Shown here piece by piece: positions 1 through 43,572 of a DNA stretch of 43,572 nucleotides (the stretch's first letter is position 1; each line of letters opens with the position of its first letter). Under the pieces are notes generated by a model. The model did not search any database, was not told the DNA's origin, and was given only the letters and a program-made list of their open reading frames with translations. The stretch covers positions 1-43,572 of the forward strand of contig VGZJ01000014.1 of NCBI GenBank assembly GCA_016872595.1, given 5' to 3'. Position numbers and translations under genes: made by a program. This DNA comes from Planctomycetota bacterium (lineage in GTDB: Bacteria > Planctomycetota > Planctomycetia > Gemmatales > Gemmataceae).

Positions 1-119
1 AAGTGCCGGTATCGGTGGTCACAGATGTGCATCAGACGCCCGCAGAAGGGGCAATCCCGATCGAGAACGTCGAGTTCCAGGAGGGCGAAATCGGTATCCT
101 TGGGCCAGTGGTAAGGCAT
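1..119 (-). CDS. Partial gene: zinc-ribbon N-terminus, possibly transposase-like (runs off left edge)
   Basis: Reading leftwards from an ATG at 119-117, an open frame of 39 codons continues off the window edge. The translation begins MPYHWPKDTDFALLELDVLD and then carries a compact Cys/His block, CPFCGRLMHICDHRYRH. This looks like a CxxC plus H/C/H zinc ribbon. Short N-terminal zinc ribbons of this sort occur in ISL3-like and related transposases that are frequent in planctomycete genomes, so a transposase is my guess; this rests on resemblance only. No catalytic domain is visible because the gene is cut. It is divergent from the gene at 320, with about 200 nt between them in which I see no other gene. 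Confidence 0.5.
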   Translation of the reverse strand, partial: MPYHWPKDTDFALLELDVLDRDCPFCGRLMHICDHRYRH

Positions 120-319
120 CCTGCCGACCTCCACGTTTGAGCCGCCTCCAGCGAAAAGATGATCACGCAAGAGTTTACACACAGAATACGCTACCTTCTA
201 GCCCTCTCGCGGATCGTTGTTTTTAGTTGCATTCGATTGCCGCAATGTGGTGACACGGGCACCGTGGGCAAGGTTCTGCCCAAAATACCTGTGCCTTTCC
301 CCGCCCCACGAGGCCCGCC

Positions 320-2158
320 ATGCGCACCGGGTTGTTCACCGCGCTGTTGCTCGCCATGCTGGTTCGCGGGTCGCTGCTGGCCGCGGACGACAACAAGCCG
401 CCGCGCGTGGAGTTCACGCGCCTCATCGCGCACTGGGCCGAGTACGGTGACGACGACTACCTCAAGTTCGTCGAGGACGCGAAGCCGGACGTGTGCCAGA
501 TCGGGTTTTACGGCGGGCACTTCTACGGCCTCGCCCACACCAAAGAGTACAAGGGCTACCCGGCGCACTTCCCGGTGCAGGGGTTGAAGGAGTGCGGAAA
601 GTGGTTCGAGGACCGCAACGCCGCGATCCACAAGCGCGGGGCGAAAGTGATCGGTCACTTCAACGTCACCTTTCTTGTCGGCGAACCGGACGGCAAGAAC
701 GGCCCAGAAGGGTTCTTCAAGTTCTACCGCGAACTCTGGGACGAAAAGGAACTCGGCCCGAAGCCGGTGAAGGATCCGCTCGACCTGATCGCCAAGAACG
801 CGGACGGCACGCCGATGGCCTCGAAGCAGTACAGCATCGGGCAAATGCGTGAGTTCACCGCGTGCCTCAGCAACCCCCACTGGCGCACGGTATTGAAGGC
901 GTGGACGAAGCGCGCGATCGGGCGCGGCGTCGATGGGCTGGTCGCCAACTACTTCTACCGGCACGCCTGCCTCTGCGAGCACTGCGTGAAAGGCTTCCGT
1001 GACTACCTCGGCGCGCGCTTCACCGCGGGGGAACTGAAGGACAAGTTCGGCATCGCCGACCTGAAGGCGCACAAGTTCACGGAGATCGTCGGCTGGCACA
1101 ACCCGAAGGACTCGACGCCGTTCAAGCGCGAACAACTGCGCTGGTCGCAGATCATGTGTAAGGAAGCGTTCGACGAGGTGTTCGTGAAGTACGCGAAGGG
1201 GTTGAAGCCCGGGTTCATCGTCGGGCAGTGGAACCACCTCGGCGACTTCGGCCAGATCAGCGGCGACGAGCGCTGCATGTTGCCGGGCGACAAGTGGGGC
1301 ACGAACGAAGACTACCTCTGGTACAGCACGGGCGGGGCCGCGTGCTTCACCGACCTCGCCAACGGGTTCCTCGGCGAAGGCACGCTCCAAGCGCGGTACA
1401 TTCGCGGGGCGTTCGACGACAAGCCGTACACGCTGGGCAAGTACGAATCGACCCGCATCCGCGTCGCCATCGCGGAGCTGGCCGCCAACGGCGGCGCGCC
1501 GATGGGCTTCTACACGCGATTCAAAGACCCTGAAGCGCGCAAGGAGATCGTCCGCTACTACCAGTTCATGGCGAAGTACGACGACCTGTACCGCGCGAAC
1601 AAGCCGCACGCTGAGTTGCTGTTACTGTTCCCGAAGACGGCGGTTCACGACGGCAAGATCGAAGCGGTCGAAGAGTTCAAGCGGGTCGGGCGCGGGCTTC
1701 TTGATACGCACCTTCTGTTCGATGTGCTGCCGGACGACATCGCCACCGCCGAGCGCCGGCGGGAGTACATCGGGTTCTTCACGCCGATCAGCCACGAGAA
1801 GACGTTACACAGCCGCGACACCGGCCCGCGGAGCAAGTTCGACGCGCCGAAGACGGTGCGCGTGTCGGCGAGCGTGCCGGCGAAGGGCGGCGAGGTGACG
1901 TTGCACTTCGTGAACTACAACCGCACCGAGCCGAAGGAACCGAAGAGTCCGGGCGCTGGCATCAAGGACGAGAAGCCCGTCGCGGCCGATGGTGTGAAGG
2001 CCGACTTCGTGCTGCCGAAGGGCGCGAAGGTGAAGAAGGTGATCTTCGCCACGCCGGAGGGAGAGGAGCAAGAGTTGAAGTTCGAGGCGAAGGACGGGCG
2101 CGTGAAGTTCGACGTGCCGAAGTTCTTGGTGTATGGGATTGTGCGTATCGTGCTGTAA
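320..2158 (+). CDS. Secreted glycosidase-like (TIM-barrel type) protein, function unknown
   Basis: 612 residues. A signal peptide is evident at residues 1-21 (hydrophobic run ending LLAADD). The body reads like the family of planctomycete and Bacteroidetes proteins distantly related to beta-galactosidase/alpha-amylase barrels. It alternates hydrophobic strands and helices, with [11 protein letters not shown] near 60-70, [11 protein letters not shown] near 109-119 and a Cys cluster CLCEHC at 217-222 that such proteins often carry. I cannot identify the catalytic acid pair, so substrate and activity are open. The C-terminal ~100 residues look like a beta-sandwich. The ATG at 320 is preceded by GAGG at a good distance and is followed directly by the signal peptide. 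The stop lies 4 nt before a GTAG palindrome, then asnS follows on the same strand. Confidence 0.75.
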
Positions 2159-2162
2159 TCTG

Positions 2163-2270
2163 GTAGGTGCCGCCTGCCGGGCGGCACTTGTTACGCGCTC
2201 TCAGTCACGTTGCGAGAATGCGTATCGCTCCCGCGCTGTACAGCGGTGCCGCCCGGCAGGCGGCACCTAC
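2163..2270. repeat. GTAG double-hairpin palindrome A (glycosidase-like gene / asnS gap)
   Basis: A 25-bp perfect inverted repeat: arms 2163-2187 and 2246-2270, spacer 58 nt. Each arm is GTAG followed by its own hairpin (stem GTGCCGCC/GGCGGCAC, 5-nt loop); the right arm is the mirror image ending in CTAC. The element begins 4 nt after the upstream stop and ends 12 nt before the asnS ATG, so it fills the gap. Confidence 0.85.
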
Positions 2271-2282
2271 TCAGAGAGCCAC

Positions 2283-3680
2283 ATGGAAACGATCAGCGTC
2301 GCCGACGCGCGCAAGGCCGAGGCGGTGGGCAAGCAGGTGCGCCTGCGCGGGTGGGTGCGGACCCGGCGTGACAGCAAGGGCGGGTTCAGCTTCCTCGAAC
2401 TGAACGACGGCTCGTGTCAGGGGAACGTGCAGGTCGTCGCGCCCGGCGAACTCGCCAACTACGAAGCCGTGGTGAAGAAGATTCCCACCGGCGCGAGCGT
2501 CAGCATCGACGGCGAGGTGAAGGCGTCGCCGGCGAAGGGACAAGCGACCGAGGTGCTGGCGTCGAAGGTCGAACTACTGGGCGACGCGGACGTGGACACG
2601 TTCCCGTTGCAGAAGAAGGGCCACAGCTTCGAGTTCCTCCGCGGCATCGCGCACCTGCGCCCGCGCACGAACACCTTCGGGGCCGTCGCCCGCCTGCGGC
2701 ACCAAGTGTCGATGAGCATCCACCAGTTCTTCCACGAGCGCGGGTTCTACTACGTCCACACGCCGGTCATCACCGCGAGCGACTGCGAGGGCGCGGGCGC
2801 GATGTTCCGCGTCAGCACCATCGACCCGGCCGCGCCGCCGAAGACCGAGGGCAAGGTCGATTACAAGCAGGACTTCTTCGGCAAGCCCGCGTACCTGACC
2901 GTGAGCGGCCAGCTTCAGGGCGAAGCATTCGCGTGCGCGCTGGGGAAGATTTACACCTTCGGCCCGACGTTCCGCGCCGAGAACTCGAACACCCCGCGGC
3001 ACCTCGCCGAGTTCTGGATGATCGAGCCGGAGATGGCCTTCTACGAGCTGACCGACAACATGGACTTGGCCGAGGCGTTCCTCAAGCGCATCATCGCCGA
3101 CGCGCTCAAGTTCTGCATGGAAGACCTGAAGTTCTTCGCGGAGCGCCTCGACAACAACAAGGAACTGTTCACCAAGTTGGAGAACGTGCTGAACAACCCG
3201 TTCAAGCGGGTCTCGTACACCGAGGGTGTGGACATCCTGCTGAAGAGCGGCAAGGCGTGGGAGTACCCCGTTGCGTGGGGCGTGGACCTGCAGAGCGAGC
3301 ACGAGCGCTACCTCGCGGAGCAGCACTTCAAGTGCCCGGTGATCCTGTACGACTACCCGCGCACGCTGAAGCCGTTCTACATGAAGGTGAACGACGACGG
3401 CAAAACCGTGCGCGCGATGGACGTGCTGGTTCCGGGCGTGGGCGAGATCATCGGCGGGAGCCAGCGCGAGGAGCGCCTCGACGTGCTGGAATCGCGCATG
3501 AAGGAACAGGGCCTCGAACCCGAAGGGTATAGCTGGTACTGCGACCTGCGGCGCTACGGCACGGTGCCGCACAGCGGGTTCGGCCTCGGCCTCGAGCGCA
3601 CGATCCTGTTCCTGAGCGGCATGGCGAACATCCGCGACGTGATCCCCTTCCCGCGCACGCCGGGGAACGCCGAGTATTGA
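2283..3680 (+). CDS. asnS: Asparagine--tRNA ligase
   Basis: 465 residues, class II aminoacyl-tRNA synthetase that charges tRNA-Asn in the cytoplasm. The N-terminal OB-fold anticodon-binding domain (about residues 15-105) reads [20 protein letters not shown]. The catalytic domain shows motif 2 as [15 protein letters not shown] and motif 3 as [16 protein letters not shown], followed by the typical C-terminal end [16 protein letters not shown]. Length matches bacterial AsnRS. The frame is open upstream to 2133, but that part crosses palindrome A and has no family similarity; [12 protein letters not shown] at 2283 is the natural start. The Shine-Dalgarno is weak (GAGAG). The right hairpin of palindrome A ends 12 nt upstream and could influence initiation. 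Confidence 0.96.
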
Positions 3681-3759
3681 CAAAGTAGTAGGCACACTCC
3701 GTGTGCCGTAGCTGTGTGCGAGGTTCAGCTACGGCACACGGAATGTGCCTACTACTTTG
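3681..3759. repeat. GTAG double-hairpin palindrome B (asnS / methyltransferase gap)
   Basis: Arms 3681-3714 and 3726-3759, 33 of 34 positions complementary, spacer 11 nt. Each arm holds GTAGTAG plus a 7-bp hairpin GGCACAC-TCC-GTGTGCC. It starts at the base after the asnS stop and ends 14 nt before the next ATG. The arm sequence is nearly identical to the palindrome at 13650-13723, ten kilobases away. Confidence 0.85.
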
Positions 3760-3773
3760 CCTATCATTCCCCT

Positions 3774-4988
3774 ATGCAGAAGAACCCGACGCGCGACGAG
3801 TTGTTGCAATTCATCAGAGACGCCGTCACCGACCCGGAGTTCAGCCGGGCCACGTTCGCCGGGGCCGCGCGCGGCGCGGCGGCCGAGTGGGTGCGCGTCG
3901 TCGCGCGGCCGGTCGAGCTGCGCGGCGAACGGCACGTTCAGTTCGCGTACTACGGCGCGAAGAAGGTCGTCACCAAGAACTTCGCCCCCGATCAGATCGA
4001 CGAACCGCTCACCGAACTGCTGCTGATCGGCTTCGCCGGGGTTCACATCTCGACGCGCACCGAAGAGATCGACGTCCGCACCAGCCGCAAGGGGAAGGTG
4101 CTGATCGGCCGGCGGACGATGGGCGAACCGCGCGCGGCCGAGATCACGACCCACAACCGCGTCAAGGACGTGCCGCTGCCCGAAGGCCGCGCCGACCATC
4201 TGCTCGAAGTCATGGGCGTCGCGAACGCGGAGGGCGTCGTGCGGCCCACCATGCGCGCGAAGTTCACGCAGATCAACGAGTTTCTCAAGCAGCTCACGCA
4301 CGCCCTCGACGACACCGACCTGACCAAGCTCAATCGCGAAATCGAAATCCTCGACTGCGGCTGCGGGTCCAGTTACCTCACGCTCGCGGCGCACCACTAC
4401 CTGAACGACGTGCTGCACGTGCCCGCGCGTGTCCTCGGCGTGGACGTGAACGACGAGGTGATCCGCAAGAGCATGGACCGGGCCGACCGGCTCGGCGCTG
4501 TCGGGTTGAACTTCGAGTGCCGGCGGATCGGCACCGCCGACGTGCGCGCCGACATCGTCCTCGCACTGCACGCCTGCGACACCGCGACCGACGACGCGCT
4601 CGCGCAGGCCGTGCGCAGCGAGGCGAAGCTGCTCCTCAGCGTGCCGTGCTGCCACCACGACCTGAACAAGGTGATTCGCGCCGAGGGCGTGCTGCGCCCG
4701 GTGTTGCGCCACGGCATCATGCTCCAGCGCACCGCGGACCTCGTGACCGACGCCTTCCGCGCGCTCGCCCTGCGAATCATGGGCTACCGAACCGACGTGG
4801 TGGAGTTCGTCGCGACCGAACACACCCCGCGCAACCTGATGATCCGCGCGGTGCGTGGCGGCGGCGCGGGGAGAGCGGAGGCGACTGCCGAATACCAAGA
4901 AATGAAACGGTTTTGGGGCGTCACGCCCTATATCGAAAAGGCACTGGGCGAACCGTTCCAACAGCTCGTGAAGGCGACGCCACTATGA
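3774..4988 (+). CDS. Class I SAM-dependent methyltransferase (Methyltransf_32 / METTL25-like)
   Basis: 404 residues. The N-terminal ~185 residues have no fold I recognise. The catalytic Rossmann domain starts with motif I EILDCGCGSSYL at 191-202, followed by VLGVDVNDEVI (motif II region). LALHACDT at 263-270 and PCCHHDL at 291-297 are typical of the PF13679 group, whose characterised relatives include METTL25-type proteins. The substrate is unknown. I chose the ATG at 3774; upstream in-frame codons lie inside palindrome B. The stop overlaps the next gene's start as ATGA (4985-4988), so the two methyltransferases are translationally coupled. Confidence 0.85.
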   Translation: MQKNPTRDELLQFIRDAVTDPEFSRATFAGAARGAAAEWVRVVARPVELRGERHVQFAYYGAKKVVTKNFAPDQIDEPLTELLLIGFAGVHISTRTEEIDVRTSRKGKVLIGRRTMGEPRAAEITTHNRVKDVPLPEGRADHLLEVMGVANAEGVVRPTMRAKFTQINEFLKQLTHALDDTDLTKLNREIEILDCGCGSSYLTLAAHHYLNDVLHVPARVLGVDVNDEVIRKSMDRADRLGAVGLNFECRRIGTADVRADIVLALHACDTATDDALAQAVRSEAKLLLSVPCCHHDLNKVIRAEGVLRPVLRHGIMLQRTADLVTDAFRALALRIMGYRTDVVEFVATEHTPRNLMIRAVRGGGAGRAEATAEYQEMKRFWGVTPYIEKALGEPFQQLVKATPL

Positions 4989-5797
4989 AGGAAACGGGCT
5001 ACGTTCTGGGCCAAAGTGAGCGCGCCGCGCGACGGCTGGAGCTGCAAGACCGGCACTTCGCCGCCCCGTCGGAAGCGCTGCTCGACGCGCTCGCGGTGTC
5101 GCCGGCGGATCGCGCGGTCGAACTCGGCTGCGGGCCGGGTGGCCTCACGAAGCGCATCGCCAAGCGCATCGGCGCGACCGGGCGCGTCACCGCGGTTGAT
5201 GCGTCCGACGGGCTGCTGAACGAAGCGCGGAAGGTGCTCGCGGGCGCGGGCAACGTGAGCTTCGTGCGCGCAGACGTGGCCCAACCGGGCGCGTGGATCG
5301 ACGGCGCGACCGTCGTACTGGGCCGCGCGATCCTGCACCACGTCCCGATGGCGGAGTTCCTGCTCGGTAGGCTGAAAGCGACACTCGCGCCCGGTACGCG
5401 AATCGGGTTCCTCGAACCGGACTTCCGCCGCCCGCTCATTGAGCTATCGCGCGCGCACGCGAAGCGCCCGGAACTGACACCGCTGCTCACCTTCGCAAAA
5501 GCGATCAACGACCTGTACTCCGCGTGGCGCATCTCCGGCGCGGTCGGCGCGTCGCTGACCCCGGCGATGCAGGACGCCGGGTTCGCCGACGTCCGGCATC
5601 AGTGGCACCCGTTCGCCACCGACGCCGACGTGCTGGAAAACATGGGCCTCATCTACGAAGAAGTGCGCGACACCTTCGCCGCGCTCGGCATCATCAGTTC
5701 GCACGACATCGACGCGGAGCAGATGAAATTGGCGGCGCTGACGCCGGGCGACTTGCCCCCGGTCTGGGGGCTGCACCAAGTGACAGCGTCCGTGTAG
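4985..5797 (+). CDS. Class I SAM-dependent methyltransferase (Methyltransf_11/25 type)
   Basis: 270 residues. Glycine-rich motif I VELGCGPGG at 45-53, acidic motif II VTAVDAS near 74-80, and LGRAILHHVPM in the motif IV region give a standard small-molecule methyltransferase of the UbiE-like superfamily. Substrate not identifiable. Translation starts within the stop of the previous methyltransferase (ATGA overlap), suggesting a two-gene unit. The stop codon TAG (5795-5797) is formed by the GTAG head of palindrome C, so the C-terminus TASV ends exactly where the repeat begins. Confidence 0.88.
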   Translation: MKETGYVLGQSERAARRLELQDRHFAAPSEALLDALAVSPADRAVELGCGPGGLTKRIAKRIGATGRVTAVDASDGLLNEARKVLAGAGNVSFVRADVAQPGAWIDGATVVLGRAILHHVPMAEFLLGRLKATLAPGTRIGFLEPDFRRPLIELSRAHAKRPELTPLLTFAKAINDLYSAWRISGAVGASLTPAMQDAGFADVRHQWHPFATDADVLENMGLIYEEVRDTFAALGIISSHDIDAEQMKLAALTPGDLPPVWGLHQVTASV

Positions 5798-5876
5798 GAT
5801 TGGACAAGGCTGTGCGCCGTCCCACCTTCTTCGAGGCGCTCGTGGTGGGACGGCGCACAGCCTTGTCCCACCCTAC
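5794..5876. repeat. GTAG double-hairpin palindrome C (between convergent genes)
   Basis: Arms 5794-5826 and 5844-5876, 31 of 33 positions complementary, spacer 17 nt. Each arm has the GTAG head and an ~8-bp hairpin closing on GTCCCACC. It lies tail-to-tail between the methyltransferase and the minus-strand gene ending at 5945, where it could act as a bidirectional terminator, although no U-tract follows. Its left head supplies the methyltransferase stop codon. Arm sequence matches the palindrome at 28409-28486 almost base for base. Confidence 0.85.
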
Positions 5877-5944
5877 AAGAGCGTCCCAGCGTCCTCGCAC
5901 TGGTACTCGATGCCTTTCAATCATCAATCACAAATCTGCAATCT

Positions 5945-6979
5945 TCAATTCTTCCGCAGAAGCTTCCACCCCTTCGCGCTGACCTCCAGCCCCTGATGCC
6001 CGGCGAACTCGTCGTACACCTTTTCCATCTCCTCGATGGAGTCGAAGTAGCCGACGATGAACGCGGCCCCAAACGTCTCGCCGGCCTTGATCGGTCGGCC
6101 GCCGATCTCTTCGATCATGCAGATGTAGCCGCGCTGGTGGCACCACGCCTCGTACACGACGCCGGGGTCGAGCGTCATACCCGCGAGCCACGGGCCGTCC
6201 TTGCCGGTCTTCGGGTCGCGGATGTGGTACGCGCGGATGATCCGCTTGGGGATCTTCTTGTCGTCGCGCGTGTAGAGGAACTTGTCGTCCGGGGCGAAGT
6301 CCTTCGCGAACTCCTTCGGCTCGATCTTGCCCCCGTTCTCGTTGCGGTAGCTCAGGTACACCTCGCTGAACGTGTCGCCGTTCTTGTGCTTGATATGGCC
6401 CGGCATGTCGATGCGGAGGAACATCGCGTCACTGGCGTTTTTCGCGGTGATCTTGTCGGCCGAGATGAAGTACCGCTTGCCGCGCGGGAACACAATCGTC
6501 TGCTCCCACTTCGACCCGGTCTTCTTGCCGGGGGCCGCGAGCGTGTAGTTGTGCTCCTGCTGGATCGCGACGAAGTCCGCGCCCTTGATGACGGTCGGCT
6601 TGAGCTGCTTCGCCTGCGTGCAGATTTGCGGCCCCTCGATGCTGCGCTTCGCGTGCTTGCCGTGAAACAGGTTGTTGAACACATAGGGCAGATCGCCGGG
6701 CAGCTTGTCGCGATAGGCCTCGTCGCTGCCGGGTTCCATGATCCAATCGACGATGTCCAGCCCGAAGCCGAGGTCGCGCGCCCCGGTCTTCTTGTCCAGC
6801 AGGCTCCCGGCCTCCACGCCGCTGACGTACCCCTTCTTCTTGATGCTCGCTTCGAGCGAGTCAGTCGTGAGACGAACGCGGTCGTTGTCTTCGGTAACGG
6901 TGAACGCCGGCTTGTCGTCGGCCGCGGGCGCGAGGCCCACAAGCGCGAACAACACCGGCAGCAAGAGGCGCACGAACAT
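5945..6979 (-). CDS. Secreted protein of unknown function
   Basis: 344 residues with a clear signal peptide (MFVRLLLPVLFALVGLAPA). The mature part is rich in beta-strand patterns and aromatic residues (LGFGLDIVDWIMEPGSDE, KRYFISADKITAKN), consistent with a sugar-binding or galactose-mutarotase-like beta-sandwich, but I do not recognise a named family. The start was set at the ATG 6979 because it precedes the signal peptide and has AGGAA about 8 nt upstream; the frame is open further but only through palindrome E and hutU. It follows hutU on the same strand. No functional link to histidine degradation is evident. Confidence 0.75.
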   Translation of the reverse strand: MFVRLLLPVLFALVGLAPAADDKPAFTVTEDNDRVRLTTDSLEASIKKKGYVSGVEAGSLLDKKTGARDLGFGLDIVDWIMEPGSDEAYRDKLPGDLPYVFNNLFHGKHAKRSIEGPQICTQAKQLKPTVIKGADFVAIQQEHNYTLAAPGKKTGSKWEQTIVFPRGKRYFISADKITAKNASDAMFLRIDMPGHIKHKNGDTFSEVYLSYRNENGGKIEPKEFAKDFAPDDKFLYTRDDKKIPKRIIRAYHIRDPKTGKDGPWLAGMTLDPGVVYEAWCHQRGYICMIEEIGGRPIKAGETFGAAFIVGYFDSIEEMEKVYDEFAGHQGLEVSAKGWKLLRKN

Positions 6980-6994
6980 GTGAGGTTCCTTTCT

Positions 6995-7052
6995 TGTAGG
7001 ACCGGCTTCCGGCCTGTCCCGTATTGCGGATAGGCTGGAAACCTGTCCTACA
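6995..7052. repeat. GTAG double-hairpin palindrome E (hutU / secreted protein gap)
   Basis: Imperfect inverted repeat, arms 6995-7019 and 7028-7052, spacer 8 nt. Left arm is TGTAG plus an interrupted hairpin (GGAC...GTCC); right arm ends CTAC at 7048-7051. On the minus strand that CTAC is GTAG, and its TAG is the stop codon of hutU (7050-7048). The other end lies 16 nt before the next start. Confidence 0.75.
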
Positions 7053-8703
7053 CCATCGGCAAATCCAACCCGTTGTTCTTCGCACACTGGATCGCGCTAT
7101 CGTACCCGGCGTCGGCGTGGCGCATCACGCCGGTGCCGGGGTCGTTGCGGAGCACGCGCGCGATGCGCCGCGCGGCTTCCAGTGTGCCGTCGCACACGAT
7201 CACGACGCCCGCGTGCTGGCTGAACCCGATGCCCACGCCGCCGCCGTGGTGAAACGATACCCACGTCGCCCCGCTCGCGGTGTTCAGAAGCGCGTTCAGC
7301 AGCGGCCAGTCGGACACCGCGTCCGAGCCGTCGCGCATGCCCTCGGTCTCGCGGTTCGGGCTTGCGACGGAGCCGCTGTCGAGGTGATCGCGGCCGATCA
7401 CGATTGGGGCTTTGAGTTCGCCCGAAGCGACCATGTCGTTGAACGCGACGCCGACGCGCGCCCTGTCCTTCAGGCCGAGCCAGCAGATGCGCGCCGGCAA
7501 GCCCTGAAACGCGATCCGCTGTTGCGCCATGTCGAGCCAGCGGTGCAGATGCTTGTCGTGAACCAGCTCGCGCACCTTCGCATCGGTGCGGGCGATGTCT
7601 TCGGGGTCGCCCGACAGCGCGGCCCAACGAAACGGCCCGACACCCTCGCAGAACAGCGGGCGGATGTACGCGGGCACGAAGCCCGGAATGTCGAAGGCGT
7701 TCGCAACGCCCTCGTCCTTCGCCATCTGCCGGATATTGTTGCCGTAGTCGAGAGCGATCGCGCCGCACCGCTGAAAATGCAGCATCGCGCGAACGTGACC
7801 CGCCATCGACGCCTTCGCCGCGGCGATCACGTTCTCCGACATGATGTTGGCCTTCGCCCGCCACTCGGTCAGCGTCCACCCTTGCGGCAGGTAGCCGTTG
7901 AGCGGGTCGTGGGCGCTGGTCTGATCGGTGACGACGTTCGGCGTTTCGCCGCGCTTCGCCAGTTCTGCGCACACGTCCGCGATGTTGCCGAGCAGCCCGA
8001 CGGACACCGGCCCTTGCGCGCCGCGGACCATTGCGAGCGCCTCGTCGAGTGTTTCCGCGCGACAGTCGAGGTAGCCAGTGCGCAGGCGGAAGTCGATGCG
8101 GCTCTCGTCGCACTCGACCGCGATCATCGAGAACCCGGCCATCCTCGCGGCGAGCGGCTGCGCGCCGCCCATCCCGCCGAGGCCGCCCGTCAGAACCCAC
8201 TTGCCGCGCGGGTTGCCCTCGAAGTGTTTGCGTGCGACGGCGGCGAACGTCTCGTAGGTGCCCTGCACGATGCCCTGCGTGCCGATGTAGATCCAACTCC
8301 CCGCGGTCATCTGGCCGTACATCATCAGCCCGGCGCGGTCCAGTTCGTGGAACTTCTTCCACGTCGCCCAGTGCGGCACGAGGTTCGAGTTCGCGATGAG
8401 CACGCGCGGCGCGTCGGCGTGCGTCGGGAACACGCCGACCGGCTTCCCGGACTGTACGAGCAGCGTTTCGTCGCTCTCCAAGCGACGCAGCACTTCGACG
8501 ATCTTGTCGAAGCACTCCCAACTGCGGGCGGCGCGGCCGATGCCGCCGTACACGACGAGTTCCGCCGGGCGCTCGGCCACCTCCGGATCGAGGTTGTTCA
8601 TGAGCATCCGCAGCGCCGCTTCCGTCTGCCAACTCTTGCACGTGCGCTTCGCGCCGTGTGGAGCGCGGACGACGCGCGAGGGATCGTTGCGAGTGTCGCT
8701 CAT
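7048..8703 (-). CDS. hutU: Urocanate hydratase (urocanase)
   Basis: 551 residues, EC 4.2.1.49: converts urocanate to imidazolone propionate using NAD+ as an electrophilic cofactor; cytoplasmic. Family hallmarks include [54 protein letters not shown] (NAD-binding glycine loop) and [20 protein letters not shown] with the reactive Cys at 407. Length is normal (about 555). The start ATG at 8703 shares one base with the hutG stop (TAATG); the frame is open upstream but that part overlaps hutG. Its TAG stop is contributed by palindrome E. With hutG and hutI it forms a tightly coupled three-gene unit. Confidence 0.97.
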
Positions 8704-9650
8704 TACCACTCCTCCTGCCGGTCCCAGTCCTTGACGACTTGCCACGCGAGCCGCGCCGCCGTTCGTGCGCCGCGCACGTCGGTATCGAGTCGCGGGTTCA
8801 GTTCGACCAAATCGACCGCGACGACTTTGCCAGAAGGCAAGACGTGATCCAGAACCAATTCGACCGCCTCAAATGCGATGCCGCGCGCGGCCGGCGCGCT
8901 CACCGCCGGCATCGTCGCCGGCGGTAGCACGTCGAGATCAATACTCAGGTGAATCGAGTCCGAGCGGCGCACGAACTCCGCGACGTAATCGCGCGGTTCC
9001 TTACGATCGAGCGGGACAAAGTCCGTATCGGGAATGTGCTCGCCGCCAAGTTCGGCCAAGTGATTGAACAGTGCGAGCGTGTTCGACGGCTCCGCGGTCC
9101 CCACGCACAGGTAGCGGAACGCGCGCCCGCGCGCCGCGCACCACTTCGCCATCTGGTTGAACGGCGTGCCGGAGTTGCCGGGTTCGTCGGCGCGCAGGTC
9201 GAGGTGCGCGTCAATGTTGATGACGCTGAGTTTGGCGTTGGGCTTCGCACTCACGATGCCCTGAAACGTGCCCCACGCGGTCTCGTGCCCGCCACCGAGG
9301 ATCAGCGGACGGTGCCCGGCACGGATCGCGCTTGCCACCACTTCCGCGAGCCGCGCTTGCGCGCCCTCCATGTCGCCGTCGTCGCACCGCACGTCACCGG
9401 CGTCGTACACCGGGAAATGCTGGTGCCAAGCGAGGTTCGCGAGCGCGGCGCGGATCGCCTGCGGGCCGTCCTTCGCGCCGACGCGCCCGCCGTTGCGCCG
9501 CACGCCCTCGTCGCACGCGAAGCCGATCAGCACGACGCCCGGCGGCGCGTCCGGCGCGAGCGGTTTCACCATCTGGTGCCAGCGCAGCGCGTCGGGGCCG
9601 TCCGCGGTATCGACACGCCCGGTCCACACGCTCATGTCGGGTTCAGGCAT
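8703..9650 (-). CDS. hutG: Formimidoylglutamase (arginase/ureohydrolase family)
   Basis: 315 residues. Binuclear Mn ureohydrolase fold: GGGHE at 119-123, DAHLD at 147-151 and SIDLDVLPP in the C-terminal third give the metal ligands. The arginase family also includes agmatinase and arginase, but the position between hutI and hutU makes N-formimino-L-glutamate hydrolysis to glutamate plus formamide (EC 3.5.3.8) the likely reaction. The start ATG at 9650 overlaps the end of hutI by 8 nt; an internal Met at residue 6 (9635) is an alternative that would remove the overlap. The stop overlaps the hutU start. Confidence 0.92.
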
Positions 9651-10869
9651 CGCCGGCCCTCCCCTTCACCACGCGCGCCGCGAGCGGGTTCGTGCCGAGC
9701 GCGCACACGATCTCCGCGGGATGCGCCACGTCCCACAGCAGGAAATCGGCTTGCTTGCCGACCGCGAGCGTGCCCATTCGCTCCGCGCGGCCGAGTGCTT
9801 TGGCGGCCTCGCGCGTCGCGCCGGCGAGCGCCTCTTCGGGCGTCAGCCCGTACAGCACGCAGGCCATGTTCATCGCCAGCCGCAGCGACGCGAACGGACT
9901 CGTGCCGGGGTTCAGGTCAGACGCCACCGCCAGCGGTACGCCCGCGGCTCGCAGCTTCGCCACAGGCGGCTTTTGCGTCTCGCGTAGGAAGTAGTACGCG
10001 CCGGGCAGCAGCACCGCGACCGTGCCGGCCTTCGCCATCGCCGCAACGCCGGCGTCGTCGAGGTATTCGAGGTGATCCGCGGACCAGCCGCCGTGCTTCG
10101 AGACCAGTTCCGCGCCGTGCGAGTTGGTGAGTTGTTCGACGTGGCCCTTCACCGCGAGGCCGCTGGCCCTTGCCGCGGTGAAGATGCGGTCGCACTGCAC
10201 GGGCGTGAACGCGATGGACTCGCAGAACACGTCCACCGCTTCCGCGAGCCGTTCGAGCGCGACAGCGGGGATGATCGCGTCGCAGATCAGGGAGACGTAG
10301 TCGTCGGCGCGGCCCGCGAACTCCGGCGGGATCGCGTGCGCCGCAAGCAGCGTCGGCGCGACTTCGATGCACAGGTGCGGGGCGAGCGCGCCCAGCCGCC
10401 GCGCGACGCGCAGCATCTTCAGTTCGTCTTCGAGCGTGAGGCCGTACCCGGATTTGATCTCCACGCACGTCACGCCCTCTTCGGCGAGCGCGTGGATTCG
10501 CGGCAGTGACGCCTTCAACAACTCGGCTTCGCTCAGCGCGCGTGTCGCGCGAACGCTGGACAGGATGCCGCCGCCGCGCTTGGCGATCTCGGTGTACGAT
10601 ACGCCGGCGAGCCGCGCCTCCCAGTCCGCGGCGCGCGTGCCGCCCCAGACGAGGTGCGTGTGGCAGTCGATGAGCCCCGGCGTGACGACCTTCCCGGCGC
10701 AATCGGTCACGTCGCCGCGGAACGCTCGCACCTCCGGCGCGTCCATCGGGAAGAGGCCCGCGATGCGCGCGCCTTCGACCGCGAGCACCTGCCCCTCGAG
10801 CAGGCCGTACGGTGCGCTCACGCGCGGGTCGAAGGTGGCGAGCCGGGCATTAACCCAGAGGTGATCCAT
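9643..10869 (-). CDS. hutI: Imidazolonepropionase
   Basis: 408 residues, EC 3.5.2.7: opens the imidazolone ring to give N-formimino-L-glutamate. Amidohydrolase fold with the metal motif DCHTHLVWGG (His70, His72), the loop EIKSGYGLTLEDELKML, and the C-terminal blocks SADHLEYLDDAG and VLLPGAYYFLRET with the later SDLNPGTSP aspartate. The length is standard. It is the first hut gene in the direction of reading and starts 27 nt after the stop of the SCO gene at 10897, so the hut genes could be co-transcribed with the cytochrome oxidase assembly genes. I see no hutH in the window. Confidence 0.96.
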   Translation of the reverse strand: MDHLWVNARLATFDPRVSAPYGLLEGQVLAVEGARIAGLFPMDAPEVRAFRGDVTDCAGKVVTPGLIDCHTHLVWGGTRAADWEARLAGVSYTEIAKRGGGILSSVRATRALSEAELLKASLPRIHALAEEGVTCVEIKSGYGLTLEDELKMLRVARRLGALAPHLCIEVAPTLLAAHAIPPEFAGRADDYVSLICDAIIPAVALERLAEAVDVFCESIAFTPVQCDRIFTAARASGLAVKGHVEQLTNSHGAELVSKHGGWSADHLEYLDDAGVAAMAKAGTVAVLLPGAYYFLRETQKPPVAKLRAAGVPLAVASDLNPGTSPFASLRLAMNMACVLYGLTPEEALAGATREAAKALGRAERMGTLAVGKQADFLLWDVAHPAEIVCALGTNPLAARVVKGRAGDA

Positions 10870-10896
10870 GCAGGCATTGTAGCCGAGCGCGGCGCG

Positions 10897-11523
10897 CTAC
10901 TTCACTAACTCACTCACACGCAGTTTGAGGTGTTGCAGGCCGTGCTCGAAGCGGGCTTGGCCGTCGGGCATGTTCTCGTCCGGTAGCCCTTCGTACATGC
11001 CGCGGATCACACCGTTCTTGTCCACAAGGACGATGTGAGTGCTGTGACCGAACTCGTCGCCGGGTTTTACGTCCGGGCCGAGCTTGCGTTCGACGGCTTG
11101 CTTGAACTGCTCTTGTAGGATTCGGTGAACGGTCTTCTCGTCGCCGGTGAGGAACAGCCAGTGCGCCGGGTCCGCTTGCCGCGCGTCGGCGTACTCCTTC
11201 AGCGCCTTGAGGTCGTCGCGCGCGGGATCGACCGTGAACGTGACCAGCTTCACCTTCCCGGCCTTCATCTCGTCCTTCAGGTCGGCTTGCAGGCGCGCCA
11301 TCGTGTTCGTGACAGCGGGGCACGGGCCGGTGCAGCGCGTGAACACGAACGAGCCGACCCACACCTGCCCGCGCAGACACTTGTCGGTGATCGTTTGGCC
11401 GCTGCGCTCGGTTAGGCTGAACGCGCCGATGGGGTAATCGAGGTCAGGCGGCGCGGGAAAGGTCGGGGCGCGCGTGCCGCACCCGACCGCGAGGAGCAAC
11501 GCGAACGGCAGGAGTCGCTTCAT
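10897..11523 (-). CDS. SCO1/SenC-family copper chaperone lipoprotein
   Basis: 208 residues. An N-terminal lipoprotein signal ends in LLAVGCG (lipobox Cys15). The thioredoxin-like domain carries the copper-binding CxxxC as FTRCTGPCP (Cys64, Cys68) and the distal histidine in EFGHSTHIVLVD (His160/His163). SCO proteins deliver copper to the CuA site of oxidase subunit II or reduce its cysteines, on the outer face of the membrane. The gene starts 1 nt after the haem O synthase stop, consistent with a maturation role in the same operon. It is the second SCO gene in the cluster; the other, at 18951-19949, is of a different, membrane-anchored type. Confidence 0.93.
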   Translation of the reverse strand: MKRLLPFALLLAVGCGTRAPTFPAPPDLDYPIGAFSLTERSGQTITDKCLRGQVWVGSFVFTRCTGPCPAVTNTMARLQADLKDEMKAGKVKLVTFTVDPARDDLKALKEYADARQADPAHWLFLTGDEKTVHRILQEQFKQAVERKLGPDVKPGDEFGHSTHIVLVDKNGVIRGMYEGLPDENMPDGQARFEHGLQHLKLRVSELVK

Positions 11524-11524
11524 G

Positions 11525-12487
11525 TCACTTCAGCAGAAGGGCGTCGATCATGAGCAGCGCGAAGACGCCGGGCAGGTGGAACAGCGAGGCGTGCAGCACG
11601 CGCCGCGCCTTGCGGTCGGTGCGGTCGCACGCGAACTGGACGGCGCGGCGCAGGAAGAACAGCCCGAGCAGCGCGGAGCCGACCGCGAACACCCAGCCGC
11701 CCAAGCCCGCGGGCGCGGCTAGGAACCCGAGCGGTACCAGCGCCGCCGCGGTCACGACCATCACGTACGCGGTGCGCGTGCCGCTGGGGTCGCAGCCGGG
11801 GAGCATCTTCAGCCCGCCGTCGGCGTAGTCCTTGCGGTACATCCACGCGATGGCGAGGAAGTGCGGGATCTGCCACAGGAACAGGATGCCGAACACGACC
11901 GCGGCCCCGTGCCACTCGGCCCCGGTCCAACCGCGGGCCGCGTACCAGCCGATGACCGGCGGGAGCGCGCCCGGCACCGCGCCGACGACCGTGTTCCACA
12001 CGCTCACGGTCTTCATCGGCGTGTAGACGAAGGCGTACAGGACGAACGTGAGCGCGGCGGCGACGGTGGCGGGCGCGGGCACGGTGGCCGCGAGGAACGC
12101 GAGGCCCGCGCCCGCAAGACCGGCCCCGAACATTGCGGCCTCTTCCGGCGACACGCGGCCCGCGGGGAGAGGGCGCTTCATCGTCCGCTTCATGCGGGCG
12201 TCGATCCGGCGCTCGAACAGTTGGTTCAGCGCGCTGCCGCCGGCCGCGACGAGGCCCGCGCCGAGCAGCGTTTGGAACAGGACGCGCGCTTCGGCCGCGC
12301 CGCCCGCGCCGAGCAGGTAGCCGGCGGCGACGGTGAAGAGCGCCATCACCGCGATGCGCGGCTTCGTCAGTTCGAGGTAGTCGGCGAAGCGCGACGGGGT
12401 CGCGGCGCGCGGGCGCGGCGCGGCGACCGCGGACCCGCCCAGCGCGTGCAACCCCTCGGCGTCGGCGGTCAGCGCAGCCTTCATCAT
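11525..12487 (-). CDS. ctaB: Haem O synthase (protohaem IX farnesyltransferase)
   Basis: 320 residues, UbiA-family membrane prenyltransferase that farnesylates haem B to haem O. The first Asp-rich motif is NQLFERRIDARMKRT (N-x3-x-x-x-DxxM pattern near residue 90). YTPMKTVSVWNTVVGAVPGA follows near 155, and the second motif region reads YRKDYADGGLKMLPGCDPSG. About eight to nine hydrophobic segments are visible. The first ~30 residues are a poorly conserved cytoplasmic extension. It sits between ctaA and the SCO gene, with a 16-nt gap to ctaA, as in typical haem A biosynthesis operons. Confidence 0.95.
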   Translation of the reverse strand: MMKAALTADAEGLHALGGSAVAAPRPRAATPSRFADYLELTKPRIAVMALFTVAAGYLLGAGGAAEARVLFQTLLGAGLVAAGGSALNQLFERRIDARMKRTMKRPLPAGRVSPEEAAMFGAGLAGAGLAFLAATVPAPATVAAALTFVLYAFVYTPMKTVSVWNTVVGAVPGALPPVIGWYAARGWTGAEWHGAAVVFGILFLWQIPHFLAIAWMYRKDYADGGLKMLPGCDPSGTRTAYVMVVTAAALVPLGFLAAPAGLGGWVFAVGSALLGLFFLRRAVQFACDRTDRKARRVLHASLFHLPGVFALLMIDALLLK

Positions 12488-12503
12488 CGCGCGGCCCCAC
12501 GTG

Positions 12504-13649
12504 TCAGACGGGCTTGACCGCGGGCGCGCCCGCGGTACCCACAGGTTCCACTTTATGAACCGGCCGTGCGGCCGGCCGCAACCGGAGCGACAGCGCGAGC
12601 GAAACCGCCCACACCCCGGACCCTACAAGCGCGTGCAGCGTCCGCGTCGCCCCGCTCTGCGGTGTCACCTTCACCAACTCGGCCCCGAACTTCGCCAGCC
12701 ACGCCTCGACGCCGAGCATCAGCTGAACGACCAGCAGCACCGCGAGCCACCGGGCGGCGCGCCCGGCCCGCGCGCGGGCGGCGGGGTCGGCGTACACGGC
12801 CCGCAACAGCCACACCGCCAGCGCCGTGGCAGCGAACGCCGTGAGGAAGTGCAACCGCTGCGGCAGCGGGCCGGGGAAGTGCCGCACCCACGCCCCGAAG
12901 ATCACCTGAATGAAGATCAGGTGCGCGAAAACGAGCGCGGCGCGGTGCAGCTTCCGGGCTTCGGCCACCGAGCCGTGGACCGCGGGCCGCGCGGTCGCCA
13001 CCGCGAGCCACGCCAGCAGCCCGAACACGACCTGCGCGAACACCCCGTGGAACGCCGCGAGGTCCGTGCCCACCAGTTCGTTCAGCTTCACGCGGAAGCC
13101 GCCGAGCAAGCCCTGCACCATGACCGCGACGAGCGCGAGCGCGCCGAGGACGCGCACGCCCTTCCCGGCCGAGCCCGCGAGGGTCGCGGCGATCATGAGG
13201 GCCGCGCCCGCGAGCGCGGTGAGCATCGGCTTTTGCGGGAGTTGTATCTCGTTGGCGTTCAGCTTGGTCTGCGCCATCAGCCCGCGGTGGAAGTCGCCGT
13301 AGCTCACGACCAAGACGAACAGGCCGGCGAGCGCGGCCCCGCGCGCCGCCTTCCGCGGCTCGGTCCACAGCGCGCCGACCGCGAGCACGATGACGATCCC
13401 GCCGACGGTCCAGCCGGCGATGCGGTGCGAGTGCTCGATGAAGAACGCGAAGTCCTCGCGGAACCGGGCTTTCTCGTCCGCGGTCGCGGTGCGGAACACG
13501 TACCACGGTTCCGTCGGCCACACGCGGTCCGCCATGCCCGCGCCGAAGCTGGTCACGAGCTGACCGATGGCGAGGAGCGCGAGCGTCGCGACGACGGCAA
13601 CAATCGCCCAGACGTGGAGCCAGCGCGGAACGGGTCGCGGGAGCGTCAT
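12504..13649 (-). CDS. ctaA: Haem A synthase (COX15/CtaA type)
   Basis: 381 residues, about eight transmembrane segments; oxidises haem O to haem A. The four conserved histidines fit the family: EHSHR (His73/His75), AAFHG (His201), RLHFL (His267) and RTLHA (His339). The glutamate preceding the first pair is present. The only sensible start is the ATG at 13649. Upstream in-frame codons lie in palindrome B2, which abuts the ATG directly (the sequence reads CTACTACT then ATG). The usual Shine-Dalgarno window is therefore occupied by the palindrome and contains no purine-rich site, so initiation must be coupled or unusual. Confidence 0.93.
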   Translation of the reverse strand: MTLPRPVPRWLHVWAIVAVVATLALLAIGQLVTSFGAGMADRVWPTEPWYVFRTATADEKARFREDFAFFIEHSHRIAGWTVGGIVIVLAVGALWTEPRKAARGAALAGLFVLVVSYGDFHRGLMAQTKLNANEIQLPQKPMLTALAGAALMIAATLAGSAGKGVRVLGALALVAVMVQGLLGGFRVKLNELVGTDLAAFHGVFAQVVFGLLAWLAVATARPAVHGSVAEARKLHRAALVFAHLIFIQVIFGAWVRHFPGPLPQRLHFLTAFAATALAVWLLRAVYADPAARARAGRAARWLAVLLVVQLMLGVEAWLAKFGAELVKVTPQSGATRTLHALVGSGVWAVSLALSLRLRPAARPVHKVEPVGTAGAPAVKPV

Positions 13650-13723
13650 AGTAGTAGGCACACTCCGTGTGCCGTTGCTGTGGTGAGGTTGAAAGCGACG
13701 GCACACGGAGTGTGCCTACTACT
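13650..13723. repeat. GTAG double-hairpin palindrome B2 (cytochrome c / ctaA gap)
   Basis: A 26-bp perfect inverted repeat (13650-13675 and 13698-13723), spacer 22 nt. Each arm is GTAGTAG plus hairpin GGCACAC-TCC-GTGTGCC, the same arm as palindrome B. It occupies every base between the cytochrome c stop codon (13726-13724) and the ctaA start codon (13649-13647). Confidence 0.9.
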
Positions 13724-14875
13724 TTAGGGATTCGGGTAAACCGCGGCCCGCACGTCGGGGGGCAGCTTCGCGGGGGCGGAGCCGGCACTCACGAACCGTA
13801 CGAGGTCCCACACGTCGCGGTCGGTGTACTTGGGCGCGCCGTGGGCCGGCATGCCGGCGCTCGGGATGCCGAAGCGGACGCGTGCGAACAGGTCTTCGGG
13901 CCGCGCGCCGCCCTTGAACTGCGGCTCCACGAAGTTCGCCGGCTTCGCGGTCGTGCCCCACACCTCGTAGCGGAACACCGGCTTGCGGCCGTACTCGCCG
14001 TGGCAGTTCGCGCACGCGTCGTCGGCCTTCGCGGTGAACAGCCTGTGCCCGCGGCGGATGGCTTCTTGGTGCGCCGGCGTGTCCGGTTCGCCGTCGTCCG
14101 GAGCGGCGGGCAGCGGCGGCGCGGCCTCGGCCCGGTCCCACTCCGCCAGCACCGCCTTCAGCCGCGCGGCGAAGTCGTTCGGCTGGCTCTCGGTCTGCGC
14201 GCGGAGCGCCTCGAACTCGACCTGCCCGCGCGCGGCGAGGTAGGTGACGTATCCGACCATCAGGTCGCGTTCGCCCTCTTGCAAGAGCGCGAAGGAGGGC
14301 ATCGCGGTGCCCTTGAGCCCGTCGTTGAGCGTGCGGAGCAGGTCGGCGCGGCGCGGCTTCAGCCCCGCGCCGCTGGTGACGAACTTGAACGCGCCCTGCC
14401 GGTAGTCGCGCGGGAACGGCACGACGAACTGCCCGGACTTCTGCCCGCGCCCGTCGCCGGTCACGTTGTGGCAGTCGGCGCAGTGACGCTTGTAGAGCTT
14501 CGAGCCTTCCGCAAGGTGCGCTTTCGTGAGCTTGAACGGGGCGTGCAGGTCGTTGGGCGCGGCCGGGGTGCCGAAGGTGTCTTTGAGGAACACGTCGAGG
14601 CCGGCGACCGCGGGCGGGTCGGCGGTGCGCCCGCCGTGCGCGTCGAGTTCCGCAACGTCGTCGTCGCGCTTGCCGCTGCGGTTCGGGCCGGGCGCGGGCT
14701 TGTCGGGCAGTTTGAGGACGAGCCGGTCGGCGCGCGGCGGGAACGTGAGGGTCGGTGGGTACTCGGTGTTCGAGCCGCACCCGCCGCACCCGGCAACGAG
14801 GAGCGACAGGCCGAGGAGCGCCGGCCCCGCGACCGCGAGCGCCCCGAGCCGGTATCGCGATCCGCCGGCACTCAT
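13724..14875 (-). CDS. Dihaem cytochrome c lipoprotein
   Basis: 383 residues. Lipoprotein signal ending SLLVAGC (Cys30). There are two class I cytochrome c domains. The first has CADCH at 132-136 with a likely Met ligand in GTAMPSF (Met192); the second has CANCH at 288-292 with GMPAHG as distal-ligand region. A charged linker rich in Ala and Pro separates them. Placed between oxidase subunit IV and ctaA, it probably carries electrons to the caa3 oxidase or between ACIII and the oxidase, outside the cytoplasmic membrane. The start ATG at 14875 precedes the signal. The frame is open further upstream, but only across subunit IV. Confidence 0.9.
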   Translation of the reverse strand: MSAGGSRYRLGALAVAGPALLGLSLLVAGCGGCGSNTEYPPTLTFPPRADRLVLKLPDKPAPGPNRSGKRDDDVAELDAHGGRTADPPAVAGLDVFLKDTFGTPAAPNDLHAPFKLTKAHLAEGSKLYKRHCADCHNVTGDGRGQKSGQFVVPFPRDYRQGAFKFVTSGAGLKPRRADLLRTLNDGLKGTAMPSFALLQEGERDLMVGYVTYLAARGQVEFEALRAQTESQPNDFAARLKAVLAEWDRAEAAPPLPAAPDDGEPDTPAHQEAIRRGHRLFTAKADDACANCHGEYGRKPVFRYEVWGTTAKPANFVEPQFKGGARPEDLFARVRFGIPSAGMPAHGAPKYTDRDVWDLVRFVSAGSAPAKLPPDVRAAVYPNP

Positions 14876-14892
14876 GCGCGCCCGCCTCCGGT

Positions 14893-15237
14893 TCAGTCCA
14901 CGATCATGTGGCGCGTCATGTAGTCGCCGAGGAACAGCACGAACAGGATGCCCATCCAGAAGATCGACGAGAGGGCCGTGAGGAGCACGACCTTGTCGCC
15001 GTTCTTGAGGTGCATGAAGTGGTAGCCCACCAGCGTGGCTTGGGCGGAGCCGACGGCGAGCTGGAACGGGAGCGTGAACTTGCCCGGCCCCATCGCCGTG
15101 GAGCCGAAGATGTTCACCAGCGCCAGCCCCAGCACGGCGAGGAAGACGACAACGAGCTGCCCCGGCTTGTCGAGGTCCTTGCGGATGCCGTGCGGGTCGT
15201 CGTTGGTCGCGCCGGGCGTGGGAGTCGGATCGGCCAT
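14893..15237 (-). CDS. Cytochrome c oxidase subunit IV (prokaryotic small subunit)
   Basis: 114 residues with three hydrophobic segments: QLVVVFLAVLGLALVNIF; FQLAVGSAQATLVGYHFMHL; and a C-terminal one starting VVLLTALSSIF. The pattern GYHFMHLKNGDKVV between segments two and three is typical of the bacterial COX4 family. It is an accessory membrane subunit without redox centres. It lies after subunit III with a 66-nt gap that contains a strong GC hairpin, the first non-overlapping junction downstream of the oxidase core genes. The ATG at 15237 starts a polar N-terminus of about 25 residues. Confidence 0.9.
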   Translation of the reverse strand: MADPTPTPGATNDDPHGIRKDLDKPGQLVVVFLAVLGLALVNIFGSTAMGPGKFTLPFQLAVGSAQATLVGYHFMHLKNGDKVVLLTALSSIFWMGILFVLFLGDYMTRHMIVD

Positions 15238-15277
15238 GTCGGAAGCCCAAAGGGGGTTCGCAGTCGGGTCCTGAAGC

Positions 15278-15298
15278 GGCGACCCCTTCGGGGTCGCC
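15278..15298. terminator. Strong 9-bp GC hairpin inside the oxidase operon (terminator or processing site)
   Basis: Perfect stem GGCGACCCC/GGGGTCGCC (15278-15286 with 15290-15298) closed by a 3-nt loop, in the gap between subunit III and subunit IV genes. On the plus strand the top of the stem forms C-UUCG-G, a very stable tetraloop. No U-tract follows on the minus strand, so full termination is doubtful; attenuation or mRNA processing is possible. It lacks a GTAG head. Confidence 0.45.
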
Positions 15299-15303
15299 CC
15301 GCG

Positions 15304-16080
15304 CTAGTGCTTGTAGCCGGCCCCGGTCAGGTACAGGAGCGGCATGAGGAACAGCCAAATCGCGTCCACCAAGTGCCAATACAAGCTCACGACCTCGACG
15401 GTGGAGTAGTTCTCCGGCGGGATCGTACCGCGCCACGCCTCCCACGCCACCCACAGGATGCACCCGATCCCGACGATGATGTGGATCCCGTGGATCGCGG
15501 TCATGATGTAGTAGAAGCACAGGAACAGTTGGACCTTGCCGGGGTCCACGTGCTTGTGGTTCACCTGCACGGCCAGTTCCTTCGCCCACTTCTGGCGCTC
15601 GGGCTTGAACTGGTGCTTCTTGGCGTCCTCTTCGCTCTTGCCGGCGATCTCGTCGCGCGCCGACTTCAACTCGTCTTGGAACATCCTGCCGGGCACGTAG
15701 TGCTCGTGGAAGTCCTCGGCGTACTCGAACCCCTTCATCACCATGAACGCGGTGGCGAGCGCCGCGGTGACGAACAGCCAGCGGATCAGTTCGCCCTTGT
15801 TCCCGAGCTTCGCGGCCCGGATCGCCAGCGTCATGGTGAGGCTGCTGGTGATCAGGAAGATCGTGTTGATGGTCGCGATGGTCCGGTTCAGGTGGGAACT
15901 GGCGACCTCGAACTCGTGCGGGTACAGGTACCGGTACACGGTGTACGCGCCGAAGATGCCCCCGAAGAACAGAATCTCCGTGGCGAGGAACATCCAGATC
16001 CCCAGCCGCTCGCAGGCGTGCTGTTGACCCAGATCCTCGAAGTGGTGCTTCAGCGCCGGTGTGTTGTGCTTGGCCGACAC
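15304..16080 (-). CDS. ctaE: Cytochrome c oxidase subunit III
   Basis: 258 residues with seven predicted membrane segments. Family blocks: RLGIWMFLATEILFFGG near the start, KGFEYAEDFHEH in the middle, FYYIMTAIHGIHIIVG and VSLYWHLVDAIWLFL at the end. A polar loop of about 45 residues between segments four and five (rich in Lys/Glu) is longer than in mitochondrial subunit III. I chose the GTG at 16080, which has GGAG about 9 nt upstream and lies 2 nt after the subunit I stop; no ATG fits. It stabilises subunit I and its proton uptake. Confidence 0.94.
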   Translation of the reverse strand: MSAKHNTPALKHHFEDLGQQHACERLGIWMFLATEILFFGGIFGAYTVYRYLYPHEFEVASSHLNRTIATINTIFLITSSLTMTLAIRAAKLGNKGELIRWLFVTAALATAFMVMKGFEYAEDFHEHYVPGRMFQDELKSARDEIAGKSEEDAKKHQFKPERQKWAKELAVQVNHKHVDPGKVQLFLCFYYIMTAIHGIHIIVGIGCILWVAWEAWRGTIPPENYSTVEVVSLYWHLVDAIWLFLMPLLYLTGAGYKH

Positions 16081-16082
16081 CG

Positions 16083-17846
16083 TTAGCTCTCCTGTTTCGC
16101 GGGACTGGTCGGGCCGTGGCCGTCGGCCGCGGTGCCTTCGTGCAGTTCGGCGGGCGCGCCGGTCGGCGCGTCGGGCAGGGTGCGGCCCATCTGGTCCACG
16201 CCCAGCGAGTACTCGTACGGGCCGCACACCACGACCGGCATCTTCGACTCGTCGAAGTTGAAGATCGGGGGCGGGCTTTGGCTCACCCACTCCAGCCCGG
16301 TCGCGCTCCACGGGTTCGCGGTCGCCCGCTTCCCGTTGATCAGCGACAGCGTGAGGTACACCGCGGGCATCAAGTACCCGACCCCGAGGACGCCGGCCCC
16401 GGCCGTGGACATCACGTTAAAGAACTGGAACTCTTGGGGGTAGTTCGGGTACCGGCGCGGCATCCCGTGGTACCCGATCACGAACTGCGGTATGAAGGTG
16501 AAGAAGAACCCGACGACGATGACGCACGCCGCGAACCGGCTCCAGAAGTCCGAGTACATGCGCCCGGTCATCTTCGGCCACCAGTAGTGCAGCCCCGCGA
16601 AGTACCCCATCACCATCCCGCCTACCATCACGAAGTGGAAGTGGGCGACGACGAAGTACGTGTCGTGCAGGTGAATGTCGGTGCCCAGAGTCGCGAGGTA
16701 CAGCCCCGTGAGGCCGCCGATGATGAACAGCACCACGAACCCGATGCTGAACAACATCGGCGCTTGGAACGAGATCGAGCCTCGGTACAGTGTGGCCGTC
16801 CAGTTGAACACCTTGATGGCGCTGGGCACGGCGACGAGCATACTCAACAAACTGAACAGCAGCGCCGCGTAGAAGCTGATGCCGGCCACGAACATGTGGT
16901 GGGCCCACAGCAGGAACCCGACCACGGCGATGCCCATGCTGGACCACGCGACCGCGTGGTAGCCAAAGATGTTCTTGCGGCTGAAACAGGTGAGCACTTC
17001 CGAGATCACGCCCATGCCGGGCAGGATCATGATGTACACGGCCGGGTGACTGTAGAACCAGAACATGTGCTGGAACAGCAGCGGGTCGCCGCCCAAGCTT
17101 GGGTCGAAGATGCCCACGCCCCACGCACGCTCGACCATGAGGAGCACGAGGGTGATGGCGACGACCGGGGTGGCGAGCAACTGGATCAGGCTGGTGGCAT
17201 ACAGGGACCACACGAACAGCGGGAGCCGGCTCCACGTCATGCCGGGGGCGCGCATCTTGTGGATCGTTACCATGATGTTCAGCCCGGTCATGATGGAGCT
17301 GAACCCGCTGATGAACACGCCCAGCACGCCGGGTATCACGTTCGACTGACTGGCCCGGGTACTGTACGGCGGGTACAGGGTCCACCCGGTGTCGATGCCG
17401 CCGACCAGCACGGACCAGATCGCCAGCGCCGCGCCGAGCATGAACACGTACCAACTCGCCAAGTTCAACTTGGGGAACGCGAGGTCCTTGGTCCCGATCA
17501 TCATCGGGATGAAGAAGTTCCCGAACACCGCGGGCACTGCGGGGATCAGGAAGAAGAACAGCATCATGACGCCGTGCGCGGTGAACGCCCGGTTGTACGC
17601 GTCCTCGCTCACGATCGCGCCGTCGGACTGGAGCAGGTTGAGCCGGACGATGCCGGCCGCGATCCCGCCCGCGACGAAGAAGATCGAGATCGACACCAGA
17701 TACAGGATGCCGATGCGCTTGTGATCCACCGTGAACAGCCACGACCAGATGGAGTGGCCGTTGTTCAGGTAGTTGACCGGGAGCGGGCCGGGTTCGGGCG
17801 GGACCGGGGCCGCCGCGGGCGCGCCCTGCGGTGCAGCGATGCTCAT
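16083..17846 (-). CDS. ctaD: Cytochrome c oxidase subunit I, A2-type haem-copper oxidase
   Basis: 587 residues, about 12 transmembrane helices. Haem and copper ligands are all present: His91 (low-spin haem), His267, His316 and His317 (CuB), His402 (haem a3) and His404 (haem a). Tyr271 of the HPAVY block is the likely His-Tyr crosslink. D-channel Asp121 (GTKDLAFP) and K-channel Lys345 (SAIKVFNW) are kept. The Glu of the usual GHPEVY block is Ala269, preceded by Tyr265-Ser266; the motif YSHPAVY defines the A2 subgroup, where Tyr/Ser replace the Glu side chain. The C-terminal tail of about 60 residues is hydrophilic. It starts 4 nt after the subunit II stop. Confidence 0.97.
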
Positions 17847-17850
17847 GGTG

Positions 17851-18954
17851 TTAGTTCCCCTTCTTCGGCGGCGGCGGCGACTGCGTGCGGTCCGTGGGCG
17901 CGCCGTTGGGCGCGGGGAACCGCTGCGTGTTGTCCGGCGTCTGGCCCTTCTTCAAGCTCCGAATGTACGCCACCAGCGCGTTCAGCTCTTCGTTGGTCAC
18001 TTGGCTCTCGTCGTAGGCCGGCATCACCCCTTCCCACCCGTCCACGACCTTGCCGCGCGGCTTGCGGATGGACTCGATGATGTACTGGTCGTCGGCCCAC
18101 TCGCCGCCGCCGCCCTTGAGCGGCACGCGGGTGCCCCACAGCCCCTCCAGCACCGGCGCTTTGCCCGTGGGGGTGGCGCTGTGGCAGTTGATGCACTGGA
18201 GCTTGAGGAACAGTTGCCGGCCCTCGTGCGCCAGCGACCCGTCCACGGCGTTGTCGGATCCTTGGAACGGCTGGTGCCCCATGAGCCACGAGTCGAACTC
18301 GGCCCCGTTCACCACCTTCACCTTGCCGACCATGAGCGAGTGCCACGTGCCGCAGAACTGGTCGCAGTACAGGTGGTACTCGCCGGTCTTGGTCGGGTGC
18401 TGCCACATCGTCGTGTAGCGCCCGGGCAGCACGTCCATCTTCTGCCGGAACGCGGGGATCCCGAACGAGTGGATCACGTCCTCGGAGATCATGGTGAACT
18501 TGACCGGCCGGCCGGCCGGGATCACCAGCTTGCCGATGGAGTTGCGCTCGGCCTCGGTCATGTTCCGCGGGTTCCCGCCGATGATGACCCGCTGGCCGCC
18601 GGGGTACTGGGCCTTCCACATCCACTGCTTGCCGATGATGAACACTTCCATCGAGTCTTCTGGCGGGTGCGCGGCCTTGTTGAACACGTACACGCCGATG
18701 GCGAAGTACGAGAGGAACACGAACGCGGGGATCACGGTCCACGCCAGCTCGAGGCGCAGCGAGCCGAGGATGCGCGGCGTCGGGCCGGGGTTGACCCCGC
18801 GCCGGTACACCACGCAGAAGTACAAGAGCGCCGCGTACAACGCGAGACCCACGACCCCGCTGGTGATCGTGATGTACCAGAACAGGTACTCGAACCGGAG
18901 CGCGTGCTCCGACGCCAGTTCGGGGATGAACGGCGGGATGCCCATCGTGTTCAT
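17851..18954 (-). CDS. ctaC: Cytochrome c oxidase subunit II fused to cytochrome c (caa3 type)
   Basis: 367 residues. Two N-terminal membrane helices (about 25-50 and 68-93) anchor a cupredoxin domain with the binuclear CuA site: His162, then Cys197-x3-Cys201-x3-His205-x2-Met208 in [14 protein letters not shown]-terminal class I cytochrome c domain carries CINCH (254-258), making this a caa3-type subunit that can take electrons without a soluble cytochrome c. The tail is Pro/Lys-rich. The ATG at 18954 overlaps the stop of the preceding SCO gene (ATGA). No signal peptide is evident before the first helix. Confidence 0.96.
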
Positions 18955-19949
18955 GCGGTCCCCCCCGACGGCAGCGCGCCGGTCTCTGTCGCGTGTGCGG
19001 TCTGTGCGGCCACGGCCGCCCCCTTCTTGCGGCGCTCGCGGCGGAGCGCGAGGAGCACCCCGGTGACGACGAGCGCGAGCGTGATCAACCCGCCGATGCG
19101 GACCACGGTGAGCACGTTCAGGGCGTACCCTTGGTTCAGGTGGTCGTAGCGGTAACAGATCATCTTCAGTTTCGTCCAGAGCGACCCGCCCTTGCCGTCC
19201 GCGGCCTCCACCAGCGACATGTGCAGCGTGGTGGCGGGGCGCGTCACCTTGCCGTTGGCCCCGGTCGTGCCCGGCTCGTCCTTCTCGAACTCGCCGTCGT
19301 AGGTGATGCCGTAAAAGTACCGGGTGATCTTCCCCATCGGCGACAGGATGACGATCCCGGCCGGGTGGTCGAATTCCTTGACCATCTTGTCGAACTCGAA
19401 CTTGTACCCGACGGTGTCGAGCAGGGTCGCGATGTTCTCTTTGGTGCCGGTGAGGAACCGCCAGCCGGCCTCGCCGCTCGCGCGCCCGTAGCCCGTTTGC
19501 CCGGTGGCCGGGTCGCCGTGCAGGTACGCCTTCTTTTTGGCCCGCGCCAGCGCGCCGTGTTCCTTCGAGTCCATACTGACCGCGACGATCGAGAACTGCT
19601 CGCCGGCCGAGTAGCTCAGGGGCATCTGCCGGCACACTTCCAGCACGCCGTTGAGCACCTTCGTGCATAGCATCGGGCAGCGGTAGTACACGGGCACGAG
19701 GATCGTCGGCTTGCCGTTCATGGCCGCGCCGAAGGTGATCTCCTTGTCGTCCTCGTCGCGAAAAACGAGGTTAAGCGGCACGTGGGTGCCGATGTGTTCC
19801 TCGATCATCGCCTTCGAGCGCGCGATGTTGGGAACGTCGTGCTTGGGGACGACGCCGTCGTTGCCGGCGCGGGCGGGCGCGGCCACCACGAGCGCGCCGA
19901 GGAGCGCGAGAGCGCCAACCGCCGCTTGCGACTTCGCGAGAAGGGACAT
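18951..19949 (-). CDS. SCO-family protein with C-terminal membrane anchor
   Basis: 332 residues. Signal peptide (residues 1-28, ending APARA). The thioredoxin-like domain carries YYRCPMLC with Cys91 and Cys95 (CxxxC), and FDHPAGIVIL places the distal His at 195. A transmembrane helix lies near 277-303, followed by a basic tail. This longer, CPMLC-type SCO is the variant usually found beside ACIII and caa3 genes and probably metallates CuA of the adjacent subunit II. I use the ATG at 19949, which overlaps the upstream stop (ATGA); a GTG one codon earlier is possible. Confidence 0.92.
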   Translation of the reverse strand: MSLLAKSQAAVGALALLGALVVAAPARAGNDGVVPKHDVPNIARSKAMIEEHIGTHVPLNLVFRDEDDKEITFGAAMNGKPTILVPVYYRCPMLCTKVLNGVLEVCRQMPLSYSAGEQFSIVAVSMDSKEHGALARAKKKAYLHGDPATGQTGYGRASGEAGWRFLTGTKENIATLLDTVGYKFEFDKMVKEFDHPAGIVILSPMGKITRYFYGITYDGEFEKDEPGTTGANGKVTRPATTLHMSLVEAADGKGGSLWTKLKMICYRYDHLNQGYALNVLTVVRIGGLITLALVVTGVLLALRRERRKKGAAVAAQTAHATETGALPSGGTA

Positions 19950-20602
19950 CACTTCTTGTCCCCCTTCGGCGGCGCGGGAAACGCGGGCAGGGGCACGGTG
20001 GAGCCTTCGGCCCCTTGCCCGGCGTTCGCGCCGGTGGGCGCGAACTGCGAGCGCCCCGGCAGCGTGCCGTTGCCCTGAACCTTGAACAGCTCCTTCAACT
20101 TATCGTTGCTCATCGCGCCGATCTTGTCGTAGGCGTACTCGCCGGCCTTGTCCGAGTACAGCGCCGGGAACTTGTCCTTCGAGAGCCGCAGGTCTTCGGG
20201 GTGCAGTTCGGGCGAGTTCCCCTCGGCCACGGACAGTTCCGGGCGCGTGATGGCGCGGGACTCGCCGTCGCGCAACTTCAGCGGCTCGAGGCGCGGCTGG
20301 CCGGTGCCGTTGTTCGGGCCGCGGTCGATGCGCTTGAGGCGGTCGTTGAGCGGTTCTTTGGCGCGCTCGGCCGCGGCCGGGTGCGCCTTCCCGTCCGCCT
20401 TCGGGTACGCGATGAAGCTGAACAGGATCGTCACCGTGCCGAACGCCAGCACGAAGAACAGGATCACCAGCAGCGGCACGCTGAGGACCGTGCGCGCGTC
20501 GTAGGTGTCGGCCTCGTAGCCGCGCTTGATGACCTCGTCGGCGGGCGGGCCGCTGGGCATGTGGTCGTCGTGCCCGCCGTGGGTCGGGTTAGTGCTGCTC
20601 AT
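19949..20602 (-). CDS. Single-helix membrane protein of the ACIII/oxidase cluster, function unknown
   Basis: 217 residues. A His-rich polar N-terminus is followed by one strong transmembrane helix, about residues 39-68 (LSVPLLVILFFVLAFGTVTI), and a hydrophilic, probably extracytoplasmic domain of about 150 residues ending in a Pro-rich tail. No haem or metal motif is seen. Genes of this shape often sit between actF and the SCO/oxidase genes, which suggests an assembly or linker subunit; this is inference from position. It overlaps actF by 14 nt and the SCO gene by 1 nt (ATGA). Confidence 0.8.
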   Translation of the reverse strand: MSSTNPTHGGHDDHMPSGPPADEVIKRGYEADTYDARTVLSVPLLVILFFVLAFGTVTILFSFIAYPKADGKAHPAAAERAKEPLNDRLKRIDRGPNNGTGQPRLEPLKLRDGESRAITRPELSVAEGNSPELHPEDLRLSKDKFPALYSDKAGEYAYDKIGAMSNDKLKELFKVQGNGTLPGRSQFAPTGANAGQGAEGSTVPLPAFPAPPKGDKK

Positions 20603-22049
20603 GGTGGTGCCCCTCCGGCAGCAGGAACGCTTGGTTGTCGGCGAACAGCGGGCGCTTCTTCAACTGGTAGATGAAGAACAGGCCCCAGACGCCGCCGATC
20701 CCGAACACCGCCCCGGCGTCGATGAGCCACGCCGGGAACTTGCTCGGGGTCGCGCTCGGCGCGATCCACCAGATCACATCAACCGCGCAGATCGCGCACA
20801 GGTACACGGCCACGCACCGCAGCCGGACCGGGTGCAGCTTGATGTTGCGGAACAGCAGCAGCAGGAACGGCAGCGCGAAGTGCAGCGCGATCAGCGCCGC
20901 CGACACGTACCACCACCCCGAGGCGTGCCCGTGGTCGTTCGACCGCTTCAGGTAGAACGGGATCTCTTCCGGCAGGTTCCCGATCCACACCAGCATGAAC
21001 TGGCTGAACGAGGTGTACGACCAGAACAGCGTGAACGCCAGCAGCAGCGTGCCCATGTCGAGCTGGAACTTCGGCCGCATGTGCCCCTTGAACGGCGGGC
21101 GGCTGGCCCACAGCAGGAACAGAGCCAAGCAGAACGCGAAGCACGTCAGGAACTGGTTGACCGCGAAGATCACGGGGAACATCGTGGACGACCAGCCCGG
21201 CTCCAGCGACATCACCCACTGCGACGCCGCGGCCGTGATGGTGATGGCGAAGACGATCAGGCCGGGGCCGCTGATGTTCTGGAGTTTCTCCAGCCCGCGG
21301 TCGATCACGGCCGGGTCGGTAGCGGCGCTCGTCTCGCGGCCCCACTTGTTCAGGAAGTGGATCATCGCGAACCAGATGGCGAACAGCACGAGGCCCACGA
21401 CGACGAACCCGGTGCCGTCCTTAGACGTGAACCCGTACCGGGCCTTGTCGATGTCGTTGGCCTCGGCTTGGTGCGCCTCCTTGATGGCCTTCACGTAGTT
21501 CTCTTGGTACTCGTGGGCGCGGCTCGCCATGCCCTTACCGGCGGCAGTGGCTTGGTCCCGCTTGTCGCCCGGCGAGGTCATGGTCGGTTCGGGCTTCTCC
21601 GGCTTCTCGTGGTGGTCGTGGGACCACCAGTACGGCGAGGTCTCGTGCGTGACCACGGCGACGGCCAGCGGCACCCAGAGGAGCAGCATCAGCGGCAGCG
21701 TCCGGGTTGCGGCCTCGAACGGCCGCGTGAGCAGCAGGCCCCACGACGACTTCGCCAAGTAGCGGATCATCAGGAGCGCCATGCCGCCGAGCGGCAGGCT
21801 GAACCAGTAGATGTAGCCGGACAGGTAGCCGAGCATGAACCGCGACTTGGCGGCGTGCTTGGCCTCGTCGCCCTCGGCCGCGGCGAGGTTCGAGAACCCG
21901 GCGACGGCGAACAGCGCCCAGCCGGCAATCGCCGCGATGACGGCGAAGCGGGTGTACGCGGCCCAATTGGGCTGGTCGGTGATCGCCGGCGGCGCGCCCG
22001 CGGGCGGCGCGGGCGGCGTGGTCGCGGCGGGAGTTACAGGGGTGCTCAC
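20589..22049 (-). CDS. actF: Alternative complex III subunit ActF (quinol:cytochrome c oxidoreductase, NrfD-like membrane subunit)
   Basis: 486 residues, about ten transmembrane helices, related to ActC and the NrfD/PsrC quinone-binding fold. Characteristic stretches are FMLGYLSGYIYWFSLPLGGM and QWVMSLEPGWSSTMFPVIFA, and FSQFMLVWIGNLPEEIPFYL is a hallmark of the ActF family. A long charged loop (about residues 150-200, Lys/Glu/Asp-rich) lies between helices three and four. It starts with GTG at 22049 inside the actE stop (GTGA overlap). It forms the membrane part of ACIII with ActC and may contribute to proton translocation. Confidence 0.93.
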   Translation of the reverse strand: MSTPVTPAATTPPAPPAGAPPAITDQPNWAAYTRFAVIAAIAGWALFAVAGFSNLAAAEGDEAKHAAKSRFMLGYLSGYIYWFSLPLGGMALLMIRYLAKSSWGLLLTRPFEAATRTLPLMLLLWVPLAVAVVTHETSPYWWSHDHHEKPEKPEPTMTSPGDKRDQATAAGKGMASRAHEYQENYVKAIKEAHQAEANDIDKARYGFTSKDGTGFVVVGLVLFAIWFAMIHFLNKWGRETSAATDPAVIDRGLEKLQNISGPGLIVFAITITAAASQWVMSLEPGWSSTMFPVIFAVNQFLTCFAFCLALFLLWASRPPFKGHMRPKFQLDMGTLLLAFTLFWSYTSFSQFMLVWIGNLPEEIPFYLKRSNDHGHASGWWYVSAALIALHFALPFLLLLFRNIKLHPVRLRCVAVYLCAICAVDVIWWIAPSATPSKFPAWLIDAGAVFGIGGVWGLFFIYQLKKRPLFADNQAFLLPEGHHHEQH

Positions 22050-22834
22050 TTCTTACCTCCCGGCGCGCGCTGGGTGAACTGGAGCCGCCGGATGTGTGCG
22101 ATGATCCGCCAGCGGTCGTCGGGCGGGATCTGGGCCGAATAGCTCGGCATGCCGCCGTAGCCCTTCGTGATGACCTCGAAGTAGTACCCGACCGGGGCTT
22201 GGTCCATCGGGATCGTTTGGCCCCAGAGCGAGTACCCGCGGGAGATGCCCAGCCCCTGCGGGTTCCGCACGTCGGCCTCCTTCGGCCCGTCCTTGTGCTC
22301 GACCTTCTGCGTGTGGAACGAGGTCGGGATCAGGTACCCGCGCTCCCAAATCTTGCCCTGCCCGTTGCCCTGCGGCCCGTGGCACACGGCGCAGTACACG
22401 GTGTACCGGTCCTCGCCGCGCTTCAGGTCCGCTTGCGTGATCGGGAACGGGAACTCTTCGACGTACACTTTCGGCTCGCCGGCCTTGCGCTGGTCGTACC
22501 GCGGCGCTCCCACGGCCCGCTTGACCTTCTCGCCGTCGAGGGCCGCCATCTGGTCCGGCTTGGCCGGCACCGCGTAGCGGTAGGCCGCGTCCCACTCGTC
22601 CGGCGTCAGCCCGGTGGCGATGGGATCGCTTTCGAGGTACTGCGCGCGGTGGATCGTGCCGCGCTCGATGGGGCGGCTGGCCCGCTTGTCCTCGAAGAAC
22701 TCGGTCTCTTCGAGCGGCCGGTAGTACGGCTGGTCGGCCATCTTCTGGCGGCACCCACCGAGGGCGGGCAGGGCCGCGAGCAGGGCCAGCGCGAGGAGCC
22801 GCAGTCGGTGGGGTGTTGCGTGGTGCTGTGCCAT
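22046..22834 (-). CDS. actE: Alternative complex III subunit ActE, monohaem cytochrome c lipoprotein
   Basis: 262 residues. Lipoprotein signal ending PALGGC (Cys28). One cytochrome c domain in the second half with CAVCH at 148-152 and a likely Met ligand in GYGGMPSYSAQIP. In ACIII the monohaem ActE receives electrons from the ActA pentahaem subunit and hands them to the oxidase. The start ATG at 22834 shares a base with the actD stop (TAATG), and its own stop overlaps the GTG of actF. The longer open frame upstream overlaps actD and is not real. Confidence 0.94.
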   Translation of the reverse strand: MAQHHATPHRLRLLALALLAALPALGGCRQKMADQPYYRPLEETEFFEDKRASRPIERGTIHRAQYLESDPIATGLTPDEWDAAYRYAVPAKPDQMAALDGEKVKRAVGAPRYDQRKAGEPKVYVEEFPFPITQADLKRGEDRYTVYCAVCHGPQGNGQGKIWERGYLIPTSFHTQKVEHKDGPKEADVRNPQGLGISRGYSLWGQTIPMDQAPVGYYFEVITKGYGGMPSYSAQIPPDDRWRIIAHIRRLQFTQRAPGGKK

Positions 22835-23448
22835 TAGTCCATCACCTCCTCGACCGACAGCGGGTGCAGGTCGTTGAGGAAGGCTCTCGTAGCGGCTAGG
22901 TCGAACTTCGGGTCGGTGGCCTCGATGCACACGAAGAAGCGGTCCCGCGTGGCGCGGTCGAACGCCTTCGAGTTGAACAGCGGGTGGTTGTACCGGGGCA
23001 GCCCGCACAGCGCCATCAGGCCGAAGAACCCGCTGAGCGCGGTCGTCAGCACCATCATCTCGAAGGTGATGGGGACGAACGAGGGCCACGAGAAGTACGG
23101 CCGGCCGCCGATGTTGAGCGTGTACCCGAAGGTGTTCGCCCAGTACTGCATCAGGAACCCCGCGCACGCCCCGGTGATGCCACCGATGAACATGATGGGG
23201 CCCATCTCGGACTTCGGGAACCTCAGCGCGTCCGCGGCCTCGCCGACCGGGTACGGGCTGTACCCGTCCAAGTGGGTGTAGCCGGCGGCCACGGCCTTCT
23301 CGATGGCGTGGGCCATCGCGTCGCCGGTGCCGAACTCGGCCAACAGGCCGAACGTGACCGGGACGGTCGGATCGTGGGCCGCGTGCCCGTGGCCGTGGTC
23401 CGGGGCGTGGCCCGGCGCGTGCGTGGGGTCGGGGGTGACGGTACTCAC
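22834..23448 (-). CDS. actD: Alternative complex III subunit ActD (DUF3341)
   Basis: 204 residues. After a His/Pro-rich N-terminus comes the small alpha/beta domain typical of DUF3341 (VTFGLLAEFGTGDAM, THLDGYSPYPV). Two transmembrane helices follow (about 83-105 and 122-147), then a C-terminal block FFVCIEATDPKFD. ActD carries no cofactor and holds the membrane subunits together. The GTG start at 23448 lies inside the actC stop (GTGA), and the stop overlaps actE by one base, so C-D-E-F are translationally coupled. Confidence 0.93.
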   Translation of the reverse strand: MSTVTPDPTHAPGHAPDHGHGHAAHDPTVPVTFGLLAEFGTGDAMAHAIEKAVAAGYTHLDGYSPYPVGEAADALRFPKSEMGPIMFIGGITGACAGFLMQYWANTFGYTLNIGGRPYFSWPSFVPITFEMMVLTTALSGFFGLMALCGLPRYNHPLFNSKAFDRATRDRFFVCIEATDPKFDLAATRAFLNDLHPLSVEEVMD

Positions 23449-24881
23449 GGCGCGTTCTCCATGATCGAGTGGCCGCCGCCGCCGCCCTGCTTCTTGGGCA
23501 ACAGCTCACGCACCTCGGTAATCGAGATCATCGGCAGGTAGCGCAGGAACAGGAAGAACAGGAACAGGAACAGGCCCAGCGAGCCGACCATCGTGGCGTA
23601 GTCCCAGAACGTCGGGGCGTAGTGGCCCCACGCGCCCGGGATGTACTCGCGGGCCAGCGTGATGACGATGACGTACCGCTCGAACCACATGCCGATCAGC
23701 ACCGAGATGCAGATCAGCGACATCCAGAACGGGCTGACGCGCATCTTCTTCGACCACAGGAACGTGAGCGGGAAGACGCAGTTAAACCCGATGAGGCACC
23801 AGTACGACCACCCGTAGGGTCCGAACATGCGCTCGATGGTCGTGCCCCACTCGTAGAGGGTGTGGCCGTACCACGCCATCCACGCCTCGCTGAAGTACCC
23901 GTAGGTGACGAGGAACCCGGTCGCCAGCATCACCTTCCCCATGATGTCGAGGTGGTGATCGGTGAAGAAGTCTTCGAGCTTGTACCACTTGCGCACGGGG
24001 ATGGCGATCAGCACCACCATCGCGAACCCGGAGTAAATGGCCCCGGCCACGAAGAACGGCGGGAAGATCGTCGCGTGCCACAGCGGGACGATGCTGACGG
24101 CGAAGTCGAACGACACGACCGTGTGTACGGAGAGCACCAGCGGCGTGCTGATGCCGCCGAGAATCAGGTACACCTTCTCGTAGCGCCGCCAGTGGATCGC
24201 GGAGCCGCGCCAGCCGAGGGAGAGCAGGCCGTAGGCGATCTGCTGCCACTTCTTGCGGGCTTGGTCGCGGAGCGCCGCGAGGTCGGGCACGAGGCCCAAG
24301 TACCAGAACACCAGCGACACGGTGAAGTACGTTGTGACCGCGAACACGTCCCACGTGAGCGGGGAGCGGAACTGAGGGTACACGCCGGCGACGTTCGGGA
24401 ACGGGTACAGCCAGTAGAAGAACCACGGCCGGCCCATGTGCAGAAGCGGGAACAGGCCCGCGCACATGACCGCGAAGATCGTCATCGCCTCGGAGAACCG
24501 GTTGATACTCGTGCGCCACCTCTGGTGCATGAGCAGCAGGATGGCGGAGATCAGCGTGCCGGCGTGGCCGATGCCGATCCACCACACAAAGTTGACGATG
24601 GCGAAGCCCCACGCCACCGGGACGTTGATGCCCCAGATGCCGACGCCGAGGTAGAAGAGCCAGCACACGGCAAGCGCGAGCACTTGCAGCATGAAGAAAC
24701 CGGCTAGGAAGCCGATCCACCAGCCGCGCGGGTGCTCGCCCTTGAGGACCACTTCGCCGATCGCGTCGCCGACCGAGACGAGGTCGTGCGGCTTCCCGTC
24801 GTACACGCTCTTCACGAGCGGGTGCATTTCGGGTTCGAGCGGCAGGTCCGAGCGTGCGGGAGGATGTTCCGCGGTCGCCAC
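23445..24881 (-). CDS. actC: Alternative complex III subunit ActC (NrfD/PsrC-like quinol-binding membrane subunit)
   Basis: 478 residues, about ten transmembrane helices. Conserved stretches are WWIGIGHAGTLISAILLL, HMGRPWFFYWLYPFPN, SVHTVVSFDFAVSIVPLWH and GMWFERYVIVI, all typical of ActC, which binds menaquinol near the outer membrane face next to ActB. I set the start at GTG 24881 because AGAGGA lies 6 nt upstream. The frame continues to a GTG at 24914, but that codon is part of palindrome F. Confidence 0.95.
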   Translation of the reverse strand: MATAEHPPARSDLPLEPEMHPLVKSVYDGKPHDLVSVGDAIGEVVLKGEHPRGWWIGFLAGFFMLQVLALAVCWLFYLGVGIWGINVPVAWGFAIVNFVWWIGIGHAGTLISAILLLMHQRWRTSINRFSEAMTIFAVMCAGLFPLLHMGRPWFFYWLYPFPNVAGVYPQFRSPLTWDVFAVTTYFTVSLVFWYLGLVPDLAALRDQARKKWQQIAYGLLSLGWRGSAIHWRRYEKVYLILGGISTPLVLSVHTVVSFDFAVSIVPLWHATIFPPFFVAGAIYSGFAMVVLIAIPVRKWYKLEDFFTDHHLDIMGKVMLATGFLVTYGYFSEAWMAWYGHTLYEWGTTIERMFGPYGWSYWCLIGFNCVFPLTFLWSKKMRVSPFWMSLICISVLIGMWFERYVIVITLAREYIPGAWGHYAPTFWDYATMVGSLGLFLFLFFLFLRYLPMISITEVRELLPKKQGGGGGHSIMENAP

Positions 24882-24900
24882 GTCGAGTCCTCTTTGTTCT

Positions 24901-24967
24901 GTAGCCGGCCTCACTGAGGCCGGGGCTACGCGAATCGTGTCGCACCGGCCCCACGGGGGCCGGCTAC
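24901..24967. repeat. GTAG double-hairpin palindrome F (actB / actC gap)
   Basis: Left unit: GTAG (24901-24904) plus hairpin CCGGCCTC-ACT-GAGGCCGG. Right unit: hairpin CCGGCCCC-ACG-GGGGCCGG plus CTAC (24964-24967). The two stems differ from each other in sequence but keep the same architecture. It lies between the actB stop (5 nt away) and the actC start (19 nt away). Confidence 0.8.
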
Positions 24968-24972
24968 AGAGA

Positions 24973-27900
24973 TCACGGCATCTTCGGGTTCGGGTTCCGC
25001 ACCACGGCCGTGTACGTCAGCCGCGGGCGCGTGTTCAGTTCGGCGAGCAGCCCGTAGTTGCTGGGCTCGTTCTTCCAGCGCGAGACGGCCGCGGTCGGGT
25101 CGTTGAGGTCGCCAAACACGACGGCCCCGGACGGGCACGCCGCTTGGCACGCGGTGAGGATCTCGCCGTCCTTGATGAGCACCTCGCCCTTCGCCGGGTC
25201 CGGCTCCTTGCGGTAGCCGGGGGGCGGCACGTTCTTCATCGCGGCGCGCTCGGCGTCCGTGAGCCCGGTCCAGCGGGCCAGTTCGCGCTCGGCCACGATC
25301 TCCGCGCCGCGGATGCGCTGCACGCAGAACGTACACTTCTCCATCACCCCGCGGCTGCGGACGGACACGTCCGGGTTGCGGCCCAGTTTGATGGTGTCCG
25401 TGCCCCAGTCTTGGAACGTGAGGAAGTTGAACCGGCGGACCTTGTACGGGCAGTTGTTGGAGCAGTACCGCGTGCCGACGCAGCGGTTGTACGTCATGTC
25501 GTTGAGGCCGTCGGTGCTGTGGACGGTGGCCCCGACCGGGCAGACGATCTCGCACGGGGCGTTCTCGCACTGCACGCACATGCGCGGCTGGAAGTACGCC
25601 TGAACCGCGTTCGAGTCGGCCTCGTTGCCGGCGTAGTAGCGGTCGATGTTGATCCAGTACATCTCGCGCCCGCGGGTCACTTCCTTCTTGCCCACGACCG
25701 GTACGTTGTTCTCGCTCTGGCAGGCGATAACGCACGCGCTGCACCCGGTGCAGGCGCTGAGGTCGAGGGCCATGCCCCAGCGGCGCTGTTGGAACTCGCG
25801 CATGCCGGGCGCGAGGCCCTCGGCCGGGGCGTACATGTTCAGCGGGTGCAGGCGCTGGTCGTGCGCGTGGTGGTCCTTGTACCCCTTCGGGTGGGGCATG
25901 TTGTCGTTGATGCCCTCGGTCTCGCCGGTCGCCATCGGCGGAATCTTGGCGAACTTCGGGTTCTTCTTGTACTCGGTCACGGACCCGCGGCGCACCGGCT
26001 TGCGGTCGAGCATCTTGCCCGAAATCGGGTCCTTCTCGGCCATCGCCCAGTGGCCCTGCGTGCAGGCGAGGAAGTACGTCTTGCCGGTCTTCGTGACCTT
26101 CGCCGGCGCGCTCCACGGCGCGGCCGACGTGCGCAGCGGGTAGGCGTTGAACCCGCGGTACGGTTGGCCCTCGGCGTTCGGCTCGTCGGGGGTGTGCGCG
26201 GCGTAGGTGCCGGCGCGGGTGCGGCCGTGGCCGAGGTGGACCGTGATCGCGCCGTCGGCGTGGCCGGGCAGCACCCACGCGGGGGCCTTCACCTTCTTGC
26301 CGTTCACCTCGATCTCGAGCACGCTCACTTCGGCGCGGCCGTGCTCGCCGGCGGTCCAGCGAAAGTCGATCTTCGGCAGTTGCAGTTTGGTCGCGGTGTT
26401 CGGGCTGAGGTACGCGGCGTTGTCCCACGAAATCTTCGTGAGCGGCTTCGGCAGTTCTTGGAGCCAGCCGTTGTTGGCGAACCGGCCGTCGAAGAGCGCC
26501 GGGCACGCGCGGAAGTTGATCTCGAGGTCGCTCGCGCCGGGCGCGGGGGGCGAGGCGGCGGCCCCGGTCGCCCACGTCGTGGCGAGGGCCGCCGCAACTG
26601 GGGCCGACGCGCTCCCGGCCACGACGCCGGCGCGCACCGCAGTTTGCCAGAACCGCTCGAAATCGCCGTGCTTCTTCTCTTCGGTCAGTGCAGGGTTCTT
26701 CTTGTGGAACCAGCCCTTCCACGTCTCGCGGACGATCTCCAACGGGTCGCGCGGCGAGCCGGGCACGCCCGGTTCCGCCCCCTTCATCAGTGTCGCCAGC
26801 AGTTCGATGGCCGACTTGCCGCCGTGCAGCGGCGCGATCAGCGGTTGCTGGATCGTCGCGGTGCCGTCATAGCCGCGAACGTCGCCCCACGTTTCGAGGT
26901 AGTGGGCCTCGTTAACGTGCCAGTCGCACAGCACGCCGGTTTCGTCGACGTGCGAGCCGAGGTGCAGCGAGAACTTGGCGGGGTCTTTGCCGAAGGCCGT
27001 CAGCGCGGCGGCGAAGTCGATGTCGGCCGGGGCGGTGTGCGCCGGGTTCGCCCCGCCGAGGATGAGCAGCGCGTCGGCGGTCCTCGCGGCCAGTTCGGCG
27101 GTCAGTGCCTTCAGGTCCATCATCTTGCCGGCCACGGTCGCCTCGACCGGCTCGACGAGCTTGACCGTCTTGCCGAGCGCGCCGAGCTTCTCGTTGATGG
27201 CGAACGAGAGGGCGTGCAGCGAGGGCGCGAGGTGGTCGCCGACGACGACGATGACCTTGCCGTTGCGGGCCGGGTCTTTGAGATCGGCGGCGAGCGGGGC
27301 GACCCAGTCCTGCGCGGCCTTCGAGAGCGCGCCGCCGGGCGGCACGCCGGTCACGCCCACCGCGGTGGCGAGCGCGCGGGCGAAGGTCTCGATCTCGCCG
27401 CTGGTGATCGCGAGCCGGTGCTCGGCCACGGCCCCGGTGTTGGTCGGCATCGTCTCGACCGCGTACAGCCGGTTCAGCAGCGCGTCGGCGTGGTCGGACT
27501 TGATGCCCTCCTTGAACGGCTTCTCCGGCGTGGCGGCCTCGCGGCCGGCGGCGATCTCGGCCGCGTCCTTGCCCCCGGCGCGGAGCTTGCGGCGGTCGGC
27601 GAAGTCGCGGCTGTAGCGGACGTGCCCCGGCCCGGTGCCGAGGAAGTCGGCGTCGAGCGAGACGACGACATCGGCCCGGTTGAAGTCGTACACGACGTTC
27701 AGCGGCTTGCCGAAGGCCTTGAGGATGCCCTCGCGGGCGTTGGCGCTGCTGACGGCGTCGAACTGCACCCAGCGGGCGTTCGGCACCGCGGCGAGCAGCG
27801 CGGTGAGTTGCTGAGCGAGCGTCGGCGACGTGACCGCTTCGGTCAAGACGCGGAGCTTGACGTTCTTCGGCTGGCCGCTGTCATCGACGAGCGCCTTCCG

Positions 27901-28386
27901 GAGCGCGGCAACCGCCACTTCCCAACTCGACGGCGTGCCGCGGTGGATCACGCCGCGCGAGCGGTCCGGATCGTACAGGTCGAGGACCGAGGCGAGCGCG
28001 TGGAGGCCGGCCCCGCCGAGGCTACCGGGGTGCGACGGGTTGCCTTCGATCTTGGTGGGCCGCCCCTCGCTGCTGCGAACGAGTACGCCCTGCCCGTAGC
28101 CGGCGAGCGGGGCGGCGCTGGCGTAGAACGTGGGCACGCCGGGCGTGACCTCGTCCGGCTGCGTGGTGTACGGCATGATCTTGCGCTGCGCCGCCGGGCG
28201 CAGGTTGCAGCCCGCGCCGGTGGCGAGCGCGATGGACGCGCTCATCAGGGTGAGGAACCGGCGGCGGCTCGGCTCGTCGGCGAACTCGGCCGCGCCCTCA
28301 GGAAACTCGTCCCGGCCCGGCCCCAAGAGCGCGGGCGGCAGCGCGTCGGGGGCGGTCGCGGCGATATCCGTGCTGTCGGGTTTCAT
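24973..28386 (-). CDS. actB: Alternative complex III subunit ActB, iron-sulfur subunit with cofactor-less molybdopterin-enzyme-like domain
   Basis: 1137 residues. A Tat-type signal, SRRRFLTLMSASIAL (40-54), ends in TGAGC (Cys60), suggesting export of the folded protein and possibly lipid attachment. Residues ~70-800 resemble the molybdopterin oxidoreductase fold but have no N-terminal CxxCxxxC cluster, as known for ACIII. The C-terminal ferredoxin-like part (874-1137) contains 15 clustered cysteines: 879/882/885/889, 937/940/945/949, 969/975/979, 1018/1021 and 1080/1084. That is enough for three 4Fe-4S and one 3Fe-4S centre. Start ATG at 28386 has GAGGA upstream; upstream in-frame codons fall in palindrome D. 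Confidence 0.95.
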   Translation of the reverse strand: MKPDSTDIAATAPDALPPALLGPGRDEFPEGAAEFADEPSRRRFLTLMSASIALATGAGCNLRPAAQRKIMPYTTQPDEVTPGVPTFYASAAPLAGYGQGVLVRSSEGRPTKIEGNPSHPGSLGGAGLHALASVLDLYDPDRSRGVIHRGTPSSWEVAVAALRKALVDDSGQPKNVKLRVLTEAVTSPTLAQQLTALLAAVPNARWVQFDAVSSANAREGILKAFGKPLNVVYDFNRADVVVSLDADFLGTGPGHVRYSRDFADRRKLRAGGKDAAEIAAGREAATPEKPFKEGIKSDHADALLNRLYAVETMPTNTGAVAEHRLAITSGEIETFARALATAVGVTGVPPGGALSKAAQDWVAPLAADLKDPARNGKVIVVVGDHLAPSLHALSFAINEKLGALGKTVKLVEPVEATVAGKMMDLKALTAELAARTADALLILGGANPAHTAPADIDFAAALTAFGKDPAKFSLHLGSHVDETGVLCDWHVNEAHYLETWGDVRGYDGTATIQQPLIAPLHGGKSAIELLATLMKGAEPGVPGSPRDPLEIVRETWKGWFHKKNPALTEEKKHGDFERFWQTAVRAGVVAGSASAPVAAALATTWATGAAASPPAPGASDLEINFRACPALFDGRFANNGWLQELPKPLTKISWDNAAYLSPNTATKLQLPKIDFRWTAGEHGRAEVSVLEIEVNGKKVKAPAWVLPGHADGAITVHLGHGRTRAGTYAAHTPDEPNAEGQPYRGFNAYPLRTSAAPWSAPAKVTKTGKTYFLACTQGHWAMAEKDPISGKMLDRKPVRRGSVTEYKKNPKFAKIPPMATGETEGINDNMPHPKGYKDHHAHDQRLHPLNMYAPAEGLAPGMREFQQRRWGMALDLSACTGCSACVIACQSENNVPVVGKKEVTRGREMYWINIDRYYAGNEADSNAVQAYFQPRMCVQCENAPCEIVCPVGATVHSTDGLNDMTYNRCVGTRYCSNNCPYKVRRFNFLTFQDWGTDTIKLGRNPDVSVRSRGVMEKCTFCVQRIRGAEIVAERELARWTGLTDAERAAMKNVPPPGYRKEPDPAKGEVLIKDGEILTACQAACPSGAVVFGDLNDPTAAVSRWKNEPSNYGLLAELNTRPRLTYTAVVRNPNPKMP

Positions 28387-28408
28387 CGGTTCCTCGGTCG
28401 CGTGTCTT

Positions 28409-28486
28409 GTAGGGTGGGACAAGGCTTTGCGCCGTCCCACCTCTTCTAGCTCTGGTGGGACGGCGCAAAGCCTTGTCCCACCCTAC
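28409..28486. repeat. GTAG double-hairpin palindrome D (actA / actB gap)
   Basis: A 33-bp perfect inverted repeat, arms 28409-28441 and 28454-28486, spacer 12 nt. GTAG head, hairpin stem GGTGGGAC/GTCCCACC, mirrored right arm ending CTAC. Same arm family as palindrome C (one base differs in the hairpin loop region). It lies 6 nt from the actA stop and 22 nt from the actB start. Confidence 0.9.
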
Positions 28487-28492
28487 AAAGCG

Positions 28493-29185
28493 CTACCTGT
28501 GGCACATCGAGCAGTTGGTCAGCGTGACCGCGTCGCGGACCTTGTGCTTCTCTTTCAGTTCCAGACCGAGTTCTAACTGCGTGTACGGCTTGCCGGTCTT
28601 CGGGTTCGGGCCGGCCTGCGCCGCGTCCCACTTCATGTTGAAGACTTCCTTCTGCGGGCGCAGGTGCTTTTCCGGCGTGCGGTGGCACGCGATGCACCAT
28701 TCCATCAGCAGCGTGCTGCTCTGCATCGTCAGGTTCTGCTGGTCGAGTTGGCCGTGGCACGACACGCAGCCCACGCCCTTCGCCACGTGGATCGAGTGGT
28801 TGAAGTAGGCGTAGTGCGGCAGGTTGTGGACCCGGTTCCACTCGATGGGCTTGTCCTTCTTGTAGCTCTCGCGCACCGGGGCGAGCATGTCCGCACCTTG
28901 CCAGATTTGCTGGTGGCAGTTCATGCACGTCTTGGTGGGCGGGATGTTGGCGAACCCGGACTTCTCCACGGTCGTGTGGCAGTACTCGCAGTGGATGCCG
29001 AGTTGCCCGACGTGGTGGGCGTGGCTGAACGCGACCGGCTGCGCCGGGGTGTCGCCCTGCCCGGTGGCGTAACTGGAGCGGTAGAACGCGGCCCCGGTCA
29101 CACCCGTCAGACCGCCGAGCAGCGGCAGGCCGAGGACGATCATCTTGGCGATCGGGTTCAGCGCCTTCGGGAAAATCTGGGGCAT
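28493..29185 (-). CDS. actA: Alternative complex III subunit ActA, pentahaem cytochrome c
   Basis: 230 residues. One N-terminal signal-anchor helix (about 12-33) and five CxxCH haem sites: CEYCH 66-70, CMNCH 87-91, CVSCH 140-144, CIACH 164-168 and CSMCH 225-229. Extra histidines (HAHH near 55-58, FNHSIH near 129-133) supply distal ligands. This is exactly the haem number known for ActA, which forms the electron wire from ActB to ActE outside the membrane. First act gene of the cluster; the stop is followed 6 nt later by palindrome D. Confidence 0.96.
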   Translation of the reverse strand: MPQIFPKALNPIAKMIVLGLPLLGGLTGVTGAAFYRSSYATGQGDTPAQPVAFSHAHHVGQLGIHCEYCHTTVEKSGFANIPPTKTCMNCHQQIWQGADMLAPVRESYKKDKPIEWNRVHNLPHYAYFNHSIHVAKGVGCVSCHGQLDQQNLTMQSSTLLMEWCIACHRTPEKHLRPQKEVFNMKWDAAQAGPNPKTGKPYTQLELGLELKEKHKVRDAVTLTNCSMCHR

Positions 29186-29239
29186 TGAAGAACCGCCTTC
29201 TTGCGTGCGTTCACCGGAACCGAACCGACGCGGGCCGCG

Positions 29240-29575
29240 TCACCACGGGTACACGGGCAACGAGTCCCACTGCAAATAGCGGAGGAACTGGTTCAGCGTC
29301 AGGGTGATGCTCAGGCTGGTGGCGCACAGGAGCGTGCCGACCATCGCGTAGTTCTCGCCCCGCAGCCCGCCCTTCACGCCGCGGAACACCGAGATGATGC
29401 CGAGGATCAAGCCGACCGTCGCGAGGATCGAGGTGAACGGGGTCCACCAGAACACGCAGGCGCTGAAGAAGCCCAACCCGACCGACGCCCCCGCGAGGCC
29501 GCGGGCGATGTACGAATCGTTGGGCGATGGCTTACCGCTCGTCACCGGCGGGGTGCTAGGGGCGGGATGATCCAC
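29240..29575 (-). CDS. Small membrane protein (DUF4190-like), upstream of actA
   Basis: 111 residues. Polar N-terminus, then two hydrophobic segments around residues 27-62 (ASVGLGFFSACVFWWTPFTS; ILATVGLILGIISVFRG) and a third near 77-93. The GLxLGIISVFRG pattern resembles DUF4190-type membrane proteins; function unknown. The GTG at 29575 is chosen because GGAGG lies 8 nt upstream. It reads into actA after 54 nt and is the first gene of the long minus-strand block, so the promoter for the respiratory operon probably lies upstream of it. Confidence 0.75.
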   Translation of the reverse strand: MDHPAPSTPPVTSGKPSPNDSYIARGLAGASVGLGFFSACVFWWTPFTSILATVGLILGIISVFRGVKGGLRGENYAMVGTLLCATSLSITLTLNQFLRYLQWDSLPVYPW

Positions 29576-29730
29576 GGGTCGCGCCTCCGTCCGGGAGAAC
29601 GTCCATTCGGTGTGCGGCGCGGCGGAAAATGAGCGCCACGGGTCCGCACGAGCTCGGCTTGTGTGGCGGCCGAAACCGCCGGACAGCCGGCACGTCTTGT
29701 GATTATGGGCTTCGTGGGGAAGTGTCTACC

Positions 29731-29758
29731 CGACTTTGCCGCAATTGTCACAAAGTCG
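29731..29758. promoter_or_regulatory. Operator-like dyad upstream of the respiratory operon
   Basis: Perfect 8-bp inverted repeat CGACTTTG ... CAAAGTCG around an AT-richer 12-bp centre (CCGCAATTGTCA), a 28-bp footprint about 155 nt upstream of the first gene of the minus-strand block. It lies in an otherwise empty gap (29576-29858). The size and symmetry suit a dimeric regulator; I see no convincing -35/-10 pair next to it. Confidence 0.35.
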
Positions 29759-29858
29759 AGATGGTAGCCCGAAGAGACAAGAATTCAACAAGTAAATGCC
29801 AAGAAAACGCCCGCGAAACGCGATAGCGATTGGGCGACCGTTGAAGGGTGGACCGGGT

Positions 29859-30083
29859 TCACGCAGCCCGCAGTTCGGGCGCGGCCGTCGCGCGGGCGTC
29901 GAGCAGACGCAGCATGTGCGCGTAGCGGCGGCGGACGCGGTACTCTTCGACCACCGCCCGCGCGTACAACATGCCCGGAACATACAGAAGCAGCGTGAGG
30001 CCGGCGGTCTTCGCGGCCCGCGAGGTCGGCGCGGTCAGCAGCACCGCCAGCGGCGGGCACAGCACGGAAAGCACAGTCAACAT
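29859..30083 (-). CDS. UPF0057/Pmp3-like mini membrane protein
   Basis: 74 residues. Two hydrophobic segments separated by a short basic turn: TVLSVLCPPLAVLLTAP, then AGLTLLLYVPGMLYARAVV. The CPPLAV...YVPGMLYA layout matches the PF01679 (YqaE/Pmp3) pattern, in which the second helix carries Y-x-P-G-x-x-H/Y-A. The C-terminal ~30 residues are a basic extension absent from the shortest family members. Pmp3 proteins are associated with membrane potential and salt or cold stress. ATG at 30083 has a GGAG-type site upstream. Its position upstream of the respiratory block is noted but not evidence of a link. Confidence 0.72.
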   Translation of the reverse strand: MLTVLSVLCPPLAVLLTAPTSRAAKTAGLTLLLYVPGMLYARAVVEEYRVRRRYAHMLRLLDARATAAPELRAA

Positions 30084-30457
30084 GGGAGTCGGCTCCGGCG
30101 GGCGGGCGCGGGGGCTGGAGTGTATTTCGTGGTCCCTCCCGCCACCTTACATGATGAGCAGTTAAAGACCGCTTAACCGTCGCTGAGTAACCGCTGAGAA
30201 CTTGACGGGGCGCGGACAATGTGCCGGTCGGCGCGCGGCGCGCGGTTGTAACGATTCTTCTGATTGCACGGCCGGGGTCGGGCGGCTTCGCGCCGCGGTA
30301 CAATCGCGACCCGGCGCGAACGCAACCGGGGCGCACCACCAGTTCTTATCGCGCCGACCGATACCTGCGGCCGACACAGTACGTTGAAGTTGTGCGGCGC
30401 GGCCGCGCGCCGCGTTTCTCCCTTCACGAACGGAACGCCCGGAACGAGCGAAACCGC
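30084..30457. other. Divergent intergenic region without a gene
   Basis: 374 nt between the UPF0057-like gene (minus) and the surface-protein gene (plus); it must hold promoters for both. Visible structure: an imperfect tandem repeat TAACCGTCGCTGAG / TAACCGCTGAG at 30174-30198, and a TACAAT -10-like box at 30299-30304 on the plus strand without a good -35 at the right distance. In-frame codons extend from the surface gene up to 30221, but the translated stretch is Arg/Pro-rich noise. Confidence 0.5.
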
Positions 30458-33079
30458 ATGAGCAAGAACCGCACCTGCACGCGCTTCGTGCCGAAGGTCG
30501 AAGGACTCGAGGACCGCGTCGTTCCCGCTGGGAACGTGTTCGTCTCGGTGTTCGAGGGCGTGCTGTACGTGAGCGGCGACGAAGCCGCGAACGCCGTGAA
30601 GATCACCGGCGTGGGGCGCACCGGCGCGATCGTGAGCGCGCTCGACGCCACCACCACATTCAACGGCCGGAGCGGGCCGCTCGAAGTCGACGGCATCACC
30701 CGCGACATCTACGTCCGGCTCCACGGCGGCGACGACATACTCGTCATGGAGAACGTGCGCCCGCCGCGCGCGATCAACGCCGACACCGGCACCGGCAACG
30801 ACACCCTTATCATCACCAACGCGGCCCCGCGCAAGGAGACGATTCTCGGCACCGGCGACGGCGACGACACCGTCGCGATCACCGATTCCCTGTTCCGCCG
30901 CTACCTGTTCCTCGACACGGGCGCGGGCGACGACGCCGTGACCGCGACGCGCGCCGCGGCCCTCGACTTCATCCTGACGAACCCCGCGGGCGGCGACTTC
31001 TTCAACAACGTGAATTCCACTCTGGTGCGCCCGAACGTGACCGGGTTCACCAACGGCCCGGAGCGCACCGCCCCGACCCCGACGCTGACCAGCGCCGCCC
31101 CCGACCCGACGCGCGACGCCCCTGTCGAGTTCGCCGTCAACTTCGACGAGGCCGTGACCGGCTTCGAGGCGGCCGACATCACCCTCACCAACGGGACCGT
31201 GGCAAACTTCGTGGCGCTCGACGCGCGCACCTACACCTTCACCGTGACGCCGACCGCGGACGGTCCCGTGACCGCAACGGTCCCCGCGAACGTCGCGACC
31301 GACGCCGTGGGCAACGGCAACGGGGCCTCCGAGACCCTGACGCGCACCTTCGATACCACCGCGCCAACGGTCGCGGTCACGGCGCTGACGACGAACGACA
31401 CGACGCCCGTTGTGTCCGGCACCGTGGGCGAAGCCGACGCGACCGTGAACGTCGTGGTGAACGGGCGCACGTACAGCGCCGCGGTGGGCGGAACGGTGTG
31501 GGCCGCGAGCATCACCGACCCGCTGGCCGACGGCACGTACACCGTGACCGCGACCGCGACCGACCGCCTCGGCAACGCCCGCACCGCGACCGGCACGCTC
31601 GTGGTGGACGCCACCCCGCCGACGACGCAGTTCAGCGCCAGCCCCGCGTCGCCGATCAACGGCACGAGCACCACGGTCACGATCACGTTCAGCGAACCCG
31701 TGACCGGGTTCGGCACGGCCGACGTGACCGTGGCGAACGGGACGAAGGGCGCGTTCATCCTCGTCAGCCCGACCGTGTACACGGTCGCCGTGACCTCGAA
31801 CCGCGACGGCGAAGCGGAAGTGCGCGTCGCCGCGAACGGCGCGACCGACGCCGCGGGCAACGGCAACGGGGCCGACAGCTTCAGCGTGGTGTTCAACACC
31901 GGGCAGCCGACGCTCGCCCTCGCCACCGGGTCCGACAGCGGGCCGGACGGCGACCTGCGCACCGACGCCGCGACGGTCTCGCTGGTGGGCACTGCGCGCC
32001 CCGGGGCCACGGTGCGCCTGTACGCCGCGACCGTGCCCGGCACGCCCGGCACCGGCACCCTCCTCGACACCGTGACCGCGGACGGGAGCGGCGCGTTCAG
32101 CTTCACGAACGTCGCGCTCGCGGTCGGGCCGAACAGCTTCGCGGTTCAGGCCACCGACACCAGCAACTTCGTCAGCAACACCTTCTCGCAGACGTTCGTT
32201 CGCAACACGCCGCCCACCGTGTCCGCCACGATCCCGGACCAGACGCTCAACCCCGGCGACGCGCCCGCGACCATCGACCTCACGAACGTGTTCGTGGACG
32301 CCGAAACTGTGGTCCGGTTCGCCACCACGTACCCGACCGGCCAGAGTACCACACTGGACATCAACCTGTTCGACGCCACCCCGGTCACGACCGCGAACTT
32401 CCTCAACTACGTCAACGCCGCGTCGAACGCCAATTACAACAACAGCGTGTTCCACCGGAAGATCGACCAGTTCGTGCTACAGGGTGGCGGGTTCAAGTTC
32501 GTGGACAGCGGCACGACCACAGCGACCGCGTTCCCAGAAATCACCGAGTTCGCTCCCATCGACGACGAGTTCGCCAACATCTCGAACACGCGCGGCACCA
32601 TCGCGATGGCGAAGCCGGGCGCGCCGGACACCGCGACCAACGAGTTCTTCTTTAACCTCGGCGACAACAGCCGCGCGCTGGACAGCGCGTCCAACGCCGG
32701 CGGGTTCGCGGTCTTCGGGCAGGTGATGAACGGCGGCCTCGCGGTGATCGACGCCGTTGCGACGCTAGACGAGTTCGGCGGTACGGGGGTGCCGGGCGCG
32801 GGGCCGTTCCCGGTGTCGGCGAACGCGGACACGGAAAACTTCCCCGCGAACATCGGCGCGGCCGACCTCGCCCTCATCACAACGGCCGCCGCGCTGACCG
32901 CGGCGCAGCGCATGCAGTTCACGGTGGACGCACCCAACAACACGGTCGCGACCGCCGCGATTGCCAACGGCGTGCTGACCGTCACCCCGGTGGGCGCGGG
33001 CACGGTGACGTTCACGATCACCGCGACCGACCTCGACGGCTCGGCCACCACAACGACGGTCATGGTCACGGTGAACTAG
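30458..33079 (+). CDS. Large surface protein with LEDR motif, RTX-like repeats, Ig-like modules and a cyclophilin domain
   Basis: 873 residues. The N-terminus MSKNRTCTRFVPKVEGLEDR has no hydrophobic signal peptide; the LEDRxxPA motif recurs at the N-termini of planctomycete giant surface proteins. Residues ~85-165 contain Asp/Gly RTX-like repeats (GGDDIL, GTGNDTL, GDGDDTV, GAGDDAV). Ig-like modules follow at ~207-305, 305-387, 387-485 and 487-585; the first and third are close repeats (both TDA[VA]GNGNGA). From ~587 an Ig-like strand set begins (TIPDQTLNPGDAPATIDL). At ~620-815 it is interrupted by a cyclophilin domain (VFHRKIDQFVLQGGG, TNEFFFNLGDN, FAVFGQV), then resumes to the end (MQFTVDAPNN...). 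The cyclophilin keeps the catalytic Arg (FHR), but Gln of NxxQFF is Glu. Confidence 0.9.
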   Translation: MSKNRTCTRFVPKVEGLEDRVVPAGNVFVSVFEGVLYVSGDEAANAVKITGVGRTGAIVSALDATTTFNGRSGPLEVDGITRDIYVRLHGGDDILVMENVRPPRAINADTGTGNDTLIITNAAPRKETILGTGDGDDTVAITDSLFRRYLFLDTGAGDDAVTATRAAALDFILTNPAGGDFFNNVNSTLVRPNVTGFTNGPERTAPTPTLTSAAPDPTRDAPVEFAVNFDEAVTGFEAADITLTNGTVANFVALDARTYTFTVTPTADGPVTATVPANVATDAVGNGNGASETLTRTFDTTAPTVAVTALTTNDTTPVVSGTVGEADATVNVVVNGRTYSAAVGGTVWAASITDPLADGTYTVTATATDRLGNARTATGTLVVDATPPTTQFSASPASPINGTSTTVTITFSEPVTGFGTADVTVANGTKGAFILVSPTVYTVAVTSNRDGEAEVRVAANGATDAAGNGNGADSFSVVFNTGQPTLALATGSDSGPDGDLRTDAATVSLVGTARPGATVRLYAATVPGTPGTGTLLDTVTADGSGAFSFTNVALAVGPNSFAVQATDTSNFVSNTFSQTFVRNTPPTVSATIPDQTLNPGDAPATIDLTNVFVDAETVVRFATTYPTGQSTTLDINLFDATPVTTANFLNYVNAASNANYNNSVFHRKIDQFVLQGGGFKFVDSGTTTATAFPEITEFAPIDDEFANISNTRGTIAMAKPGAPDTATNEFFFNLGDNSRALDSASNAGGFAVFGQVMNGGLAVIDAVATLDEFGGTGVPGAGPFPVSANADTENFPANIGAADLALITTAAALTAAQRMQFTVDAPNNTVATAAIANGVLTVTPVGAGTVTFTITATDLDGSATTTTVMVTVN

Positions 33080-33208
33080 CGCGCCGCGCGAACTCGGTCC
33101 GCGCCTCTCGCCCGCGGCCGCGGCGCGGGAGGAAATCGGCGGGCCCGCCGATAAGATACGCGGCACCGCGGCGCGCCCGCCGCCCGTTCCCTCCCATCGG
33201 CGAGCCAC

Positions 33209-33973
33209 ATGATTACGTACAGCTTCACCGGTAAGGTGGTCCTCGTGACCGGCAGCTCGCGCGGCATCGGTGCGGGCGTGCTCTCCGCGTTCGCCAAGGC
33301 CGGCGCGACCTGCGTACTGCACTTCTGGGACGACCCGGACGGCGCGAACAAGAAGGACGCCGACGCGCTCGCGTCCGAACTGCGCGCGCTGCCGGGCGCG
33401 CCCGCCGTTCACACCATCGCCGCCGACGTGCGCGACGCCAACCAGATTGAGTCGCTGATGAAGCAGGTGAAGGCGACCTGCGGCGGTCTCGACGTGCTGG
33501 TCAACAACGCCGGCATTATCAAGGACCGCACGCTCCGCAAGATGACCCTCGACGAGTGGCACGCGGTCATTCAGACGAACCTCGACGGCGTGTTCCACTG
33601 CTGCAAGTTCGGAACGGAAATCCTCCGCGACGGCGGGCGGATCGTGAACATCGCGTCGGTCGCGGGGCTGGTCGGGTTCCACGGCCAGACCAACTACGCC
33701 GCGGCGAAGGCCGGGGTGATCGGGCTGACGCGCGTGCTGGCGAAGGAGCTGGCGCGGCGGCAGATCACCGCGAACGCCATCGCACCGGGCATGATCCAGA
33801 CCGCGATGATGGGCGAGGTGAAGGGCGACGTGCTGGCGGAGTACCTGAAGGCGATCCCGGCCGGGCGGTTCGGCACGCCCGCCGACATCGCCAACGCTGT
33901 GCTGTTCCTCGCGAGCGAGGAGAGCGCCTACGTGACCGGCCAAGTGCTCCCCGTCACAGGCGGCTGGGTGTGA
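33209..33973 (+). CDS. Short-chain dehydrogenase/reductase (FabG-like)
   Basis: 254 residues, classical SDR. NAD(P)-binding TGSSRGIG at 14-21, NNAG at 99-102, catalytic Ser150 (NIAS), Tyr163 and Lys167 (NYAAAKAG), and the C-terminal TGQVLPVTGGWV typical of FabG-type 3-oxoacyl-ACP reductases. No acyl-carrier-protein or other fatty-acid gene is nearby, so the substrate cannot be assigned; a general 3-oxoacyl reductase is the default. It follows the surface protein after 129 nt. Downstream, a 6-bp hairpin GCGCAA/TTGCGC at 33979-33994 may be a weak terminator. Confidence 0.92.
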   Translation: MITYSFTGKVVLVTGSSRGIGAGVLSAFAKAGATCVLHFWDDPDGANKKDADALASELRALPGAPAVHTIAADVRDANQIESLMKQVKATCGGLDVLVNNAGIIKDRTLRKMTLDEWHAVIQTNLDGVFHCCKFGTEILRDGGRIVNIASVAGLVGFHGQTNYAAAKAGVIGLTRVLAKELARRQITANAIAPGMIQTAMMGEVKGDVLAEYLKAIPAGRFGTPADIANAVLFLASEESAYVTGQVLPVTGGWV

Positions 33974-34184
33974 GGATAGCGCAAGCAATTGCGCCACGCG
34001 CGTGCGTGCGTTGTGCAACCGTTTCGGAATCGTGCCACCGCCCGCGACACGACGGTCGCGGTCGAGTGCGGCTTTGCGCTTCTCTCAGCGGTGACTTCGG
34101 GATACGCTCTGTTGAACTCGCGGCCTGTCGCAGCGAAGCGCTGCTTCACGGCCGCTCCACCCTCTCCCTCCCGGAGTGCCGCCG

Positions 34185-34931
34185 ATGCAATCCCGTCGCG
34201 AGTTCCACGCCAATCTGATCGGGTCCGCGGTCGCGTTCTCGCTCCTCGAAACGCTCTGGGCGCGCGACCTGTTCGCGGCCGACGCCAAACCCACCATCGC
34301 CAAATGGATGGCCGATCTGGTCGCGATGAGCAAAGACCTTAAGGGCCAGAAGCTCACGGACCTCCAGTTCCAAACCAAGATGGAAGAGCTGTACAAGAAG
34401 GTGAACCTCGCGGATTTGTGCGCGCTCGTGAAGCTCGACGAGTTGGAGAAGCGCAAGCTGCCCGACAACGGGGCCGCGAACTACGGGTTCGACCTGTCGA
34501 AGGTGGACGGGTTGCCCGCGGACGTCGGCTTCGGCAAACAGATCTTCGCGTGCAAGAAGGGCCGCAGCATCGTGCCGCACGGCCACGCCAACATGTGTAC
34601 CGGGTTCATCGTCCTAAAGGGCCAGTGGCACGGCCGGCACTACGACCGCGTCGAGACGAAGGCCGACCACTACGTCATCAAGCCGACCATCGACCGCACC
34701 TTCGGGCCGGGTGAACTCTCGACCATCTCGGACCACAAGGACAACATCCACTGGTTCGAGGCGACCAGCGAAACCGGCTACATCTTCAACGTCCACGTGA
34801 TCGGCTACGACAAGACGATCAAGGAGAGCAGCGGCCGGTTGTACGTCGACCCGCAGGGCGAGAAGCTGGCCGGCGGGCTGGTAAAGGCCGCGAAGATGAC
34901 CAGCGCCGAGTGCCACAAGAAGTATGGCTGA
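34185..34931 (+). CDS. Tat-exported cupin-fold protein
   Basis: 248 residues. MQSRREFHANLIGSAVAF is a Tat-like signal (RRxF), ending near AADA (31-34). The C-terminal half has cupin-type metal ligands: His132 and His134 (VPHGHANM), His149/His152 (QWHGRHYD), and His184 and His189 (ISDHKDNIHWF), followed by beta-strands. The layout resembles cysteine dioxygenase-type or general cupins, but no substrate can be deduced. I chose ATG 34185, which has GGAG 8 nt upstream; a GTG at 34176 is in frame. The next gene is separated by palindrome G. Confidence 0.8.
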   Translation: MQSRREFHANLIGSAVAFSLLETLWARDLFAADAKPTIAKWMADLVAMSKDLKGQKLTDLQFQTKMEELYKKVNLADLCALVKLDELEKRKLPDNGAANYGFDLSKVDGLPADVGFGKQIFACKKGRSIVPHGHANMCTGFIVLKGQWHGRHYDRVETKADHYVIKPTIDRTFGPGELSTISDHKDNIHWFEATSETGYIFNVHVIGYDKTIKESSGRLYVDPQGEKLAGGLVKAAKMTSAECHKKYG

Positions 34932-34950
34932 GCGAGGAAGAGAAGCCGCA

Positions 34951-35043
34951 CGATGAACGCCGAGAAAGACACGATTCAGACAGAAGAGGGTTTGTTCTGA
35001 ACTCTGCCTCTTGTCTGTATCGTGTCTTTATCGGCGTCTATCG
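34951..35043. repeat. Imperfect long palindrome G (cupin / MFS gap)
   Basis: Arms 34951-34988 and 35008-35043 pair over most of their length (blocks such as GACACGAT with ATCGTGTC, and CAGAC with GTCTG), spacer about 19 nt. There is no GTAG head and no small hairpin inside each arm, so it is a different class from palindromes A-F; its AC/AG-rich arms recall palindrome H. The element starts 19 nt after the cupin stop and ends 31 nt before the MFS start. Confidence 0.7.
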
Positions 35044-35074
35044 TGGGGCTCAACTTTTCGCTCGCGAGGCCGGA

Positions 35075-36334
35075 ATGCTGGGCGCGCTCCGCAACACGAC
35101 GTTTCGCTCGCTGCGGCACCCGGCGTACCGGCGGTACTTCTTGGGGCAGATCGTTTCGTTCGTCGGCACGTGGATGCAGTCGGCCGCGCTCATGTGGCTC
35201 ATGTACGACCGTACCGGCGACCCGCGGTGGCCGTCGTGGTTGCTCCTCGCACAGATCGGCCCCACCATCCTCCTCGCGCCGTGGGGCGGCGCGCTCGCCG
35301 ACCGGCACCCCAAGCGCCGCCTCGTGCTCACCACGCAAACCTGCTTCCTCGTGAACGCGGTCACGCTCACGGCGGTCGTGGCGTGCGGCCTCGCGGTTCC
35401 GGCGCTGGTGCTGGCGCTCGTCACGCTGAACGGCATCGTGCAGGCGCTCGACCTTCCGGCGCGGCTGGCGTTCGTGCCGGACCTCGTGCCGAAGGAAGAC
35501 CTGATCAACGCGGTCGGGCTGAACTCGCTGGTGTTCAACGGCGCGCGGATGCTCGGCCCGGCGCTGGCGGGGCTACTGTTCCTGCTGGCGGGCGCGGTCG
35601 CGCCGGGGTTGCCGGACGGGGCGCACCCGGTAACGGTGGGGGCGACGGCGTGCTTCGCGCTGAACGCGCTCAGCTTCCTCGCGGTGCTGCGCGCGCTGCG
35701 CGGCATCCCGGAGCCGACGGCGCGCGCGAAGCCCGCGCGCGGCTCCGCGTGGGACGGCCTCCGCTACCTCCGCACCCACCGCGCGCAGGGCGGGCTGGTG
35801 GCGCTCACGTTCGCGGTGTGCGCCCTCGCGTGGCCGGTGGTCACGGTGCTGCCCGCGTACACCAAGATGCACCTCGGTCTGCGCGAAGACGCCTACAGCC
35901 TGCTCCTCAGCGCGCTCGGGGCGGGCGCGCTCTGCGCGGCGCTGGCGACGGCCACGTTCGGCACCCCGGCGCGGCGCGGGGCGTTCCTGCTGGGCGGCGT
36001 GATCGTCACCGCGGGCGGGTTGGCGGGGTTGGGGGTCGCGCCGACCGCGTGGGCCGCCGGCGCGTGCTGCGCCGCCACCGGGTTCGGCCTGATCCTCTAC
36101 CTCTCGACGGGGCAATCGGCGCTGCAACTGGCGGTGCCGGACGAGACCCGCGGGCGGGTGATGGCGTGGTGGGCGCTGGCCCTGAGCGCGAGCGCGCCGC
36201 TGGGCCACGTCCTCGCGGGGCAGTTGGTGGCGAGCCTAAACGACGTGCGCCCGGTGCTGTTCGGAATGGCTGCGGGCGTGGCAACGGTGAGCGTCGCGCT
36301 GGCCGCGGCGCTGGCTCTGCGCCGCAAGGCGTGA
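35075..36334 (+). CDS. MFS exporter (MFS_3 / EntS-like)
   Basis: 419 residues, about 11-12 transmembrane helices. The opening RSLRHPAYRRYFLGQIVSFVGTWMQ and the loop WGGALADRHPKRRLVL between helices two and three are typical of the PF05977 (enterobactin exporter-like) branch. LDLPARLAFVPDLVPKEDLINAVGLNS and the later QLAVPDETRGRVMAWW blocks are also family hallmarks. Substrate unknown; relatives export siderophores or drugs. Start set to ATG 35075 (GAGG upstream). The frame is open back to 34910, but that portion runs through palindrome G and the cupin gene's end. No metabolite-biosynthesis gene is adjacent. Confidence 0.9.
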   Translation: MLGALRNTTFRSLRHPAYRRYFLGQIVSFVGTWMQSAALMWLMYDRTGDPRWPSWLLLAQIGPTILLAPWGGALADRHPKRRLVLTTQTCFLVNAVTLTAVVACGLAVPALVLALVTLNGIVQALDLPARLAFVPDLVPKEDLINAVGLNSLVFNGARMLGPALAGLLFLLAGAVAPGLPDGAHPVTVGATACFALNALSFLAVLRALRGIPEPTARAKPARGSAWDGLRYLRTHRAQGGLVALTFAVCALAWPVVTVLPAYTKMHLGLREDAYSLLLSALGAGALCAALATATFGTPARRGAFLLGGVIVTAGGLAGLGVAPTAWAAGACCAATGFGLILYLSTGQSALQLAVPDETRGRVMAWWALALSASAPLGHVLAGQLVASLNDVRPVLFGMAAGVATVSVALAAALALRRKA

Positions 36335-36585
36335 ACCGGTCCCGCGCGGGGTTAGGTTTGTGCGACCTTGCGGCTTGGGTAATTTCGGTCAGCGGCATAG
36401 GAATGAATTGACGCCGGCCGCACGGGCGACTATCTTCTACCTGCGAGAATGTCGCCTGCCAACGGCGTTCTCCTCCCTCGCCCGCCGCAATTGCTGCCTG
36501 CCTCCACAGGCCTTCAGCCTGCCGTTGTTACGTTTTGATCCTTGCCCCAAAACTCAAGCCCACTGCCCCGACAGGAGTCCTGCCG

Positions 36586-37896
36586 ATGAATCTGTTGTCG
36601 CGCTGCGTCGGTTCCCCGTTGAACCGCCGCAACTTCCTGCACGTCGGGGCGATTGGTGCCCTCGGCCTGACCCTCGATCAGTACATGCGGCTCCAAGCCG
36701 CCCAGCCGCCGGCCGCGGCCAAGAAGCCGAAGGCCGAGGCGTGCATCCACATCTTCCTACCGGGTGGCTCCGCGCACCAAGAGAGCTGGGACCCGAAGCC
36801 GTTCGCCCCGGTCGAGTACCGCGGGCAGATGGCGACGACCAAGACCAAGATCGAAGGCGAAGTCTTCAACGAGTGCCTGACCAATACCGCGGCGCTGGCC
36901 GACCAGATCACCGTGTGCCGGGCCATGACGCACGGCGAGGCCGCTCACGAGCGCGGCACGCACAACATGTTCACCGGCTACCGGCCGAGTCCGGCGCTGA
37001 AGTTCCCCAGCATCGGGAGCGTCGTGAGCCACGAACTGGGCGTGCGGAACAACCTGCCGCCCTACGTCGCGGTGCCGAGCCAGCCGGCGCAGGACGCCGG
37101 GAGCGGCTACCTGTCGTCGTCGTTCGCGCCGTTCAGCCTCGGCTCCGACCCGGCCAACGGCGGGTTCCGCGTGCAAGACCTCGCGCTCCCGGCGAGCGTC
37201 ACCAACGACCGCTTCACCAACCGCAAGAGCATGCTGGACGCGGTCAACGCCCACTTCGCCGGTAAGGAGAAGTCGGACAACCTCGAAGCGATGGACAGCT
37301 TCTACCAGCGCGCCTACGGCCTGATCGCCAGCGAGAAGGCCCGCGAAGCGTTCGACATCAACAAGGAAACGCCGAAGCTCCGCGACGAGTACGGCCGCAA
37401 CGCCGCCGGCCAGCGGATGCTCATGGCCCGCCGGCTGATCGAAGGCGGCGTGCGGTTCGTCACCCTGACCTACGGCGGTTGGGACCTGCACGGCGGCATC
37501 GTCGGCGGCACGAAGAACCAGCTCCCGCAGTTCGACCAAGCGTTCGCCACGCTCATCACCGACCTGAAGCAGCGCGGGCTGTTCGACAGCACGCTCATCA
37601 TGATTTCGAGCGAGTTCGGCCGCACGCCCAAGATCAACGCGACCGCGGGCCGCGACCACTGGCCGAAGGTGTTCAGCGTGGTGCTGGCCGGCGGCGGCAT
37701 CAAGAAGGGCCTCATCTACGGCAAGTCGGACGCGACAGCGAGCGAACCCGACGAGGACGGGCTGACGGTCGAGGACTTGGCGCACACCGTCTACAACTGC
37801 CTCGGCATCGACGCCGACAAGAAGTTGATGAGCCCCGGCGACCGCCCCATCGACATCGTCCGCGAGGGTAAAACCCGCAAGGAACTGCTGGCGTAG
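36586..37896 (+). CDS. DUF1501 protein, Tat-exported (alkaline-phosphatase-like superfamily)
   Basis: 436 residues. Tat-like signal LNRRNFLHVGAIGALGL (12-28). Family blocks are FLPGGSAHQESWDPKP, RAMTHGEAAHERGTHNMFTG, LTYGGWDLHGGIVGG and SSEFGRTPKINATAGRDHWP, which carry the Asp/His residues expected for the alkaline phosphatase/sulfatase-like fold. Its biochemical role is unknown. DUF1501 genes occur in planctomycetes paired with PSCyt1/PSCyt2/PSD1 genes, as here. ATG 36586 has GGAG 8-9 nt upstream. The preceding gap (36335-36585) contains no gene and only degenerate repeat-like sequence. Confidence 0.93.
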   Translation: MNLLSRCVGSPLNRRNFLHVGAIGALGLTLDQYMRLQAAQPPAAAKKPKAEACIHIFLPGGSAHQESWDPKPFAPVEYRGQMATTKTKIEGEVFNECLTNTAALADQITVCRAMTHGEAAHERGTHNMFTGYRPSPALKFPSIGSVVSHELGVRNNLPPYVAVPSQPAQDAGSGYLSSSFAPFSLGSDPANGGFRVQDLALPASVTNDRFTNRKSMLDAVNAHFAGKEKSDNLEAMDSFYQRAYGLIASEKAREAFDINKETPKLRDEYGRNAAGQRMLMARRLIEGGVRFVTLTYGGWDLHGGIVGGTKNQLPQFDQAFATLITDLKQRGLFDSTLIMISSEFGRTPKINATAGRDHWPKVFSVVLAGGGIKKGLIYGKSDATASEPDEDGLTVEDLAHTVYNCLGIDADKKLMSPGDRPIDIVREGKTRKELLA

Positions 37897-37910
37897 TGGC
37901 CGAAGGCAGT

Positions 37911-38039
37911 TTCACCACAAAGGCACAACGCTCGCACAAAGTGTCACAGAGAAGACCGGAAGAGTGAGACTAAACAATGACGCCGCACCCGCGCTTTTCT
38001 CTGTGGTTCTTTGTGCTCGTTTTGTGCCTTTGTGGTGAA
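37911..38039. repeat. Inverted repeat H overlapping the start of the PPC-domain gene
   Basis: Outer arms are perfect over 18 bp (TTCACCACAAAGGCACAA at 37911-37928 with its complement at 38022-38039). Inward the match continues imperfectly through GCACAAAG and CACAGAGAA to about 37955 and 37994. AC/AG-rich repeats of this kind are scattered in many environmental bacterial genomes. The right arm is not intergenic: it lies within the next gene and encodes residues 7-21 of its signal peptide. Confidence 0.85.
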
Positions 38040-40487
38040 TCTTCGGTCTCAGCCGCGTCGCCGGCGTTCGGCGGCATCCAGCCGCGCGGGGCGCAGCGCG
38101 GCACCGAGGCCGTGCTCACCTTCCAAGGCGGGCGGCTCACCGACGCGCAGGAGGTGCTGGCGTACTACCCCGGCATCGCCGTCAAGAAGCTCGAAGTCGT
38201 CAACGACGCCGCGCTCAAGGTCACGGTCGCTATCGCCCCGGACTGTCGCCTCGGCGAACACGCCTTCCGAGTGCGCACCGCCAGCGGCGTGTCCGAGGTC
38301 CGCACCTTCTGGGTTGGCGCGCTGCCGGTGGTCGAAGAGGTCGAACCGAACAGCGAGTTCGACAAGCCGCAGCCGATCCCGCTCAACGTCACCGTTCACG
38401 GCGTTGTGCAGAACGAGGACCAAGACTACTTCGTCGTCGAGTGCAAGAAGGGCCAGCGCCTGTCGGTCGAAGTCGAGGGGATGCGCCTCGGTGTGGCGTT
38501 CTTCGACCCCTACGTCGCGATTCTGGACAGCAAACGGTTCGAGCTTGTGACCGGCGACGACTCGCCCACCGCGAACCAAGACGGCGGGTGCTCGGTGGTG
38601 GTCCCGGCCGACGGCAAGTACATCGTCCAGATTCGCGAGAGCGCGTTCGGCGGCAACGGCGCGTGCCAGTACCGGCTGCACATCGGCAACTTCCCGCGGC
38701 CCACGGCCGTTGTCCCCGCGGGCGGCAAGCCCGGCGAGGAACTGGAAGTGACGTTCCTCGGTGACCCCGCGGGGCCGATCAAGCAGAAGGTGAAACTGCC
38801 CGCGACCGCGGACGAACACTTCCGCGTTCACTGCACGACACCGGAAGGCACCCACCCCAACGGGTTCAAGTTCCGCGTCGCGAACCTCGCGAACGTGGTC
38901 GAGAGCGGCGCGAACGTGAGCGTCGCCACCGCGACCGCGGGCGTCGCGCCGGTCGCCTTCAACGGCGTGGTCGCGAAGCCGGCGGAAGTGGACTACTTCA
39001 AGTTCACCGCGAAGAAGGGCGAGACGTACGACTTCAACTGCTACGCCCGGCGGCTCGGTTCGCCCCTCGACCCGATCCTCTACATCGGCAACGCGGCCGG
39101 GGCGACGATCACCGGCAACGACGACAGTGGCGGGCCGGACAGCTACTTCCGGTACACGATCCCGGCCGACGGCGAGTACACGTTGTGGGTGCAGGACCAC
39201 CTGAAAAAGGGCGGGCCGGACTACTTCTACCGCATCGAGGTGTCGCCGGTCGCGCCGGGCGTCACGACGACGATCCCGCGCGTGGACGGCAACAACCCGG
39301 CGAACCAAGACCGCCAGACGATCACCGTGCCGAAGGGCGGGCGGTACGCGACGCTCGTGGTCGCCAGCCGCGCCGACTTCGGCGGGCCGCTGAACATCGG
39401 CATCGACAAGCTGCCGCCCGGCGTGACGCTGACCGCGGAGCAGATGGAGGCGGGCCAAGCGGTGATCCCGGTCGTGTTCGACGCCAAGCCGGACGCGGCC
39501 GTCGGCGGCTACCTCGCCACCATCACCGCGACCCACACCGACCCGAAAGCGCCGTTGCCGTCGCGCACCTCGTTCGACCCGGCGTTCGTGATTAACCAGC
39601 CGGGCCAAACGGTCTACGCCCGGCACGTCGTGGACCGCACCGCCATCGCGGTGTGCGACGCCGCGCCGTACTCGATCGAGGTCATCGAGCCGAAAGTGCC
39701 GCTCGTGCAGAACGGCTCGTACAACCTGCGGATCGTCGCCAAGCGCGCCGAAGGCTTCAAGGGCGCGATCACGGTGTTCCCGCTGTGGACCCCGCCCGGT
39801 CTCGGCATCCAAGGCTCCGGGGTCATCCCCGAAGGGCAAACCGAGTGCCTGCTGCCCATGAACGCCGCGCCCGGTGCCGCCGTGCGGAAGTGGAAGACGG
39901 CGGTTCACGCGGTCGCTGACGCCGGCAAGGGGCCGGTGTGGACCAGCAGCCAACTGTTCACCATCGACGTGACCGCGCCGGTCGTGTCACTGACGATGGA
40001 GCGCCCGGCGGTCGAGCAGGGCGCGAACACGCAACTGTTCTGCAAGGTGACGGTGCCCGCGCCGTTCGAGGGCAAGGCGAAGGTCACGCTCATCGGCCTG
40101 CCCGCCAAGACGACGACGCAGGTGATCGAGATCACGAAGGACACGAAGGAGTTCGCGTTCCCCATCGCCGCGGACAAGACCAGCCCGGCCGGGCAGCACA
40201 ACGTGTTCGCGCAAGTGGTGATCGAGCGCGGTGGCGAACTGATCACGGGCAACACCGGCGGCACGCAGCTCCGCATCGACGTGCCGCTGCCGCCGAAGGT
40301 GGCCGTTGTGCCGCCCGTACCGAACCCGATGACGCCCGTCGTGCCGAAACCGCCGGACCCGAAGATGCCGGAGAAGCGCCTGACGCGCCTCGAAAAGCTC
40401 CGCCTCGAAGCCGAAGAGCGCGAGAAGGCCGCCGCCGCGGGCACAACCCCGCCGCCCAAGAAGGAAGAGCCGCCGAAGAAGCCGTGA
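37977..40487 (+). CDS. Secreted protein with two PPC (pre-peptidase C-terminal) domains
   Basis: 836 residues. Signal peptide MTPHPRFSLWFFVLVLCLCG...SVSA, cleavage near residue 26; residues 7-21 are encoded by the right arm of inverted repeat H. After an N-terminal Ig/IPT-like stretch come two PPC beta-sandwiches, about 118-235 (VEPNSEFDKPQPIPL ... DQDYFVVECKKGQRL) and about 320-430 (KPAEVDYFKFTAKKGETYDF ... PADGEYTLWVQ). Several Ig-like segments follow, then a Lys/Pro/Glu-rich, coiled-coil-prone tail (about 795-836). No protease domain is present; PPC domains here probably serve binding at the cell surface. It follows the DUF1501 gene by 80 nt. There is no Met near residue 26 to offer another start. 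Confidence 0.9.
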   Translation: MTPHPRFSLWFFVLVLCLCGESSVSAASPAFGGIQPRGAQRGTEAVLTFQGGRLTDAQEVLAYYPGIAVKKLEVVNDAALKVTVAIAPDCRLGEHAFRVRTASGVSEVRTFWVGALPVVEEVEPNSEFDKPQPIPLNVTVHGVVQNEDQDYFVVECKKGQRLSVEVEGMRLGVAFFDPYVAILDSKRFELVTGDDSPTANQDGGCSVVVPADGKYIVQIRESAFGGNGACQYRLHIGNFPRPTAVVPAGGKPGEELEVTFLGDPAGPIKQKVKLPATADEHFRVHCTTPEGTHPNGFKFRVANLANVVESGANVSVATATAGVAPVAFNGVVAKPAEVDYFKFTAKKGETYDFNCYARRLGSPLDPILYIGNAAGATITGNDDSGGPDSYFRYTIPADGEYTLWVQDHLKKGGPDYFYRIEVSPVAPGVTTTIPRVDGNNPANQDRQTITVPKGGRYATLVVASRADFGGPLNIGIDKLPPGVTLTAEQMEAGQAVIPVVFDAKPDAAVGGYLATITATHTDPKAPLPSRTSFDPAFVINQPGQTVYARHVVDRTAIAVCDAAPYSIEVIEPKVPLVQNGSYNLRIVAKRAEGFKGAITVFPLWTPPGLGIQGSGVIPEGQTECLLPMNAAPGAAVRKWKTAVHAVADAGKGPVWTSSQLFTIDVTAPVVSLTMERPAVEQGANTQLFCKVTVPAPFEGKAKVTLIGLPAKTTTQVIEITKDTKEFAFPIAADKTSPAGQHNVFAQVVIERGGELITGNTGGTQLRIDVPLPPKVAVVPPVPNPMTPVVPKPPDPKMPEKRLTRLEKLRLEAEEREKAAAAGTTPPPKKEEPPKKP

Positions 40488-40554
40488 TGCCTTTGCTTTA
40501 GTGGGGCAGGTTCCAGCCTGAAGAGTTTTTCCGCAGGCTGCGCGAGAAGCGGAA

Positions 40555-40863
40555 ATGAGTTGGCACCCGTTCGAGAGCGGCAGCACGCTCGGTACGAGCG
40601 GGAGCGAGAGCGGCCTCATCCTCCGCGACGATGAACACGAACGCGGGGCGCGCATTACGCTCGAACGCGACACGGTAAACGCACCGTTCGCTATCACCTG
40701 TGGGATTTACGGCTCGATGTTTCACACGGCGTTCGCGAGTGCTGAACAGGAAGCGAATCAGAAGTACGACGAAATGAAACTGTGGCTCGACCGGATGCTC
40801 GGCGACGACGTGAACGAAGCCGACTACCTGAACCAGCTGCAAGAGTTTGTGAATCGGTTCTGA
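40555..40863 (+). CDS. Small conserved-looking protein, function unknown
   Basis: 102 residues, no signal peptide or membrane segment. The first half reads as a short beta-sheet module (SGLILRDDEHERGARITLER; APFAITCGIYGSMFHTAF) and the second as an acidic helix pair (EANQKYDEMKLWLDRMLG; YLNQLQEFVNRF). I recognise no family. The codon pattern is like its neighbours, and it sits in the 423-nt gap between the PPC and PSCyt genes, on the same strand, ending 47 nt before the next start. The Shine-Dalgarno is weak (GCGGAA). It could be a cytoplasmic stress or immunity-type small protein, but nothing supports a specific role. Confidence 0.65.
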   Translation: MSWHPFESGSTLGTSGSESGLILRDDEHERGARITLERDTVNAPFAITCGIYGSMFHTAFASAEQEANQKYDEMKLWLDRMLGDDVNEADYLNQLQEFVNRF

Positions 40864-40910
40864 AACAACGCGGTACGGTCCCCGATTTCGACCGCATGAG
40901 GCTCACCGAT

Positions 40911-43331
40911 ATGCGTTTCGCTTACCTGCTCTCGCTCTGTGTCCTCGCCGGTTTCGGTGGCGATGTCCGCGCGCAGAAGGTCGCCGTGTACCCGCCCGAC
41001 ATCAACCTCGAAACGAGCCGCGACCGGCAGTCGTTCGTCGTGCAGCTCACGCAAGCGGACGGCATCACCCGCGACGTGACCGAACAGGCGCAGGTCGCGT
41101 TCGCCAACCCCGCGTTCGCGAAGCTCGACAAGTTCGCGGTCGTGCCCGTCGCGGACGGCACGACGGAAATGAGCGTCACCTTCGGCGGGCAGGTCGTGAA
41201 GGTGCCCGTGAAGGTCACCAAGGCGAAGGAGGACCGCGCCATCTCGTTCAAGCAGGACGTGATGCCGGTGTTCATGCGCGCCGGGTGCAACGTCGGCGGG
41301 TGCCACGGGGCCGCCCGCGGCAAGGACGGGTTCCGCCTGTCGCTGTTCGGGTTCGACCCCGAGGGCGACCACTACCGCCTGACGCGCGAGCTGAACGGCC
41401 GGCGCATCAACCTCGCCATCCCCGCGGAGAGCACGCTTGTCGAGAAGGCGATGGGGAGCGTGCCCCACACCGGTGGCGCGAAGATCAAGAAGGACGACGA
41501 GTACTACACCACGCTGATCCGCTGGCTCGAGGCCGACGCCCCGCTCGACAAGCCCGACATCGCCCTGCCGGTCAGCATGGAAGTGTTCCCGCCCAGCGCC
41601 GTGCTGGACGGTAAGGGCGAGAAGCAGCGCGTCGTGGTGCGGGCGAAGTACAGCGACGGCACCGACCGCGACGTGACCTCGCTCGCGCTGTTCCTCACCA
41701 GCAACGAGAACGCGGCCAAGATCGCCGCCGACGGCGACGGCTCCGTGACCGCCGGCGACCGCGGCGAGGCGTTCGTCATGGCCCGGTTCCACACCTTCAC
41801 CATCGGCGTGCCGTTCATCACACTGCCAAAGGCGCTCCAGTTCACGTGGCCCAACGCCCCCGAAAACAACTACATCGACACGCTCGTTCACAACAAGCTG
41901 AAGAAGCTCCGCATCGAGCCGAGCGGCACCTGCGACGACGCCACCTTCGTCCGCCGCGTGTACCTCGACATCATCGGCGAACTGCCCACACCCGACGAGT
42001 ACGCCCGGTTCATGGTGTCCACGCTGCCGACCAAGCGCGAGCACCTCGTCGACGAACTGCTCGACCGCAAGGAGTTCGCGGAACTGTGGGTGCTGAAGTG
42101 GGCCGAGTTGCTCCAGATTCGTTCGTCGAATCAGGTCAGCTACAAAGCGATGCTGCTCTATTACGGCTGGTTGCAAGACAAGATCGCCAAGAACGTGCCC
42201 ACCGACGAGTGGGTGAAGGAACTGCTGGGCGCGAACGGCGGCACGTTCAAGAACCCGGCCACCAACTACTACCAGCTCGAAACCGACGTGCTGAAGGTGA
42301 CGGAGAACGTCGCGCAGGTGTTCATGGGCATGCGCATCCAGTGCGCCCAGTGCCACAACCACCCGTTCGACCGCTGGACGATGGACGACTACTACGGGTT
42401 CGCGAGCTTCTTCACCCAGATCGGGCGCAAGGGCACCGACGACGCGCGCGAGCTGATCGTGTTCAACAGCGGCGGCGGCGAGATCGGCCACCCGGTGCGC
42501 AAGACCGCGATGCCGGCCAAGTTCCTCGGCGGCACCGCCAACGCCGACGTCGCCGGCAAGGACCGGCGCGTCGTCCTCGCCAACTGGCTCGCCAGCCCGG
42601 ACAACCCGTACTTCGCCAAGAACCTGTCGAACGTGGTGTGGAACCACTTCTTCGGGCAGGGCATCGTCAACGACGTGGACGACGTGCGCATCTCGAACCC
42701 GCCGTCGAACCAAGAACTGCTGGACGAACTGGGCAAGAAGTTCACCGGCTACAAGTACGACTTCAAGAAACTGGTGCGCGACATCTGCACCTCGCAGACG
42801 TACCAGCGCAGCACGCAGCCGACGAAGACCAACGAGGGCGACACGCGGAACTTCGCCCGCGGCCCGATCCGCCGCATCCGCGCCGAGACGATGCTCGACG
42901 TCATCACGCAAGTGACCGACACGAAGAACAAGTTCCAAGGGCTGCCGCTGGGCGCGCGGGCGGTGCAGATCGCCGACGGCGGCGTGAGTACCTACTTCCT
43001 CACGACGTTCGGCCGCCCCACCCGCGAAACGGTGTGCTCGTGCGAGGTGCGTCTCGAACCGACGCTGTCGCAGAGTCTGCACCTGCTCAACGGCGGCACC
43101 GTGGAGCCGAAGATCGCGCAGGGCAACATCGTCGGCAAGATGCTTCAGGACAAGAAGACCCACGCGCAGGTCATCGAGCACCTCTACGTGCGGTGCCTGT
43201 GCCGCGCCCCCAAGCCCGACGAACTAAAAACACTGTTGGCGCTCGTGGACAAGAGCACCGACAAGAAGCAGGCGCTGGAAGACGTGTTCTGGGCGATCAT
43301 GAACTCGCGCGAGTTCATGTTCAACCACTGA
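40911..43331 (+). CDS. PSCyt1-Big2-PSCyt2(DUF1549)-PSD1(DUF1553) planctomycete cytochrome-like protein
   Basis: 806 residues. Signal peptide MRFAYLLSLCVLAGFGGDVRAQ. An N-terminal beta domain is followed by PSCyt1 (about 108-215), whose haem-like site AGCNVGGCHG has four residues between the cysteines (Cys126, Cys131, His132). A Big2-type Ig domain follows (about 222-305, VFPPSAVLDGKGEKQ). Next are PSCyt2/DUF1549 (about 325-520) with canonical RIQCAQCHNHPFDRW (Cys478, Cys481, His482), and PSD1/DUF1553 to the end (NLSNVVWNHFFGQGIV, LHLLNGGTV). The function is not established; partner genes of the DUF1501 type suggest a periplasmic redox or polymer-processing role. I chose ATG 40911 because GAGG lies 9 nt upstream; ATG 40896 is the alternative. 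Confidence 0.93.
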   Translation: MRFAYLLSLCVLAGFGGDVRAQKVAVYPPDINLETSRDRQSFVVQLTQADGITRDVTEQAQVAFANPAFAKLDKFAVVPVADGTTEMSVTFGGQVVKVPVKVTKAKEDRAISFKQDVMPVFMRAGCNVGGCHGAARGKDGFRLSLFGFDPEGDHYRLTRELNGRRINLAIPAESTLVEKAMGSVPHTGGAKIKKDDEYYTTLIRWLEADAPLDKPDIALPVSMEVFPPSAVLDGKGEKQRVVVRAKYSDGTDRDVTSLALFLTSNENAAKIAADGDGSVTAGDRGEAFVMARFHTFTIGVPFITLPKALQFTWPNAPENNYIDTLVHNKLKKLRIEPSGTCDDATFVRRVYLDIIGELPTPDEYARFMVSTLPTKREHLVDELLDRKEFAELWVLKWAELLQIRSSNQVSYKAMLLYYGWLQDKIAKNVPTDEWVKELLGANGGTFKNPATNYYQLETDVLKVTENVAQVFMGMRIQCAQCHNHPFDRWTMDDYYGFASFFTQIGRKGTDDARELIVFNSGGGEIGHPVRKTAMPAKFLGGTANADVAGKDRRVVLANWLASPDNPYFAKNLSNVVWNHFFGQGIVNDVDDVRISNPPSNQELLDELGKKFTGYKYDFKKLVRDICTSQTYQRSTQPTKTNEGDTRNFARGPIRRIRAETMLDVITQVTDTKNKFQGLPLGARAVQIADGGVSTYFLTTFGRPTRETVCSCEVRLEPTLSQSLHLLNGGTVEPKIAQGNIVGKMLQDKKTHAQVIEHLYVRCLCRAPKPDELKTLLALVDKSTDKKQALEDVFWAIMNSREFMFNH

Positions 43332-43389
43332 TGCACTATTGGGGAAAGTTCGGCCTTACAGAAACGCAGGTTCAGGACATCTGCTTGCA

Positions 43390-43572
43390 GCCCCGTAGGG
43401 GCGGCGGATGGTAGCCGGGGGTGAAGCGAGGGTCTGCGAGCGCAACCCCCGGTGACGTGACAAAAAAAAAATGGAAGCCCCGGAGGGGTGACGGAACCTT
43501 CCCAATGCGCCCTGTCGCCCCCCCCGGGCTTGGTGATTTGGTTGTCATCGCTTCCGGGGTTGCGCTGCGCTC
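43390..43572. repeat. Repeat-rich 3' gap with hairpins and a poly-A tract
   Basis: No gene seen after 43331. Elements: GCCCC-GTA-GGGGC hairpin (43390-43402); GTAG (43411-43414) followed by stem CCGGGGGT/ACCCCCGG (43415-43422 with 43445-43452); a run of ten A (43462-43471); and GCCCC-GGA-GGGG near 43477-43487. The last bases of the window (43550-43572), read on the opposite strand, resemble the GCGCAACCCCCGG part of the stem. A mirrored second half of a GTAG element therefore probably begins at the edge. Confidence 0.6.

Follow-up and report, generated by a model that had tools for sequence, protein, structure and literature searches.

Intergenic palindromes as apparent, repeatedly recruited sources of export signals for several unrelated secreted proteins of Gemmata-type bacteria

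Introduction

How does a secreted bacterial protein come by an export signal whose codons lie in one arm of a dispersed palindrome? The question is raised by the gene of a PPC-domain protein in the window analysed here, a stretch of 43,572 nucleotides that forms one contig (C14) of a 6.8-Mb genome in 590 contigs. The genus of the source is taken as Gemmata; several of the genomes compared with it are drafts, and labels of kinship and family are used as assigned by the tools.

Palindromic repeats translated within protein genes are known from Rickettsia, where the Rickettsia palindromic elements (RPE) are inserted inside existing reading frames. The repeat at the PPC gene resembles them in being a translated palindrome, but it replaces the N-terminus and brings the start codon. 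The closest precedent comes from Yersinia, in which RU-2, the Yersinia palindromic sequence, makes up part of the signal peptide predicted for YPO1552 (Delihas, 2007, PMC2759123; PMC2229807). A literature search on Gemmata palindromes and on the arm-encoded peptide found nothing.

Anatomy of the gene start

Eleven nucleotides after the stop codon of a DUF1501 gene, an inverted repeat begins that reaches into the PPC-domain gene (Table 1). Its arms, 37908-37958 and 37992-38042, measure 51 nt with 80% complementarity, and the highest-scoring core consists of 46-nt arms separated by a 43-nt loop. The DNA fold of this hairpin has a z-score of -6.75 against shuffles, none of 200 being as good. A left arm in the upstream gap, as proposed in a preliminary description of this DNA, is thus borne out, and the perfect complementarity claimed there for the outer 18 bp is found between 37911-37928 and 38022-38039. 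The same description had the repeat overlap the 5' end of the gene; the overlap stands, but the structure is better described as a single hairpin with the start codon in its loop. Once the in-frame stop (TAA, 37971-37973) is passed, this ATG, at 37977, is the earliest start available, and in the RNA fold of the hairpin the AUG is mostly unpaired (0.99/0.83/0.63). The other in-frame start candidates, GTG (38013) and TTG (38022), both lie within the right arm.

Table 1. Features of the PPC gene start and its surroundings, in window coordinates
Feature	Position	Strand	Basis
Upstream DUF1501 gene	36535..37896 (start approximate)	+	PF07394, E 6.7e-110; ORF list
Left arm, purine-rich, untranslated	37908..37953	+	Inverted-repeat search; dispersed family
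Loop, containing ATG 37977 and GGAAGAG, a weak ribosome-binding-like stretch	37954..37996	+	Sequence; RNA fold
Right arm, pyrimidine-rich, translated as residues 7-22 (signal-peptide h-region FSLWFFVLVLCLCGE)	37997..38042	+	Sequence
Predicted 26-residue signal peptide, VSA/ASP cleavage by eye	37977..38054	+	Sequence; conserved mature start
Secreted PPC-domain protein gene, 836 aa	37977..40487	+	PF04151, E 1.6e-13; close orthologues

The translated N-terminus reads MTPHPR-FSLWFFVLVLCLCGE-SSVSA/ASPAFGG, so that the hydrophobic core (residues 7-21) is the translation of the right arm, as had been stated. By inspection it has the parts of a Sec signal peptide, namely a basic n-region (MTPHPR), a core (FSLWFFVLVLCLCG, hydropathy 3.0) and a VSA/ASP site before a mature start, ASPxxGxIQPRG, that is conserved among orthologues. 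Residues 1-26 would accordingly be read as a Sec signal; throughout, signal peptides are called from hydropathy, from AxA-type sites and from the conservation of mature starts. A lipoprotein signal peptide was considered and rejected, as inspection found no lipobox ([LVI]-x-[GAS]-C) and L, not G, A or S, precedes the core cysteines. A search for relatives of the PPC protein among solved structures found none.

Dispersal of the repeat

The arm pattern TTCACCACARAGRCACA has 57 matches in the genome, against one for the reversed control, and a targeted, not exhaustive, census gathered 39 distinct hairpins of the family. A typical family hairpin is intergenic, and the gene that follows has its first ATG a few tens of nucleotides past the right arm. 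In three of the 39 the arm is used as a signal peptide with the start in the loop; this rules out a start in the loop as the rule for all family hairpins and makes use as a signal peptide a minority fate in this genome. The gene L323 (glutamyl-tRNA synthetase-like, named by its N-terminal sequence only) begins past the arm. L094 and L099, two apparent signal-peptide starts from a scan of 400 kb, were set aside, as in both an internal ATG past the arm looks like the true start. A search for known RNA elements returned only sub-threshold microRNA-type matches and a weak narK match.

Beyond this genome, most genus members carry dozens of intergenic copies of the repeat, the arm pattern matches genus-wide with zero matches in controls, and the same arm sequence also occurs in many phyla and in archaea. 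Given that the same genomes contain many intergenic copies of the repeat, and that many phyla have it too, the direction of transfer was most likely from repeat to gene.

Turnover of the start region among orthologues

A related protein is present in all 41 genomes searched, and 16 of 19 genus members, the source genome included, have a close orthologue (identity 74-100%). Most genus orthologues have a repeat-type signal peptide, LCVLCVLCGE, in common. In the source genome (G000), G016, G012 and G008 a peptide of the repeat type comes with a left arm and a start in the loop, and in G007, G001, G004, G006, G005 and G015 the peptide (SLCVLCALCGE and similar) is found with no left arm. Other hairpin families occupy the same start elsewhere: in G002 the arms are perfect over 43 bp and belong to the GCACAAAA family (72 arm copies in that genome, none in the control), in G010 they belong to the dispersed GTGAAGGGG family, and in G009 they are probably of a CGCAAAG type with weaker arms. 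Different peptides are found in G011, G017 and G018, the last of which is the closest orthologue, yet has a signal peptide that is barely repeat-like.

Homologous signal peptides in orthologues without the repeat had been named in the preliminary description as a sign that the repeat derived from the gene. Such peptides were found in L011, L013-L016 and L020, which have no left arm, but they are themselves written in repeat DNA (CTCTGCGTTCTCTGCG..GGTGAA), which speaks for the repeat as the source. Farther out in the Planctomycetia, the signal peptides of orthologues (L025-L037) are of ordinary, unrelated kinds, and for this reason the repeat would have taken over from an existing export signal rather than created export.

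The replacement is seen most directly between close relatives. G008 and G010 are sisters in the tree, and their mature proteins are 97.9% identical (mature coding DNA 93.9%), yet from the upstream stop to the mature start they have a different hairpin and a different peptide. In the pairs G000/G018 and G005/G009 the same segment is 48% identical, against 86-90% for the mature coding DNA (90% in G000/G018). These segment swaps indicate that the gene was secreted earlier and that its export signal was replaced by repeat DNA more than once.

The explanation that we favour for this anatomy and dispersal, for the turnover between close orthologues and for the recurrence across genes and species described below is that a dispersed intergenic palindrome gives the core of a Sec signal, read from the loop ATG through the right arm and replacing an older signal peptide; we regard it as very probable. 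A dispersed palindrome of Gemmata-type genomes would have been placed between the upstream stop codon and the PPC gene. The ribosome would start at the loop ATG and continue into the pyrimidine-rich right arm, which in one frame (common subtype LCVLCVLCGE; here FSLWFFVLVLCLCGE) would yield the hydrophobic core of the signal peptide, while the loop would provide a short basic n-region, and the arm end and next codons the cleavage region. The gene would already have been secreted, its older signal peptide being displaced by the repeat. The earlier proposal of a non-coding dispersed palindrome as the source of the predicted export-signal core is supported, with the start codon in the loop.

The same design before other genes

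A start in the loop, with the arm as signal peptide, was also found in further PPC-type proteins (L141, L143, L155, L174, L267), PQQ_2 propellers (L147, L167, L131, and L177 in the source genome), PF00144 hydrolases (L172, L130, L198), DLH-type hydrolases (L151, and L317 in the source genome), a DPPIV_N protein that draws on the GTGAAGGGG family (L335) and an Isosphaeraceae DUF1549/1553 protein (L208); for each kind of protein one member was searched against Pfam, and the remaining members were assigned by matching N-terminal sequence. Arm-type signal peptides without a left arm occur in a WD40 protein (L395), in DUF1549-type operon partners (L408, L412) and, in another phylum, in a Mariprofundus DUF1302 protein (L288). 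All credible coding cases of the named scan read the hydrophobic LCVLCVLCGE frame; a second frame (SAFSAVSAVK) is used by L317, L151 and L397, and the third runs into a stop at GGTGA in the arm. Of about nine arm-pattern sites in G004, five are signal peptides, which suggests that peptides may be kept there while hairpins decay. No clearly cytosolic gene with a translated arm was seen among the cases collected, an absence that would fit purifying selection.

The gene that follows the PPC gene (DUF1549/DUF1553) has a signal peptide, MRLTDMRFAYLLSLCVLAGFGGDVRAQ (40896..40976, + strand), that resembles a degenerated version of the arm-derived peptide; a left arm was not seen. The signal peptide of its G012 orthologue is MRLFDMRLAYLLSLCALCALCGEPVFGQ, and the repeat arm is still recognisable in the DUF1549/DUF1553 signal peptides of G012 and G009 (the operon partners named above).

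Base composition goes some way to explain why such arms suit export signals. Pyrimidine arms reach a hydropathy of 2.0 in 46% of frames, whereas random genomic 45-mers do so in 2% and purine arms in 0%, and at least one hydrophobic frame is present in 86% of pyrimidine arms, against 6% of random genomic 45-mers. Since shuffled pyrimidine arms are hydrophobic in 30% of frames, with at least one such frame in 62% of arms, composition accounts for much of this hydrophobicity. Pyrimidine-rich arms can thus be regarded as pre-adapted as h-regions, and one would come ready-made with a hairpin that lies just upstream of a secreted gene and has a loop ATG.

A bolder proposal, which we consider rather unlikely but worth recording, is a portable signal-peptide cassette in which ribosome-binding site, start and signal peptide form one palindromic unit that is copied or swapped among secreted-protein genes. 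Left arm, loop and right arm of the G012 orthologue and of a G003 paralogue share 81% identity across 122 nt (E 2e-26), and the match of this paralogue to the window protein is only 37%; wherever searches with loop plus arm brought back the full loop, it stood upstream of a secreted-protein gene. Together these observations hint at transfer of the whole cassette. Alternatively, only the arm may have been copied and then exapted in the ordinary way, or paralogues may have recombined at their N-termini.

Competing explanations

It could be that the RNA hairpin is the selected feature, a long stem that shows the ribosome-binding site and the AUG in its loop and tunes the translation of secreted proteins, with hydrophobic coding secondary. 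We consider this improbable. The folds are strong (-77 to -102 kcal/mol, AUG mostly unpaired, in the cassettes of G000, G002, G012 and G016), and G012 and G008 share 30 identical nucleotides of left arm (L018 versus L017, left arm and loop) despite 92% identity of the mature coding DNA; an effect of the hairpin on translation is possible. However, most family hairpins are intergenic with the gene start past the arm, and the right arm of G008 has diverged from its unchanged left arm (inverted-repeat score 20, against 28.5 in G012). The hairpin also appears dispensable, six orthologues having lost, or never had, the left arm yet kept the peptide. Because of these six, and because the G008 arms drifted apart, selection seems to rest on the peptide, and we infer that the peptide is maintained by exaptation and by selection on the peptide rather than on the hairpin.

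An origin of the dispersed repeats, or of the left arm, from a pre-existing signal peptide by copying or template switching is very unlikely. The homologous peptides of orthologues without a left arm would agree with such an order, but it leaves aside the dozens of intergenic copies in most genus members, the copies in many phyla and archaea, the unrelated hairpin families at the same spot in G002 and G010, and the unrelated signal peptides of distant orthologues. Slightly less credible still is a mis-assigned start, in which translation would begin downstream and the arm would be an untranslated leader. The first ATG does lie a few tens of nucleotides past the arm in most family hairpins, and the ribosome-binding site ahead of 37977 is weak; yet 504 nt pass after 37977 before another in-frame ATG, in agreement with the earlier remark that no alternative Met exists near the cleavage site, orthologues begin at the corresponding position (several with an AGGAG ahead of it) with the frame preserved in all, and the conserved mature start requires a signal peptide. 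A chance likeness of Leu/Cys-rich signal peptides to the repeat deserves practically no credence: pyrimidine-rich DNA in any order is fairly hydrophobic, as the shuffled arms attest, but the match holds at the DNA level, synonymous sites included, and comes with a paired left arm, and the dispersed copies and genus-wide matches against zero controls already exclude chance.

Relation to known repeats

Taking the repeat as the source of the signal, the likeness to the Yersinia precedent is close: a dispersed repeat lies in frame, relatives have unrelated signals, and the peptide is a predicted one. The Yersinia case involves one main gene and one repeat family with a 168-bp continuous ORF, whereas the arrangement described here has its start codon in the loop, extends over many genes, draws on at least two repeat families, and shows one signal peptide exchanged for another between close orthologues. 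Like REP and REPIN sequences, the hairpin repeat is a dispersed extragenic palindrome in many copies, but its arms (~30-50 nt) are longer than typical REPs, its loops are mostly 13-85 nt, and a GTAG/CGTC tag is not established. The genome has five Y1_Tnp (PF01797) matches of the RAYT (TnpA-REP) type, and at the four of these loci examined no flanking hairpin of this family was found. Of the three marks of a MITE (terminal inverted repeats, target-site duplication and a cognate transposase), the inverted repeats are present here.

Intergenic repeat DNA thus appears to offer a concrete, repeatable route from 'junk' palindromes to protein parts in bacteria: an intergenic hairpin beside a secreted gene can become its export signal, since in most arms the base composition renders one strand hydrophobic. 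Closely related species that differ in their hairpins put the process within direct reach of experiment, and repeat-derived export signals should be anticipated in gene calling and signal-peptide annotation of Planctomycetota.

Other palindromes

Across the 400 kb of the source genome that were scanned without bias, other hairpin families are numerous, chiefly in intergenic gaps. A second dispersed family, GTAGTAGGCACACTCCGTGTGCCGT, occurs in the window at 3680-3758 and 13649-13722 and elsewhere in the genome at L092, L102 and L108; a third, of the GGGTGGGACAAGGCTTTGCGCCGTCCCACC type, occurs twice in the window (5792-5876 and 28406-28487). L050 (1438-1699) is a near-perfect hairpin with 113-nt arms, in which repeats of the CACAGAG and GCAGATTGCGCAGATGGACGCAGATT types stand head to tail, suggesting that its compound arms may be held identical by some DNA-level process. 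In a member of the Chloroflexota (Ardenticatenia), L285 is an ORF of tandem LCVLCVLCGESISAPS units from the same arm repeat as that of the PPC gene, and is probably not a gene.
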